Positions 1 to 64,000 of a stretch of DNA of 64,000 nt are shown here, piece by piece; position 1 is the stretch's first letter; every line of letters begins with the position of its first letter. The stretch is taken from NCBI RefSeq assembly GCF_018448905.1, contig NZ_RCWA01000018.1, positions 18,796 to 82,795 of the forward strand, given 5' to 3'. Under the pieces are notes generated by a model. That model worked only from the letters and a program-made list of their open reading frames with translations, did no database searches and was not told where the DNA came from. This stretch comes from Photorhabdus heterorhabditis. Its GTDB lineage: Bacteria > Pseudomonadota > Gammaproteobacteria > Enterobacterales > Enterobacteriaceae. The translations under genes were made by a program, and so were the position numbers.

Positions 1-175
1 CTTCTGCTCCAGGGAGCCGGAAAGCCATGCCTACAATAGCAATAGGCATCTGCTTCGTATCACCCGCATCACTTATTGATGGAGCAATGGCGTTCAGATG
101 TTCCAACAAGACAGATTTAGCCATCTGTTGTTCATCTGGACTGAGTGAATGATATATGTGATACAGATTATCCAT
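1..175 (-). CDS. bkdC: Beta-ketoacyl synthase of the bkd cluster, N-terminal fragment
   Basis: The gene runs off the left edge; only about 58 N-terminal residues are visible. After a helical leader of some 40 residues the sequence enters PIAIVGMAFRLPG, the signature opening of type I ketosynthase domains, so the missing part should hold the Cys-His-His active site. The ATG at 173-175 overlaps the end of the upstream acyltransferase gene by 8 bases, which implies translational coupling and a common product. In Photorhabdus a gene in this position is known as bkdC and acts with BkdA and BkdB in making isovaleryl-type starter units for stilbenes and branched lipids. The gene name rests on that context; the ketosynthase call rests on the motif. 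Confidence 0.8.
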   Translation of the reverse strand, partial: MDNLYHIYHSLSPDEQQMAKSVLLEHLNAIAPSISDAGDTKQMPIAIVGMAFRLPGAE

Positions 176-1697
176 GCTGCTTCCCTCCTTCTATGAGGTT
201 CTGCAACCTTAATGCAGCTTCACCATCAAGGTCACGCACTGCATTAGTAAAGTCATCTAAGGAATGCTTTTTCTTCTCCGTCATTTCAGTGCTGGAAATG
301 TCAAGATACTCAATTAATCGATGCGGCGAACTATAGCGCCAGAACAGGGTTGGAGATAATTTTCGACGAAAATCCCGTGACATCAGTTCCGCAAGTTTTA
401 CCGCTTTAAGCGAATCAATACCCAAATCAGCCCAGGTACGTTGCATCATTGATTCAGTAAAATCTTCATCCCAATTTAGAAAATCAGCCAAAAGTGTGCG
501 TAACTGACCAGAGACCGATTTGACGGATTTACCTGCCATTTGATGGGCTACCGATTGTGATCCAGTCAGAGCACGAACCTGAGTAATAACCTCTGTAATA
601 AATGCAGACGCCTCTACCCCATTAAGCAAATAGTGATTAAATGCCAGAACCAAGCTCATTTCTTTGTTATGAGGCGCACCGATGAACAATGTTGACTGAG
701 ATGGCGGCACAATAACAGGTACAGCAAAGGTAGCACCATCGTTGCCGGTATATGAAATCATCATAGGAACATCAATATCAACGGGCAGTTTTTCAGCATC
801 TGGATCAAGGACACTATTTAGATGCTGTCTAAACTCGAAAAAGCCCATTGTCTGCGTTCCCGGTACTTTTAACGAACTCAAATCACCTTTTTCGTTCAGA
901 AAAGCAATACCCAGGTTGATATCCGCATAAGTGTGATAACGTTCTTGATCAAGCGGTCTTGAGCGCAACATCGGGAATTTTTTCAGTGCCTGAGCAACTG
1001 CATAAGTGATTACCTGAAATGGCGTTATCCACTCTTGTTGTCCAGAGGTTTCCGTCAAATGACGAACGGCACTATCAACAAGCTCCATCGGTAATGGTTT
1101 AGCTGCCCAACAAGGCTGTACAGTCGCACTATTTAACCGTATTGCACGATTAAGGCGCTGCTGATCTCTTGACAGAAAACCCACATTGCCATTTTCTACC
1201 TTGCCCTTTTCTGACGGTTTGGCTTCACGGTGCTGTTGAAGATAATCATCAATATGGACGGGTAATAATGTCCCATGTTTTTCCGCCAGTTGGCTAAGAA
1301 TTTGTGGCTCAATGTGATGTTCTTGTGCGTATTGACGGGTTTTAGGCGGAATACGCGCTGGAGGAGCTGATACCTCAGCTTCAGGAGCCACCACCACTGT
1401 CTCCACGTTCTCCAGCTGAGGCGCTAACTCTTCACTGACAGGGGAAGGCTCCGCCAATTCGCCGGCGACTCTAATGACTGCAATAGCCGATCCAACGGGG
1501 ATAATATCATTTTCCGCCGCTAACCATTTTTCCAGTATCCCCTCAACATCAGATTCAATGGTAAAAGCAGCCTTATCCGTCTCCATTTCATAAACAGGTT
1601 CATCACGCTTGACATAATCTCCCACCTGCTTAAGTAACTGGATGACGACAACTTCCGTGGTTCCTTCTCCCATCGGAGGAATAAACAACTGTGCCAT
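168..1697 (-). CDS. bkdB: 2-oxoacid dehydrogenase E2 acyltransferase fused to an acyl carrier domain
   Basis: 509 residues. Residues 1-78 form a lipoyl domain with the lipoylated lysine at K42 in ETDKA. A peripheral-subunit-binding region lies around 115-156 and the acyltransferase catalytic domain around 175-378. The usual catalytic DHxxxDG reads NHYLLNG at 354-360: the histidine is kept and the aspartate is Asn. Residues about 398-467 are a phosphopantetheine carrier domain with GIDSL and the attachment serine at S429, followed by a helical tail that may dock to a partner. An E2 that carries its own carrier protein suggests the branched acyl group is passed from lipoyl to carrier and on to the ketosynthase. 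A strong AAGGAG lies before the ATG. It is 9 bases after bkdA and overlaps bkdC, so the three are an operon. Confidence 0.88.
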   Translation of the reverse strand: MAQLFIPPMGEGTTEVVVIQLLKQVGDYVKRDEPVYEMETDKAAFTIESDVEGILEKWLAAENDIIPVGSAIAVIRVAGELAEPSPVSEELAPQLENVETVVVAPEAEVSAPPARIPPKTRQYAQEHHIEPQILSQLAEKHGTLLPVHIDDYLQQHREAKPSEKGKVENGNVGFLSRDQQRLNRAIRLNSATVQPCWAAKPLPMELVDSAVRHLTETSGQQEWITPFQVITYAVAQALKKFPMLRSRPLDQERYHTYADINLGIAFLNEKGDLSSLKVPGTQTMGFFEFRQHLNSVLDPDAEKLPVDIDVPMMISYTGNDGATFAVPVIVPPSQSTLFIGAPHNKEMSLVLAFNHYLLNGVEASAFITEVITQVRALTGSQSVAHQMAGKSVKSVSGQLRTLLADFLNWDEDFTESMMQRTWADLGIDSLKAVKLAELMSRDFRRKLSPTLFWRYSSPHRLIEYLDISSTEMTEKKKHSLDDFTNAVRDLDGEAALRLQNLIEGGKQHG

Positions 1698-1706
1698 AAA
1701 TTCTCC

Positions 1707-3704
1707 TTAGCCCATTACCGCATAAACGGAAGCCAAAATGTCATCCGTGCTGGGTAAGACAGCTTTTTCTAAACAAGGATTAAAAGGAATATGAATATCT
1801 TCACGCGTCACCAAGCGCGGAGGTGCCAGCAAAGAGAAGAAATTGTCATTCTCATCCAAAATATCAGCAATAATGGATGCTCCAACACTGGCCGTCCGGG
1901 TATCCTCCTGCACAACGATAAGCCGCCCGGTTTTGCGCAAAGATGCGGCAATCCGTTGTTTATCCCAAGGTACCAGACTACGTAACTCAATCACTTCAAT
2001 GTCAATATTGTTTTTTTCCGCCTGAAGAGCAGCCATCGTCGCAAGCTGAACAGTATTTCCCCAAGCAACCAGTGTAATATGCTTACCAGCCCTGACAATA
2101 TTTGCCTGCCCAAGCGACACTGGAGTCACCAACCGGCGCTCATGACGCTCTCTCATCAGGTGTTTAGGGATCAAGATCAGACTCGGCATATCCAGACTTA
2201 ATGCGGTACGGAATAACGCGACTGTATCAGCGGGTGTTGTTGGAACAAGCACATTAATACCGGGAATATGCGCTAAGATACCGTCCGAGCTTTGGCTGTG
2301 CCATATACCACCTCCAGGGAGATAAGCACCATAAGGAGCATATATCACTACCGGACAGCGCCATTTTCCCACGGTTCTCCAACTTAAAGTGCCAAGTTGT
2401 GACTGTAACTGATTGAGTCCTAGCCCAACAAAGTCGATAAATTGCAGTTCAACAATCGGACGCCAACCACAGGCGGACAATCCAACAGACGAGCCAATAA
2501 TCGTGGCTTCAGAAAGGGGAGCATTAAAAACGCGATCAGGATAACGGGTGGATAAGCCGCGGGTGAAACCAAAAACCCCCCCTTTAGGATCTTCAATATC
2601 CTCACCAAATAACAGCACATTTGGATGCTGGCTCAACGCCTCGTCCAAGACCTGATTCACCGCTTTAAACTGTGTCTCTTCGGCTTCCATTTCAATATGT
2701 ACAACAGGAGCGCTTTCACGATTACACAAATAGGTACTGACACTTGCAGGATCAGGCTCTGCCTCGTGATAAACACGCTCAAATATCTCCACGACATCAG
2801 CTTTAATGCGCTCTTTTTGTTCAGTCAGGACCTGTTCAGTAATCGCCCCTTTTTCCTTTAAATAGGCAACATAATTTTCAATAGGGTCCTGTAATGCTTC
2901 CAGCTCATCTTGGGTACGGTACAGTTTGTGAGAATCTGAGTTGGAGTGAGAATCTAACCGGTCCACTCGACAAACCAAGATGCAAGGTGTTCGCTCAAAT
3001 CTCGCCTTATTGAATACCTCCTGTGCAACAGGAAATACGGTTTCCGGCCTGCGGGCATCAACACGGCGAATCAAACACTCGTCAAATATTCCCAATCGAT
3101 ACGGAGCCATCTTCTCCGTTGAGGTACTAATACCCAATTTATTATCAGAAACCACAAAGACGACGGGCAAACGCCTTTCAACCGCAAAGCTAACCGCTTC
3201 ATAAAATTCTCCCTGCCGGGTTGCCGCATCACCGACACCACACACGACAAGTCCATTTTTATTATCCAACGCGCTTGCCCAGGCAGCGCCAGCCGCAGGA
3301 ATACATTGGGTTCCCGTCAAACTGACTACCGAGAAAATATTATGCTCTTTGGAGCAAAAATGATTCGACATGGTCCGGCCAGCTGAGTGAGAAGTGGCCT
3401 TTCCCATCAGTTCCCTTGTCATTTCAACAATAGACATACCACGCGCTAATACTAATGCCCGATCACGATAGTAAGGAACCAGCACATCATTCTTTTCCAT
3501 AAGCTGTGGCAACACTGCCAGTCCTTCATGTCCAGCAGCCGACACATGAAACCAAGCTCTGCCCTGTCGGGTAACTAACGCACTACGATTATCAAATTCC
3601 CGTGACAGCAGCATGTCATAAAGTAACTTTTGCTCATCTAAACAATTATCCATTGAAGGGCTGTGTTCCTTAAGAGGTACTTCATTGATCTGTACGTCTA
3701 TCAC
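1707..3704 (-). CDS. bkdA: Branched-chain 2-oxoacid dehydrogenase E1, alpha-beta fusion
   Basis: About 665 residues. The N-terminal half is an E1-alpha domain with the thiamine diphosphate motif GDAATRQGEF through DNKLGIST; the C-terminal half is an E1-beta domain with LFGEDIEDPKGG and LQFIDFVG. Such fused E1 proteins decarboxylate branched 2-oxoacids (from Val, Leu, Ile) and acylate the E2 lipoyl arm. I prefer the GTG at 3702-3704 because AGGA sits a few bases upstream; a GTG at 3717-3719 would add five residues but lacks a ribosome site. It is the first gene of bkdABC and is preceded by a long AT-rich region that presumably carries the promoter. No E3 gene is present, so the housekeeping lipoamide dehydrogenase is probably shared. 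Confidence 0.87.
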   Translation of the reverse strand: MIDVQINEVPLKEHSPSMDNCLDEQKLLYDMLLSREFDNRSALVTRQGRAWFHVSAAGHEGLAVLPQLMEKNDVLVPYYRDRALVLARGMSIVEMTRELMGKATSHSAGRTMSNHFCSKEHNIFSVVSLTGTQCIPAAGAAWASALDNKNGLVVCGVGDAATRQGEFYEAVSFAVERRLPVVFVVSDNKLGISTSTEKMAPYRLGIFDECLIRRVDARRPETVFPVAQEVFNKARFERTPCILVCRVDRLDSHSNSDSHKLYRTQDELEALQDPIENYVAYLKEKGAITEQVLTEQKERIKADVVEIFERVYHEAEPDPASVSTYLCNRESAPVVHIEMEAEETQFKAVNQVLDEALSQHPNVLLFGEDIEDPKGGVFGFTRGLSTRYPDRVFNAPLSEATIIGSSVGLSACGWRPIVELQFIDFVGLGLNQLQSQLGTLSWRTVGKWRCPVVIYAPYGAYLPGGGIWHSQSSDGILAHIPGINVLVPTTPADTVALFRTALSLDMPSLILIPKHLMRERHERRLVTPVSLGQANIVRAGKHITLVAWGNTVQLATMAALQAEKNNIDIEVIELRSLVPWDKQRIAASLRKTGRLIVVQEDTRTASVGASIIADILDENDNFFSLLAPPRLVTREDIHIPFNPCLEKAVLPSTDDILASVYAVMG

Positions 3705-5312
3705 TCTCTTTTTCCTCACAAATAGTTAACGTGGTAATTGTCGTTATTGCGCTTAGTGCCTGATAAAAAAGCGAATACGGGATAGTCCCATTCATGATTA
3801 CCTGAGAGACTATAGATCCCGATAAAGAAGTGAAAGCGGGGTAATACCTTCACACAGATTACAAAAGATAGAAGTATACGGTCACGATTTTTAATAACAT
3901 TTACATATCTGGAATGGTAGGCAAAATTCTCTCCATGACCATGAATAGCTCTGACTGTCACGATATTCCCCGAATTTTGAGCATTGTCCTGATCACAATG
4001 TGATACCATTTAAAAAGCTCCAACCGATGAACAATAGCCATTTGCTAAGGACAAAACCAATAAACATCGGCATTTCCATGATTACGATACGATTAAAAAA
4101 CAGGTTTTTGCCTATACTTTTGAATCCTGCAATGATAAGACGCTGGAATAATTTCTCACTCTGTTAAGCGATTTTAAAGTTATACTTCCGCAACAGATTC
4201 TTCATTAGGTATTTTTACATTTAACTGAGAAATAGACCTAAAATAGCATTACATCAATCAAGCTTAAATTCAATGATTTTATACTTATTACAAATCTTTA
4301 TATTTTGTGATAAACCTCAATAATAACCCCACTTATTGCCAAATACATCCCATTAAATTCATGAATCCATATAGCACCAACACTGATACTTTACAAAAAA
4401 TTAATTTATTATCTCTTATGTTTTATCATAAAAAAACTAATCGTAATGAGTGAATGATCACAAAAGCGCTGATATATTTAACTACCTGATTCTACTAAAT
4501 TTACAAGTCTAATATCGTTGATATTATAGTGCAGTTAATAGCATATCTACATATAAAAATATATTGCTTAACCATTTGAATATTTTATCAATTACTTATA
4601 GTAGTAAACTAAAAAAATAATAATAGAAAATATAATTTCAGCAAGGTTGATCTGAATGAATTTATCCCTATGTTGTGTGCAAATTATTTCTATAAATAAT
4701 AACATCAAATACATCTGTCCTTTTAGCCCTCTCGATACTATTAATCCTCTTCATACTATGGAAAAACGATTAATTCATGCAATTATTTTAATTTTAATTA
4801 CTACTTCTTATTTTAAATAACAACGGCTTTGACAGCTCCCTTGTTTAACATTGATAAACAACTCTACCACTTTCGCACCATGCCAATTATTCCTATCGAT
4901 CTCGCAAACACACAGTGATGGGTACCTACCCCACTGTTACTTATTTTTCTGCCGAATTTGAGCATTTGATCACAATAGCCTGACCGTTTTATTCCGGGTC
5001 CAATCAGACCCGATTTTGATCTATGCTGAGTACCAGAGTAGCATGAAAGATTGAATCCACATTTCCTTCTGAGGATGGCAAAAACTGATGGATATTTACA
5101 AAATCAACAATTCATTTATACATATTATCGCTACTCTCTTGTTTTACTAGTCTGGCTGCCAGGCAGAAGTGAAACGGCGGCCATAAATTGTTTCACCTTT
5201 AGCAACAATTGCCAAAAGATAACCCCAACCGTTCTATTTTATCCCATCAGGGAGAATAAGATTAATGTCGCTCAATACCACCAATCATATTTCCGAAAAA
5301 TTTTTAATTCTG
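3705..5312. other. Long gene-free AT-rich region between bkdA and cheZ
   Basis: I see no convincing gene in these 1.6 kb. ORFs at 3716-4009 (-) and 5051-5326 (+) have no good ribosome site or recognisable domain. The part next to bkdA (3705-4010) should hold the bkd promoter and has an imperfect hairpin at about 3778-3821. TGATCACAAT occurs near 3990 and near 4970, which could be a duplicated regulatory half-site. CGGGTC at 4995-5000 pairs with GACCCG at 5007-5012 and is followed by ATTTT on the + strand, so it may be a weak terminator. The middle is simply AT-rich. Confidence 0.6.
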
Positions 5313-5335
5313 AGTGGCAGGCTTAGCCCGCCACT
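5313..5335 (-). terminator. Hairpin terminator after cheZ
   Basis: Arms at 5313-5322 and 5326-5335 pair with one mismatch (9 of 10) around a 3-base loop. The hairpin starts 5 bases after the cheZ stop codon and fits the end of the motA-cheZ operon. A TTTTATT run follows on the + strand, so it may be bidirectional. Confidence 0.65.
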
Positions 5336-5340
5336 TTTAT

Positions 5341-5991
5341 TCAGAAACCTAAGCTATCCAGTAGATCATCAACCTGAGCCTGATTAGCAATAACACCCAC
5401 GCCATTTTGATTCACTTGCGGGCCATTTAGCAAACTATCAGTCTCTTTCTTGGTTTTCACCATCTGATCAGCCGGCATGTTTTCCATCAATACCATCACC
5501 AGCTGTTTTTCTATTTCCTGAATAACATCCATCATCCGCTTGATAACCTGACCAGTAAGATCTTGAAAATCTTGTGCCATCATGATCTCCATCAGTTGAG
5601 CGTTAGTAAAAGCAGTATGATCAGGTACTGTATTGAGGTAATTTCGGGTATCCACAACCAATGAGCGCGCCACAGGCATTTCAACTGGATTTGCAAACCA
5701 TTCATCCCAGCGTTTTGTCAGTGATATTGCCGATGATTCCAACTCATTCTGACGAGGTTGCGCCGCCTCAACACAATTCAGCGCTCTTTCGGCTGCCTGC
5801 GCAGTCATCTGAACAACATAGTCCAGGCGTTCTCTCGCATCAGGTATCGCCTCAGCCGCCTGAGCGATAGTTTGATCCAACCCTAGCTCACGTAAACTAT
5901 CACGCAACATCCGCGTAAGTTGGCCGATACGGCTGATAATCTCACTGGCAGTAATGGTCTCATCCCTCGGCATGACTGGATTTACACTCAT
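5341..5991 (-). CDS. cheZ: Chemotaxis protein CheZ, CheY-P phosphatase
   Basis: 216 residues, the normal CheZ length. It dephosphorylates CheY-P and so resets the flagellar motor signal. The central helical hairpin contains [16 protein letters not shown], where the aspartate and the glutamine (QDLTGQ) are the catalytic motif of CheZ. The last residues [10 protein letters not shown] are the conserved CheY-binding tail. AAGGAGAC precedes the ATG. It is the last gene of the block; unlike E. coli, flhB does not follow. Confidence 0.95.
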
Positions 5992-6000
5992 TATGTCTCC

Positions 6001-6390
6001 TTAGAGGCCCAATTTTTCGAAAATTTTATTAAGCTTCTCTTCCAGAGTGGCAGCTGTAAAAGGTTTAACAACATAACCACTAGCCCCGGCCTGCGCAGCT
6101 GCAATAATGTTTTCTTTCTTCGCTTCTGCTGTCACCATCAAAACGGGTATTTTGGATAATTGTGCATCTTCACGAATGATTTTTAACAACTCCAGACCAT
6201 CCATATTAGGCATATTCCAGTCAGAGATAATGAAATCAAATTGGGATGAACGAATCTTAGTCAGAGCTTCTGCTCCATCCTGAGCTTCTTCTACATTGTT
6301 GAAACCCAGCTCTTTCAGCAGGTTACGAACAATGCGCCGCATGGTTGAAAAATCATCAACCACCAGAAATCTAAGATCCTTATTCGCCAT
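6001..6390 (-). CDS. cheY: Chemotaxis response regulator CheY
   Basis: 129-residue single receiver domain. The acidic pair D12-D13, phosphoacceptor D57 (SDWNMP), T87, Y106 and K109 are all in the expected places. Phosphorylated by CheA, it binds FliM and switches flagellar rotation. It lies 9 bases before cheZ and 69 bases after cheB in the same direction, as in the standard cheRBYZ order. Confidence 0.97.
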
Positions 6391-6459
6391 AAAAACTCCT
6401 TGAAATTATTTACTAGTCAGCACAGAGCTGCTTAAAAAATTAAATTTATCCAACTGCCG

Positions 6460-7512
6460 TTAAATACGAACAGCCTGCCCCGAGCTTATTTTTGCCAGCA
6501 TTCTCTTGCTCATTTTGAGTATATCCATAACCTCATCCACAGCCCCCATTTGTATTGCCGCTCTGGGCATACCAAATACAACACAACTTGCTTCATCCTG
6601 GGCTAACGTGTACGCTCCGGCTTGCTTCATTTCCAGCAATCCCGCTGCGCCATCACTGCCCATTCCTGTCAGTAGTACACCAACAGCATTCCTTCCAGCA
6701 AATTTAGCGACTGATCGGAACAATACATCCACAGACGGACGATGACGATTAACCGCCGGTGCATCAGTTATCAAAACCTGATAATCAGCACCATTGCGGC
6801 ATAGTTCCATATGGCGATCACCCGGAGCAATGTACGCATGGCCTGGCAAAATTCGCTCGCCGTTTTCGGCTTCTTTTACTGTAATTTGGCTAAGTTTATT
6901 CAGCCGTTCAGCAAAAGAGCGGGTAAAACCAGGTGGCATATGTTGAGTAATTAGCAGTGCTGGGCTGGTTACAGGCAATGGTTGCAACAAACTCTTTATT
7001 GCTTCCGTTCCCCCAGTAGAAGCCCCGACTGCAATCAGTTTTTCACTGGATAACAGAGGCTTAAAACTCAAAGGAGCAAAATCTACCGGTGTGGTTATTT
7101 GCGTAGATAATTTAGCCTGGGCTGCTGTCCGCACTTTTTCTGCAATAAGTTCACTGTAAGCCAGCATCCCTTCACGAATACCCAATTGAGGTTTGGTTAC
7201 AAAATCAACAGCGCCAAGTTCCAATGCTCTTAATGTGATTTCAGAACCTTTAGCTGTTAGAGAAGAAATCATAACCACAGGCATCGGTCGTAAGCGCATT
7301 AATTTTTCAAGAAAATCAATGCCATCCATGCGTGGCATTTCAACATCCAGCGTTAATACCTGTGGGTTATGTTTTTTAATGAGATCTCGAGCCACCAATG
7401 GATCTGGCGCACAAGCCACTACTTCCATATCCGGATGACTATTGATGATCTCTCGCATGATTTGCCGCATAAGCGCTGAATCATCGACACAAAGAACACT
7501 AATTTTATTCAT
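6460..7512 (-). CDS. cheB: Protein-glutamate methylesterase/deamidase CheB
   Basis: 350 residues. The N-terminal receiver domain has D10-D11 and phosphoacceptor D56 (TLDVEMP). A linker leads to the CheB methylesterase domain with the catalytic triad S165 (GASTGG), H191 (TQHMPPG) and D287 (GMGSDG). It removes methyl groups from chemoreceptor glutamates and deamidates glutamines, activated by CheA phosphorylation. Its start overlaps the end of cheR by 8 bases, consistent with coupled translation of the adaptation enzymes. Confidence 0.97.
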
Positions 7513-8392
7513 GACCTCTCCTTGCCTGGGCTACACCGTAAACGGTCTGTCCTTGCAAGTAGAATTCCCGGCTGATTTGAGTGACATTCTCGGAATGCCC
7601 GGCAAAGAGCAATCCATCGGGTTTTAATAAAGTAACAAAATGACGTAGTATCCGTTCCTGCGTCTTTTTATCAAAATAAATCATTACGTTACGACAAAAT
7701 ATAGCATCAAACTTACCTTCGAGCGGCCAACTAGCATCCAACAAATTGAGGTGTTGGAATGTTACCATGTCAGCAATCTGAGGCCGGACACGGGCATAAC
7801 CTTCATAAGCACCAGTACCTTTAAAAAAGTAGCGTTTCCTCTGTTGATCTGTCAGCTGACGCAATTCATCCAGACGATAAACACCTTTACGCGCTTTCTC
7901 CAGTACATTGGTATCAATATCACTGGCAATAATCTTTACCCGATGAAAACGATGCCCCAATACATCACTCAGTGTCATTGCAATTGAGTACGGCTCTTCC
8001 CCTGTAGATGCTGCCGCACTCCACACCCGGTACGATCCATTTTTCTTACTCGCATGCTTAGATAACAGAGGGAAATGATGAGCTTCTCTGAAAAAAGCCG
8101 TCAGGTTAGTCGTCAATGCATTGATAAACTCCTGCCATTCATCACTATCAATATCATTTTCAAGAATGAACAGGTATTGACCAAAATCACGGATACCAAG
8201 AGTACGTAAACGCCGAATTAAACGGTTGTAAACCATCTCCCGTTTATGTGCAGCAAGCACAATACCAGCACGTTGATATATAAACTGACAGATGCGCTCA
8301 AAATGCACATCTGACATGGTATAGCGCTGAATCATGTGATTCAGCGGTGGAGACGGCAAGCTTGTAGCTGAAGCAATTAAATTTGATTTCAT
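7505..8392 (-). CDS. cheR: Chemoreceptor glutamate methyltransferase CheR
   Basis: 295 residues with the CheR fold: an N-terminal helical domain, then a SAM-dependent methyltransferase domain with the SAM motif [14 protein letters not shown] and the [13 protein letters not shown] segment. It methylates receptor glutamates to restore sensitivity. In enteric bacteria CheR is tethered to receptors by a C-terminal NWETF pentapeptide, and the receptor two genes upstream ends in exactly that. GAGG lies just before the ATG. It sits 6 bases after the preceding receptor gene and overlaps cheB. Confidence 0.96.
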
Positions 8393-8398
8393 CTGGCC

Positions 8399-10039
8399 TC
8401 AGCGAGTCTGACTGACTGCCCCTTCGCTATCCGCAGACCTCAGCGTAGGTGAAAGTTCATTTTCAAGCTTATTTTCTGAATTATTTGGTAATTCAAATTG
8501 CGCTACGGTTTTCACCAGAATATCCGCTTGATCTTCAAGTGCCGCTGCTGCCGCCGCAGACTGTTCAACCAATGCGGCATTCTGCTGAGTAACCTGATCC
8601 ATCTGCGTAACAGCTTGTGCCACTTGATGAATACCCCGACTTTGTTCATCGGAGGCCGCAGCAATTTCGGCCATGAGATCTGTAACCTGATTTACAGAAG
8701 TCACCAATTCATTCATGGTCTTCCCTGCGTGGCTAACCAATTCGGAACCTTGGCTTACCCGCTGAACTGATTCACTAATTAATGTCTTGATCTCTTTTGC
8801 TGCTTCAGCACTTCGCTGCGCAAGATCCCTAACTTCTCCAGCAACAACGGAGAAACCACGGCCTTGTTCACCCGCCCGCGCAGCTTCTACTGCCGCATTA
8901 AGTGCCAGGATGTTGGTTTGGAATGCAATGCCATCAATAACGCTGATAATTGCACTGATTTTCTGTGAACTGTTAGCAATTGCATCCATCGTTTCTACAA
9001 CCCCCGTTGTCAGTTCACCACCTTTAGAGGCTGTTTTCGATGCAGATACTGCCAATTCACTAGCCTGACGCGCATTTTCAGCATTTTGTTTTACTGTTGC
9101 AGTCAATTGTTCCATACTGGCCGCTGTTTCTTCCAGAGATGCAGCTTGTTCTTCAGTGCGGGAAGAGAGATCCGTATTACCCTGAGTAATTTCCTGAATA
9201 CCGCTATACATCAGGTTAGTATTCTCTTTAATCAAGGTAATAGAATTAACCAGTGAACGCTGCATATCACGCAACTTGAGAAACACTTCACCAATTTCAT
9301 CATTAGTGAAAACAGCAACTTCTTTGTTTAACTTCCCTTCTGCAACAAGCTGGAAGTGACTACGCATATTAGCGAATGGTCTGAGAAGATTTCTTTTTAG
9401 CCACCAATGAGCAGCCCAGGCAACTACCAATACCATCAGGATCGCGCCTGCGAACATGGCAGTTGCAATCTGATAATAAAATCGACCATCTTGAACGGCA
9501 GTGGTAATCTCCTCGCCAATGTACTGCATATAATGGTTGAAATCAGATTCCAGTTGCTGCTGATATTTTTCAGTCGGCTGGTCTAAAAAAGCATCATAAT
9601 TACCCTCTTCTAAGAAAACCGAGAGCTCTCTAAGTGCTTTTATATATTCCTTGTAACTGGTTTCCACTGATGCCAGTAAGACACTGCTGCCATCTTCCTC
9701 ACTTAATTTAGGCAAAGAGATAAACGCTGCAAAATGCATCTCAGCCTTATCCAGCGTTTCTCTGACATTAGCGACCATACCGCTAATATGATCCTCAGAT
9801 TGCTGTAGCGTTTTTCCTACGGCGATTCTATTAAGTGTATTACGCGATTGCAGCAAAGCTGCCCAGCTCAACCCTAACGAATCTCTTTTTTGTGTTCCCA
9901 GATCAATCCGTTCGATATAAGACTGATCTGTGTGAATTATTCTAAGAGATAAACCACTTGAGATTATCTGCATTAAACAAAACATCATCAGTAACAGATA
10001 TAAACTGGTTGATATACGAAGCCTGCCTAGCCCTAACAT
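8399..10039 (-). CDS. Methyl-accepting chemotaxis protein without docking pentapeptide
   Basis: 546 residues. A first membrane segment (about 11-30), a periplasmic four-helix ligand domain with SRNTLNR, the amino-acid-binding arginine motif of Tsr/Tar, a second membrane segment (about 193-212), HAMP, then a long coiled-coil signalling domain with the invariant hairpin tip [20 protein letters not shown]-like region near residue 370. The C terminus ends in SQTR, with no NWETF, so adaptation probably depends on the neighbouring receptor or on weak CheR contacts. This is the low-abundance receptor arrangement seen in Trg and Tap. It lies between the Tsr-like receptor and cheR. The ligand cannot be named from sequence. 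Confidence 0.93.
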
Positions 10040-10055
10040 GTAATCACCTCTGTTA

Positions 10056-10075
10056 ACGGCTGCATATGCAGCCGT
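10056..10075. terminator. Perfect palindrome between the two receptor genes
   Basis: A 20-base perfect palindrome, ACGGCTGCAT and its complement, lies between the two chemoreceptor genes. As RNA it would form a stem with little loop. It could reduce read-through from the upstream receptor into the downstream one; it has no T-run, so a role as an mRNA processing or stability element is equally possible. Confidence 0.4.
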
Positions 10076-10092
10076 GGTTATCGCTTAGTGTT

Positions 10093-11784
10093 TTAAAATG
10101 TTTCCCAATTAGACTGTTCTTCCACGTTACTAACTTTCTTCAATACAGGTGAATTCGATTTAACAGGAAGAGTTTTAACCACAGGTAAATGTTCAGTTTT
10201 TGTTTCAGGCTGAGGTTTACCGTCAAGATTCGGTAATTGGAATAGAGAAACCAGCTTCTTCAATCCAGCGGCTTGATCTTCCAGTGCTGCTGCTGCTGCT
10301 GCTGACTGCTCAACTAAAGAAGCATTTTGCTGTGTTACACGATCCATTTCAGAAATAGCCAAACCAACCTGAGTTATCCCTCTGCTTTGTTCATCTGAAG
10401 CAGAGGCAATTTCACCCATAATGTCAGTTACGCGGGTTACTGAGCTGACAATATTGTTCATTGTTTCACCGGCGCTCTCAACCAGAACAGACCCCGTATC
10501 CGCACGGCTAACTGAATCTTCTATTAATGCCTTAATCTCTTTTGCTGCTTCAGCGCTACGTTGTGCGAGGTTACGAACTTCCCCCGCAACAACCGCAAAA
10601 CCTCGTCCATGTTCACCCGCACGCGCTGCTTCTACCGCAGCATTAAGCGCCAGAATGTTAGTCTGGAACGCAATGGCATCAATAACGCTGGTAATATCAG
10701 AAATTTTCTGTGAACTACCCGCAATTTCATGCATTGTCTGCACAACATTCGCTACGACTTTCCCGCCCTGACGGGCAATCTCAGAAGCACTATCAGCTAG
10801 GTTACTTGCCTGACGAGCATTTTCAGCATTCTGTTTTACTGTGGCTGTCAGTTGTTCCATACTTGCCGCCGTTTCTTCCAAAGAAGCAACCTGCTCTTCA
10901 GTGCGTGAAGAAAGATCATTATTTCCGGCAGCAATTTCGCTGGTCCCATCATAAATATTTTCACTGCTCTGACGAACACTACTAACAGTATTGATGAACT
11001 CTTTCTGCATATGCTTCAGGCCAACAGATAACATACTCATCTCATTTCTGCCTGAAACCGTAATATTCTGTGTCAAATCACCAGTAGAAAGCGCCTTGAT
11101 ATTCTCCAGCAATTTATTTAATGGATTCAGCAAACTATGCTTGATGCTCACCCAACTGAAAATCATGGCCGATACCAGAATCAGCATGATAATACCCAAC
11201 ATAATCATTGCATTTCTGTAGGATATGCCCGCATCAAATACAACATCGGAATAGAGATGGTCGTTTTGAGTTAAATAGAAATTATATTCTTCCTCAAAAG
11301 CACTCTGATATTTGCCAGTTGGCTGATTGAAAAATTCGACAGCCCGATCATGTTCAATCAGGACAATGAGCTCATGAAGTGCCGAAATATAAACATCATA
11401 AGCTTTTTTTAGACGATTAAGGCTTTCTGATTCATGAATAGGCAATTTAGCAGTTTGTTCATACTGCTCAAAGCGCTGTTCTGCGATAGAAAGATTACTT
11501 CTGGCATCAGTCAGCAACTGTTCCAACGTGTAATAGTTATCAACACCTTCACCCTTCATCATGTACCGAATGCCAGCACGGTTCAGACTGTTACGAGCCT
11601 GTAATAAATTAACCCAAGTCTCATTCAAAAATGTCTGCTGCTCACGCATCTTATCCAGTGTTTCTAGATTTTCTTTGTTACCTTTCAACTCATGGAAGAA
11701 AAGCCCTCCGGATATAAATTGCAAAGCACCAAACAATATGATGACCGTCATCAATCCAGTCACTATTTTCATTCGGTTAAACAT
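10093..11784 (-). CDS. Tsr-like methyl-accepting chemotaxis protein with NWETF tail
   Basis: 563 residues from the ATG at 11782-11784, chosen because AAGGG lies just upstream. It has an N-terminal membrane helix, a periplasmic domain with [17 protein letters not shown] (Tsr ligand-site arginines), a second membrane helix near residue 190-212, HAMP, methylation helices and the conserved signalling tip. The C terminus is NWETF, the docking site for CheR and CheB, so this is the high-abundance receptor and probably senses serine or related amino acids. A strong FliA-type promoter lies 37 bases before the start, giving it its own class 3 transcription. The Tsr-like ligand is inferred from motif similarity only. 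Confidence 0.93.
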
Positions 11785-11820
11785 GTTTTCCCTTTTTAAC
11801 AATAGATCGGCATGGCTCTG

Positions 11821-11847
11821 TTATCGGCATAACTAAACGGAACTTTA
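11821..11847 (-). promoter_or_regulatory. FliA (sigma-28) promoter of the Tsr-like receptor
   Basis: Read on the minus strand, TAAAGTTC at 11847-11840, an 11-base spacer, then GCCGATAA at 11828-11821. This matches the sigma-28 consensus TAAAGTTT-N11-GCCGATAA at 15 of 16 positions and lies at the right distance before the receptor start at 11784. Confidence 0.85.
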
Positions 11848-11941
11848 CTGATTGAATAAAAGAAATTTGAATATTTTTTATGGCAGTCATTGGAGGAGGA
11901 TAAAAAGAAAAATAGCTGCCATCTATCTATGGTGGCAGCTA

Positions 11942-12212
11942 TATACCCGTTATCTTTCAAGTTGCCTCTTTGTTGGCTGCACCACTCACTCACCCTGGTC
12001 ACATAATTATCTATACCCTTCATCTTTCAAGCTGCTGCTTTGTTGGCTGCGTTCACTTACCCCAGTCACATAGTTATCCAGTCACATAGTTATCTATGCT
12101 CCTGGGGATGCGTTCTCTTGCCGCCGCACTGCAACTTGAAATCTATTGGGTATATGCTCCCGGGGATTCGCTCCCTTGCCGTCGCAATGCATCTTGAAAT
12201 CTATTGGGTATA
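11942..12212. repeat. ERIC element split by a second ERIC
   Basis: The outer ERIC begins TATACCCGTTATCTTTCAAG at 11942 and ends with ATTGGGTATA at 12212. Its centre, which in other copies reads CACATAGTTATCTATGCTCC, is interrupted at the TA by a complete second ERIC (12012-12154) with TA on both sides. It fills the space between cheW and the Tsr-like receptor, downstream of cheW. Confidence 0.9.
12012..12154. repeat. Inner ERIC element inserted at a TA in an older ERIC
   Basis: 143-base ERIC copy bounded by TATACCC and GGGTATA. It carries an internal tandem duplication of a 16-base block (CAGTCACATAGTTATC) near 12063-12094. The flanking TA duplication is the target-site pattern reported for ERIC elements. 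Confidence 0.88.
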
Positions 12213-12222
12213 AGTTTGACAA

Positions 12223-12720
12223 CTAATTTTTAGCCACTGAATCTACCAGAGCCATCTCTTCACTGTTAAGCAACTTCTCAATATCCACCAGAATCAGCAT
12301 GCGATCATCAAGTGAACCCAATCCAGTCAAATACTCAGTAGACAATGTCACGGCAAATTCTGGAGCCGGACATATTTGTTCAGCTTTGAGCGATAAGACA
12401 TCTGAAACACCATCAACAACAATGCCAACTACGCGGTTTAACAGATTCAAAACAATCACAACGGTATTATCATTATAGGTAACCGTTTCCTGAGCAAATT
12501 TAATTCTCAGATCAATAATAGGAACGATAACACCGCGCAGATTGGTTATTCCTTTAATGAACGCAGGCGTATTCGCGATACGAGTGACCTGATCATAACC
12601 ACGGATCTCCTGCACTTTGAGTATTTCAATACCGTACTCTTCATCACCCAAGGTAAAAACCAGATATCCTTCTCCAGCAGTTTCTCCTGACAATTTATTA
12701 AAAGCTTCTATGGCCGACAT
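12223..12720 (-). CDS. cheW: Chemotaxis coupling protein CheW
   Basis: 165 residues, standard CheW length, a single CheW/SH3-like beta-barrel domain: [24 protein letters not shown] at the start, [13 protein letters not shown] in the middle. It links receptors to CheA. It follows cheA by 53 bases. Downstream lies a 420-base stretch filled by nested ERIC repeats, which separates it from the receptor genes. Confidence 0.97.
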
Positions 12721-12773
12721 GATCTTACCTTTTACTGTGAGATTGACTATTTTTCTATGGAGACAAGCCCCAC

Positions 12774-14816
12774 TCAGTGCTTATTTTTTTCTGATAATTC
12801 AGCTTTGCTGATTGCCAATTGGTCATGGTTGAGTTGCTGCAATGCAGCAACATCAATAATCAGTGCTACACTGCCATCTCCCATAATTGTGGCAGCGGAG
12901 ATCCCCGGTATTTTGCGGTAGTTACTTTCGATATTTTTCACAACTACCTGATGCTGTCCAACTAACTGGTCAACCAGTAAGGCATAACGCCGGCCAGCAC
13001 TTTGTACAATCACAACAATCCCTTTAGTCGGATCTATTTTTGCATCAGGAATATCAAAGACTCGGTATAACTTGATCAGTGGCAAATATTCGCCTCTAAC
13101 ATGCAGTAATTTTTCATCACCAGCCAATGGATAAATATCTTCTTCCTGTGGCTGGAGAGAACTCACTACTGCACTTAATGGCAAAATAAACACTTCTTCA
13201 TTAACTTTCACTGACATACCGTCAAGGATTGCCAATGTCAGAGGTAACAAAATCCGTGTAACTGTCCCTTTACCGGCTTGGAAACTAATCTGGATTTGTC
13301 CTCCCATTTCCTGAATATTTCGCTTAACTACGTCCATGCCCACGCCGCGACCAGACACATCTGTCACCACTTCAGCAGTGGAGAAACCGGGAGCGAAAAT
13401 CAACATAGCAACCTCTTCGTTACTCATGTTTTCACTGACTGACAACCCTTGTGACATTGCTTTAGCCAAAATCTTTTCACGATTCAAACCTGCACCATCA
13501 TCAACAACTTCGATACAGATATTTCCGCCTTGATGCTCAGCTGAGAGGGTCAACTTACCCGTTTCAGGCTTGCCTGAAGCGAGTCGAATTTCAGGTTCTT
13601 CAATACCATGATCAAGGCTGTTACGGACCAAGTGAGTCAGCGGATCAATAATACGCTCGATTAAACTCTTATCCAGTTCAGTAGAACTACCAACCAAAGT
13701 CAAATCCACTTTTTTATTCAGTTTGCCAGCAAGATCCCTGACTAAACGCGGGTAACGGCTGAACACATATTCCATTGGCATCATACGAATAGACATAACA
13801 GATTCTTGCAAGTCTCTGGAGTTTCGCTGTAACTGAATCATACAATTTAGTAAATCGCCATATGAAGTCGGTTCAAGATCGTTGCAATGCTGTGCCAGCA
13901 TAGATTGTGTAATAACTAATTCACCGACCAAATTTATAAGCTGATCAACTTTCTCAACCGCAACCCGGATGCTAGAAGATTCAGCTCGTTGACGTGGTGA
14001 GCCGGCCTGTGGCATGGGTGCCGGACGTCCGACAGGTGGTGTGGAGCTTTTTTCCGGCACAGTGGATTTGATTTTAGCTGTATCTTTGTTTCTAGCTTCA
14101 TCTTTTGATTCAATTACCGGCAAGAAAGTTATCTGCTCCGGCTCAATCACAAAACAGAGCACTGCCGTAATGTCGTCCTCTGTGGCTGATGTTACCAACG
14201 ACGCTTCAACGCTATCTGTAGTCTGTTCCGCATCATAAACCTCACCCAGATTACCCAGTTCATCGAGCATTAAAGAGACTTCGCGCTCTTTTAGACCAGA
14301 AAGATGAACCCGGACTCTACCTTGTTGGTTTTTGGTCGCATCAGATTCTGGTTTTAATTCTGGTTTGGGTCCAGGTAGCTGTGATGGCGCCACCGGTACA
14401 GCGGACTCAACCTCACCTTCATTGCCTTTTTGTACTTCTAATGCAAGCTGGCGCAATGTCTCACAGATGTAGGTAAAAGCACTTTCATCCGGTTCCTGAG
14501 AACTTTTATAGGCATCCAACTGTTGCTGCATAATATCTTTCGCTTCCAAAAATAAGTTGATAATGTCAGTTGTCAGACTCATTTCATCTCGTCTGGCACT
14601 GTCTAACAAATTTTCCAGAACATGCGTAGTTTGCTGTAGCTTGATAAAACCAAAAGTCGCAGCCCCGCCTTTTATTGAGTGCGCACTACGAAAAATAGCA
14701 TTCAACTGTTCTTGATCTGGCGCATCTGGATCGAGCTGCAATAAATGCTGCTCCATATCCTCAAGCAATTCGTCTGCTTCATCAAAAAAGGTCTGATAAA
14801 ACTCGGTAATATCCAT
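12774..14816 (-). CDS. cheA: Chemotaxis sensor histidine kinase CheA
   Basis: 680 residues with the five CheA domains in order. P1 phosphotransfer domain with H46 in AHSIKGG; P2 CheY/CheB-binding domain around 155-225; a proline-rich linker; P3 dimerisation around 275-340; P4 kinase with the N box ([13 protein letters not shown]), G1 (VVDDGAGL) and G2 (GRGVGMDV); P5 CheW-like domain to the end. It phosphorylates CheY and CheB. It sits 15 bases after motB and 53 before cheW, the usual mocha operon. Confidence 0.98.
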
Positions 14817-14831
14817 TGTTACTTTGTCACC

Positions 14832-15815
14832 TTAGTCAGTATCACGGTTAGGCTCAGCATTCGGTGATACTGGTTGAGCTGATATTGTGATTTCTTTGGA
14901 TTGTTGTGATGACTCACTCTCAGCTAAATCCTTTCCAATCGCCTCGTGAACTTCCTTACTATCATTAATAATCAACGAGTTGCTACCAGTGTTTTGCTGT
15001 TCAATCCGCTCTTCCTCTTGCTTATTGAGCACCAAAATACTTATGCGACGGTTAACTGGTGAGCTAGCATCTTCCTGTTTCAGACGAACAGTTGAAGCCA
15101 TACCGACCACTCGCAGTATCTTTCCTTCATCCAATCCACCTATCAACAATTCTCTTCGGGAGGCATTCGCACGATCTACGGACAGTTCCCAGTTACTGTA
15201 GCCACGCTCACCATTAGCATACTTCAAGTCATCCGTATGACCGGACAGGCTGATTTTATTTGGAATCTCGTTCAGGATTGGCGCGATAGCCCGCAAAATA
15301 TCTCTCATATAACTTTCAACTTTTGCACTACCAACCATAAACATTGGCCGATTTTCCCGGTCAATAATCTGGATACGTAATCCTTCATCCATCATGTCGA
15401 TTAACAAGTGTGGACGTAATGCTTTAAGGCGGGGGTCAGTAATAATTAACTGATCGAGTTGCTCACGCAGTCTGTTTAACTTACGTGCTTCATCATTAGC
15501 TTCAACAACTTCAATCTGACGAAGAATATCTCCTTCCTGATAAAGCACATCCTGCCCTCCCCCAGGAATAGGATTAGAACTATCGCTGCTACGTTCCCCT
15601 TTATTTATTGCAACTTGCAATGGAGTACGGAAATATTCTGCAATGCGGGTCAATTCCTGCGGACTGGAAATTGCCAACAGCCACATAACCAAAAAAAATG
15701 CCATCATGGCAGTCATAAAGTCAGCATATGCAATTTTCCATGAACCACCATGATGCTTGGTGTCATTTCTTTTACGTCTTTTTACCCTAATGACAGAGAC
15801 GTTTCGTGCCCTCAT
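14832..15815 (-). CDS. motB: Flagellar motor stator protein MotB
   Basis: 327 residues. A basic N terminus is followed by one membrane helix with the essential proton-carrying D32 in [12 protein letters not shown]. The periplasmic part is an OmpA-like peptidoglycan-binding domain ([24 protein letters not shown], then RASRREL). A serine- and glutamate-rich C-terminal tail is about 20 residues longer than in E. coli. It anchors the stator to peptidoglycan. Its start overlaps the motA stop by 4 bases. Confidence 0.97.
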
Positions 15816-16699
15816 ATTTGTTCTTCAGCTTCTTGCTGGACAGGTACTTTCACCCGGCGAACATGTTCCTCCAACTCAGTGAAAGAAGGACGATCTGTGA
15901 GGTATAAGGTCTTACGACCGAACTCAACAGCAATTTGAGGAGCATAACCATTCAGGCTTGATAACAACGTTACTTTAATGCACTGCATCATTTTGAGGTG
16001 CTCACCACTACGCTGGCGTAACAGTGTTGCAAGTGGAGAAATAAAGCCATATGCCAGCAAAATACCAAGGAATGTTCCAACCATTGCATGGGCAATCAGT
16101 GCACCAAGTTCTCCTGCCGGACGATCTGCCGAACCCAAAGCATTAACAACCCCCATAACAGCAGCAACAATACCAAAAGCAGGAAGTGAATCACCAACCA
16201 TCATAAGACTGGTTGCTGGGATCTCACTTTCCTGCTCATAAGTTTCAATTTCTTCATCCATCAAAGCTTCAATTTCATGAGGATTCATATTGCCACTTAC
16301 AATCAACCGCATGTAGTCAGTGATAAAATCCATCAAATGCTTATCCTTAAGCAAACGCGGATACTGGGTGAAAATATCACTCTGCTGAGGGTGTTCAATA
16401 TCTCGTTCTAACGCCAAGACACCATGCTGGCGGGATTTTGCTAGCAACCGGAAAAGCAAAGCCATCAGATCCATATACATCGCTTTATTATATTTGGATC
16501 TACGCATTATCTTTGGCAAAACACGCAATGTTGCCTTAATCGCTTTTCCGTTGTTACCAACAATGAAAGCACCGATACCAGCACCAGTGATAATTAAAAA
16601 TTCAGCGGGTTGATAAAGTGCGCCCAAATGACCACCTACAATCAGGTAACCACCGATTACCGCACCAAAAACTACGATATATCCTAAAAGTACTAACAC
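15812..16699 (-). CDS. motA: Flagellar motor stator protein MotA
   Basis: 295 residues from the GTG at 16697-16699, where the family alignment begins ([12 protein letters not shown]). AAAGGA lies 6 bases upstream. The frame stays open for 43 more codons to 16828, but those residues match nothing in MotA. Four membrane segments, the cytoplasmic loop with the charged residues that contact FliG ([13 protein letters not shown]), and the conserved [12 protein letters not shown] and [11 protein letters not shown] segments are present. With MotB it forms the proton-driven stator. Confidence 0.96.
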
Positions 16700-16775
16700 G
16701 CGATATCCTTTAGCTAAGTTGGTGAGCGGATGGGAAGTTGAACAGTTTGAATCCAGAATGGCGACAATTTCAATC

Positions 16776-16811
16776 CAGGTTACAGGAAGAAAAGTATAAA
16801 TCCGTAACCTG
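16776..16811. other. Inverted repeat in the motA leader
   Basis: CAGGTTAC at 16776-16783 pairs with GTAACCTG at 16804-16811 around a 20-base loop, between flhC and motA. It lies downstream of the FliA-type promoter in flhC, so it would be in the motA 5' leader. It may be a weak attenuator between the master regulators and the motor genes; no function can be shown. Confidence 0.35.
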
Positions 16812-16834
16812 TAGGAATGATTTCCCATTTAAAT

Positions 16835-17416
16835 TCACATTGCGCGCTGAGCAAGTCCATCCAGCAGTTGTGAATTAGTATCGGCAGATTGAGAGGAAAG
16901 TTTACGTTTTTTTACTGCACGTGATGGTGGTTGGCAAAGGCTACAAACAAAGCTATTTACAGGTTGATGAGCATGGGTAATAAAAGTTCCTCCGCAAGTA
17001 CGGCATTGTGAAGGTTGCAACATACCACTGTCCACAAAACGTACCAAAGTCCAAGCACGAGTCAGTGCCAAAACAGGTGCGTCCCCTGCTATAGGAGGAC
17101 ATTGTTCAAGATAGAGCCGATAAGCTTTAACAACTGCCTCTACACCATCACAATAACCACTCTTGAGTAAAAAGCGATAAGCATTGTAGAACATTGATGA
17201 GTGAATATTCTGTTCCCAAGTCATAAACCAATCTGTTGAAAAAGGCAGCATCCCTTTGGGCGGGGGACTTCCTCTCAATTCTTTATAAAGCTTAATTAAT
17301 CGCCCTCTGCTCAGTTGTGTTTCACTTTCAAGCATTTGTAACCGCGCGCCCAAAGTGATGAGTTCCATTGCAAGCTGTATATCCTTCGCTTCTTGAACTA
17401 TACTTTTCCCGGCCAT
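16835..17416 (-). CDS. flhC: Flagellar master regulator FlhC
   Basis: 193 residues, the usual FlhC length. C138, C141 (CRTC), C158 and C161 (CSLC) form the zinc site typical of FlhC. With FlhD it makes the FlhD4C2 activator of class 2 flagellar genes. It follows flhD by 2 bases. Its 3' end contains a FliA-type promoter that points at motA. Confidence 0.97.
16878..16904 (-). promoter_or_regulatory. FliA (sigma-28) promoter for motA, inside flhC
   Basis: On the minus strand TAAACTTT (16904-16897), an 11-base spacer, then GCCGATAC (16885-16878). This matches the sigma-28 consensus at 14 of 16 positions. It lies in the last 70 bases of flhC, about 180 bases before motA, and would let the motor and chemotaxis genes be transcribed as class 3 genes apart from flhDC. 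Confidence 0.75.
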
Positions 17417-17418
17417 CT

Positions 17419-17769
17419 CTATGCTCTTTTCTTCACTGAAGTATCGTCTTTCGAAGATAACTGCTGAAATAAATGAGTAGATAACAAAATGCCTGTATGT
17501 ATTTGTTGCAAATCATCTACCCGAGATTCCCTGGTAAGCTGCTGAATAGTTTCACTGTTTTCGAACCGGAAATTACAGACTAATTGATTAGTCTCGGCGA
17601 GCTTTACCAACTGAGGTAATGTCAATTCAGACAACGTATCAGCCATAGAATCGCTAATACCTAAACGGAACATCGCTGATGCTTTTTCATGGTTAATTAA
17701 TCGCTGAGCTAAAAGCAGATACGATAAATTTATGTCATAAATATGTTTGAGCAATTCAACCGTACTCAT
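17419..17769 (-). CDS. flhD: Flagellar master regulator FlhD
   Basis: 116 residues, all helical, with [20 protein letters not shown] at the start, the FlhD hallmark. It pairs with FlhC. First gene of the block, preceded by a very long gene-free AT-rich region that should contain its promoter and regulator sites. In Photorhabdus and Xenorhabdus flhDC also governs haemolysin, lipase and virulence functions (known for the genus, not shown here). Confidence 0.96.
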
Positions 17770-19690
17770 TTCTCTATCCCGTCCGATTACATTAAAAAAT
17801 CAGTTTAGTGTTCGAAAAACCACTCGTGACAAAATTCCTAAAATAGCTTAGGGATTAATAATCTCTCACATAACTAAAATATACAGGCTTAGTCAGAGTA
17901 GTAACCATCCTTTGTATTACTTTTGATTCGTCCAACTTCAAAAATATTACGGTAGTGAGTTGCAAAAGTATTATTGCGTTACCTGATATAACATTTTTTA
18001 CTGTCGATTAAGAATATTCTTAATGCAAGACAACTTTACTCCTGAATCATCAACTTATACAACGGAAAGAGGCCGCCATTTTAAATACTATGTGACATGA
18101 CTCACAAAAATAAAGTCTTTTAATATGTATTTAATCGATGAATTGCTCATTAACTATTCAAACAATTAAATAAAATCCGAAATCCCAATTTTAATAAGTT
18201 AAATTATCTAAATAAAAATATTAGATATATTTTTTGATTTTATACGATCTATTAAACTTATAAATTTAAAATAACGATAAAAAATCCTACCCTTAGTCAA
18301 ACAATCGATAAAAAAGCCAGTTTTATCTCCAGGTAACAAGTGTAAACAATAATCTTATTCTGGGATCTGACATCTCCATTTACACGATAAAACTGATTAA
18401 ATTTATGTAAAATTTCGTTACAAAAAAGATGCTGGTATGATCACTTTTAGTTTAGATTTGTACTTTTTTCAACCTCAAGGCTTAACTAAAAATGCGTACC
18501 ACCATTCACAGATAACACTAACCATACAAAAATAGCATAAAATACAGTAAGATAATGAATAAAAAAACAACTACAGTAGCATTTCATTGCTGACATAGTA
18601 ACCAATATCTAGCATAGAGATAATCCCAAAAATCAATCCATTTTGTTTCATTACAGTCCAATCACCAGAAAAAATCATTAAAAAAACTTATCAAAAATCA
18701 TATTTTTTAATGTCATTATATGCAAAATACTTTTGTTAATTACTTTACCCTTTTCACCTTTAATTTTCATTTTTCATTATAACTCATTAGTTAAATTTAC
18801 ACATTATCTATATATATATTTTAAAAACATTAGGTATTTTAAATAAATTTCGATTATTTATTAGCCTATGGCCCATTTTAAAATGCTATTAAAACACATA
18901 ATAATAGAAATAAAAATTTTCAAGCCACATAAATATATAACCTCATCAAATGAAAATCATAAATGGCATCACCATTCTTTATAAAATTCAATAAAAATAT
19001 AATTCATACATTAATTTTCATATAAATAATATAAGTCATTTCAGAATTCATGTCCTTATGATACAAATTAAATAAAATACTAAAAGATATTTTTCCTACT
19101 TTTCATTATTTCATATAATATTTACGACTCTCATCCCAAAAATATTTTTTATACGTGTAAAAAACACAAATAAGGTTGCTATTAATGGATATCATAGATT
19201 TCATTTTTTAAAATCATAATTACGGATAACATAGTTAATTGAGATTTATTGCAAAAATAGCCAACAGTAATAGAATGATAAGAAACCCCAATACCATTCT
19301 TTACCAGAGAAATAATGTTAATAATCATTATTAATAAAAATACCATGATATTTTTATAAAAAAGATGAGAAAAAATATGATTTTGAGTAAAAATTTATTT
19401 TCCCATATAAATAGTAATGATAATTTTTCAAACAATTATAACTGCTCATCAAACATAGAAAATAATGCAGCAACTGATTACAGCCTCATCTCATCACAGA
19501 AAATATTCTCAGGGCAAAAACTCCATACTCATTAGTTCAACAAACAGGATGCAAGAAATATAGATATCGAGAATCATTATCAGTTATGTAACCAATAACA
19601 CTGGAAATTCCATTGCAGTTTGGATAAAAGACACGCCTCTCATGCACAATATATAAACAGTAAATTCTTGAAAAAATCACCATTTAATAC
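17770..19690. other. Very AT-rich gene-free region upstream of flhDC
   Basis: About 1.9 kb without a supported gene on either strand. The part next to flhD (17770-18400) should carry the flhDC promoter and long leader. CAGTTTTATC near 18322 and GATAAAACTG near 18388 form a distant inverted repeat. The rest is low-complexity AT-rich DNA of the kind bound by H-NS; no promoter can be assigned with confidence. Confidence 0.6.
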
Positions 19691-19699
19691 ACTAGATTG

Positions 19700-21000
19700 G
19701 TAGAATCGCAACTCAAAAAACAACATTTTTTACTTAAATAATGCATAAAATCAACATATATATCTATATCACGAAAATCAAACAAAATCTTTTTATCAAT
19801 ACCACAAACATCTAATATTTTTAGAATCTCATTTATAAAATTTTATCAAGTGCATTTTATCTCAATGGTAAAGAAGGCTACGAAATATCATACATTAGAT
19901 CTTGTACTAGTAAATGAATGTTCCCCATTGACAAAAATGGAATAAAGGTACCAGCAAAAAACATTACCAAGTCTGAACTTACCGTTATATTCAAGTAGTT
20001 GATGATATTTCTATTCGTCTATCTTCCCTTAACTATCCAGCTCATCTAATCCTCTCAAATTTTTATCAAATCAGGTAATATCTATCGCTTTTTCTGATAT
20101 ATCTGTACTTGTACTAACAAAAACTCCAACATCAGGGTATCTCAATACCTCAGTGTCATTAACGTCATCACCAGAAAAACTAACTATATGCCTGTTATTT
20201 TATAACATAGGGTTCTTACAATACGCAGTTTGTTAAATATCGATCTTATTCCATTTCACTTTTCAGGGTTTCAGCGCACATCGGCTCAGTTTGTTAGGTT
20301 GTTAAAATAGCTTTGGCATCTAATCCTAGATCATGACAAATTATGACAGTAATAGCAGAATTATCTTCGGTAAGAACTTTTGCTATTACGCCATTCTCTC
20401 TTAATGCAGAAATAGCAGAGGCTACTCTATTCTCTATCAGATCAAAAAAAATCCGTTCCCCTTGTAATATCGCCAATCTTTCTCATCAGAAAGCAACAAA
20501 TGTTTCCACTTTATCATAGGATAAATATCGAGCTGATAAAAATTAATACTCTGAAATCTTGTCTGATAGTAACCATTAGCTAGTACCATTATTTTTTCAC
20601 GGCGTTCTCCATCAAGCAGAATTATTATCTATTTTACTCTTATATAAGAACAAACTTAGATCATTTCCTCTACTATACCTTTGCAGCTTAATTGATATTT
20701 CCTCTAAAGATCCCGCACTGGAATAGATAACCAATACCGAACAAAATAAAATGTCAACTCATCAATTTTTCTGTACCCGGGCATAATAATACTGCATCGT
20801 TACCCACTTTTCTTGTAAAACCATCAATCAATAATACCAATACGAAATTATTTCCAGTATAAAGCGAATTGATAATCAACGACCGCCACGATAAAATTAG
20901 CCTGAAATCTACCACTAACAATCAATAGACTTAGCCATAAAAATAATAACCACTGGACAGCATCACTGTTCATATTTCACCCAAGAAGTAGCAAGAACAT
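19700..21000 (-). pseudogene. mgtB: Decayed Mg2+-transporting P-type ATPase (MgtB/MgtA type)
   Basis: Reading the minus strand across frames gives consecutive pieces of an MgtA/MgtB ATPase in the right order. YRKIDELTFYFVRYWLSIPV (near 20770-20715) matches the DELPFDFVRRRLSVVV region; LSCKGIVEEM (near 20685) matches LICKGAVEEM; ISALRENGVIAKVLTEDNS (near 20400-20345) matches the KVLTGDN region; VSFSGDDVNDTEVLRYPDVGVFV (20200-20125, given here in pieces of the GDGINDAPAL block) follows; then IHLLVQDLMYDIS (near 19920-19880) matches IHLLIQNLMYDIS. Stops and frameshifts separate them. The N-terminal third, including the DKTGTL phosphorylation site, is missing. It lies directly downstream of intact mgtC, the mgtCB order of Salmonella, so it is a dead partner gene. 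End points are approximate. Confidence 0.9.
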
Positions 21001-21033
21001 AATATTGCCTGACACAATATATTTGATAGGTAT

Positions 21034-21062
21034 TTAGGGTTGGGGTTGGGGTTGGGCTTGGG
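21034..21062 (+). repeat. G-run tract, possible G-quadruplex
   Basis: Five runs of three or four G separated by TT or CTT (GGG-TT-GGGG-TT-GGGG-TT-GGG-CTT-GGG) in otherwise AT-rich DNA between the ATPase remnant and mgtC. The spacing fits a G-quadruplex-forming motif. It may also be a slippage-expanded hexamer (TTGGGG). No function is shown. Confidence 0.6.
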
Positions 21063-21297
21063 ATTTGCAATACTATGACTTAACCACTATTGGCTTGATC
21101 ACAGGTTTCACCGCTTGCTCGAAAGGTATTCTTATCAAGACTTTAACAAATTACCTAACCACAATCGCTCTGATGATGACATCTATAAAATTTGCTTTCT
21201 TTGATTGTTACCAATATCACCAACATTTTAATAAAACCTACTGATGAGGTATTCATCTTATTATTAGAGAAAAAGCTCCAAATAGTTTCTTAATTAC

Positions 21298-21334
21298 GCG
21301 TTGCCTAACAGAGAAAAGACTTAGTAGGCAACGC
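21298..21334. terminator. Perfect 10-bp inverted repeat downstream of mgtC
   Basis: GCGTTGCCTA at 21298-21307 pairs exactly with TAGGCAACGC at 21325-21334 around a 17-base loop, about 90 bases after the mgtC stop. No T-run follows on the minus strand. It could end mgtC transcription or be a relic of the mgtC-mgtB spacer. Confidence 0.4.
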
Positions 21335-21426
21335 TCCATTTGTTTCATATAACAAAAGGCAATTCATCAACAATGACACTTTTTTTAGACTAAATTATTA
21401 TTACCTTATATCAATAATTTTCAGAC

Positions 21427-22131
21427 CTATAGTTCAGAAGCAATTTTCCAGTTTATTGAGCTAACACTCTTTTCCAGACTCATGCGACAAACAATCGCTT
21501 CTATCTCTTTTTGCTCAGTCGATGTTGCTAATATTTCAATACACACTTCGAGTTTTTCAGGTTGAATCATATCAATGAAACTCAGTGATTGTAATCTCAC
21601 TGCCACTCCATTTAGAGCTTGCAACACTAAAGTTCTAACCAGAATTCCGTCATGACTATCGCATACCACGTGAATTCTATAACACCGTGCCAAATCAGTG
21701 ACCTGTTGTTTAGGTTGTAAATTAATACGCTGAGCAGCTTCACGTAATAATATATTTGCGCAAAGAATAATAACCGTTGCTATTGCAGCCAGCCAATATT
21801 GCCCAAGACCACATAACACACCAATTCCGGCAGAACACCATAAAGTTGCAGCAGTATTTAACCCACGGATATTCATACCTTCTCGCATAATGACACCCGC
21901 GCCCAGGAAACCAATACCTGAAACAACCTGAGCAGCAATACGACCAGCACTATCTGGTGAAGTTGTTATCGAACTAAGAATAAAAACGGCAGCACCAGTC
22001 GCAACTAATGCATTCGTTCTTAAACCTGCCATACGCTGACGCCATTGACGTTCTGCGCCAATTAATGCACCAAAGCACATAGCTGATAATAAATGGAAGA
22101 CAAAAGGAGTTATTAACACGACATTCTCCAT
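21427..22131 (-). CDS. mgtC: MgtC family virulence membrane protein
   Basis: 234 residues. The N-terminal half has four or five membrane helices and is almost identical in type to Salmonella MgtC (GALIGAERQWRQRMAGLRTN, SGIGFLGAGVIMREG, GLNTAATLWCSAGIG). The C-terminal third is a soluble ACT-like domain. MgtC supports growth at low Mg2+ and inside host cells and inhibits the F-type ATP synthase in Salmonella. The start is uncertain: the ATG at 22129-22131 has no ribosome site because an ERIC element ends 2 bases upstream, whereas a GTG at 22117-22119 has GGAG 6 bases before it. Its usual partner mgtB is present only as a remnant downstream. Confidence 0.95.
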   Translation of the reverse strand: MENVVLITPFVFHLLSAMCFGALIGAERQWRQRMAGLRTNALVATGAAVFILSSITTSPDSAGRIAAQVVSGIGFLGAGVIMREGMNIRGLNTAATLWCSAGIGVLCGLGQYWLAAIATVIILCANILLREAAQRINLQPKQQVTDLARCYRIHVVCDSHDGILVRTLVLQALNGVAVRLQSLSFIDMIQPEKLEVCIEILATSTEQKEIEAIVCRMSLEKSVSSINWKIASEL

Positions 22132-22132
22132 A

Positions 22133-22270
22133 TATACCCGTTATCTTTCAAGTTGCCTCTTTGTTGGCTGCACTCACTCACCCCGGTCACATAGTTATCT
22201 ATGTGTTATCTATGCTCCCGGGGATTCGCTCCTTTGCCATCGCGATGCATCTTGAAATCCATTGGGTATA
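22133..22270. repeat. ERIC element abutting the mgtC start
   Basis: 138-base ERIC copy with TATACCCGTTATCTTTCAAG at one end and ATTGGGTATA at the other. Near its centre GTTATCTAT is repeated. It ends 1 base from the mgtC ATG, so the mgtC mRNA leader must run through it and would contain its long hairpin. Confidence 0.9.
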
Positions 22271-22666
22271 ATTAAATGGATAAATAATCATGTGCATTTA
22301 TTTTGCACACAGAAATTTGTGCCGAATGTTTAATTCAGCATTATTTTCTGTACATACCTGGAGGTAATAAGGTGTAAATGTATAACAGCATAATAAAAAC
22401 TCAATATAATATTCTTCGCTACTCTACCGAGTACCAAATAACAATGCTTTTTAGGTAAGTACAGCTCAGATATTTTGAGTGGTACCGCCCGCCTTGTTTG
22501 GCAAGCAGCAAATCGGGAGGAAATGAACAGCTTGCCGTGTTATTTTTTATTTAATCGAAAACTTTGACTGTCCAATGATAATTTCTCCAATGAAATTTGG
22601 ATGAAGTATAATCAGGGGTAGTTAATAAGTAAAGGGAATATTACTATAACAAAGAAAAACAACAAA
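22271..22666. other. Intergenic region between the mgtC-proximal ERIC and the cold-shock gene
   Basis: No gene seen. It should contain the mgtC promoter on the minus strand. I looked for a PhoP box (paired GTTTA half-sites) and found only a single GTTTA near 22328, so PhoP control cannot be claimed from the sequence. Confidence 0.5.
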
Positions 22667-22667
22667 G

Positions 22668-22706
22668 AAAAAGTCCGCCACTACTAAAATAGTGACGGAC
22701 TTGAAA
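22668..22706 (-). terminator. Rho-independent terminator of the cold-shock gene
   Basis: On the minus strand AAGTCCGTCACTA and TAGTGGCGGACTT form a long stem with one G-T or mismatch pair around a TTTTAG loop, followed by TTTTTC. It begins 13 bases after the cold-shock gene stop. Confidence 0.85.
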
Positions 22707-22719
22707 ATCATTCAGGCAA

Positions 22720-22932
22720 TCAGATAGCAGTTACGTTTGCAGCTGCTGGGCCTTTAGCACCATTTTCAATGGTGAATTCTACGTTCTGGCCTTCTGCCAA
22801 AGTTTTGAAACCGTTACCCTGAATGGCAGAGAAGTGAACGAATACGTCTTTGCTACCGTCAGCTGGGGTGATGAAACCGAAGCCTTTAGACTCGTTGAAC
22901 CACTTCACTTGACCTTTCATTTTGTCAGACAT
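22720..22932 (-). CDS. Cold-shock family RNA chaperone (CspE/CspC type)
   Basis: 70 residues from the ATG at 22930-22932, which has AGGAAAG upstream. A single cold-shock domain with both RNA-binding motifs: KGFGFI (RNP1) and DVFVHF (RNP2). It binds single-stranded RNA and melts structure, with an antitermination role in CspE/CspC. The sequence after [17 protein letters not shown] is of CspE/CspC type more than CspA; cold induction cannot be decided. A terminator follows immediately, so it is monocistronic. Confidence 0.93.
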
Positions 22933-23413
22933 TGTGACTTTCCTATATATCAAAAAAATTTTGCCACCATGGGCATGTATTGGCCAGTTATCAGCTATTA
23001 CTTATGGAGGCACTAAGAAGGAAACGCGTCAACAAAGGCTATCTGAGGATAACACTTACACATAACTCATTAACTCAAGATGTCGTACATAAAGTAGGTC
23101 TGTTTATCAGGCCGGCAGCATTAACGCATGATAGAAAAGGAATAGCAACCTTTTTATGCATCCGTGTTTTAAAAAACACGTTTAAGCTCACTATTAGAAC
23201 AATAATACAACAAGTAAAACAAATTAGTTATAAATTTTTTTGATTTATTCAACCATTATCTTAATGAAAGCGTTAGAATTAATCTTAGCCAATAACAGAT
23301 CATAGATTAAAGTAAAACAACTGATCTACGTAAGATCATCTACCTCATGCTAACCTTAAGAACCGATAACTATGAAAACATACCACTTTTCCTTCATCTA
23401 CTCAGGTTAATAT
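22933..23413. other. Divergent region between the cold-shock gene and ylaC
   Basis: About 480 bases with no supported gene. The left part is the leader and promoter of the cold-shock gene on the minus strand, the right part the promoter of ylaC on the plus strand. Short open frames here show no domain or ribosome site. Confidence 0.5.
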
Positions 23414-23932
23414 ATGAATATCATTAAACAGATACTGATTCGGGACCTTGAACGAATTAACATTGAAGAACAGCGTGATGGCAAACCTCGTTTTAACAGC
23501 CAGTTTCTCAGCAACCACCCTTACCTTTTCCTGGCTATGCTCATCTCTTATCTGTCTCTCGCTGTGCTTATCTGGTACGCCCCATACTTTGGTTTATTTT
23601 CACTGCTAGCCTTTACTGTACTCTTCATTGTTATGGCTACTATTCTGCTATTTGAAATCAAACCTGTATATCGGTTTGATGATATTGGTGTACTTGATCT
23701 ACGGGTATGCTACAACGGTGAGTGGTTCGCCAGCGAAAAAATATCAGACCATGCTCTCGAAGAGATCTTTTCTCATCCTCATGTTCCGTTAACAATGAAA
23801 GATGAAATCAAACGTGTTATGAAACTGAAAGGTGAAATATATTTTTATGACGTTTACATAATGGCATTTTCTGAACAACCAGACAAAACACCATCACCAC
23901 CGATGATGAATAAAAGTACTCAATTTCAATAA
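23414..23932 (+). CDS. ylaC: YlaC family inner membrane protein
   Basis: 172 residues. Two membrane helices at about 36-56 and 58-80, then a cytoplasmic domain with DDIGVLDLRVCYNGEWFASE, which matches the DIDVLDFRVCYNGEWY block of E. coli YlaC, and KGEIYFYDVY near residue 140. Function unknown in all species. AGG precedes the ATG. The proline- and serine-rich tail is longer than in E. coli. It stands alone between the cold-shock gene and the first tRNA-Asn. Confidence 0.85.
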   Translation: MNIIKQILIRDLERINIEEQRDGKPRFNSQFLSNHPYLFLAMLISYLSLAVLIWYAPYFGLFSLLAFTVLFIVMATILLFEIKPVYRFDDIGVLDLRVCYNGEWFASEKISDHALEEIFSHPHVPLTMKDEIKRVMKLKGEIYFYDVYIMAFSEQPDKTPSPPMMNKSTQFQ

Positions 23933-23999
23933 AATAGCATAGTTATAACACAACATGCTCATATGACGAGCAAACAATAAAATTGTAAGACTTTTTGCG

Positions 24000-24028
24000 T
24001 TGACAGTGTTTCAGTTCATCGCTAATAT
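24000..24028 (+). promoter_or_regulatory. Sigma-70 promoter of the first tRNA-Asn
   Basis: TTGACA at 24000-24005, 17-base spacer, TAATAT at 24023-24028, then GC-rich discriminator sequence (GCCTCG) typical of stringently controlled tRNA promoters. Confidence 0.85.
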
Positions 24029-24050
24029 TCGCCTCGTTCTCAGGAATGAT

Positions 24051-24126
24051 TCCTCCATAGTTCAGTCGGTAGAACGGCGGACTGTTAATCTGTATGTCAC
24101 TGGTTCGAGTCCAGTTGGAGGAGCCA
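24051..24126 (+). tRNA. tRNA-Asn (GTT), copy 1, variant anticodon stem
   Basis: 76 bases with encoded CCA. It folds as a normal cloverleaf with anticodon GTT and is the enterobacterial tRNA-Asn. It differs from the two other copies by C to T in the 3' side of the anticodon stem (position 41), which turns a G-C pair into G-U. A Rho-independent terminator follows. Confidence 0.95.
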
Positions 24127-24186
24127 AATTCAAGTCTGGAGATGCTAAAAGGAATCTCTGGTACTATCAGACAGATAGTCTGCAAG

Positions 24187-24218
24187 AAAGCCCAATAAAA
24201 TTTGGGCTTTTTTTTTGT
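24187..24218 (+). terminator. Terminator after tRNA-Asn copy 1
   Basis: AAAGCCCAA at 24187-24195 pairs with TTGGGCTTT at 24202-24210, followed by a run of T. Classic Rho-independent terminator. Confidence 0.9.
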
Positions 24219-24252
24219 TTATAAAATAGCACATTTAGGGGTACTGGGGTGA

Positions 24253-25326
24253 TTAATCCAAAACCACTTTATAAATTCTCTCTTTAGATTTGTGTAGTAT
24301 ATTTACTTCGTCAACAAGTTCTATTTCGTAATGAATTATTACCCGACCATTACCGATATAATTAAAGAAATCAATTCCACCTGGCTGGCCATCGGCATTT
24401 GCTTCAGGATTAATTATCCCCAACCGGACAACATTATCTTCATTGGCTACTAAAGATTCTATTTTTAATACTAGCTCGCCTACATCCTGATTATCATCAG
24501 AATAACCTCTTATATGAACTGTGCCTTTTTTAAACTCCTTATTTTGAAGTTTAACATCGCTGACCATAATATTGATGTCATATTCAATAATACTCTCACC
24601 AATTGGTCGGCCTCTCGTTTCATCATATTCATCAATATAAGGCATTTCCAAATCACGGCGAACCTGAATTGTTCCAGGGTCTTCATCTAGTTCTACAATT
24701 ATATATTGAACAGTAGAAAATTTAGCGCTACCACTTTCACTAATAGTGTAATAAACACTGTCGTGTTTACCGCTAGTAAGAAGATCGCTTTTCACAGACA
24801 AGCTGCGGATATCATTGCTATCCTGAGTGTTTGGAACAGAGACAATAGTATCATCAAAAATGAATTTTACTTCATGATTTTTCAGAATATTAGAATCAAC
24901 AAAAAGTACTTTAACTCCTGAATTTATATCATTGCTATCAATTATATTATCATAATTTGCCGGATATATAGGTGCTGATAATCCCACTGACTTCAGTTTG
25001 AATCGATCCAGAACAGCTTCAGCAACCACATTACCACTAGCATCAGTTACTTCCGCAACAAACTTAATTGTGGCATTAGCTTTTTGATCTGTTTTAATTT
25101 TTACTAAAACTTCAGATGCCCTGCTAATAGAGTCGAATATTTTATTGTTATTTACAATTTCATATTCTCCTTCACTCAAACCATGTACTGAAATTTTACT
25201 TTTGTAATTATCTAATGATACAGAATAATCATCATCTTTTAGAACTATAAACAATCGTAATGGAACGTTGAACCAATCTTTATGTGAAACCCAGTTAGTT
25301 ACATCAGTATTAATTAAGAACTTCAT
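24253..25326 (-). CDS. Unknown acidic protein between tRNA-Asn copies
   Basis: 357 residues, no recognised domain, no signal peptide and no membrane segment. The sequence is rich in beta-strand-type alternation, in Asp, Asn and Val, and low in Cys. It reads like two or three Ig-like or jelly-roll modules (for example VEVTDASGNVVAEAV around 88 and GTVHIRGYSDDNQDVGELVL around 270). The ATG has GAGGAAAAG upstream. It faces the tRNA genes and lies between two tRNA-Asn units that share their promoter region, so it looks like acquired cargo. A secreted or phage-derived role is possible but nothing in the sequence proves one. Confidence 0.75.
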   Translation of the reverse strand: MKFLINTDVTNWVSHKDWFNVPLRLFIVLKDDDYSVSLDNYKSKISVHGLSEGEYEIVNNNKIFDSISRASEVLVKIKTDQKANATIKFVAEVTDASGNVVAEAVLDRFKLKSVGLSAPIYPANYDNIIDSNDINSGVKVLFVDSNILKNHEVKFIFDDTIVSVPNTQDSNDIRSLSVKSDLLTSGKHDSVYYTISESGSAKFSTVQYIIVELDEDPGTIQVRRDLEMPYIDEYDETRGRPIGESIIEYDINIMVSDVKLQNKEFKKGTVHIRGYSDDNQDVGELVLKIESLVANEDNVVRLGIINPEANADGQPGGIDFFNYIGNGRVIIHYEIELVDEVNILHKSKERIYKVVLD

Positions 25327-25891
25327 GACTTTTCCTCATTTTATATAAAAAATACAGAAAAATTAGCCACTCTTTTCTGGTAAAATATTATTTACTTTAT
25401 TGCATATTATATACAAATATAAAATAATTATTAATTTAATAACATATTAATCCATTAACACCAGATAAAACCTCATTATCAACGGAGAACTATTTTTCCT
25501 AGACTGATACTATGCTTTCCAATTTATGATTGAAATAATTAATTACTCTTTCAATTAAGAATTGTAGACGAAAAAATCCACTAATAAATATCAAAAGACA
25601 ATACACGATCTATTAAAAAAACAAAATAGGAAGATTAGCAAGAAATACAAATCACCTATAAATAACATTAAAAAACAATTAAAAATATATTTCATTATAT
25701 TTTTAATATCCCCAGTTAATTATATTTTAAATAAAAAAATAGATAATATTCCCCCTACCTAACTATCATAGATAAATATTAATTAGTATTGGTATTACCT
25801 GTCCTAAGAGACTTAATTGACTAAAAAATAGCAAACAAACGCCATTTTGAACACCAGTTAATCAATCAAACTCAATTTGCAGTTTTCCCCT
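25327..25891. other. AT-rich region upstream of the unknown gene
   Basis: About 560 bases without a supported gene. It should contain the promoter of the unknown protein gene on the minus strand. AT content is clearly higher than in the surrounding genes, in keeping with acquired DNA. Confidence 0.5.
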
Positions 25892-25920
25892 TTGACAAGC
25901 CTAAAATACCCAGCTATTAT
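25892..25920 (+). promoter_or_regulatory. Sigma-70 promoter of tRNA-Asn copy 2
   Basis: TTGACA at 25892-25897, 17-base spacer, TATTAT at 25915-25920. From TATTCGCCTCGTTCTCAGGA on, the leader is almost identical to that of copy 1. Confidence 0.85.
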
Positions 25921-25942
25921 TCGCCTCGTTCTCAGGAACGAT

Positions 25943-26018
25943 TCCTCCATAGTTCAGTCGGTAGAACGGCGGACTGTTAATCCGTATGTCACTGGTTCGA
26001 GTCCAGTTGGAGGAGCCA
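25943..26018 (+). tRNA. tRNA-Asn (GTT), copy 2
   Basis: 76 bases with encoded CCA, anticodon GTT and a fully paired anticodon stem. Its leader repeats that of copy 1, about 1.9 kb away. A terminator follows. Confidence 0.97.
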
Positions 26019-26028
26019 AATTATGAAG

Positions 26029-26051
26029 AGCCCGCTTAATGCGGGCTTTTT
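26029..26051 (+). terminator. Terminator after tRNA-Asn copy 2
   Basis: AGCCCGC at 26029-26035 pairs with GCGGGCT at 26041-26047 around TTAAT, followed by TTTTT. Confidence 0.9.
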
Positions 26052-26218
26052 GCTTTTCTGATTTACACTACCGCTCTTACGACCCAACATTCAATGTAAT
26101 AATGCTATTCAACCTACATTCCTAGCATACAATTCCTGCAACCAGCCATTGTTTAGCACAAAAACAGATCAACAAGTTCAGTTTGCCAGCAAACAAACCC
26201 TATTTGTTGTTTTCTGCT

Positions 26219-26247
26219 TTGACAAAGCAAAAATGTATCGCTAATAT
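26219..26247 (+). promoter_or_regulatory. Sigma-70 promoter of tRNA-Asn copy 3
   Basis: TTGACA at 26219-26224, 17-base spacer, TAATAT at 26242-26247. The spacer and leader differ from copies 1 and 2. Confidence 0.85.
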
Positions 26248-26267
26248 GCACCCCGTTGTGAAGGAGT

Positions 26268-26343
26268 TCCTCCATAGTTCAGTCGGTAGAACGGCGGACT
26301 GTTAATCCGTATGTCACTGGTTCGAGTCCAGTTGGAGGAGCCA
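26268..26343 (+). tRNA. tRNA-Asn (GTT), copy 3
   Basis: 76 bases with CCA, identical to copy 2. No terminator hairpin is visible after it, so its transcript may run toward pyrC, 225 bases downstream. Confidence 0.97.
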
Positions 26344-26567
26344 ACTTCATATCATTTTACCCTCATGTTTCATTTTTCCCTGTTTATAAGAAAATCTACC
26401 TCTGGTTACCCTACACTACCCTAATCTAATTGATTTGGGTGGAATTTTCGTTGAAAGTTACATTCATCAATAGCTATTTAATCTTTTTCACTTTATTATC
26501 CATTCCCGGCTTGAACATGCTGAATTCAGCACTTGTCTTTTCTATTATATATACTGGAGCCGGTTTC

Positions 26568-27620
26568 ATGACCACTGAATCATATACAATAAAAATCCGC
26601 CGCCCTGATGACTGGCACATTCATTTCCGTGATGGTGAAACGCTAAAAACTGTCGTTCCTTATACTAGTCACTTTTTTGGCCGAGCTATCGTCATGCCTA
26701 ATCTGCTTTCTCCGATAACAGAGGTTGGTCGTGCCAAAGCCTATAGAAACAGAATATTGGCAGCTATCCCTAAAGGGCACAATTTTCAGCCTCTTATGAC
26801 TTGTTACCTCACTGATTCTACCAACAGTTCCCAAATAGAGGTCGGTTATAAAGAAGGAATTTTCACTGCCTGTAAGCTCTACCCTGCCAACGCCACAACC
26901 AATTCAAGCCACGGTGTCTCTGATATTAAGAACATTTATCCACTACTAAACGTTATGGAAAAACTGGGGATGCCTCTGCTCGTCCACGGTGAAGTTACTG
27001 CTCCTCATATTGATATTTTTGACCGTGAAGCCCGTTTTATCGAACAAGTCATGGAGCCATTACGTAACCAGTTTCCCACACTGAAAGTCGTGTTTGAACA
27101 CATAACAACCAAAGAAGCAGCGCAATATGTCCTTGAGGGTGATGACAATCTAGCAGCAACGTTAACGCCACAGCACTTAATGTTCAACCGCAACCATATG
27201 CTGGTTGGTGGTATCCGTCCAAACCTGTATTGCCTGCCCATTCTGAAACGCAATGTTCACCAAAATGCTTTACGCACAGCCGTCGCCAGTGGATGTGATC
27301 GCTTCTTCCTAGGTACAGACTCTGCACCACATGCACAACATAAAAAAGAATCATCTTGTGGTTGTGCTGGCGTATTTAATGCCCCATCAGCATTACCTGC
27401 TTACGCAACAGTATTCGAAGAGATAAATGCATTACAGCATTTTGAAGCTTTCTGTTCCCTTAATGGCCCTAAATTCTACGGATTACCCGTTAACGAAGGA
27501 TTTGTCGAACTGACTCGCAAATCTTCTACGATCATTGAACACATTGATTGTGGCAATGAAAGGCTTATTCCGTTCCTGGCTGGCGAAGATGCCCGTTGGG
27601 AAGTAAAAACAGCAGATTGA
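26568..27620 (+). CDS. pyrC: Dihydroorotase PyrC
   Basis: 350 residues from the ATG at 26568-26570, chosen because GGAG lies upstream and [19 protein letters not shown] aligns with E. coli PyrC. Metal ligands HxH in DWHIHFRDG, the carboxylated lysine in [10 protein letters not shown], and later His (HGE, FEHIT) and Asp (GTDSAPH) are present. It catalyses reversible cyclisation of carbamoyl aspartate to dihydroorotate in pyrimidine synthesis. The frame is open for 46 codons upstream and would encode a hydrophobic stretch, but that part has no counterpart in PyrC. Followed by an ERIC element and bssS, the E. coli gene order (dinI-pyrC-bssS) in rearranged form. Confidence 0.97.
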
Positions 27621-27657
27621 TATATGTGGGGATGGTCATCATCCCCATTAATTCGTA

Positions 27658-27784
27658 TATACCCGTTATCTTTCAAGTTGCTTCTTTGTTGGCTACACTC
27701 ACTCCCCCCGGTCACAGAGTTACCTACGCTCCTGGGGATTCGCTCCCTTGCCGTTGCGATTCATCTTGAAATCCATTGGGTATA
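27658..27784. repeat. ERIC element between pyrC and bssS
   Basis: 127-base ERIC copy, TATACCCGTTATCTTTCAAG at the left end and ATTGGGTATA at the right. It lies in the 3' region of pyrC, where ERIC hairpins are usually found. Confidence 0.9.
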
Positions 27785-27943
27785 GTTATCAACCTACCAA
27801 CAAGCCGGATAATAATTCCTAACAAAAAACCTTCTTACTTTTATTAAAAAGCATATACTAATAATAACTCATTCAGGAATGAGGTAGTTTGCTCTTAGTC
27901 AATGATATTAATAATTAATGCGGCGATCTGATTAGGAGGTTTT

Positions 27944-28198
27944 ATGGGCAGTAAAGATGAAGTTATTCAAACGCATCCTGTTGTAGGTTGGGATGTCAGT
28001 ACGGTTGATACGTATGATGCAGTGATGTTACGCCTTCACTACTTGTCCTCCCAAGATCAAACACCAGAACATGTCATGGTAGACCGAACCTTATGGTTGA
28101 CAACTGACATTGCAAAGCAATTGATATACATCCTCCAAGCAGGAATAGAAAAGATCGAATCCTCTGAATACAGCGATCTGAACCATATTAAGCACTAA
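27944..28198 (+). CDS. bssS: BssS family biofilm/signal regulator
   Basis: 84 residues, the length of E. coli BssS (YceP). The match is clear: EVIQTHPVVGWDVSTVDTYD, VMLRLHYL, and RTLWLTTDIAKQLIYILQAG. BssS affects biofilm formation and indole/AI-2 signalling in E. coli; the mechanism is unknown. AGGAGG lies ahead of the ATG. A hairpin follows. Confidence 0.92.
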   Translation: MGSKDEVIQTHPVVGWDVSTVDTYDAVMLRLHYLSSQDQTPEHVMVDRTLWLTTDIAKQLIYILQAGIEKIESSEYSDLNHIKH

Positions 28199-28208
28199 TC
28201 TTAAATTC

Positions 28209-28232
28209 GGACACCCAAACAAATGGGTGTCC
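28209..28232 (+). terminator. Hairpin after bssS
   Basis: GGACACCCA at 28209-28217 pairs exactly with TGGGTGTCC at 28224-28232. No T-run follows, so it may be a Rho-dependent pause or stability element. Confidence 0.6.
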
Positions 28233-28398
28233 AGCTTGGAGGTACATTGATTCATCTCAACGATTTTATCTGGAATACCATACCATTATATAATAACTTC
28301 GGATTAATCTGACTTTATTATCGCAATTGCCGAGTTGACTCTTAACAGATAAGGCGTTTATTGTGAACTCCGCCCAACAGGAACAGGGATGTACAATA

Positions 28399-29001
28399 AT
28401 GAAAATCTTAGTAGTTGAAGAATGCTATTATACCCGTTCAGGTATTAGTGAGTTTTTAAAGAAAAATGACAACATTGAGGATATTGAAACCGCTAGCTGT
28501 TCTTCAATTAATGAAGCTATAGATATTATAAATCATTTTTCTCCTGACATTGTTTTAGCTAACCTGACTCATTATTGTCACCATACCAGTTACTGCTCCA
28601 ATTTACATAAATTTATTACCCTTTTAGATAATACTCGTATTTATATATACCTTAATAATCCATACCCTTACTGTGATAACTATATTATATTGAAAAGTAA
28701 TGTTTTTCTTCTAACAAAGAGAAATCTTCCCTATTTACTTAACAAACTGGGTCAAACAACATTACAGGAAATTCAGAAATACCGTGAAAAAATTGATGAA
28801 TGTTGTTCTATTTTCAGTCCACAAGAACATAAAATAATTAACTACTGGATGAAAGAAGTTCCAAATTATCAGATATCCCAAAAGTTAAGGATTAGTAATA
28901 GTACAGTATATTCTCATAAAAGGCATATTGCAGAGAAAATCAATGTACGTAATAGAATTGAACTCTGTTTTATCTACAACGTATTTAAATATCTCTATTA
29001 A
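28399..29001 (+). CDS. LuxR/FixJ-type regulator with degenerate receiver
   Basis: About 200 residues from the ATG at 28399-28401; a GTG at 28363 would add 12 residues. The N-terminal domain has the shape of a receiver (MKILVVEECYYTRSGI) but the phosphoacceptor position reads LANLTHY, with Asn in place of Asp. The C-terminal LuxR helix-turn-helix is intact (FSPQEHKIINYWMKEV, then ISNSTVYSHKRHIAEKI). It is therefore likely to act without phosphorylation, like RcsA and BglJ in the Rcs network, or through a partner. It is cysteine-rich for its kind. It stands alone and ends in a good hairpin. Target genes are unknown. Confidence 0.8.
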   Translation: MKILVVEECYYTRSGISEFLKKNDNIEDIETASCSSINEAIDIINHFSPDIVLANLTHYCHHTSYCSNLHKFITLLDNTRIYIYLNNPYPYCDNYIILKSNVFLLTKRNLPYLLNKLGQTTLQEIQKYREKIDECCSIFSPQEHKIINYWMKEVPNYQISQKLRISNSTVYSHKRHIAEKINVRNRIELCFIYNVFKYLY

Positions 29002-29022
29002 AAAATCCATTACCTAAAGATA

Positions 29023-29050
29023 AACTGGCACATGAATTTCTGTGCCAGTT
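29023..29050. terminator. Bidirectional terminator between the LuxR gene and trhO
   Basis: AACTGGCACA at 29023-29032 pairs exactly with TGTGCCAGTT at 29041-29050. The two genes converge here, so it can serve both. Confidence 0.75.
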
Positions 29051-29060
29051 ATTAACATTC

Positions 29061-30104
29061 TTACTTAGTTAAACTCATTCCATCCTGTAGACGATACCGA
29101 GATTTATTAAATATTTTAGCTCCATTTTCACGACCAGCCCGACGAGTACGTTGTTCTGTTTCTGGTAATCTAACTTCTTCCCTACATGTTTCACTGCAAC
29201 AGCCTTCAAATTTATCTGCACATTCCGAACACTGAATAAATAACAAGTGGCAACCATCGTTTTTGCAATTAGTATGGCTATCGCAAGGCGCACCACATTG
29301 ATGGCAATGAGCAATCACATCATCTGAGATACGTTCTCCCATCCGCTCATCAAATACAAAGTTCTTACCAATAAAACGTACCGGCAATCCCTGTTCCTTG
29401 GCTTTACGGGCATATTCAATAATACCGCCTTCTACGTGATACACTTTTTTAAAACCATTATGCAACATATAAGCACTGGCCTTTTCACAACGAATACCAC
29501 CTGTACAATACATCACAATATTCTTATCTTTATTATCCTGCAACATTTCTACTGCCATTGGCAATTGATCGCGGAAAGTATCGGACGGAATTTCAATTGC
29601 CTTTTCAAAATGCCCTACTTCGTATTCATAGTGATTACGCATATCAACAAATAGCGTATCAGGATCATCCAGCATCTGGTTAACCTGCTCTACCTTAAGA
29701 TATTCACCCGTTTTTGATGGATCAAAAGTTTCATCTTCAATTCCATCAGCGACGACACGATCACGTACTTTCATACGCAAAACCCAGAAAGATTTCCCAT
29801 CATCATCAAGTGCAATATTCAATCTCAGATTATCTAAAGCAGGATCAATGGAATACAATAAAGCTTTCAACGCTTCCATATTATGGGTTGGCACACTTAT
29901 CTGCGCATTGATCCCTTCTTTGGCAATATAAACCCGGCCAAATACTGCAAGCTCGGTAAATTGTTGATAAAGATTATTACGAAAAGCCCAAGGATCTAAT
30001 ATATTAAAATATTTATAAAAAGAGATGGTAGTACGAGGCTGAGTCTCCGCTAGCATACGTGCTTTCAGCTCTTTATTAGAAATGCGGTTATGTAACACTG
30101 GCAT
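29061..30104 (-). CDS. trhO: tRNA uridine(34) hydroxylase TrhO (YceA)
   Basis: 347 residues from the ATG at 30102-30104, which has AGGAAAG upstream and begins [10 protein letters not shown] as in E. coli YceA. An N-terminal acylphosphatase-like domain, a rhodanese domain with the cysteine loop CTGGIRC, and a C-terminal cysteine-rich zinc segment ([20 protein letters not shown]). It hydroxylates uridine 34 of tRNA in the path to 5-methoxy- and 5-carboxymethoxyuridine. The frame extends 34 codons further upstream without similarity. It converges with the LuxR gene. Confidence 0.96.
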
Positions 30105-30290
30105 GGTGTACTTTCCTAAATGATAAGTCATAAGAGTGGATGTATAAGTGATGGCCTCCGCCATCAAAGGTATATGATAACGAAAATGATTTTCAACGAG
30201 TAGCAATTTATAGCATGGTAATTGAAATCAGGGAGGAATCCATCCTCCCTTCAATTGATTGCGAATTTATTGGCAACAAACTGCCAGCAG

Positions 30291-30317
30291 CCTAATCCTA
30301 ATCCTAATCCTAATCCT
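30291..30317. repeat. Hexamer tandem repeat (CCTAAT) at the dinI stop
   Basis: Four full copies of CCTAAT plus a partial one end at the dinI stop codon. Such arrays expand and contract by slippage; here only the 3' untranslated region would change. Confidence 0.85.
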
Positions 30318-30553
30318 CAAGGTTGAAACCAGTCATCAGCGCTTTCCCATGTTTCTTGTAGAATCTCTTCAATGAGTTCCCTATCATTGGAAGTACCACC
30401 GCGAATAGACAGCCCATCACTACTTGCTAATTTCACATTAGTCTTAATATCAGGCCAAAGATACTTAAGGCGTTTATCCAGTTCTACAGCTAGGGCAGGG
30501 ACAGCACCTTTTGGCAACTTCTTAGATTTATTGATAGTTACTTCTACATGCAT
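30317..30553 (-). CDS. dinI: DNA-damage-inducible protein DinI
   Basis: 78 residues from the ATG at 30551-30553, with GAGGG upstream. The C-terminal signature EEILQETWESADDWF is the DinI hallmark, and the N terminus (VEVTINKSKKLPKGAV) fits. DinI stabilises RecA filaments and modulates LexA and UmuD cleavage in the SOS response. A LexA box lies 22 bases upstream of the start, so SOS control can be read from the sequence. Confidence 0.95.
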   Translation of the reverse strand: MHVEVTINKSKKLPKGAVPALAVELDKRLKYLWPDIKTNVKLASSDGLSIRGGTSNDRELIEEILQETWESADDWFQP

Positions 30554-30574
30554 AATTTTTCCCTCAACAAACAT

Positions 30575-30594
30575 CACTGTTTAAGCATACAGTA
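30575..30594 (-). promoter_or_regulatory. LexA (SOS) box of dinI
   Basis: Minus strand TACTGTATGCTTAAACAGTG: CTGT at 30577-30580, 8-base spacer and ACAG at 30589-30592 on the plus strand. It agrees with the enterobacterial LexA consensus and overlaps the probable dinI promoter. Confidence 0.93.
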
Positions 30595-30880
30595 ATATTG
30601 TCCATGAGAATTGTAAATAGCTTCTGAAAAACTATTTTAATGATTATTTATCAATAATTTATAAATATTATTTTCGCAGACATCAAAACTGAATGATCAA
30701 TGAGTACACCATTATCTACCCAAAGAAGGTAGCCAGCAGTTTGACGGAATTGGTCAGAATATTATCCACCATCGATCTCATAAATATTTTAAGTCTGAAA
30801 ACTTCGACATCTAACCAAAAGATGTCACAATAGATATATTGTTTTATCCATATTGTTGGAATTAAATAACCAGAGAATCC

Positions 30881-31822
30881 ATGATACAAGCACCTTCTTT
30901 TCAACGTTCACTGCTTCATCCTCGTTATTGGCCTACCTGGTTTGGTATCGGCCTACTTTACTTATTGGTTCTGCTCCCCTATCCAGTTATTTACTGGCTA
31001 GGTACCCGTCTGGGCAGATTCTCCATGCGTTTTCTAAAAAGGCGTGCAAAAATCGCCGAAAGAAATCTTGAGTTATGTTTTCCTGACATTCCACAAGAAA
31101 AACGTAACGAGATGCTAGTCAAAAACTTCGAATCTGTCGGCATGGGAATATTTGAAACGGGTATGGCCTGGTTTTGGCCGGACTGGCGAATAGAACACTG
31201 GTTTAAAGTAACCGGACGGGAAAATATTCAGAAAATTCAGTCTACCGGGCAAGGAATTATCGTTATTGGTATCCACTTCCTCACGTTGGAACTGGGCGCC
31301 CGAATTCTCGGCACGCTAAATCCGGGCATTGGTGTCTATCGCCCAAATGACAATCCAGTTATGGACTGGCTGCAAACATGGGGAAGATTGCGCTCCAACA
31401 AATATATGTTGGACCGGAAAGATCTTAAGGGCATGATCCGCTGCCTTAAAAATGGTGAAATTGTCTGGTACGCACCAGATCATGATTACGGTCCACGAAA
31501 AAGCGTATTTGCACCATTATTTGCGGTAGAACATGCAGCTACTACCACAGGTACCTCAATACTTGTACGTCTTGCCGATCCGGCAATGATCCCATTCACT
31601 CCCCGCCGTTTGCCTGACGGAAAAGGCTATGAACTCATTATTCAGCCAGCAGTAGATGGATTTCCAAAAAGTGATGAAGTGAAAGCCGCTACTTTTATGA
31701 ACAAAGTCGTAGAACAGGAAATCTTACAGGCTCCTGAACAATATATGTGGTTACATCGTCGCTTTAAAACTCGGCCTGAAGGTATGCCTTCTCTGTACGG
31801 TCAAGCTGATAGAACCCATTAA
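30881..31822 (+). CDS. lpxL: Lipid A lauroyl acyltransferase LpxL (HtrB)
   Basis: 313 residues. One N-terminal membrane anchor (about 20-42), the HxxxxE catalytic motif in [12 protein letters not shown], and the conserved blocks [19 protein letters not shown] and [12 protein letters not shown] typical of LpxL. Ends with [17 protein letters not shown] as in E. coli. It adds laurate (or the equivalent) to Kdo2-lipid IVA on the inner membrane. It is followed by a perfect 12-bp hairpin. Neighbouring trhO is the same neighbour as in E. coli. Confidence 0.96.
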
Positions 31823-31832
31823 ATACCCTCAA

Positions 31833-31861
31833 CGGCTGTTTCTTCACTCAAGAAACAGCCG
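31833..31861 (+). terminator. Terminator-like hairpin after lpxL
   Basis: CGGCTGTTTCTT at 31833-31844 pairs exactly with AAGAAACAGCCG at 31850-31861 around CACTC. The T-run is weak. Confidence 0.7.
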
Positions 31862-32418
31862 CGATAACTTTTGTGTACAATCCAATAATCCTTATTTTTT
31901 TCAATATTGATGTTATGTATTTTAATTTGGTTTATCTCTGAGTTTTATATAAGAAATCAAAACTAATATAAAACTGACAAATAAAAACAAAGCTGATAAT
32001 TAAACATCTTTACTTTCTTACTTTTTATAATTACCTTCAATAATTGGCTACTAAAACTAATATTTATATATTATAAATATTATGTGATTTTCACTTTAAC
32101 TTATTCTTATTGATAAAAATCCCCCAGATATAAATATAGGCAAGTCAATAGTCCGCCCCTTGTTTTAATCAACCAATGGTAAAAAATGAGATTTCTATCG
32201 GATTTTTCTCTGAAAAATGAAATATAAAGTACGAGACATCCTGTCTACCAATAAAATTGGCCGGAAAATATGTTAAATATATATTAATAAGACAGGACGT
32301 CATTTAATAAGAATGCGGCTTTTTTTTGCTCCAGACCTAAATCTGAAAGAGCTTTTTAAAAGCTTTATTTGTCTCATACACCACACTCCTGGAGTGTAGT
32401 ATTATTAGGAAAACTTAG
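31862..32418. other. Intergenic region upstream of the POT transporter
   Basis: No gene seen in 557 bases. It is AT-rich up to about 32290, then holds the promoter and leader of the transporter. AGCTTTTTAAAAGCT at about 32350-32364 and CTCCTGGAGTG near 32389 are small palindromes in the leader. Confidence 0.5.
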
Positions 32419-33957
32419 ATGCAATCCTCTATTAACAATACAAAAAACCGAACCTTCTTCGGGCATCCTTATCCATTAAGTTCCTTGTTCTTTACCGAAA
32501 TGTGGGAACGTTTCTCTTTCTACGGCATTCGCCCACTTTTGATCTTGTTTATGGCAGCAACCATTTATGATGGTGGGATGGGTATTCCCCGTGAACAGGC
32601 ATCTGCTATCGTCGGTATTTTTGCCGGGAGTGTTTATCTAACTTCACTGCCCGGCGGTTGGCTGGCGGACAACTGGTTAGGTCAACGTCGGGCAGTCTGG
32701 TACGGTTCTATTATTATTGCATTAGGACACTTATCTATCGCCCTTTCCGCCTTCCTAAACCATCACCTGTTTTTTATTGGTCTACTGCTGATCGTATTAG
32801 GTACCGGGCTGTTTAAGACCTGTATCACAGTCATGGTCGGGACTCTGTACAAAAAAGATGACCCGCGTCGTGATGGCGGTTTTTCCTTATTCTATATGGG
32901 GATTAATATAGGTTCGTTTATCTCTCCACTGATTACAGGCTGGCTGATTCGTGACTATGGCTGGCACTGGGGTTTTGGTATCGGTGGACTGGGCATGTTG
33001 GTTGCTCTGTTGATATTCCGTTTCTACGCAATTCCCTCAATGCGCAGCTATGATAAAGAGAGTGGTTTGGACTCAAGCTGGGATTACCCCACGGTTAAAC
33101 GCAAAAACGTTGGTAAATGGGTCTTTACTGCTGTTATCGCTATGATTGCTATTATTACTTTGCTAATCCTTGGTGTAATTCCATTCAATCCGGTAGCTGT
33201 AGCCAGTACGATGGTCTATATGATCTCATCCTGTGTAACGCTTTACTTTATCTATCTGTTCCTGTTTGCCGGTTTGAGCAGTAGTGATCGTTCCCGTTTA
33301 CTGGTTTGTTTTATTCTACTGGTATCTGCTGCATTCTTCTGGTCTGCATTTGAACAGAAGCCGACTTCATTCAACCTGTTTGCCAATGATTATACAGACC
33401 GGATTGTGATGGGATTTGAGATCCCAACAGTATGGTTCCAGTCAATTAACTCACTATTTATTATTCTGCTAGCCCCAGTATTCAGTTGGTTCTGGCCTAT
33501 GTTAGCCAAAAATAATGTCAACCTGAGTAGCATCAGTAAATTTATTATTGGTATTTTGTTTGGTGCCGGTGGTTTTGGTCTAATGATTCTGGCTGCACAG
33601 AATGTACTAGCAACAGGTGAAACCGTTTCTCCACTCTGGCTGGTCGCAAGTATTTTATTGATGACTCTCGGAGAACTGTGCCTCAGCCCTATTGGGCTTG
33701 CAACTATGACTCTGCTGGCACCATCCCGTATGCGTGGTCAAGTGATGGGCCTGTGGTTCTGTGCAAGTGCACTGGGTAATCTGGCTGCGGGTCTAATTGG
33801 TGGACAGGTCCGCGCTGACCAACTGGACAACCTGCCCGATCTATTCTCCCGCGTATCTCTGGCTCTGGTCATCTGTGCAGTTGTGCTGATGGTATTAATC
33901 GTGCCAATACGTCGCCTGCTTAATAATGCTGACAAATCAGAGGCAAAAGCCCAGTAA
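32419..33957 (+). CDS. POT family proton-dependent oligopeptide transporter
   Basis: 512 residues with 12 to 14 membrane helices. The ExxERFxFY motif of helix 1 is present (FFTEMWERFSFYGIRPLL), as are the GGWLADNWLGQRR loop and FSLFYMGINIGSFISP, the POT signature. These import di- and tripeptides with protons. The N terminus resembles the branch of POT proteins often called DtpT or peptide MFS transporter more than E. coli DtpA, so I give no gene symbol. The bidirectional hairpin downstream separates it from the convergent AraC gene. Confidence 0.9.
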   Translation: MQSSINNTKNRTFFGHPYPLSSLFFTEMWERFSFYGIRPLLILFMAATIYDGGMGIPREQASAIVGIFAGSVYLTSLPGGWLADNWLGQRRAVWYGSIIIALGHLSIALSAFLNHHLFFIGLLLIVLGTGLFKTCITVMVGTLYKKDDPRRDGGFSLFYMGINIGSFISPLITGWLIRDYGWHWGFGIGGLGMLVALLIFRFYAIPSMRSYDKESGLDSSWDYPTVKRKNVGKWVFTAVIAMIAIITLLILGVIPFNPVAVASTMVYMISSCVTLYFIYLFLFAGLSSSDRSRLLVCFILLVSAAFFWSAFEQKPTSFNLFANDYTDRIVMGFEIPTVWFQSINSLFIILLAPVFSWFWPMLAKNNVNLSSISKFIIGILFGAGGFGLMILAAQNVLATGETVSPLWLVASILLMTLGELCLSPIGLATMTLLAPSRMRGQVMGLWFCASALGNLAAGLIGGQVRADQLDNLPDLFSRVSLALVICAVVLMVLIVPIRRLLNNADKSEAKAQ

Positions 33958-33973
33958 ATATTAAACTTACAAT

Positions 33974-34000
33974 AAAGCCATCTGCTCATAAGATGGCTTT
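33974..34000. terminator. Bidirectional terminator
   Basis: AAAGCCATCT at 33974-33983 pairs exactly with AGATGGCTTT at 33991-34000 between two convergent genes; A-rich on one side and T-rich on the other. Confidence 0.8.
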
Positions 34001-34023
34001 ATATATTTCAATATCTGGAAATA

Positions 34024-34734
34024 TCATTTTGTCTTGCGTAATCGAGCAGGCGTACAACCATAATGCTGATTAAATGCAAAGGTAAAAGCAGACTGGGAAG
34101 CATAGCCGGACAAAAATGCGATATCAGCCAAAGAATTATAACTGTTGACCAATAAATTATAAGCGAGTTTCATCCGGCATGTTTTCAAATAAGCCATTGG
34201 ACTCATTCCCGTTGCGATAAAAAGTTTTCGATGCAAAGTGCTGACAGATACCGTGCAAATATCGGCCATATCCATCACGGTCATTTTCTCATGTAAACGC
34301 CCAGAAAGCCCCTGATTCAGTTTTACTATCAGCGCTGAAGATGAACTTATTTGCGGTAACTGAGCCAATAGCAAACGGGCAACATCGGCATGGCTGGCTG
34401 AAGGTTGTGGGTAATCATGCAACCATTTAATAAGAGCCAATGCAGACTCAGGTAACGGTTGCCAAAAAGAATCACCATGCTGTAATGGTCCAAACTGCGC
34501 CGAAGGTAATTCCAATACTAATTGCTGATTTTCACCGCTGGCGAAAAAACTATGCTTAGTATCAGGGGGGATTACAACAACATTCCGGGAGTTAACAACT
34601 CCTTGCTCCCCTCCTATATTTAATTCCAATTGCCCGTTATAACCAAAAACAAACTGCCATAGTCCGTGATGGCTATGGCTGATAGTTTCAGTTGAATACT
34701 GACGCAAATGTAATGAAGGTAATTGAGGAGCCAT
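34024..34734 (-). CDS. AraC family transcriptional regulator with cupin sensor
   Basis: 236 residues. The N-terminal cupin half (HSHHGLWQFVFGYNGQLELN, then VVVIPPDTKHSFFA) is a likely ligand pocket. The C-terminal AraC domain has two helix-turn-helix units (MADICTVSVSTLHRKLFIATGMSP, and LADIAFLSGYASQSAFTFAFNQHYG). The latter contains the AraC signature. It converges with the peptide transporter and is followed upstream by csaA in the same direction with a 56-base spacer. Ligand and targets are unknown. Confidence 0.88.
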   Translation of the reverse strand: MAPQLPSLHLRQYSTETISHSHHGLWQFVFGYNGQLELNIGGEQGVVNSRNVVVIPPDTKHSFFASGENQQLVLELPSAQFGPLQHGDSFWQPLPESALALIKWLHDYPQPSASHADVARLLLAQLPQISSSSALIVKLNQGLSGRLHEKMTVMDMADICTVSVSTLHRKLFIATGMSPMAYLKTCRMKLAYNLLVNSYNSLADIAFLSGYASQSAFTFAFNQHYGCTPARLRKTK

Positions 34735-34790
34735 GTTTATCGCCGATAATTAAAATACACTCTATTTATTCGGCAATAAAATAGCACAGG

Positions 34791-35126
34791 TTACAATAAC
34801 TTATGACCATTTGGGACAGGAAGAGTAAATTCTGCGATCACCACTGCACCATTTTCATCCATACCGCCTGTTAACAATACCTCTGATTTGACACCTGCGA
34901 TCCGCTTTGGCGGAAAATTACATACACAAAGAACTTGACGGCCAATCAATTGCTCAGGCGTGTAATGCACCGTTATCTGGGCGCTTGAACTTTTAACACC
35001 TAACTCACCAAGATCAATGTGTAATTTATAGGCAGGTTTGCTGGCTTTAGGATTCAATTCTACCGAAACAATTGTGCCAACTCGCATATCAACTTTCTCA
35101 AAGTCAGCCCATTCGATCTGTTCCAT
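34791..35126 (-). CDS. csaA: CsaA-type tRNA-binding/chaperone protein
   Basis: 111 residues, a single OB-fold tRNA-binding domain. DFEKVDMRVGTIVSVELNPKASKPAYKL at the start and VCNFPPKRIAGVKSEVLLTGG near residue 70 match CsaA rather than YgjH. In B. subtilis CsaA is a dimer with export-chaperone activity; it resembles the C-terminal domain of methionyl-tRNA synthetase. GGAGAGGAG precedes the ATG. An ERIC element lies immediately upstream. Confidence 0.9.
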   Translation of the reverse strand: MEQIEWADFEKVDMRVGTIVSVELNPKASKPAYKLHIDLGELGVKSSSAQITVHYTPEQLIGRQVLCVCNFPPKRIAGVKSEVLLTGGMDENGAVVIAEFTLPVPNGHKLL

Positions 35127-35153
35127 ATACTCCTCTCCTCAATGTGAAATCAC

Positions 35154-35276
35154 TATACCCATTATCTTTCAAGTTGCCTCTTTGTTGGCTGCACTCACCC
35201 CAGTCACATAGTTAGCTATGCTCCTGGGGATTCGCTCCCTTGCCGTCGCGATCCATCTTGAAATCCATTGGGTATA
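35154..35276. repeat. ERIC element upstream of csaA
   Basis: 123-base ERIC copy, TATACCCATTATCTTTCAAG to ATTGGGTATA, the shortest and closest to standard ERIC of the set. It lies between csaA and the small exported protein gene. Confidence 0.9.
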
Positions 35277-35390
35277 TATTCACATAACAGCAGAGGAAAT
35301 TCTTTCGAAAGGCTGCCAACAATTATCGACAAACTGCCGGTTTCTTCCGACAGATCACTCAATTTACTATGAGATCTCTTTGGGTAGTGC

Positions 35391-35762
35391 TCATTCTCTA
35401 TCAAAAAAGTTACTTCTCGTCATGCCACCATTCTCTTTGATTTTAATCTCCCGTTCAATTTCCCGATTAATTCTCTTATTAGCTTCATCATTAAATCTCC
35501 AGCTCTCTTGCCAATTTGCAGTATATTTCTTTTCATATCCTTCTTGTTTTTCCTGCTCTAGCTTTTCTGCGGCTTCATTATCCGCAATGAGTTCATTGAC
35601 ATTCCAATGCTTGGATTGGAGATTTTCCCGTTTCTTCAAATAGTCTGCTGATGGCTTATTGTCAGCCGGAATATCACTTTTGTAGTCAAAATTTAAGGCA
35701 AATACCTGGAAAGAAATTGCAGATAAAATGACAAAAATGTAACGCGATCCTTTAATCATCAT
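35391..35762 (-). CDS. Small exported protein of unknown function
   Basis: About 123 residues from the ATG at 35760-35762, chosen because AAAGAGGG precedes it; a start at 35783 is also open. A Sec-type signal peptide is clear (basic start, hydrophobic YIFVILSAISFQVFA, cleavage likely after VFA). The mature part is short, charged and helical, rich in Glu, Lys and Asn (ADNEAAEKLEQEKQEGYEKK). No cysteine, so probably periplasmic or secreted. No family recognised. It stands alone between an ERIC and the terminator of the inositol regulator. Confidence 0.7.
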   Translation of the reverse strand: MMIKGSRYIFVILSAISFQVFALNFDYKSDIPADNKPSADYLKKRENLQSKHWNVNELIADNEAAEKLEQEKQEGYEKKYTANWQESWRFNDEANKRINREIEREIKIKENGGMTRSNFFDRE

Positions 35763-35905
35763 ATGATCCCTCTTTAAAACCATAACTTCGAATAACTATT
35801 AAATAATTATTGTCAATAGGAATCAATAACATTTACACATAACAAATCAGTTATCAATATCAGGTTTAAACTCTATTTAAATTGTGCACTTTCCGTTAGT
35901 TTAAT

Positions 35906-35942
35906 AAACAACTAACCCGCTGAATCTGCGGGTTAGTTGTTT
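35906..35942. terminator. Strong terminator after the RpiR-type regulator
   Basis: 15-bp perfect stem, arms at 35906-35920 and 35928-35942, 7-base loop, followed on the minus strand by TATTAAAC. It ends the regulator gene. Confidence 0.88.
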
Positions 35943-35971
35943 ATCAGGAATACAAGAGAGTTATCTCACAA

Positions 35972-36805
35972 TTAAAGATCACTTCCTTGCCGATAAGCCA
36001 GAGCAACCGCCAAAGATTGCACCAAACACAGAGTAGCAGACTGAGAACGGAATGCGTCCACCTGCGCTTCTTTAACCACAAAACAGACATCACTGAAACT
36101 GGCAAGAGGACTAATCTGGCTATCAGTAATCACAATCTGTTTTGCCCCTGCTTTCGCCGCTCTCTCACTGATCATCAGTGTCTCTTCTGCATAAGGAGTG
36201 AAACTGATTGAAACGACAATATCCTCTTCCCCAATTAAGTTAATCTGTTCCCTGAACATTCCTCCCAAGCCATCCACCAGCAAGGGACGGCATTCCAGAT
36301 GACTTAGAGCATAAGTAAGATAAGCCGCCACACTGAAAGAGCGACGCAGCCCAATGATGTAGATACTCTTAGCCTGAGCCAATAAATCTACTGCGTGCTT
36401 TAAATCTTCGGGGGCAGTTCTGGCAGCCAGCTGTTGCATAGCCTGTACATTAGAACGAGCAAACTCCTGCAAAATATGTTGAGGATCTTCTGGCGGCTCC
36501 TGTTCGCCATCCAATTCTCTGAATAGTCTGGCTCTGTCTGCATAACTAGCCGTCTCTTCCACCATATGCATACGAAATAGCTGTTTCATTTCATTAAAGC
36601 CACTGAAATCAAACGCATTAGCAAAACGAATTAATGTTGATGGAGGAACATCTGCTTCTCTGGCTATCACAGCAACAGTATCAAAAGCCACACTATTGGT
36701 ATTATCCAGCACATATCGAGCCACTTGTTGTAAGCGTTTACTTAATTCACCATAGCGGGAACGGACTTGCTCTTGAAATTCATTCAGATTCGATGCTACA
36801 GACAT
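35972..36805 (-). CDS. iolR: RpiR/MurR family regulator of the inositol genes
   Basis: 277 residues. N-terminal RpiR helix-turn-helix (VAVIAREADVPPSTLIRFANAFDFSGFNEMKQLFR) and C-terminal SIS sugar-phosphate-binding domain (SIYIIGLRRSFSVAAYLTYAL, then DIVVSISFTPYAEETL). In Salmonella the inositol repressor IolR is also of the RpiR type. It is divergent from iolA with a 304-base regulatory region between. The ligand is probably a phosphorylated intermediate of the pathway. Name from context and family. Confidence 0.85.
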   Translation of the reverse strand: MSVASNLNEFQEQVRSRYGELSKRLQQVARYVLDNTNSVAFDTVAVIAREADVPPSTLIRFANAFDFSGFNEMKQLFRMHMVEETASYADRARLFRELDGEQEPPEDPQHILQEFARSNVQAMQQLAARTAPEDLKHAVDLLAQAKSIYIIGLRRSFSVAAYLTYALSHLECRPLLVDGLGGMFREQINLIGEEDIVVSISFTPYAEETLMISERAAKAGAKQIVITDSQISPLASFSDVCFVVKEAQVDAFRSQSATLCLVQSLAVALAYRQGSDL

Positions 36806-37109
36806 AAATCCCCCATAAAATTTATTGTCAGCAATTGTAATAGTTTTACATTATAAGTTGAATTGTATTGCATTTTCATAGTTAAAAATGAAATAAATAA
36901 TCCATTAAATGTAACGAATTATTATTATTACCTTATTGATTAGTACCTAATTATTCATTCAATTACCTGTAATTCATAAGAACTTTACCCCGATCACATT
37001 AATCACCTTTTATTCTAAATTAAATTGAAAGCGAAACAAATATTTCATATATCTATGACTAACGTTTTCGATTCAGTACAAACATCAAAATTCACGAGAG
37101 AGACTCAGC
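36806..37109. promoter_or_regulatory. Divergent iolR-iolA control region
   Basis: Contains a candidate operator GAAACAAATATTTC at 37033-37046 (preceded by AAATTAAATTGAAAGC) and a related sequence GAAATAAATAATCC at 36890-36903 on the iolR side. GATCACATT near 36992-37000 is a CRP half-site. The same set in the same spacing recurs before the second oxidoreductase gene at 44156. Confidence 0.65.
37033..37046. promoter_or_regulatory. Candidate IolR operator 1
   Basis: GAAACAAATATTTC, an inverted repeat GAAA-N6-TTTC, within a longer block shared with the region at 44022-44058. Confidence 0.55.
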
Positions 37110-38621
37110 ATGGAACAAATAAAGAATTACGTTAACGGGCAACTCATTCCCAGTCATAGTTCCCGTTTTTCTCCTGTTTTTAATCCAGCTACAGGTGAAC
37201 AAATTCGCCAGATAGCACTTAGTACCGCCTCTGAGGTTGAACAAGCGATTGAAATTGCCCATCAGGCTTACAGCGAATGGTTTAAAGTTTCACCTCTCAA
37301 ACGGGCTCGTGTGATGTTCCAGTTCAAAACATTACTGGAAGCTAATATAGGCAAACTGGCACGCTTGATTACAGAAGAGCACGGAAAAATCTATTCAGAT
37401 GCTATCGGTGAATTAACACGTGGTTTGGAGGTTGTTGAATTTGCCTGTGGCATTCCTCATTTGCAAAAAGGTGAACATTCCGCTAATACCGGAACGGGTG
37501 TGGATAGCCATTCATTAATGCAGCCTTTAGGTGTTTGCGCCGGAATTACCCCTTTTAACTTTCCAGCCATGGTTCCTATGTGGATGTTTCCTATCGCACT
37601 GGCTACGGGAAACACTTTTGTACTAAAACCATCAGAAAAAAATCCTTCTCTTGCTATTGAATTAGCGCTACTGCTTCAACAAGCCGGTTTACCCAACGGC
37701 GTATTTAATGTTGTCAACGGCGATAAAGAAGTCGTCGATGTATTACTTACGGACCCAAGAGTACAAGCCGTCAGCTTTGTTGGTTCGACTCCTGTCGCTG
37801 AATATATCTACACAACCGCCTCTGCTCATGGGAAACGCTGCCAGGCGCTAGGTGGTGCAAAAAACCACTGTATTCTGATGCCAGATGCCGATCTTGATAT
37901 GGCGAGTAACGCTATTACAGGTGCCGCTTTTGGAGCAGCAGGTGAACGTTGCATGGCATTGTCTGTTGTATTGGCAGTTGGGGATGAAACGGCTGATGCG
38001 CTAATTGAAAAATTACGTCAACAGATCAACAAAATGTCTGTCGGTCCCGGTATTGTGGCAAGCAAAGAACATGATATGGGACCCGTTATCTCCGCCCAGC
38101 ATAGAGCTAAAATCTGTGACTATATCGCTAATGGCGAACAACAAGGGGCTAACTTGTTAATTGATGGCCGTCAACTCAACATTCCCGGCTATGAAAACGG
38201 CTATTTTATTGGCCCGACGCTGTTTGATAGCGTCACACCAGATATGAAAATCTATCAAGAAGAGATCTTCGGCCCAGTACTGGCAATTGTTCGTGTACCC
38301 GATTATGCCACCGCGTTAACATTAATTAACGGACATCAATATGGTAATGGTACCGCTATATTCACCCGCGATGGAGAAACAGCCCGCCAGTTCAGCGAAG
38401 ACGTACACGCGGGTATGGTAGGCATCAATATCCCCATTCCAGTACCCATGGCATTCCACAGTTTTGGTGGCTGGAAACGCTCAATTTTTGGTCCACTTAA
38501 CGTTCACGGCAATGATGGTGTTCGCTTCTACACCCGCATGAAAACAGTCACCAGCCGCTGGCCGGCAAGTATCCGATTAGAACATCATTCCAGCAGTTTT
38601 GTGATGCCAACTATGGAATAA
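37110..38621 (+). CDS. iolA: Methylmalonate-semialdehyde dehydrogenase (CoA-acylating)
   Basis: 503 residues, aldehyde dehydrogenase family. The nucleophile is C281 in GERCMA; the NAD-site and FGPVL (EEIFGPVLAIV) are present. The GERCMA form with no general-base Glu is typical of the CoA-acylating IolA/MmsA class. It turns malonate semialdehyde, the last inositol product, into acetyl-CoA and CO2. AGAGAG is the ribosome site. It is followed by iolD after 15 bases, so they are co-transcribed. Confidence 0.95.
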   Translation: MEQIKNYVNGQLIPSHSSRFSPVFNPATGEQIRQIALSTASEVEQAIEIAHQAYSEWFKVSPLKRARVMFQFKTLLEANIGKLARLITEEHGKIYSDAIGELTRGLEVVEFACGIPHLQKGEHSANTGTGVDSHSLMQPLGVCAGITPFNFPAMVPMWMFPIALATGNTFVLKPSEKNPSLAIELALLLQQAGLPNGVFNVVNGDKEVVDVLLTDPRVQAVSFVGSTPVAEYIYTTASAHGKRCQALGGAKNHCILMPDADLDMASNAITGAAFGAAGERCMALSVVLAVGDETADALIEKLRQQINKMSVGPGIVASKEHDMGPVISAQHRAKICDYIANGEQQGANLLIDGRQLNIPGYENGYFIGPTLFDSVTPDMKIYQEEIFGPVLAIVRVPDYATALTLINGHQYGNGTAIFTRDGETARQFSEDVHAGMVGINIPIPVPMAFHSFGGWKRSIFGPLNVHGNDGVRFYTRMKTVTSRWPASIRLEHHSSSFVMPTME

Positions 38622-38636
38622 ATTGGAGTTCTGTAA

Positions 38637-40571
38637 ATGAGCAAGTTAACAATGACAACCGCTCAGGCATTGGTGAAATTCCTGAATCAGCAATATGTGG
38701 AAACAGATGATGGACAATATCCATTCATCAGAGGCGTTTTTACCATTTTCGGTCACGGTAATGTTGTCGGATTGGGGCAGGCACTGGAACAAGATCCCGG
38801 CCATTTAACCGTTTATCAGGGATGCAATGAGCAAGGCATGGCCCATATTGCAACAGGTTTTGCCAAGCAAAAAAAACGTAAACAGATTTTTGCTGTTACC
38901 TCATCGGTTGGCCCTGGTTCCGCCAACATGGTAACAGCCGCGGCAACCGCAACCGCCAATCGTATTCCTCTATTATTACTACCCGGCGATACATTCGCCT
39001 GTCGCCAGCCTGATCCGGTTTTACAACAGGTTGAACAGTTCTATGACTACACTATCAGCACTAATGACTGTTTCCGTCCGGTTTCCCGTTACTGGGACCG
39101 CATCTCCAGACCTGAGCAGTTAATGAGCGCTATGATTAATGCGATACGGGTTCTGACAAATCCTGCCGATACAGGCGCTGTCACAATTTGTCTACCACAA
39201 GATGTTCAAGGTGAGATTTGGGATTTTCCTGACTACTTCTTTCAAAAACGGATTCATCGCATTGAACGCCGCCCTGCTTCCTCTGCCATGATCAACAATG
39301 CCGTAGCACTCATTAGCCGTAAGAAAAAACCGCTGCTAATCTGCGGTGGTGGTGTGCGCTATTCAGAAGCACACAAGGCTTTCCGTCAGTTCGCAGAAAA
39401 CTTCAATATCCCTTTTGCTGAAACACAAGCAGGAAAAAGTGCTGTAGTTGCCGATCATCCACTCAATTGCGGTGGTTTAGGCACAACAGGCTGTCTTGCG
39501 GCAAACCTGATAGCCAAAGAAGCCGATTTGATTATTGGCATCGGTACCCGGTTTACTGATTTCACTACTGCATCCAAATCCCTATTTCAAAACCCGGATG
39601 TAGAATTTCTCACCATCAACGTAACGGAATTCGACGCCTATAAACTAGATGCTGTCCCCGTCGTAGCAGATGCCCGTGAGGGATTAAACGCCATTGCAGA
39701 GAAACTTACTCAGCTAAGTTATCGCAGTGGTTATCAGAATGAAATTTCTCAGGTACGGGAAGCATGGCGAAAAGAATTAAACCGCTTGTTCGAAATTCAA
39801 TATCAGCAAGGCTTCATTCCAGAAATTTCCGGCCATCTTGATGATAAATTGGAAGAATACAGCCAGACATTACAAACCCAGTTGACACAAACCAGAGTAC
39901 TAGGATTGCTGGACAGACATCTTGAACCGGAAGCTATTATTGTCGGCTCAGCAGGTTCCCTTCCCGGTGATTTACAGCGAGTATGGCAGCCCAAGCAACC
40001 AGACACCTATCATCTTGAGTATGGCTATTCCTGCATGGGCTATGAGATAGCGGCAGCTGTTGGCGCCAAAATAGCATGCCCAGACCAACCCGTTTATGCC
40101 ATGGTAGGTGATGGTTCTTATATGATGCTTCATTCAGAGCTGCAAACCGCAGTACAGGAAAACATTAAGATCACGGTATTGCTATTTGATAATGCTGGAT
40201 TCGGCTGTATCAATAACTTACAAATGAGTCAAGGAATGGGCAGTTTTGCAACAGAAAACCGTTATCGAAACCCCAAAAATGGGTGCATGGATGGAAAACT
40301 GATTAAAGTTGATTTTGCCAAAAATGCAGAAAGCTACGGCTGCAAAAGTTACCGAGTTCACGATGAACAGCAATTGCTTTATGCATTACAGGAAGCCAGA
40401 AAACAAACTGTACCAGTGTTAATAGATATCAAAGTTCTACCTAAGACCATGACACATGACTATGAATCATGGTGGCGAATAGGAACAGCGCAAGTAGCCA
40501 AAAATCCCACTATAGAATCCGCTTCAGAGAAGATAAAGGAGATGGTTTCAACCAAAATACGTCAATACTAA
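38637..40571 (+). CDS. iolD: 3D-(3,5/4)-trihydroxycyclohexane-1,2-dione hydrolase IolD
   Basis: 644 residues, thiamine diphosphate enzyme family. The N-terminal Pyr domain has the catalytic Glu in NEQGMAH; the C-terminal PP domain has GDGSYMML and the [14 protein letters not shown] metal site. It opens the ring to 5-deoxy-D-glucuronate. TTGGAG lies before the ATG. A perfect hairpin follows the stop. Confidence 0.95.
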
Positions 40572-40577
40572 AAGTTG

Positions 40578-40601
40578 GTAGCCTGTCATTTGACAGGCTA
40601 C
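40578..40601 (+). terminator. Hairpin after iolD
   Basis: GTAGCCTGTCA at 40578-40588 pairs exactly with TGACAGGCTAC at 40591-40601. The 2-base gap means the real loop is larger. No T-run. Confidence 0.6.
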
Positions 40602-41017
40602 AGACCGCAAACAAATCCTGCCAACACGTTAAATTGTGTCAGAATAAACCGCCTTCTTTCACCCAGATGCGTGGCAGGTTATTTTTCCTTATCTAATCAC
40701 ATGCCTAATGTCATTTTGAAATTTTTATTTCGAAAAAAATCACCTTTTCTTTTCCTTTACCCCCTATCGCCAAACATAGCAATTACTTAACAAAATACAC
40801 GTTATAATTTGTTTTAAAAGGAAATTTTTATCAATCCATCTACTACTCCCCTCACTTTACGTGATCTATTTAACACAAATTTAATATTATCATTAATAAA
40901 ATGCTATCCGTCACGCAAAAACATAATTTCCAATCATTGTAAAATTGAAATAAATATTCTAATTGATATATTTTTAAGTATACCCAAAGCAGATTACCCA
41001 GGTATCAAGGAGCATTT
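40602..41017 (+). promoter_or_regulatory. Upstream region of iolG
   Basis: No gene seen in 416 bases. GAAATAAATATTC at 40947-40959 resembles the candidate iol operator with one base missing, about 60 bases before iolG. This suggests a separate iolG promoter under the same regulator. Confidence 0.5.
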
Positions 41018-42004
41018 ATGTTCAACATTGCATTATTTGGCGCCGGACGGATTGGACAAGTACATGCGGCAAATATCGCTAACCATAAAGAAACCTGCCT
41101 TTATTCCGTTATCGATCCGCATAAGAAAAGTGCAGAACTTTTAGCACAGAAATATCAGACAAAAATACAGACTATTGAACAGGCCATGTCTGACCCCAAA
41201 ATAGAGGGTGTTCTTATTGCTTCAGCAACAGACACTCATGCAAACCTAATTGAAATCGCAGCAAAGCATCACAAAAAAATTTTCTGTGAAAAACCCATTC
41301 ACCTGGATATTGAACGTGTTCATCATTGCCTTGAGACGATTAAACAATATCAGGTCCCGCTATTTGTTGGCTTTAACCGTCGTTACGATCCTCAATTTCG
41401 TCGAATAAAAACCCTATTTGATGCTGGCACGATAGGAAAAGCTGAATCTCTGCTGATTACTTCCCGTGATCCTTCTCCTCCATCTGTTGAATATGTCAAA
41501 GTCTCTGGTGGTATGTTCCGAGATATGACAATCCATGATTTCGATATGGCACGTTTTATTATCGGTGAAGAGCCATATTCGATCTATGCACAAGGCAGTA
41601 ACTTAATTGACCCCGCAATTGGGCAGGCCGATGATATCGATACCGCCTTTATTGTTATGAAATTTCCATCAGGCGTAATAGCAGCCATTACCAATAGTCG
41701 ACGTTCCGGTTATGGCTATGATCAGCGGATTGAACTGCATGGTGAAAAAGGCTTACTCCGTGCTGGTAACATCAAAGAAAACAGTGTTGAACTTTGGGAA
41801 AACACGGGTTGTTTAACGGCCAAGCCAGAGCATTTCTTCCTGCAACGTTATCGAGAAGCATATATTGCTGAATGGGATCATTTTGTCGATGTCATGTCTG
41901 ACCGGGCTATACCAGAATGCAATGGCTCTGATGGCAAACAAGCACTTTATCTGGCAGATAAAGCGCTCGAATCCCTGCACTCCGGCCAAGAAGTCAGATT
42001 ATAA
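41018..42004 (+). CDS. iolG: Inositol 2-dehydrogenase
   Basis: 328 residues, Gfo/Idh/MocA family. NAD-binding GAGRIGQVHA at the start, EKPIHLD (catalytic Lys) near 95, and DMTIHDFDMARF with the Asp-His pair near 170. It oxidises myo-inositol to 2-keto-myo-inositol, the first step of the pathway. AAGGAG precedes the ATG. A strong terminator follows. Confidence 0.93.
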   Translation: MFNIALFGAGRIGQVHAANIANHKETCLYSVIDPHKKSAELLAQKYQTKIQTIEQAMSDPKIEGVLIASATDTHANLIEIAAKHHKKIFCEKPIHLDIERVHHCLETIKQYQVPLFVGFNRRYDPQFRRIKTLFDAGTIGKAESLLITSRDPSPPSVEYVKVSGGMFRDMTIHDFDMARFIIGEEPYSIYAQGSNLIDPAIGQADDIDTAFIVMKFPSGVIAAITNSRRSGYGYDQRIELHGEKGLLRAGNIKENSVELWENTGCLTAKPEHFFLQRYREAYIAEWDHFVDVMSDRAIPECNGSDGKQALYLADKALESLHSGQEVRL

Positions 42005-42053
42005 AACAGGACCACACCTGAATAACTGACTCACATTTATTTTCACCATAAAA

Positions 42054-42076
42054 ACGGGAAAAACCTTTTTTCCCGT
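42054..42076 (+). terminator. Terminator after iolG
   Basis: ACGGGAAAAA at 42054-42063 pairs with TTTTTCCCGT at 42067-42076; the T-rich arm makes it a weak Rho-independent terminator or an attenuator before the transporter gene. Confidence 0.65.
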
Positions 42077-42122
42077 CAGCATATTACTGCCTAAAAACAG
42101 TCAATCAGGCATGGAGGATAAT

Positions 42123-43790
42123 ATGTTAGCTTTTCTCTCATTTACCGGTTTCACCTTATTAGTAGCAGGTTTTGCTTATTACAAAACACATAATGCCCGC
42201 CTGACAGAATCTGCTGAAGGTTATTTTCTTGGTGGCCGTTCCCTGACAGGAGTTTATATTGGTAGCTCTATGCTGCTGATGAACCTATCGACAGAACATT
42301 TAGTCGGTTTAAATGGCTTGGCATTCCGAACCGGGTTTATCGTCATGGCTTGGGAAGTTATTGCAGCCATGACAATCGTCTTATTTGCTATTTATTTCCT
42401 ACCGAAGTACCTCAAACTTGGCATTTCAACCATACCGGAATATCTTGAACGTCGGTTTGACAAAAATACCTTATTTATTACCTCAATTCTATTTCTGGCA
42501 ATGTATGTTATTTCATTACTACCCATTGTGCTGTATACCGGCGCGATTGCGCTGGAAAGTCTGTTCCAGGTTTCTGAGGTATTTAGTGTCAATAAAGCCA
42601 CAGCTTTGTGGATTATGGTTTGGGGTGTCGGTGGATTAGGCGCTATTTATGCCATATTTGGTGGTATCAAAGCCATTGCAGTGGCAGATACCATTAACGG
42701 AGTTGGTTTAATCGTTGGTGGATTAATGGTGACAATTTTTGCTCTGCTCTACGTCGGCAGTGGCAATGCCTGGCAAGGATTAGTTGAGGTTTATCAAGCT
42801 AATCCCGATAAATTTAACTCTATCGGCAGTGAAGATTCGCTGGTTCCTTTCTCCACATTATTTACTGGCTTGATTATTTCCAATATGTTTTTCTGGTGTA
42901 CCAATCAATCTATTGTTCAAAAAGCCCTTGGTGCAAAAAACCTGGCAGAAGGACAAAAAGGTGTCATGCTGTGTGCTTTCTTTAAGTTAATCATTCCCTC
43001 TATTATTATTCTGCCAGGCATTATTGCCTTCCATATTTTCAAAGGGCAAATAGATAACCCCGATAACGCCTATCCCGAACTGGTACATCTGGTTCTGCCT
43101 GAAATATTAGTTGGTTTCTTTGCGGCTGTCGTTGTCGGTGCAGTATTCTCTACATTCAGTGGAGGACTTAATTCATCTATGACACTTTTTACCGTCAATA
43201 TCTACAGACAACGAATTAATAAAAACGCAACTGAAGCTCAAACAGTGACTGTTGGTAAATATCTGGGGATTGGGTTAACTTTAACAACCATGATTGTTGC
43301 TCCATTAGTCGCTAATGCGCCAGATGGCCTGTTCTATCTCATTCAACAATTACAGGGGATTTTTAATGCACCGATTCTCAGTGTAGTATTAGTTGGTCTG
43401 ATGACTAAACGTGTGCCCCCTATCGCCGCTAAACTCGGCCTACTATTCGGTATGTCCGCTTATATTATCTGCAACTTCATTTTAAAAATTGATCTGCATT
43501 TCTTTCATCTGGTCGGTATTCTATTTGTTCTCAATATCATTTTCATGCTGGCTATTGGCTACTTCTTTCCAGCCAAACCATTTGAAGATGTTTATACCGA
43601 GCAGGTAGATATTACACCGTGGTCTATAGTGAAACCTGTTGCATGGTTAATTATATTGAGTTCAATTTCTATGTATGTATTTCTCGCACATCATGTCCCC
43701 CAAGTAATCATGGTTATTTATTATTTGTTTGCCGCATTAGTGTTGTTTTATGTGTTCTATAAAATGGGTAAATCCTTGCTCAGGAAGTAA
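42123..43790 (+). CDS. Sodium:solute symporter, probable inositol transporter
   Basis: 555 residues from the ATG at 42123-42125; GGAGG lies 5 bases before it, so the ATG at 42111 is not likely. SSS family with about 14 membrane helices. EGYFLGGRSLTG near the start and the Na+-site region (VVVGAVFSTFSGGLNSS) are typical. In the iol cluster it most probably imports myo-inositol with Na+, instead of the MFS IolT of Bacillus and Salmonella. Placed 118 bases after iolG behind a terminator, and ended by a 13-bp hairpin. Substrate is inferred from context. Confidence 0.88.
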   Translation: MLAFLSFTGFTLLVAGFAYYKTHNARLTESAEGYFLGGRSLTGVYIGSSMLLMNLSTEHLVGLNGLAFRTGFIVMAWEVIAAMTIVLFAIYFLPKYLKLGISTIPEYLERRFDKNTLFITSILFLAMYVISLLPIVLYTGAIALESLFQVSEVFSVNKATALWIMVWGVGGLGAIYAIFGGIKAIAVADTINGVGLIVGGLMVTIFALLYVGSGNAWQGLVEVYQANPDKFNSIGSEDSLVPFSTLFTGLIISNMFFWCTNQSIVQKALGAKNLAEGQKGVMLCAFFKLIIPSIIILPGIIAFHIFKGQIDNPDNAYPELVHLVLPEILVGFFAAVVVGAVFSTFSGGLNSSMTLFTVNIYRQRINKNATEAQTVTVGKYLGIGLTLTTMIVAPLVANAPDGLFYLIQQLQGIFNAPILSVVLVGLMTKRVPPIAAKLGLLFGMSAYIICNFILKIDLHFFHLVGILFVLNIIFMLAIGYFFPAKPFEDVYTEQVDITPWSIVKPVAWLIILSSISMYVFLAHHVPQVIMVIYYLFAALVLFYVFYKMGKSLLRK

Positions 43791-43801
43791 AGCAATAGAA
43801 A

Positions 43802-43833
43802 AATCTCTTCCCTACAACAATAGGGAAGAGATT
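43802..43833 (+). terminator. Terminator after the symporter
   Basis: 13-bp perfect stem with arms at 43802-43814 and 43821-43833, loop CAACAA, followed by AATTATG. Confidence 0.8.
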
Positions 43834-44155
43834 AATTATGTGATTTATTCCCACCATTAAGGCCCACACTATATACCAGAACATGAATGGAACAAAAATT
43901 TCAATACCCCATTTAATTTACCTTTACTACTAAATAATGAATATACCATGAGAACATTACCTCTATTTAACATCATGTTAACCAAAAAATCCTTACCAGA
44001 TCACAATGCGAAATTAAAAATCCAAATTAAATTGAAAATGAAATAAATGTTTCGTATAACGGGAATATGACAACAACCAGGGTCAACTGACAACACACAC
44101 AAACTTACAGTAAACAATAGACAGCTTGCCAGCTTTCATTCGGAGAAACACAGCT
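43834..44155 (+). promoter_or_regulatory. Promoter region of the second oxidoreductase operon
   Basis: Contains GAAATAAATGTTTC at 44040-44053 after AAATTAAATTGAAAAT, and GATCACAAT near 44000. Spacing between the GATCACA half-site and the operator is the same as before iolA. It should drive the iolG2-iolC-iolE-iolB operon. Confidence 0.6.
44040..44053. promoter_or_regulatory. Candidate IolR operator 2
   Basis: GAAATAAATGTTTC, differing at two positions from the copy before iolA. Confidence 0.55.
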
Positions 44156-45289
44156 ATGAAAGAGATTCATATCGGCTTAATCGGTACTGGTTACATCGGG
44201 CGAACGCATGCAATTGCATATGCACAAGCTGCCACTGTTTTCCCAATGAAAGGCAAGTTAGTTCGTGACATGGTAGCGGAAGTTTCTGCTGAACTGGCAG
44301 CAAAACAGTCTAAAGCATTAGGCTTCCGACGTTTTACCGATAATTGGCGTGAACTAGTCGCAGATCCTAATATTGATGTTGTTGACATCTGTTCACCAAA
44401 TTTTCTTCACAAAGAGATGGCCCTCGAAGCAATCAAACACGGTAAGCACGTTTATTGCGAAAAACCACTGGCACTAAATTCAACTGACGCAAAACTTATG
44501 GTTGAAGCAGCCCAAAAAGCCGGAGTAAAGACCCTGGTAGGGTTTAACTATGTGAAAAACCCCACGTCACAACTGGCTAAAGAGATCATTTCAAATGGTG
44601 AAATTGGTGAAATCATTCACTTCTATGGCACTCATAACGAAGACTATATGGCTGATCCACTCAGCCCTATTCACTGGCACTGTTTCAAAGATAAAGCGGG
44701 ATTAGGTGCATTGGGTGATCTTGCTGCACATATCATTAACATGGCGCAATATCTGGTTGGTGATATTCAAACTGTTTGCGCAGACATGGAAATTGTCATC
44801 AAAGAGCGCCCGGAAAAAATAGGCTCCAGCGTCATGGTTGCCGTAGAAAACGAAGATCAAGCGCATGCCATGGTACGTTTCGGCGGCGGAGCAATGGGTA
44901 TTATTGAGACTTCACGTGTTGCCTGTGGCCGCAAAATGGGCTTGAGCTACATCATCACAGGCACAAAAGGCACTTTAAGTTTCACCCAAGAAAGAATGGC
45001 TGAATTAAAACTTTACCGCCACGATGAACCAGCAAACCGTCAAGGATTTAAAACTATTCTTATTGGCCCAGAACATCCTGACTACGCACCATTTTGTAAC
45101 GGTACCGGTCACGGCATCGGTTTCAATGATCAAAAAACGGTGGAAATCAGAGATTTGCTTAATGGTATCGCCAGCAATAAAGAGATCTGGCCGGATTTCA
45201 CCGAAGGCTGGAAAGTTTCACGCATTCTGGACGCCATTGCTCGTTCTTATAAAGAACAACGTTGGGTGAATGTCACTGAAATAAATTAA
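44156..45289 (+). CDS. Second Gfo/Idh/MocA oxidoreductase of the iol cluster
   Basis: 377 residues from the ATG at 44156-44158 (CGGAG upstream). NAD-binding GTGYIGRTHA, EKPLALN, and DLAAHIINMAQYLVG. It is only distantly like iolG and is of the IolG2/IolX/IolW type; likely substrates are scyllo-inositol or another inositol isomer. First gene of the operon that continues with iolC, iolE and iolB. Exact specificity cannot be read. Confidence 0.85.
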   Translation: MKEIHIGLIGTGYIGRTHAIAYAQAATVFPMKGKLVRDMVAEVSAELAAKQSKALGFRRFTDNWRELVADPNIDVVDICSPNFLHKEMALEAIKHGKHVYCEKPLALNSTDAKLMVEAAQKAGVKTLVGFNYVKNPTSQLAKEIISNGEIGEIIHFYGTHNEDYMADPLSPIHWHCFKDKAGLGALGDLAAHIINMAQYLVGDIQTVCADMEIVIKERPEKIGSSVMVAVENEDQAHAMVRFGGGAMGIIETSRVACGRKMGLSYIITGTKGTLSFTQERMAELKLYRHDEPANRQGFKTILIGPEHPDYAPFCNGTGHGIGFNDQKTVEIRDLLNGIASNKEIWPDFTEGWKVSRILDAIARSYKEQRWVNVTEIN

Positions 45290-45364
45290 TTATTTTTATC
45301 AACCCTCCACTATCGAAGCTCATCATAGCAACACTTGATATTGTACTTAATAAGGAATTGTTCA

Positions 45365-47269
45365 ATGGAGCAGCCAAAAAAATTTGATGTCATCTGCATG
45401 GGGCGAATCGCCGTTGACCTTTATGGTCAGCAAATTGGAGCACGTCTGGAAGACATGGGAAGTTTTGCAAAATATCTTGGTGGCTCTTCCGGTAACGTTG
45501 CCTATGGTACTGCCCGTCAGGGGCTTAAATCTTCCATGCTAGCCAGAGTCGGTGATGAACATATGGGACGTTTTCTTAGGGAAGAGTTACAAAGTGTTGG
45601 CTGTGATACCAGCCATCTAATCACTGATAAAGCACGTCTTACCGCATTAGTACTACTGGGAATCAAAGATAAAACAACTTTTCCACTGATCTTCTATCGT
45701 GATAATTGCGCCGATATGGCAATCACCCGTGATGATTTCAGTGAAAAATACATTGCATCAGCCCGTTGTTTAGCAATCACCGGCACACATCTTTCTCACC
45801 CAAATACCCGTGATGCCGTATTGACCGCCCTTAATTACGCCCGCCGTAATGATGTCAAAACAGTTATTGATATTGATTATCGTCCTGTCCTTTGGGGGCT
45901 GACTGCTCTGGGAGATGGTGAAACCCGTTATATCGAATCGGAACCGGTGACAGCTCAGTTACAGGAAGTGTTATCTCTGTTTGACCTGATTGTTGGAACA
46001 GAAGAAGAATTTCACATTGCGGGTGGCTCAACAAATACCATCGAAGCACTACGCAATATCCGTAAACTGACTGCAGCTACATTAGTTTGTAAACGTGGAC
46101 CTCTGGGATGCTCTGTGTTTACCGCTAAAATCCCTGATGATTTGGATGATGGCATTACCATACAAGGAGTTCGTGTCGATGTATTTAATGTCCTCGGTGC
46201 CGGAGATGCTTTTATGTCTGGCCTGTTGCGCGGCTATCTTAATAACGAAGGTTGGGAAAAAGCTTGTACCTACGCCAATGCCTGTGGTGCATTAGTCGTC
46301 TCCCGTCATGGGTGTGCCCCAGCAATGCCAGATAAAACAGAGCTTGATAACTATTTGTCACGAGCCAATCAGCTACTACGCCCTGATTTAGATGAAATAC
46401 TTAATCACCTTCACCGTATTGGCGCCCGTAAAAAGCAATGGGATGAATTGTGCGTGATGGCATTTGATCACCGAATCCAATTTATCGAAATGGCTCGTCA
46501 AGCAAATGCCAGTATCAAGCGTATTTCATTATTAAAACAACTTTTACTGCGTGCCAGTCGGGAAGTTGCCATAGAAGCTGGATTACAAGGGAAAGCAGGT
46601 CTGTTATGTGACAGCACTTTTGGTCAAGATGTTTTGAATGAAATCACAGGTCAGGGTTGGTGGATAGGCCGCCCAATTGAGCTACCAGGCTCCCGCCCGC
46701 TCTGTCTGGAACATGGTAACATCGGTTCCCAACTTATTGACTGGCCGCTAGAACATATCGTCAAATGCCTGGTTATTTTTCACTCGGAAGACGCTCACAC
46801 CCTTCGTCTGAAACAAGAGAAAAAAATTCAAAAAATTTATGCTGCATGCTGTAAATCGGGTCATGAACTCTTACTGGAAATTATCTTACCGGCAAAAATG
46901 GAACATTCAGATGAATACTATATCCGTGCACTGAAACGCTTTTATAACCTCGGTGTTAAACCGGATTGGTGGAAACTTCCTCCCCTTAGTGCCGATAGCT
47001 GGGACAGTATTAACTATCTAATCCAACAACGGGACCCATATTGCCGTGGGGTAGTTATTCTTGGTCTTGATGCCCCACAAGAAGAATTGAAAACCGGCTT
47101 TAATGCCGCCGCCGGGAAATCTATCGTCAAAGGTTTTGCCGTTGGAAGAACCTTGTTCGGTCAACCATCCCTCCAGTGGCTAAAAAACGAGATTGATGAT
47201 GACAGTTTGATCCAAAAAATAAAAATTAACTATCACAACCTGATTAGCCTGTGGCGTCAGCGTAGATAA
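45365..47269 (+). CDS. iolC: 5-dehydro-2-deoxygluconokinase fused to aldolase-like (DUF2090) domain
   Basis: 634 residues from the ATG at 45365-45367 (AAGGAA upstream). Residues 1-325 are a PfkB sugar kinase with GGSSGNVAYG and the catalytic NVLGAGDAFMSG. Residues about 340-634 are a DUF2090 domain, proposed to be a class I aldolase that cleaves the phosphorylated product to dihydroxyacetone phosphate and malonate semialdehyde. There is no separate iolJ, and the fusion explains it. 39 bases before iolE. Confidence 0.93.
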   Translation: MEQPKKFDVICMGRIAVDLYGQQIGARLEDMGSFAKYLGGSSGNVAYGTARQGLKSSMLARVGDEHMGRFLREELQSVGCDTSHLITDKARLTALVLLGIKDKTTFPLIFYRDNCADMAITRDDFSEKYIASARCLAITGTHLSHPNTRDAVLTALNYARRNDVKTVIDIDYRPVLWGLTALGDGETRYIESEPVTAQLQEVLSLFDLIVGTEEEFHIAGGSTNTIEALRNIRKLTAATLVCKRGPLGCSVFTAKIPDDLDDGITIQGVRVDVFNVLGAGDAFMSGLLRGYLNNEGWEKACTYANACGALVVSRHGCAPAMPDKTELDNYLSRANQLLRPDLDEILNHLHRIGARKKQWDELCVMAFDHRIQFIEMARQANASIKRISLLKQLLLRASREVAIEAGLQGKAGLLCDSTFGQDVLNEITGQGWWIGRPIELPGSRPLCLEHGNIGSQLIDWPLEHIVKCLVIFHSEDAHTLRLKQEKKIQKIYAACCKSGHELLLEIILPAKMEHSDEYYIRALKRFYNLGVKPDWWKLPPLSADSWDSINYLIQQRDPYCRGVVILGLDAPQEELKTGFNAAAGKSIVKGFAVGRTLFGQPSLQWLKNEIDDDSLIQKIKINYHNLISLWRQRR

Positions 47270-47308
47270 AAATATAGCAAAATTATTTCATCTTACTGGA
47301 GATTCATA

Positions 47309-48199
47309 ATGACTGTTCAACTTGGTATCAACCCTCTAACCTGGACCAATGATGACTTGCCCACTCTTGGCGCAGAAACCCCACTGGAAACCTGCTTAAC
47401 TGAAGGCCGTCAGGCTGGGTTTACTGGTTTTGAACTGGGCAATAAATTCCCTCGCCAAGCCAGCATATTAGGTCCAATTCTTGCCGCACACGATCTAAAA
47501 CTGGTATCTGGCTGGTACTCCAGCGAATTACTTACCCGTTCAGTCGCAGAAGAGATTAAAGCGGTACAATCTCACCTGACCCTGCTGCGTGAACTCGGAG
47601 CCAACATCATGGTATTGGCTGAAGTGACAAATTGTATTCACGGCGATCAGAACAAACCTGTTCATCTTCGTCCTCAATTTCCGGCTGATCGCTGGCAAGA
47701 ATACGGTGAAAAATTGACTGAATTCGCTCGTTACACTCAAGAACAAGGCGTTCGGATTGCCTATCACCACCATATGGGAACCGTCATTGAAACTGCGGAA
47801 GATATTGATCATCTGATGAAAAATACCGGTGATGAAGTTGGATTGTTACTGGATACGGGTCATCTGACATTTGCTGGCGCTGACCCTCTGGCTATCGCAG
47901 AACGCTGGGCAAAACGCATTAATCATGTTCACTGTAAAGACATCCGACCTGATGTACTTAACGATGTAAAAAACCGTAAAACCAGTTTCCTTGATGCTGT
48001 GCTGAGTGGTGTATTCACCGTACCGGGGGATGGTTGCATTGATTATGCCGCAATTTTTCAGGTACTGAAAAAGCATTATTATCACGGCTGGCTAGTAGTT
48101 GAAGCAGAACAAGATCCTGCGGTGGCTCCCCCATTAACCTACGCAACGATGGGTTACAACAATTTACATCAACTTGCCAGAAACGCAGGGTTACTTTAA
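47309..48199 (+). CDS. iolE: Myo-inosose-2 dehydratase
   Basis: 296 residues, xylose-isomerase-like TIM barrel. LGINPLTWTNDDLPTLG at the start, LDTGHLTFAGADP, and HVHCKDIRPD give the metal-binding residues. It dehydrates 2-keto-myo-inositol to the trihydroxycyclohexane-dione. TGGAG before the ATG. No iolI or iolH gene lies nearby. Confidence 0.95.
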   Translation: MTVQLGINPLTWTNDDLPTLGAETPLETCLTEGRQAGFTGFELGNKFPRQASILGPILAAHDLKLVSGWYSSELLTRSVAEEIKAVQSHLTLLRELGANIMVLAEVTNCIHGDQNKPVHLRPQFPADRWQEYGEKLTEFARYTQEQGVRIAYHHHMGTVIETAEDIDHLMKNTGDEVGLLLDTGHLTFAGADPLAIAERWAKRINHVHCKDIRPDVLNDVKNRKTSFLDAVLSGVFTVPGDGCIDYAAIFQVLKKHYYHGWLVVEAEQDPAVAPPLTYATMGYNNLHQLARNAGLL

Positions 48200-48246
48200 T
48201 TAGTCACTTATTTGATTCATGCAAAAGCAATGCTGAGGTAAGTAAC

Positions 48247-49074
48247 ATGTCCAGATTATTATCGAAATATCATGCACCGGATCAGAATAAACGAACTCAA
48301 CATATCACGCCAGAATCGGCAAACTGGCAATATGTCCACTTTGATGTTTATGAATTAGCCTTAAATGAAAAAATCACATTACCTGCATCAGAAAATGAAA
48401 CCTGTCTGGTTTTAGTGGCAGGCAAAGCCACAGTGACTACGCCACATCAGCAATTTGAGCATATTGGCGATCGCATGGAACCATTTGAACGCACAAAACC
48501 TTATGCCGTTTACATCACTGCGGGGGAATCTGTTGAAATTATTGCTGATACCGCTCTCGAACTGGCTGTATGCCAAGCACCGGGAAAAGGAAGCTATCCA
48601 ACTCGCCTGATTACACCACAGGATATTGATGCAGAACAACGTGGAAATGGCTATAACCAGCGCTATGTTCACAACATCCTACCGGATAACAAACCGGCTG
48701 ATAGCTTGTTGGTGGTTGAAGTCTTTACCGATGAAGGTTGTACCAGCTCCTATCCCAGCCATAAACACGATACGGATAATCAACCACAGGAAACCTATCT
48801 GGAAGAAACCTATTATCATCGTTTAAACCCACCTCAGGGATTCTGTATACAACGCATCTATACCGACGACCGTTCACTGGATGAATCAATGGCTGTTTAC
48901 AACAAAGATGTGGTCATGGTTCCCAAAGGCTATCATCCGGTAGCAACCATTGCCGGTTACGACAACTACTATCTCAATGTCATGGCAGGACCAACCCGTA
49001 ATTGGTTATTTACTTGGGAAAAGGATCATCAATGGGTTAATAGTGAAGAATATGCTCAGAAGCACAAGAAATGA
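48247..49074 (+). CDS. iolB: 5-deoxy-glucuronate isomerase
   Basis: 275 residues, double cupin. YPSHKHDT and the EETYYHRLNPPQGF block carry the metal ligands. It isomerises 5-deoxyglucuronate to 2-deoxy-5-keto-gluconate, the substrate of IolC. GAGGTAAGTA before the ATG. Last gene of the iol cluster; the CRISPR array begins 38 bases later. Confidence 0.95.
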   Translation: MSRLLSKYHAPDQNKRTQHITPESANWQYVHFDVYELALNEKITLPASENETCLVLVAGKATVTTPHQQFEHIGDRMEPFERTKPYAVYITAGESVEIIADTALELAVCQAPGKGSYPTRLITPQDIDAEQRGNGYNQRYVHNILPDNKPADSLLVVEVFTDEGCTSSYPSHKHDTDNQPQETYLEETYYHRLNPPQGFCIQRIYTDDRSLDESMAVYNKDVVMVPKGYHPVATIAGYDNYYLNVMAGPTRNWLFTWEKDHQWVNSEEYAQKHKK

Positions 49075-49112
49075 TGCATATTTAGACGGAAGCATTTAGC
49101 GCATTCAATCGA

Positions 49113-49620
49113 GTGCGCTGCTGCCTGTACGGCAGTGAACACCGGGGGGTTATCCTCTTTGCCGTTTAACTGTTTCTAAGCTGCCTGTGCGGCAGTGAAC
49201 ATTATTCATCTAAAGGCTCAGCGCCTTCTCCATTTCTAAGCTGCCTGTGCGGCAGTGAACAATAATGCAATGCCATGGATGGCTAATATAGATTTCTAAG
49301 CTGCCTGTGCGGCAGTGAACCACACCGGGAAAACAACAGGGAATTCTTGGCATTTCTAAGCTGCCTGTGCGGCAGTGAACAGAATTATGAGAATTTCATT
49401 ACGATTAATACCTTTCTAAGCTGCCTGTGCGGCAGTGAACCAAAAATCCCCGCTTCGAAGGGAGTTGTTAAATTTCTAAGCTGCCTGTGCGGCAGTGAAC
49501 GTACGGTATCAATGCTAATGTCGGCATTGACTTTTCTAAGCTGCCTGTGCGGCAGTGAACTATGAACATTGTTTACTTTGACTACATAGAAGTTTCTAAG
49601 CTGCCTGTGCGGCAGTGAAC
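49113..49620 (-). CRISPR. Type I-F CRISPR array 1, 9 repeats and 8 spacers
   Basis: Eight perfect 28-base repeats plus one decayed repeat at the left (49113-49140). On the minus strand the repeat starts GTTCACTGCCGCACAGGCAG and ends CTTAGAAA. Every spacer is 32 bases. The leader lies to the right (from 49621), so the array is transcribed leftward and the decayed repeat is the old end. That repeat has the GTAC loop found in array 2. Spacer targets cannot be named without a search. Confidence 0.98.
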
Positions 49621-49790
49621 TGTTAGATACTAACTTTAATTTACTGATTATTAAAGAACATAATGACAAAAAGCAGAAAAACCCTTTTTATAAGCACCAA
49701 ATAATATTATAGATAAATCAACAAGTTATAACAAACCACAAAAAAAGGGTCAAAATAGGGTCCCATATCTGGTTAACACAATGATACCCA
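49621..49790 (-). promoter_or_regulatory. Leader of CRISPR array 1
   Basis: AT-rich leader that shares TGTTA at the repeat edge, an AAAGA(A/G)CATA block, ACCCTTTTTATAAG, and AAAAAAAGGGT(C/A)AAAATAGGG with the leader of array 2. Confidence 0.85.
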
Positions 49791-49950
49791 ATGTTTCGGT
49801 AAACCAACTAAATATTTTAAAACTGTGCAGCTTACTCTCTTTCCAATTACATATAGTTGTATAAAATAGCGGGTAATTTTTGAATAAAAATTAAAAACAT
49901 TGATCCCTTTTCATAACCCTATAGATAATTCTATTTTAAGAGAGAATTAA

Positions 49951-50748
49951 ATGACTTCACTACCCATCTATCATGTTGATGCATTCACAGATCACCTATT
50001 TTCTGGCAATCCAGCCGCTGTTGTTATATTGGATAATTGGCTTTCAAATGAGGCACTATTATCTATTGCCATGGAAGTCAATCTCTCCGAAACTGCTTTT
50101 CTTGTTGGTAATCATTTACGTTGGTTTACACCAAAAGTTGAAGTTGATTTATGTGGGCACGCAACATTAGCGACAGCTTTCGTCATGATTGAACATTTAT
50201 CCATTACTGATAATCCCATCGTATTTCAGACTCGCTCAGGTGATATTGCCGTTTATCATGACAACGGTACTTATACACTTGATTTACCCAAAGCAACATA
50301 CAAAAAAGAATCCACTCTACAAACAAATATAGAAAATGCCCTAGGCCAGAAAATATCTGAGCTTTTTGTCTCTCATAATCGTTATATTTGTTTACTCGAA
50401 ACCGCAGAACAAGTTCTAAATACAAAACCTGATTTTAACAAAATAGCGACTCTGCCTCTACCGGGAGTTGCTATAACAGCACCAGGTGAACAACAAATTG
50501 ACTTTGTTTCCCGATATTTTGCACCCGCTAAAGGCGTATCAGAAGATCCAGTAACCGGCTCATCACATTGTGTATTAGCCCCATTTTGGAGCGACCGTTT
50601 AAATAAACAGAGATTGTATGCACGCCAATTGTCAAAACGCAGTGGAGACATTGTGTGTGAATTGCATGGAGATCGAGTACATTTATTAGGAAAAGCTACA
50701 TTATTTTCCTACGGGCATATCATCCTCAATACTTCAATTATTTCCTAA
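49951..50748 (+). CDS. PhzF family isomerase/epimerase-like protein
   Basis: 265 residues, PhzF/DAP-epimerase fold. Catalytic Glu in LSETAFLV near 46, LCGHATLATA near 70, and DPVTGSSHC near 195 are the family blocks. PhzF of Pseudomonas isomerises trans-2,3-dihydro-3-hydroxyanthranilate in phenazine synthesis; most relatives have unknown substrates. It is flanked by CRISPR array 1 and a solo repeat, on the opposite strand, and was perhaps inserted there. A terminator follows. Confidence 0.9.
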   Translation: MTSLPIYHVDAFTDHLFSGNPAAVVILDNWLSNEALLSIAMEVNLSETAFLVGNHLRWFTPKVEVDLCGHATLATAFVMIEHLSITDNPIVFQTRSGDIAVYHDNGTYTLDLPKATYKKESTLQTNIENALGQKISELFVSHNRYICLLETAEQVLNTKPDFNKIATLPLPGVAITAPGEQQIDFVSRYFAPAKGVSEDPVTGSSHCVLAPFWSDRLNKQRLYARQLSKRSGDIVCELHGDRVHLLGKATLFSYGHIILNTSIIS

Positions 50749-50796
50749 GATAATAACCTCAACACTCATTATTGATATTGAAGGTTATAAGAGAGA

Positions 50797-50830
50797 AAAA
50801 AGAGTTCTGCCATTAAAGCAAAACTCTTTT
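50797..50830 (+). terminator. Terminator after the PhzF-like gene
   Basis: AAAAAGAGTT at 50797-50806 pairs with AACTCTTTT at 50822-50830, ending in TTTTC on the plus strand. Confidence 0.7.
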
Positions 50831-50857
50831 CTTCTGGCTGCCTATGCAGCAGTGAAC
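50830..50857 (-). CRISPR. Solo decayed I-F repeat
   Basis: About 20 of 28 positions agree with the array 1 repeat; the last 8-base handle is degenerate, and the stem has two changes. It is directly preceded (right side) by a leader-like sequence, so it is an array reduced to a single repeat. Confidence 0.8.
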
Positions 50858-51000
50858 ATTAATAATTAATTCTTACCGACTGATTATTAAAGAGCATAGT
50901 TACAAAAAGTGGAAAAAAACCTTCTTATTGGCAGCGGCTAATCCCTTGAATAAATCAATAAGTTATAATTAGCCGCTAAAAAAGGGTCAAAACCAAGGGA
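50858..51000 (-). promoter_or_regulatory. Third CRISPR leader copy, overlapping the csy4 end
   Basis: Shares ACTGATTATTAAAGA(A/G)CATA, AAAAAGTGGAAAAA, AATCAATAAGTTATAATTAG and AAAAAGGGTCAAAA with the other two leaders. The csy4 stop (50987-50989) lies in the shared GGGTCAAAA block. Confidence 0.8.
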
Positions 51001-51541
51001 TAGTAGCTGATGAACTTAATCCATACGAACTAAAAACTCCCGGAGTTGGTTTATCTTCTATTGGTCCTTGTTCGATAAACAATGAAAAGGTTTGTCTTGA
51101 TGACAAACTCTTAAGACGCAAAAAAGGTAAATGAGTACGTTGCTCTTTGCTTATTGGAATACACTGCCGAGCTTGTTCCTCCGTTAACCACCCTTTTTTA
51201 ATCGAACGACGGCGAATCCTATCAACATTGCTTTTTACCTGCACTCGGCTAACACGACGATATCGAGCATCCTTAGGTACCAGCTTGATATCAATCACCT
51301 CAGCATAATCCCGGAGTCCTTTTAACCAAGATAAAGACTGCAAATCATTCAATGCTTCGCTTGAACCGTGAATCCTTAGCGTATCCCCCAGTGTTTTTCT
51401 CGCACAAGGAAAACTGACCCCAATACGCCCGTTACCTACTTGCCCCAAAGCCCGATGCAGTTTAGCAAATAACGCTTCCATAAGGTCTTGCTGGCTAAAT
51501 TCAGGATCAGGAAGAACACGGATTTCAAAGTAATAATCCAT
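50987..51541 (-). CDS. cas6f: Cas6f (Csy4) CRISPR endoribonuclease
   Basis: 184 residues. The catalytic histidine is H29, the same number as in P. aeruginosa Csy4. An Arg-rich helix (RRVSRVQVKSNVDRIRRRSIKKG in two pieces around 96-116) is the RNA-binding helix. It cuts the repeat RNA at the foot of the hairpin and stays bound to the crRNA 3' end. It lies 9 bases after csy3; its last codons overlap a leader-like sequence. Confidence 0.96.
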   Translation of the reverse strand: MDYYFEIRVLPDPEFSQQDLMEALFAKLHRALGQVGNGRIGVSFPCARKTLGDTLRIHGSSEALNDLQSLSWLKGLRDYAEVIDIKLVPKDARYRRVSRVQVKSNVDRIRRRSIKKGWLTEEQARQCIPISKEQRTHLPFLRLKSLSSRQTFSLFIEQGPIEDKPTPGVFSSYGLSSSATIPWF

Positions 51542-51550
51542 TTGATCCCC

Positions 51551-52564
51551 TTATTCACCTTTTTCACCGAAAACACCACCTCGGATTAAAATCGCCATAA
51601 CATAGTGTTGTTGCTCTACTTCTTCTGGTGCTTTTCCTTTGACAACCCAGTTATCCAACAACGTATAAAAATCCATTTTTGCTTTAGGCTGACGATAAGC
51701 TTTACCGCGACTGGTTACAGAACCATAGGGTTCAACAGCAATTGGGCCAAGCCCTAGTTCAAATGCATCTGGATACCAAGTATCAATAGTGCGAAGCGCA
51801 TTACCCACTTTCTGCGAATGTAATGCAGCAATTCCATTCACCTGATACAGCACTTTGCTTTTTTTACTGTTACTGTCGAGAACCAACTCTTGAGAAGGGA
51901 AAATTTCCTGCCCATGACCCAAACGAACAAAAGCCTCAACGTTGAAGAATGTCGATCCGTTACCGGATAACCCTTCCTCAATTTCAGCAGCCAGTTCAGC
52001 TAAATCACTTTCCACCTGACTAAATTCACGTAAACTGTAATCTTCGCTGTTAAACTCCCACCATTTGCTACCCTTACCCTTTACACGAACTTTAATTTCT
52101 TCGGCACCAACCCGGTTACGCCATAAAAACCGGCCATTAGCCAGGTTTTCTGCATAACGTGCTGCGAGAGTTTTGAAGCCATGTTCAGCGATATAGCGGT
52201 TGATTATGTTTGCTAGTGCAACCTGATAATCCTGATCATTACATACTGATGGTGTGGAAAGATTGCCTAAGACCCGTAATGTGAAACTGACTTTTAAGGT
52301 ATCAAAATCAAAAGGCAATGCAGCAACATCAACACGTTGTAGGTTTGCTTTTTGAATCTCCGCATCCAATTTGGCCGGATCGCTAGTTAAAGCGTTTTTC
52401 AAGCGGTTAGAAATCGTCCCTCGGACAGCTTTTTCCTGAATAGCAATAGGTTGCCATTCACCGTCAATTTGTTTCCAGTTTCCAGCAAACATTAAAGCAT
52501 CAGAATTAGACAGTTTACGTTCAAACGCCAGTACAGAAGCTGTTTTAATAGTTGATTTAGACAT
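51551..52564 (-). CDS. csy3: Csy3 (Cas7f) backbone subunit
   Basis: 337 residues, standard Cas7f length. [20 protein letters not shown] at the start, then [15 protein letters not shown], and the C-terminal [16 protein letters not shown] are family features. Six copies line the crRNA in the I-F Cascade. AAGGATAT upstream. Between csy2 (23 bases) and csy4. Confidence 0.96.
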
Positions 52565-52587
52565 GTAGATATCCTTCTTTAAATTAA

Positions 52588-53550
52588 TCAGTCGATTATT
52601 CTTACTTTCTTATTGGGTTTGGATTGACGGGCAACAGTCTGTTGATTACCACACCTGTAGACACCCTCTTGATAGTCATAACACCAGAGTAACTGGCGAA
52701 TATCGTTAATACGGTGCGGGCTTTTCCATTCACCTACCCCGTAGATTGCTTCAACAAAACAAAATGGCGTATTAGGATCACGGGTTTTATCTACTTTCCC
52801 GGCGGGATATAGCGGCGATATTGCCTGATAACCTGTCATCAAAGGAACTAAATACCCAGAATCCGGTTTTGGAACATATTCCCAATATGCCGGATCACCA
52901 ATTTCAGGTTGTTTATCATCCTGAGTAGGAATAGCCCGCATTTTAATAGTAGAAAAATCAAGCCAAGCATCAATCATTTCTACCTGAGGATTATCCCGTT
53001 TTAATTCTTTGTAGTGTTTAGCTAACAATTCAGAGCGATCTAACAAGGCAAACCCCGGCAATAAACGCCGCATTAACTTACGGGTTTCTTGTCCTTCTTG
53101 CGGAAAAGCAATAACATCCACTTTAGCAATTTCAGTGATAGTACCGCCTGCTAACCTCTGAGTTGGACATATTTCTAGTAAATATTGTTCCAATTCTTTA
53201 GCCTCTGTATCACCAGCAACTTCACCAGAACATTCTATTAATAAAGAAACCGTCATATGCATTCGGCCTTCTTCATTAAATGAAGCGGTCTTTTCTTCTC
53301 TGGTTAATGGATTACGAGTTAAAGCAAAGACTTTATCCCTAATCGGATCAGACTGATGAGCGTGCAATTGGTGGTTATGACAAATAACGCCACAATTTTC
53401 CAATATTAAATTGTGACTTTGTTGTAACTTACGTGAAAGCGCATGAGTAAAGCCAAGAAAGTGAGTGATTGCCGGAAAACCATAGGTTAAGCCAGTAATC
53501 GCATTAGCATTCTCTACTCGAATGTGACGTAAAACAATTAAATAGCTCAT
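52588..53550 (-). CDS. csy2: Csy2 (Cas5f)
   Basis: 320 residues. [31 protein letters not shown] is the Csy2 start and binds the 5' handle with Csy1. The start overlaps the csy1 stop as ATGA. Confidence 0.95.
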
Positions 53551-54890
53551 AACGGTACCTCTGGCAATTCATCCTCAAATTCACGTAGGCGTTTTTTAAA
53601 CACAGAGGCCCACTCATTACGTTCAGTCAATCCAAATTCTAACCGTTCATGACGCAATTCGTTGTTCAACCAAAGACCAAAATCGTCAGCAATTTCTTTT
53701 TTCCAGTCTCCACCTTCACGTTCAAATTTGAATATTTCATCCTGTTGACAACGATAGGGATCAAGCCAAAGCTGCTGAGAACGTTTTAATTTACAATTCG
53801 CACTCCAACCTTTAAATTCAACCTGATCCTGTACACTAGCGACATAGTTAAATAAAATATCAATAATTTCATCAATATATGCCTGACGATCCTGTCGAAT
53901 TTCTTCCGTACGTTTTTGTGCACGAAATAGATATTGTCGCATCAATCTGACAGTACGATAAGATAACCGAACAAACTGACTACGCTGTTCAAAAATGGAT
54001 CTGTGCCGTTCCGGCAGCTTGATATTACTTTGCCAGTTAGGAGCAGAACAAGATAAAAGCCAAGCTCGTCCACCTCGTACGCTATTAAGGTAAGAAATAT
54101 TCTGCGGCTTAGTTCCACCTATATTCTGCACAGCCGTATTGGGATAAATTACTCTAGTTTCAGGATGCCAACGTTCTTCTTTCTTTGCCTTATTAATTTC
54201 TTTCGATGATTCACCAAAACGGGCTTCAGCGATACGCTGATACATCGCATGAGCCAGAGATGACGAAAATAATGGACTTAATAAATGATACTCACCACTC
54301 TTATTATTTATCGGGAAATAAAGTTGCTTTGCCAGCTTATGTGAGGAAAGCGTTTCATCTGATAGAGCTTGCCGGAACCCATTCACCCAACGTTCAAGTT
54401 GCCGTTCATTTTCCGCCAATTCAGCTAATGCTGAATAATCTCCCCGATTTAAACACGCCACCAATGAATCTTCTTGGTATTCTGTTTGCAATAATTTTGC
54501 AACATCAAGCGCAGCAGCATTACCAACTGAATCGATTACAGGTTTATACAAAGTTGCAGTAGAAAGATATTTAATATTTTCGGTTGTATTTGATGATGTC
54601 GCAAAAATACTGCTACCTCTGGCATCACTATGAGTAAATTTCAGAGCATGTGTCACTAAACTGATTTGCTTTGCCCTGTTAGCGGCATCATCTAACCAAT
54701 TCCTGACTTCATAATGTTCTTCCAACGCTTTACGTTGTTCAGCGATCTCTTGCTGAACCAGTGTGATATCCTCCGAAGATGTTAACTTTGCCAGTCTCTT
54801 TTCCGCCTCTTTATCAAAAGCCTCCAGCTTTGGCTGTTTACGGCTTCCAATATAATCAGTAATAAATCGACTCAACCCATTTTCATTCAT
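53547..54890 (-). CDS. csy1: Csy1 (Cas8f)
   Basis: 447 residues from the ATG at 54888-54890, which has AAGAGG upstream; the frame continues to a TTG at 54920. [30 protein letters not shown] and the [13 protein letters not shown] block are Csy1 signatures. It holds the crRNA 5' end and reads the CC PAM. Set apart from cas3 by an unusual 443-base gap, which implies its own promoter or a processed leader. Confidence 0.95.
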
Positions 54891-54938
54891 AGCCTCTAGC
54901 CTCTTATTCCACCTTATCAATAATGACCATTAGAATGC

Positions 54939-54965
54939 GCTATCTCTCTAAAACAGAGAGATAGC
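54939..54965. other. Perfect 11-bp hairpin in the csy1 leader
   Basis: GCTATCTCTCT at 54939-54949 pairs exactly with AGAGAGATAGC at 54955-54965 around AAAAC. It lies 49 bases before the csy1 start. No T-run follows on the minus strand. It could be an attenuator or an RNA-stability element in the leader. Confidence 0.6.
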
Positions 54966-54991
54966 ACTACGCTTATTAGTCAATCAGTCTA

Positions 54992-55165
54992 CTAGTTAGC
55001 AGAACTTTGACTGATAGTAACAGATACTGTGATTACTTTTTGGCCCTGAACAACACTTGACTCCCTATGGAAATCAGTCACGGAAGGCAAATATATGAGT
55101 AGCATGATAACCATACTCAGCAGATTTCCTGCCTTCCCTTGTTTTTTACCAGACTTTCTTTTCAT
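54992..55165 (-). CDS. Possible small membrane protein in the cas3-csy1 gap
   Basis: 57 residues from the ATG at 55163-55165, with GGAAAATAGCG before it, a modest ribosome site. Basic N terminus (KRKSGKKQGKAG), one hydrophobic helix (NLLSMVIMLLIYLPSV), then a Ser/Thr/Val-rich tail. No match recalled among Cas proteins or toxins. It lies between cas3 and csy1 in the same direction, where other I-F loci I know have no gene. It may be a real accessory gene or chance; its hydrophobic segment and ribosome site favour neither strongly. Confidence 0.35.
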   Translation of the reverse strand: MKRKSGKKQGKAGNLLSMVIMLLIYLPSVTDFHRESSVVQGQKVITVSVTISQSSAN

Positions 55166-55295
55166 CGCTATTTTCCAAATGTGTAACTTACAACCACATC
55201 TTACTTGCAGCCACGACAAAAATCAACCTATGTACTTTTATCTTTAAAAAATATCTGTAGAACTTAGTTTCTTAAATATTTAGAATATGCATACT

Positions 55296-55355
55296 ACTGC
55301 TCAAGTAGCTTAGAAATATGTTCTTTTCTCCTTAAATAAACTGCCGTACAGGCAG
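55296..55355 (+). repeat. Two I-F repeat fragments in antisense orientation
   Basis: 55296-55316 (ACTGC-TCAA-GTAGCTTAGAAA) matches the repeat with a shortened loop and an intact CTTAGAAA handle. 55340-55355 (ACTGCCGTACAGGCAG) is an exact 16-base match to the array 2 repeat core, with a Csy4-type stem. Both read on the plus strand, against the cas genes. Together they look like a mini-array with a 19- to 23-base spacer. The second hairpin also lies directly after the cas3 stop on the minus strand. Confidence 0.75.
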
Positions 55356-55363
55356 TGGTGCCT

Positions 55364-58300
55364 TCAACTGGGGGCACCAAATACCCCTAAAAATGGGTGA
55401 TAACACCATACTTCTCCGTCATCTTTTTTCCTGAGGCAAATCTCACCAAAGCGTTGGCTGATATCTTTTAGTTCCATCTCATGGGTATCAGCTAGGCCCT
55501 GGTAAATTGTCTCAGTATCAAGTTCAATCCAAATATTTACACCCGACGCAAACGATAACGTCTGCACATCCTTAAACTCACCATCGTCTTTTATCCCAGC
55601 AGGACCACTGTCTGGGGCCATAAATTTCGCCTTTCCACCCTCTTCTTCAAGCCACAGATAATACAATTGATCGGATTTATAACCAATTTCAGGCTTACGA
55701 AATGGCTTATGACGTTGGAGTTCCGCACACCACGAGGCTTGTTTACGCCACCAAAGAGCTGAGCAGTAACCGTGTTTATTATCAGAGCCACCTTGAAGCT
55801 CTTCCCATAAACGTTGATGCTCAAGATCAACCAAATTTTCAAAAGGTGAACTATCTCCAGCATTATCGCGTTCCTTTATTCTTGGCAATGCACTAATTAG
55901 CTCATATTGATAAGGCTCCAGTAATTTATGTAAATCATGACTGGCAAGGCGATAATTTGTTGACTCAAACCCTGGGCGACAATAAACCGGATGTTCTAAA
56001 TTAGTCGCTTTAAGTGCTTTATAGTTTTTCGCCAAAATATGCAAATTGGGAATTCGTGGCTCTTTTTGCCGATGACGTTGAATACGTCCAGCAAGTTGTA
56101 TTAACGAACGCATTGAACTCGGTTCAGCGATACTCCAATCATAATCATGATCCCTGCCAACTTCAGCTACAGATGTGGCGAGTACGACAAAAATATGATG
56201 CTTTTCTGGCATCTCCTCTAATGCCTTACGGATTTCTGCCACCTGCCACAACGATTCTTCATCGTATCTTGTTAACGTTGAATCCAACCGATGTTCAAGA
56301 TGAGAACGTATCGCCAAAGGATGCTGGCTGTGATAGACACAATAATGGATACGTACATTTTTAGGGGATGGTACCTGTAATAACCGCTGTGCAACAGCAA
56401 CCAATGGATCAATATTTGCCATACGGATTAAACCAATAGAGACGGTTTTACCCGATGAATGAGTTTGATAATACTCCTCACGCAACTTCAATATAGAGTG
56501 ATGCATCACTTCGGCGATAGTATTAATAACATCATTAACTTCACAACTTTCAGAAATAACCGGTACAAGTTCAGCTTTACGCAATGGCACTATTTTTTTA
56601 AGCCTACCAATACGCTTATTAACGAAAATATTATGCTGTTCCTGAAACTGATATGCATCGACCACATCCTGTTGCGTTGTTTCATATTCATCAAACCAAG
56701 CACAACAGATATTCATCGGGGCATTGGGTTGACCACATGCTAATTGATAATCTTGGCGTCCGGCACGATAAGCATTGAACAATGCCTGAATCAACGCAGG
56801 CGGTAATGTGGCAGATGAAAGCAATACCCGCGAACCTAATAACCCTGCCCAGTTAACTAACCTACATAAAGCCGACAAATCGTTAATATCAAAATCATCT
56901 GGCTCATCCAACACCAAATCAGAAGTGAGTAACCTCAACATAGGTGCAATTTGCTTTCCACCACGAATACCTTCAGTAGCCGGAATTAAATGGTCGATGG
57001 TCGCCACCAGTACAGGGGCGCTAAGTAGTTCGTTAAGTTTATTATTTTTTTTGTTTAACTTATTTTTTTCTTTAAACTTATCTTTGCATAACCATTTCCC
57101 CAAGTAACCACCATCTAAACTACCGTCATAACTGACATATTGATGCTCCGCAAATAACTCTTCCGCAGATATACTACCCACATCAGGCTCAAGTGCCTTT
57201 TGACGAAATTGATGTAACTCCTTCACTGCCTGCGAACCAATCAGTACCGCTAAATCATCTTCTTCTAAATGCAGTCTTTTACGTAATGCATCACCGGTTT
57301 GTAACGTTAACGTTCTTAACCCTAAAGCGATAGAAAAACGGCATCCTTGTTTTTCATCAGCTAATCCATACATGATGCGCGCATTAGCGAAAGTTTTGCC
57401 ACAACCAGTAGAAGCCATATTAATGCCAAAAAAGCCCTGTTCTGCTGAACGCTCACGTAAAGCACATGCAACATCGAACGCCTGATCCTGCCAACGATAT
57501 TTTTCATCTTTGCTGCGTTGTTTAAATCCTTTATGCCGGGTAATCGCAGGTAGCGTTTTACGAATATGTGGCAAACTTCTCCCTAGTAATAAAGCATTTT
57601 GCCCAACGCCAATGTTATGTTCATCTAACCGTTGTTTACACTTACCGGTGGTTCTGTCGGTATTAGCAAATACGCCATAATTAATATCCTGCCAACCCAA
57701 AGTTGCTGGCAATGATGAATAATGATGATCGGCCAGCATTAAAACCAGTCGAGACATATGACTGGTGAAACGCTGATTCAGATTGCCATATTGCAATAAT
57801 GACGTTGATTGCAGCGCTCTTTGCGCAAATTTTTGTGCTTTCTGACGCCAAGTCTGACTACGGATAGGTGTACCATTTGGGAATGTCCAGACATCACACT
57901 TATCCTGATCACTCCAGTCCTCATTATCCATATTGACAGAGTTCCACGACGGTTCTAAATGGTTAATCAGCCAACTATCAATATCTTTTAATTGTGGTCT
58001 GAGTACATATCGATCGTCATAACTAGGATAAACAGGAAGACGATGATGAGAGAGAATTAGCCAAGCGACGGTGGTTGCCAATGGCGGTAAGTTAACAAAA
58101 GGTTTTTCATAAGAGTCAATACCATCCTTAACCAAACGGGAAAGTACTTTATCCTCATCATCAGACTCAATCTGACTCAATGAGGTCAGCCATTCTTTAT
58201 CATCTTGCTTATCCACAAATGCCCGAAATAAACGCAAAGATACCCATTCATGTCGGTATGGTTGGAACCGCCCATCTCCTTGTAAACCTTGCTGAAACAA

Positions 58301-58690
58301 TACATTTGCTTTACCAAAATCATGGAATAGCCCGGCAATCGCTGCCAATAAGCTGATAGCTTCAACACTGTGCCAATGATTTTCATCCTGACTTTTTAGT
58401 ACATCACGCTGTGTTGTATTAGTCGGTACAACGCCCTGGAGATTAAAACGCCGCAAGTTTCCAACTATCCATAACAATTCAGTTTGGCTGCCACTTTTTA
58501 TCCAATGGCAGGAAACTGCGGTATTACGTCGCGCGGTTTTACGTAATAGCTTACGTAAAGTATTTAAACCTTCCAGTGTGATAGCCGTTTGCCAGGTTCG
58601 ATCACCTTTTCGTTCAGCAAATTGATCCAAAATTCGACGGGTTTCTGTTAACGCTCGTTTATTACACTGGGAAACTAAGAGAATATTCAT
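55364..58690 (-). CDS. cas3: Cas2-Cas3 fusion (type I-F nuclease-helicase)
   Basis: 1108 residues. Residues 1-95 are a Cas2-like domain; HD nuclease with H123-D124 (FHDFGK), H215-H216 and D321-H322-H323; SF2 helicase with Walker A 427-434 (STGCGKT), DEPD 595-598, SSATLPP and the motif VI QLAGRIQRH. It unwinds and degrades targets and, with Cas1, acquires spacers. Its start overlaps the cas1 stop (ATGA). A hairpin at the stop (GGTGCC/GGCACC) is followed by the repeat-derived hairpin. Confidence 0.97.
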   Translation of the reverse strand: MNILLVSQCNKRALTETRRILDQFAERKGDRTWQTAITLEGLNTLRKLLRKTARRNTAVSCHWIKSGSQTELLWIVGNLRRFNLQGVVPTNTTQRDVLKSQDENHWHSVEAISLLAAIAGLFHDFGKANVLFQQGLQGDGRFQPYRHEWVSLRLFRAFVDKQDDKEWLTSLSQIESDDEDKVLSRLVKDGIDSYEKPFVNLPPLATTVAWLILSHHRLPVYPSYDDRYVLRPQLKDIDSWLINHLEPSWNSVNMDNEDWSDQDKCDVWTFPNGTPIRSQTWRQKAQKFAQRALQSTSLLQYGNLNQRFTSHMSRLVLMLADHHYSSLPATLGWQDINYGVFANTDRTTGKCKQRLDEHNIGVGQNALLLGRSLPHIRKTLPAITRHKGFKQRSKDEKYRWQDQAFDVACALRERSAEQGFFGINMASTGCGKTFANARIMYGLADEKQGCRFSIALGLRTLTLQTGDALRKRLHLEEDDLAVLIGSQAVKELHQFRQKALEPDVGSISAEELFAEHQYVSYDGSLDGGYLGKWLCKDKFKEKNKLNKKNNKLNELLSAPVLVATIDHLIPATEGIRGGKQIAPMLRLLTSDLVLDEPDDFDINDLSALCRLVNWAGLLGSRVLLSSATLPPALIQALFNAYRAGRQDYQLACGQPNAPMNICCAWFDEYETTQQDVVDAYQFQEQHNIFVNKRIGRLKKIVPLRKAELVPVISESCEVNDVINTIAEVMHHSILKLREEYYQTHSSGKTVSIGLIRMANIDPLVAVAQRLLQVPSPKNVRIHYCVYHSQHPLAIRSHLEHRLDSTLTRYDEESLWQVAEIRKALEEMPEKHHIFVVLATSVAEVGRDHDYDWSIAEPSSMRSLIQLAGRIQRHRQKEPRIPNLHILAKNYKALKATNLEHPVYCRPGFESTNYRLASHDLHKLLEPYQYELISALPRIKERDNAGDSSPFENLVDLEHQRLWEELQGGSDNKHGYCSALWWRKQASWCAELQRHKPFRKPEIGYKSDQLYYLWLEEEGGKAKFMAPDSGPAGIKDDGEFKDVQTLSFASGVNIWIELDTETIYQGLADTHEMELKDISQRFGEICLRKKDDGEVWCYHPFLGVFGAPS

Positions 58691-59667
58691 CGTGCCACCT
58701 GACTCAATTGTTGTGCAGTTGTTTGTAGTGCCTCAATCATGGTGTCCAAAGCATCAGCTTTTTGAAATCCACTGATGCAGCGTTGACGAAATTCCTGTTC
58801 ATCTTCTCCAGCCATTGCCGCAATAAATGCTAGTGGCAATACCAACGCATCTTTAATCAGATCAGCAACATCAAAAACCAAACCACCACGACGGGTTTTA
58901 CCATGTAACACCGCCAGACCATGTGGTAAACCAATGACCCAAGTTGCAACAGCGGCTAATCCGTAGGCCAGATAATTACCATGATCAAGAAAACGGTTTG
59001 CCAAATCGACACCACCGCCGCGTTTTGCCCGGACAAAATCGCCATAACTCACTGTATTTGCCGCCAGTTTGTATAACGCTTTAGTCATCACAGCTTCTTG
59101 TGCCATTAAGTCTTTATTATCACGACAATTTGCAAGATTCTGCTCATAACGTGTAAGTAATGACAATAAACTCTCACGATTAAACATAAAAGAGTTGTCT
59201 CGCAACATTCGACTACTTAGCCAATGTTCACGGATTTGTGCAATGCGAATTTTTTGAAAAGCAATCGCTGCCGCTAATCGTTTTTCGTCATCGAACCAAA
59301 AACTCACCCAATCTTGCAAATATTCAGTAGGACGATATTCACTTTGTGGTGTCAGCCAAGATACATCAACTTCAACCTCATTAGCCGCAAACAGTGGTGA
59401 ACCTCCACCACCACAAAAACCGACCAAAACCCCTGCCTTAGCAAATTCACGCATTGCCGCCTGAGTAATAGAAGTCCCCGTTCCCAACATAATTACCGTG
59501 GTATTTGCAATTGGAATATTCCAATATAGTGATTGTTTTCCCTCATCAGTGACATATTCAACACGGCCACCATTAACTAATATTCTGCAATATTGCAGGT
59601 AATAAATATTAGAGCGTTTGGAATGCAAAATCGTTTTGAGGTCACTTGGAGAAAAGCTGTTATCCAT
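58687..59667 (-). CDS. cas1: Cas1 integrase (type I-F)
   Basis: 326 residues. E191, H255, D266 and D269 are the metal-binding catalytic residues, one number off the P. aeruginosa enzyme. GFCGGGGSPLF is typical of I-F Cas1. It integrates spacers with Cas2-3. First gene of the operon, 151 bases from the old end of array 2. Confidence 0.97.
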   Translation of the reverse strand: MDNSFSPSDLKTILHSKRSNIYYLQYCRILVNGGRVEYVTDEGKQSLYWNIPIANTTVIMLGTGTSITQAAMREFAKAGVLVGFCGGGGSPLFAANEVEVDVSWLTPQSEYRPTEYLQDWVSFWFDDEKRLAAAIAFQKIRIAQIREHWLSSRMLRDNSFMFNRESLLSLLTRYEQNLANCRDNKDLMAQEAVMTKALYKLAANTVSYGDFVRAKRGGGVDLANRFLDHGNYLAYGLAAVATWVIGLPHGLAVLHGKTRRGGLVFDVADLIKDALVLPLAFIAAMAGEDEQEFRQRCISGFQKADALDTMIEALQTTAQQLSQVAR

Positions 59668-59818
59668 AATTAAGAATTACCTGAATAGTTAATTTAACTT
59701 ATGGAAAACATTATGCATAAATTTTATACAAGGTAAAATATCGCACATGCAAATCATAATAATTTACAATTCTTTACCAACCTACAATATAAGGCTTTTA
59801 CCGAACGAGAGTGATTAT
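59668..59818 (-). promoter_or_regulatory. cas operon promoter region
   Basis: 151 AT-rich bases between cas1 and array 2. On the minus strand TATAAAATTTATGCATAAT offers several -10-like hexamers; a clear -35 is not seen. Its AT-richness fits H-NS or CRP control known in enterobacterial I-F loci, but no site can be claimed. Confidence 0.5.
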
Positions 59819-60807
59819 ACTCTCAGCTGCCTGTACGGCAGTGCACTATCACCGTCATTATTCAAACGAGCCACAACTTTTCTAAGCTGCCTGTACGGCA
59901 GTGCACATTTGATGCAGTTCTTCCTTGTGTACTGTAACTTTCTAAGCTGCCTGTACGGCAGTGCACGGAACGTGTGTCACGTGAAACGCTGTGGGGTATT
60001 TCTAAGCTGCCTGTACGGCAGTGCACCGCTTCGGTCAATCATTCAAAATCGAGAATGGTTTCTAAGCTGCCTGTACGGCAGTGCACGTGGAGTCGTTCAT
60101 CACGAGTGAGTTAACTCATTTCTAAGCTGCCTGTACGGCAGTGCACACTCAGACCCTACCGTTTATTCAGATGATCGGTTTCTAAGCTGCCTGTACGGCA
60201 GTGCACTAATGGTATAATTGTTGAAGCTAAAGGTCTATTTTCTAAGCTGCCTGTACGGCAGTGCACTCCTGCAGCTGTGCGGCCAGGTGTTCGCCGGTTT
60301 TCTAAGCTGCCTGTACGGCAGTGCACTTTTAATGTTATACAAAAATAACTTTTCTGATTTTCTAAGCTGCCTGTACGGCAGTGCACATCAAGCTAGAAAT
60401 GGACAAACACCTTGAGCGTTTCTAAGCTGCCTGTACGGCAGTGCACTTTTTGCTGGAGACGCCTTAAGCTCTACGCAATTTCTAAGCTGCCTGTACGGCA
60501 GTGCACACGGCAAGGTCAGGGGCGTTCATTGGTTATCATTTCTAAGCTGCCTGTACGGCAGTGCACACCAATCAAAACAGGATTAGCAAATGCCAGGCGT
60601 TTCTAAGCTGCCTGTACGGCAGTGCACTCACATCGGAATAAAAGAAATTGATCGCCTTTTTTCTAAGCTGCCTGTACGGCAGTGCACTGAAGGCAGTTAT
60701 TCTGACGACCATGTCAGGATTTCTAAGCTGCCTGTACGGCAGTGCACCACAATAGTTAAGTCCAAGTCTGCACTCCGTATTTCTAAGCTGCCTGTACGGC
60801 AGTGCAC
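59819..60807 (-). CRISPR. Type I-F CRISPR array 2, 17 repeats and 16 spacers
   Basis: 28-base repeats that on the minus strand start GTGCACTGCCGTACAGGCAG and end CTTAGAAA; all but the leftmost (three mismatches) are identical. Fifteen spacers are 32 bases; the one at 60567-60599 is 33. Leader at the right. It is the array nearest cas1. Confidence 0.98.
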
Positions 60808-60960
60808 TGTTACATATTAACTTTAACCTGCTAATTTTCAAAGAGCATAACTGTTAAAAAGTGAAAAACCCTTTTTATAAGAGATAATTAATTTTACTAT
60901 AAAATCAATTAGTTATAATTCACCTCAAAAAAAAGGGTAAAAATAGGGTTTAGTAAAAAT
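60808..60960 (-). promoter_or_regulatory. Leader of CRISPR array 2
   Basis: AT-rich sequence with TGTTACATATTAACTTTAA at the repeat edge and the same ACCCTTTTTATAAG and AAAAAAAGGGT blocks as the other leaders. It should hold the array promoter and the Cas1-Cas2-3 docking site. Confidence 0.85.
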
Positions 60961-61532
60961 ACCATCACTCACTTAAATCGCCCGTTCTAATGTCTATGCA
61001 GTAAGTGAAAGAATTGATCGCAAAACGTTCAGCCATGATAGAACCATCAAATAAGATAAATTTTATTCTCACTCTATTTAGAATATGCTGACCTAATATT
61101 TTTAAGTATATTTACCAACGTGTGATATTAGCCACTTTTAACTGAATACATCATATTTCATTCTCTTCTTATATAATTACCATATAAAAATAGAATTAAA
61201 TAACTCTGGATGAAAGTAATGGGTGTAATATTATTGCCCTACAAATAAAACTCGAATTCCTTTAAATAATTTATTACGATTTTTACTATCCCACATTTTT
61301 TACATTCAATTATACAATCTTTTTATGACCAAATTTACACCCTGATTACAAATATCATTTAATATCTCCATCTTAATTTTACATCCCAATTAGAGCTGTT
61401 TTATTTACCATTTTTTCTATAAAGCAGAAATTCTGCTTACCACCGTTATGCTTACCTTATTCCTTTTACATCACTGATAAAATTCAATATTTAACCGTTT
61501 GAGATAAGTGTTAAGTTGAATCTCTTCAATAA
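60961..61532. other. Gene-free region right of array 2
   Basis: About 570 AT-rich bases with no supported gene. It separates the array 2 leader from the small unknown gene. Confidence 0.5.
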
Positions 61533-61560
61533 ATCACCTGCTATATAGGCAGTTAAGTAA
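61533..61560 (+). repeat. Solitary I-F repeat-like unit
   Basis: About 20 of 28 positions match a standard I-F repeat (TGCTATATAGGCAGTTAAGT against TGCCGTATAGGCAGCTAAGA), plus strand. It ends 24 bases before the start of the small unknown gene. The stem is reduced to four pairs. Confidence 0.5.
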
Positions 61561-61584
61561 CCGTAACAATAAGGAAACAATAAA

Positions 61585-61902
61585 ATGGCAATGATATACA
61601 TAAACCCTAATCAGATATTTGAGATTTATAATAAAGGTAATATATTAGTCCCTTTTATACACAATGATGCAATTATAAAAAACAATGGCCCGGCACCAGT
61701 TAGACTTGTAAATTACTGGGCACCTCCATCTGGAAATTATAATCAATATATTTCTATAGATATCCCGCCTGGAGAAACCAGAAAGCTTCCAGCACCTCCA
61801 AACCTTATTTACTATTATAAAGTTGATGCTATCAATCTCAGCAATAATGAACACGCAGAAATTGAATTTATTGTGTTAACATCTGATCCTTATTGGGATT
61901 AA
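61585..61902 (+). CDS. Small protein of unknown function next to the CRISPR locus
   Basis: 105 residues. AAGGAAAC lies at the right distance before the ATG. Aromatic- and Asn-rich, no membrane helix or signal peptide, beta-strand pattern with Pro-rich turns (WAPPSGNYNQY, PAPPNLIYYY). It ends in a 12-bp hairpin. Not recognised. Candidates are a small beta-sandwich effector, a lectin-like protein, or an unusual anti-CRISPR; none is supported beyond position. Confidence 0.7.
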   Translation: MAMIYINPNQIFEIYNKGNILVPFIHNDAIIKNNGPAPVRLVNYWAPPSGNYNQYISIDIPPGETRKLPAPPNLIYYYKVDAINLSNNEHAEIEFIVLTSDPYWD

Positions 61903-62034
61903 TAGGCAAGTCCTTCATTAAGATGATACAAACACAAATGACAATTTTAAGTGTGTATATAAATTCTATTCAAAAGAGATAGATATAGAAATATGCACTC
62001 AAAAGGCAGATACAGAAGCCACGGAAACAACTAG

Positions 62035-62061
62035 GCAGCTTCAATTCAAAATTGAAGCTGC
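62035..62061 (+). terminator. Hairpin after the small unknown gene
   Basis: GCAGCTTCAATT at 62035-62046 pairs exactly with AATTGAAGCTGC at 62050-62061. It lies 130 bases after the stop. No T-run. Confidence 0.55.
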
Positions 62062-62341
62062 TAAGGCGCGGAGAGCGCAATACTGGCATGCTAACATATT
62101 AATATTTAATAAGTTAATTTTATTAAAAAAGTCACATCCCCCCAATAGTACCCCCACATTATTTTGTTACATCAACCATGGTAGTTTTTACGTGGAAATG
62201 AGGTTTATAACTGTTTAATCATCGTGTTAAAACAAAAAAACCATGAGATTTGGAAATGGTCAAATTTGACTTCCATTTCATGCTCAGGACTTCATATAAA
62301 CATTTATCATTTTTACGAACTAGATCACAAATTAAAACGGA

Positions 62342-62590
62342 TTATTCTTGTGGTTTATTGTGAACTTTTCGCTCAATTAATCGACCATGGTTATCAAAAT
62401 AGCGGCTAGGCCAAATTTCAGAAGGATGGATTTCAAGATAGTTAGCAATTATCCATTCGCCTTTAGGCCACTGCCTGCTGAGCGCATTTGATAATGTTGA
62501 TGAACTAAGTCCTGCTTCACGAGAGAGAGCCGCTAAGGTTGTACCACGTTTACGCAATGCAGCAATAAATGTCGGCTTGATGCCAGTCAT
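62342..62590 (-). CDS. Ner-like DNA-binding protein (Nlp/SfsB type)
   Basis: 82 residues with one lambda-repressor-like helix-turn-helix: LRKRGTTLAALSREAGLSSSTLSNAL, then WPKGEWIIANYLEIHPSEIWPSRY, which is the Ner/Nlp/SfsB signature. Such proteins come from Mu-like phages or act as host activators of sugar genes. Placed in degraded DNA next to an IS, a phage relic is more likely. Ribosome site is weak. Confidence 0.85.
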   Translation of the reverse strand: MTGIKPTFIAALRKRGTTLAALSREAGLSSSTLSNALSRQWPKGEWIIANYLEIHPSEIWPSRYFDNHGRLIERKVHNKPQE

Positions 62591-63886
62591 TTCGAACGTT
62601 GTTATTCATTCCTGCTACCCCTTCCACTAATTAACATTGATGGTGGCGATTCAAGCAAGGTTCACATTACCGGAAACACTCAACCGACGAGGCCGAAGCC
62701 TCCCCGGCCTGAATCACCATTGAAAAGGTGATAGCAGACGCACTGGTAGAGAAACATCCTACCAATGGAGTGTTTTCAGGGATGCGAAGCCCTGGTCATC
62801 GGATTTTGCTAATGGCGGGAATACTCTAACTGATTGTTTTATCGGACTCAATAACCGAACGGCTAAGTTTAACGGTTATAAACACGCTTGACATAACAGA
62901 CAGCGAACCGAATGCTTAATTCTTCAATCAGCCAGTTCATCAATTTCCTTACTTATACCTAACAACATGCAATCTCTGGCGCGCGACAGTTTGGACAAAA
63001 CAGAAAATGCCTGCCTTGTCCTTGACGAATATCTGTGCGCCAGAGTGAACGCAAGTTGAGGTATTGCGGGGTATCGGTTGAGTACTCAGTACTGCCGCCT
63101 GTGTTCACAGGTCATCACCACCGGCTAAAAGCCAGCCTCGATATCGTCAAGTTCTCCTTTTTCAATCTATAAAATGCAGTGTCAGATTCACTGCATGGTG
63201 AAGCAGGCCAGAGCCTGTCAGGGTTGAGTTGCTCTTTTGCTGCGGCGTCACTTTCAGCGGTAACCCGCCAAAAGTGACGCCTTGAGTTCCGCGAACGGTC
63301 AACAAAAGCTGTGCAAGCATTGAAGTGCTATCAGGCATAGCAAAACACCGTAAGGTTAGATGTCAAACGGTAGTCATGTTAATGGATTAGCTGTAGAAAA
63401 ATTGTCTGTTGAATAATTCAAACAGGAATAGATAAAAATATGAACGGATGCGCAAAAGCTATCCTGTTGTTCATTGAAGATAAATAGGATTTATGTTGAT
63501 TTGAAACACCAGTGTATGAATCCACGTTCAATACACTTCGGTAACAAGATAAAGATATCCTTTTGGGTTATCTATTAGTTTAAGAGACCTTCATTGCCAG
63601 ACGAGGGTTTAGGTGTCCTGACAATATCTGCTTCCAAAGGTGTGCAGATGTACCGCAATTGTTGCTCTCTCTTTCAGGCTACGAGAGTTTTGTTTCGCCA
63701 CCCGAAGGCGATTCCTGACAGGCGATGGATCATTAGTGTAGGTGGAATATTAGCGGCTGTGGTCAGTAGGGTCAACAGTTTGTGTTATGAGGTAATTTGA
63801 ATTTAATGTATTAAATATAACTTGTATTAGTCGCGATTTGCCCTAACGCCATCCTATGGTACAGTGCTGAAACTAGGTAGTGTCCC
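62591..63886. other. Degraded region without a recognisable gene
   Basis: About 1.3 kb, more GC-rich than the flanks, with several short open frames that have no domain. It looks like the debris of an element. It holds an 11-bp inverted repeat at 63244-63281. The IS end is near 63876. Confidence 0.5.
63244..63281. repeat. Nested inverted repeat
   Basis: GGCGTCACTTT at 63244-63254 pairs exactly with AAAGTGACGCC at 63271-63281, and GCGG with CCGC inside. As RNA or single-stranded DNA it folds into a two-step hairpin. It may be a phage or plasmid site. Confidence 0.55.
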
Positions 63887-64000
63887 TTAATTATATAATC
63901 TCCGGCAAAAGAGTCGAATACAGCCTAATTTCACCATCGACAGATAGTTTCGTGCTGTTTTTTCATAGCGTGTTGCAATACGTCGATTACCTTTCAAAAA
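63887..64000 (-). mobile_element. IS5-like transposase, C-terminal fragment at the window edge
   Basis: The last 37 codons of a transposase are visible: RRIATRYEKTARNYLSMVKL, a C terminus typical of IS5-family (IS427/IS1031 group) DDE transposases, and a TAA at 63887-63889. The element end (GTGTCCCTTAA) lies just left of it. The rest is outside the window. Confidence 0.8.

What the first reader, a model, noticed from the sequence alone, without database searches (positions are those of the whole stretch)
19700..21000. mgtB remains as a pseudogene behind an intact mgtC
The minus strand carries successive blocks of an MgtA/MgtB ATPase in correct order but with stops, frameshifts and a lost N-terminal third. 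Salmonella has mgtCB as an operon. Here the transporter died while mgtC is kept, which separates the virulence and transport functions by natural loss. The 1.3 kb would otherwise be called empty.
Basis: partly seen in the sequence, partly recalled or inferred. Interest (0 to 1): 0.75.

Follow-up and report, generated by a model that had tools for sequence, protein, structure and literature searches.

The report
Dead magnesium pump behind living mgtC
The stretch is the decayed back half of a magnesium-pump gene (mgtB) that died before these Photorhabdus-type species split while its neighbour mgtC stayed under strong selection; the loss is already in print, but a 55-base piece inside the dead gene is unexpectedly well conserved.

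Summary
Confirmed, and the core is already in print. Window 19461-20775 (minus strand) holds MgtB residues 435-883 in order, in shifting frames with stops, behind an intact mgtC. The front half, with the catalytic DKTGT site, is gone. The relic is in 13 of 13 genomes held for the genus, with no MgtA/MgtB over the curated cut-off in any; mgtC is open in all 13 (median dN/dS 0.08). Differences among the 13 relics are flat over the old codon positions, so the gene died before they split. PMC3207850 (2011) already marks P. luminescens mgtB as a pseudogene. In Xenorhabdus, 7 of 30 genomes keep intact mgtB, all with full-length mgtC; 9 have full-length mgtC with mgtB broken; 14 have damaged or undetected mgtC and no intact mgtB. 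Most relics lost the front half and kept the rear. New: a 55-column block (20612-20667) in the genus's relic changed 5 times where about 56 changes are expected, differs from intact mgtB, and is as conserved as the flhDC upstream region. It may be a promoter or operator born in the dead gene; untested.

The parts
21427..22131 (-). mgtC, intact, 234 codons
   Evidence: NCBIfam NF011912 317.7 bits, cut-off 255; open in 13 of 13 genus genomes; median dN/dS 0.079 over 78 pairs
19461..20775 (-). mgtB relic: MgtB residues 435-883 in order, in shifting frames, with stops
   Evidence: tblastn pieces; HMM pieces; 20 stops in 438 aligned codons
20776..21426 (-). interval between mgtC and the relic; no MgtB homology detected; poorly alignable among the 13 genomes
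20612..20667 (-). E1: hyperconserved block (55 ungapped columns) inside the relic; candidate promoter/operator (TTGTTC-N18-GATAAT read by eye)
   Evidence: 5 Fitch steps against about 56 expected; 0 of 5000 permutations reach it; differs from intact Xenorhabdus mgtB; the only strong match in each of 13 genomes
19559..19598 (-). E2: weaker second conserved block in the relic
   Evidence: 14 steps in 40 columns, 8 of 5000 permutations reach it
22132..22640 (-). mgtC 5' region: conserved leader with a promoter-like site 22633-22605 and a sub-threshold mgtC_leader match 22598-22476, interrupted in this genome by an ERIC-like repeat
16835..17769 (-). flhD and flhC, the next genes downstream of the relic
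   Evidence: NCBIfam FlhD 151.7 bits and FlhC 288.1 bits, both over cut-off

Best explanation
It is an old pseudogene of mgtB, the Mg2+-importing P-type ATPase that follows mgtC in the ancestral mgtCB operon. Shown: the front half of the gene (about 430 codons, with the catalytic aspartate motif) is missing and the back half has decayed; no coding constraint is detectable among the 13 genus relics, so death came before they split; mgtC beside it is still strongly constrained. Inferred: MgtC's own function is needed without the pump (in Salmonella MgtC is a virulence regulator and not a transporter: recalled), and CorA and an MgtE-like protein cover Mg2+ uptake. Inferred: the front of a broken gene is removed first because it is the part still translated from the mgtC message and therefore costly, while the untranslated rear is harmless and lingers. 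One 55-column piece of the rear has since been held almost unchanged, perhaps as a cis-acting regulatory site.
For: Relic in 13 of 13 genus genomes, 0 of 13 with MgtA/B over cut-off. mgtC open in 13 of 13. Intact mgtB directly behind mgtC in named Xenorhabdus sp. BG5, Yersinia proxima, Serratia proteamaculans, Providencia and Budvicia records and in 15 of 20 fetched family genomes. Codon-position differences among relics 0.209/0.205/0.206, but 0.350/0.319/0.523 against intact mgtB. Two stop sites shared by 13 of 13. mgtC median dN/dS 0.079. Coverage of residues 1-390 is 0.00 and of residues 391-899 is 0.79-0.90 in the 13 relics; DKTGT at residue 371 lies in the missing part. From the end of the mgtC match to about residue 420 is roughly 210-720 nt, against about 1470 nt in Xenorhabdus BG5, so length is really missing. 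CorA over cut-off in the own genome; an uninterrupted MgtE-like match in 13 of 13, below the family cut-off.
Against: The relic has diverged only 0.64 times as much as four-fold sites of mgtC (median ratio, E1 included), slower than expected of a strictly neutral sequence; base composition (about 33% GC) or partial constraint could be the reason. The front-first model is not proved: the number of independent deletions is uncertain because the flhD-region tree is weakly supported and its outgroups fell in wrong places, and two young Xenorhabdus relics keep most of the front half (L158 0.63, L186 0.80).
Confidence: 0.93

Rival explanations
1. Part of the relic has a new job: block E1 is a promoter or operator that arose inside the dead gene, perhaps driving a non-coding RNA toward flhDC. 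(This can be true together with the best explanation.)
For: 5 changes in 55 columns against about 56 expected; 0 of 5000 permutations reach it with the interval's own tree, with an mgtC tree, and with 20-column blocks shuffled. 19 steps in 72 columns (0.26) equals the flhDC upstream region (0.262). The sequence differs from intact mgtB and from the Xenorhabdus relics. Exact 47-mer in 9 of 13 genomes.
Against: The -35-like hexamer is poor and the consensus scan did not list this pair of hexamers; the palindrome is changed in two genomes and the -10-like hexamer in one; no convincing RNA structure downstream; no expression data.
Confidence: 0.45
2. The C-terminal half still makes a protein (short product or programmed frameshifts).
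For: Homology to 79-90% of residues 391-899 survives in all 13 relics.
Against: Flat substitution over codon positions, 11-20 in-frame stops per relic, shifting frames.
Confidence: 0.02
3. Sequencing or assembly errors break a gene that is really intact.
For: The window genome is a 226-contig draft.
Against: The front half is missing in all 13 assemblies, two of which are one contig.
Confidence: 0.01
4. The losses in Xenorhabdus are not many: one old loss shared with Photorhabdus was followed by re-acquisition of mgtB in one Xenorhabdus clade.
For: All six intact genomes placed on the flhD-region tree (the seventh, G024, was not placed) fall, with two relic-bearing genomes, in one clade of support 99 nested among relic-bearing lineages.
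Against: Xenorhabdus relics range from 32 to 87% mean identity to intact MgtB and have different deletion ends, which fits several deaths at different times; the relic of L158, outside that clade, is still 85% identical.
Confidence: 0.2

Closest known systems
Photorhabdus luminescens mgtB pseudogene (PMC3207850, Table 2; passages read)
   Same: The same gene in the genus that the window most likely belongs to: mgtB 'P', mgtA '-'
   Different: There a single table entry; here the 13 genomes held, with relative time of death, extent, selection on mgtC and block E1
Sodalis glossinidius mgtCB pseudo-operon (PMC3207850; passages read)
   Same: mgtB broken by frameshifts in the mgtCB unit of an insect associate
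   Different: There a canonical PhoP box was reported upstream; here the best matches in the Photorhabdus-type leaders have 2 mismatches, and about half of the gene is missing
Salmonella mgtCBR operon (PMC3641672; title and start of abstract in a listing)
   Same: Gene order mgtC-mgtB behind a long leader
   Different: mgtB dead here; mgtR not looked for
Costly young pseudogenes removed by selection (Kuo and Ochman, PMC2916853; abstract and one section read)
   Same: The cost of still-expressed broken genes would explain why the translated front goes first
   Different: Here the rear half persists across a genus rather than vanishing

Membership tests
MgtA/MgtB Mg2+ P-type ATPase (TIGR01524), as a working gene | Score over the curated cut-off (610.75 bits) | tested here: not met
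   Best piece 70.8 bits
MgtA/MgtB Mg2+ P-type ATPase (TIGR01524), as a working gene | Continuous reading frame of about 900 codons | tested here: not met
   Pieces in shifting frames, 20 stops in 438 aligned codons
MgtA/MgtB Mg2+ P-type ATPase (TIGR01524), as a working gene | Phosphorylation motif DKTGT (motif recalled) | tested here: not met
   Residue 371 in the intact reference; window homology starts at residue 435
mgtB pseudogene | Colinear homology at the syntenic place behind mgtC | tested here: met
mgtB pseudogene | No codon-position bias in substitutions since death | tested here: met
   0.209/0.205/0.206; 0.228/0.222/0.220 without the E1 region
MgtC (NF011912) | Score over the curated cut-off, open frame | tested here: met
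   317.7 bits against 255
PhoP-regulated mgtC promoter | PhoP box (direct repeat; consensus recalled) | tested here: inconclusive
   In the 13 genus leaders the best matches have 2 mismatches, none fewer; of five other loci scanned, L058 and L077 have perfect boxes and L082, L165 and L057 none with up to 2 mismatches
Salmonella-type mgtC leader (RF02887) | Score over the gathering cut-off (48 bits) | tested here: not met
   21.4 bits, E 0.96 in the window; 27.8 bits, E 0.32 in L077; none listed at E 0.5 for L021, L025, L030, L082
sigma-70 promoter (for E1) | Transcription start in vivo | not testable with these tools
   no expression data

The most novel reading that the evidence does not exclude
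A dead transporter gene has been partly re-used: after mgtB died in the ancestor of this genus, a 55-bp piece of its former coding sequence became a cis-regulatory element (promoter or operator, pointing toward flhDC), was fixed, and has since been held as tightly as the flhDC control region, which may also explain why the relic was never deleted.
Probability: 0.4. Interest if true: 0.6.

Novelty: already known. Interest (0 to 1): 0.35.

Why it matters
The genus and Xenorhabdus give a natural series in which mgtC outlives mgtB. Among the 43 genomes examined (13 and 30) none has an intact mgtB without a full-length mgtC, which supports a role for MgtC that does not need the pump. The order of loss alone is partly expected, because mgtB is about four times longer. 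The conserved block in the relic, if functional, would be a clear, testable case of a regulatory element born in a dead bacterial gene.

Tried and rejected
Chance homology: rejected. A fragment of another P-type ATPase: the own genome's other matches lie in uninterrupted frames elsewhere, while the relic is colinear with MgtB at the syntenic place. A continuing C-terminal protein: rejected by flat codon positions. RNA structure downstream of E1: 37 predicted pairs, 4 with a change on both sides, weak; 12 of 13 genomes were given (L031 left out), and the stretches I gave were offset from each other. The five-source Rfam search gave no mgtC leader for the three other genus loci given. A phage-collection search gave one 58-base match, inside the ERIC-like repeat upstream of mgtC. 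Papers PMC2760582 and PMC2717986 hold no word beginning with 'mgt' (term search of the main text). PMC2908699 (passages) gave nothing on Photorhabdus mgtB. A paper search for Photorhabdus small RNA or start-site maps gave nothing that I could use (10 of 1,925 listed).

Corrections to my notes and dropped rows. Entry 5 says that no PhoP box with 2 or fewer mismatches was found in Photorhabdus; one search lists several with 2, none with fewer. It also gives 22116 for the alternative mgtC start; counting from the sequence gives 22119. Entry 4 says every Xenorhabdus relic lacks most of the N-terminal part; L158 and L186 do not. In one search L173 was grouped with intact mgtC, but its mgtC is shortened to 207 codons, so the counts here treat it as damaged. 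L161 (rear half beyond its contig end) is left out of the front/rear count. Of the 25 mgtC-bearing genomes, two belong to the genus and three (G043, G116, G138) were not fetched for the mgtB check; one of the 20 fetched (L061) ends too soon to judge. Of the 80 named loci only the first 25 (L077-L101) were checked for mgtB. In the dN/dS of Xenorhabdus mgtC with dead mgtB, 25 of 28 pairs were kept (dS above 0 and below 3).

Full report
What is there. Behind an intact mgtC (21427-22131, minus strand) lies DNA that matches the rear half of the Mg2+ pump MgtB in the right order. Against intact Xenorhabdus MgtB the pieces are residues 435-509, 513-609, 631-720 and 685-883 at window 20775-19461, in shifting frames, with 20 stops in 438 aligned codons. 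The family HMM finds pieces at up to 70.8 bits, far below the cut-off of 610.75. The first 430 or so residues are missing, including the phosphorylation motif at residue 371 of the reference. The interval 20776-21426 shows no MgtB homology. In Xenorhabdus BG5 residue 420 lies about 1470 nt beyond mgtC; in the 13 genus genomes the homology begins at residues 404-435 (428 or less in 12), roughly 210-720 nt beyond mgtC, so this is lost length and not failed detection.

Organism. flhD of the window matches named Xenorhabdus records (L082, L084) at 90% identity and Proteus cibi at 87%, the genome has two full-length LuxC-family genes, and it has 5.0 Mb. This is inference. The genus called Xenorhabdus here is that of G024: two of its members have contigs of the same lengths as the named records of Xenorhabdus sp. 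BG5 (500,362 bases) and X. thuongxuanensis (162,704 bases).

Genus-wide. All 13 genomes searched in the genus have the relic, and 0 of 13 have an MgtA/MgtB over the cut-off. mgtC is open in 13 of 13. In mgtC the mean dN is 0.035 and the mean dS 0.433 over 78 pairs, with median dN/dS 0.079. Among the 13 relics, differences per old codon position are 0.209, 0.205 and 0.206; against intact Xenorhabdus mgtB they are 0.350, 0.319 and 0.523. So the gene was coding in the deeper past, and no coding constraint is seen since these species split. Two stop sites are shared by all 13. Against strict neutrality, the relic has diverged 0.64 times as much as four-fold sites in mgtC.

Relatives. In a sample of 149 family genomes 25 have a close mgtC. 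Of 20 fetched outside the genus, 15 have intact mgtB behind mgtC, four show none, and one contig ends too soon. Among the 25 named loci checked of 80, mgtB is intact behind mgtC in Yersinia proxima, two Providencia, two Serratia proteamaculans, Budvicia aquatica and Xenorhabdus sp. BG5; a relic in Xenorhabdus thuongxuanensis; barely detectable in Proteus cibi (two pieces, E 0.001); and not detected in Morganella morganii or Winslowiella arboricola. The more distant ones mostly show none. Keeping mgtC without mgtB is therefore not peculiar to this genus.

Xenorhabdus series. Of 30 genomes, 19 have an mgtC match at E 1e-40 or better; 16 of these are full length and three are damaged (G161, G163, G165). 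Seven have an uninterrupted mgtB, all with full-length mgtC. Nine have full-length mgtC with a broken mgtB, one of them (G174) seen only to its contig end. The 11 without an mgtC match at that threshold all carry an mgtB relic upstream of flhD, and five of them still show pieces of mgtC. None of 30 has intact mgtB without full-length mgtC. Length alone favours mgtB being hit first, so this order is suggestive only. Two sister pairs with dead mgtB have mgtC dN/dS of 0.068 and 0.052.

Front-first erosion. In 13 of 13 genus relics coverage of residues 1-390 is 0.00 and of 391-899 is 0.79-0.90. Of 22 Xenorhabdus relics where both halves could be seen, 20 have front coverage 0.00-0.23; the two exceptions are L158 (0.63) and L186 (0.80), both among the least decayed (85 and 87% mean identity). 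Rear coverage is 0.65-1.00. L171 is equally little decayed and has already lost the front (0.06). Deletion ends differ: in L158 residue 161 is followed by 297, in L173 and L176 residue 127 by 391-392, in L175 residue 223 by 394, while L164 starts at 373. The explanation that I favour is that a broken gene keeps translating its front from the mgtC message, so selection removes that part first; it agrees with the cost argument of Kuo and Ochman (PMC2916853; abstract and one section read). The number of independent events is unsettled, because the flhD-region tree is weakly supported and its outgroups fell in wrong places.

A conserved block in the dead gene. Along the relic the mean is 1.02 Fitch steps per column, but 55 ungapped columns at window 20667-20612 have only 5 steps where about 56 are expected. 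No permutation of 5000 reached this, whether with the tree of the interval, with an mgtC tree, or with 20-column blocks shuffled. The wider block 20600-20672 has 19 steps in 72 columns (0.26 per column), the same as the flhDC upstream region at 17770-18310 (0.262). A weaker block is at 19598-19559 (8 of 5000), and the spacer 18600-19466 has no comparable one. The 91-bp stretch 20590-20680 has one strong match in each of 13 genomes; the next matches are at E 0.018 or worse. It differs from intact Xenorhabdus mgtB and from the Xenorhabdus relics aligned, so its present form probably arose after or around the loss and was then kept. By eye it reads as a minus-strand promoter, TTGTTC-18-GATAAT, with a palindrome in the spacer; but the consensus scan did not list this pair, and the palindrome or the -10-like hexamer is altered in three of 13 genomes. 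Its function is unknown without expression data.

What is in print. PMC3207850 (passages read) lists P. luminescens mgtB as a pseudogene and mgtA as absent, and describes the Sodalis mgtCB pseudo-operon. PMC2266911 (passages read) says instead that P. luminescens shares CorA, MgtA and MgtB with Yersinia; the genome searches here do not support MgtA or MgtB. My searches for Photorhabdus with mgtB, mgtC and pseudogene (searches listed in full, 20 of 50 listed, 15 of 102 listed) showed, by title, start of abstract and the passages named above, no paper with the genus-wide picture or the conserved block; they cover only open-licence full texts.

Noticed in passing
22140-22274: An ERIC-like repeat (name recalled) of about 130 bp sits directly upstream of the mgtC ribosome-binding site in this genome only of the 13; L024 has one elsewhere in its mgtC upstream region. 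Further copies in the window at about 11949-12213, 27665-27788 and 35162-35276.
   Followed up: partly
L022:5723-5837, L026:3881-3990, L027:5640-5724: Copies or pieces of the same repeat lie between mgtC and the relic in three other genus genomes, which partly explains the varying interval length.
   Followed up: no
22117-22131: mgtC may start at the fifth codon: the other 12 genomes have ATG there behind a conserved GGAG, this genome has GTG.
   Followed up: no
22476-22633 (minus strand): Conserved mgtC leader with a promoter-like site and a sub-threshold match to the Salmonella mgtC leader that starts near the predicted start site.
   Followed up: partly
19559-19598: Second, weaker conserved block in the relic.
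   Followed up: no
17770-18310 and 18445-18565: The flhDC upstream region is conserved at about 0.92-0.99 mean pairwise identity over about 500 bp, with further peaks upstream.
   Followed up: no
L161, L172, L173, L174, L186: Some Xenorhabdus genomes show mgtC or mgtB caught mid-decay (truncated, internally deleted or broken), useful for timing the losses.
   Followed up: partly
21037-21062: Short G-rich near-repeat (units like GGTTGG) in the interval between mgtC and the relic.
   Followed up: no
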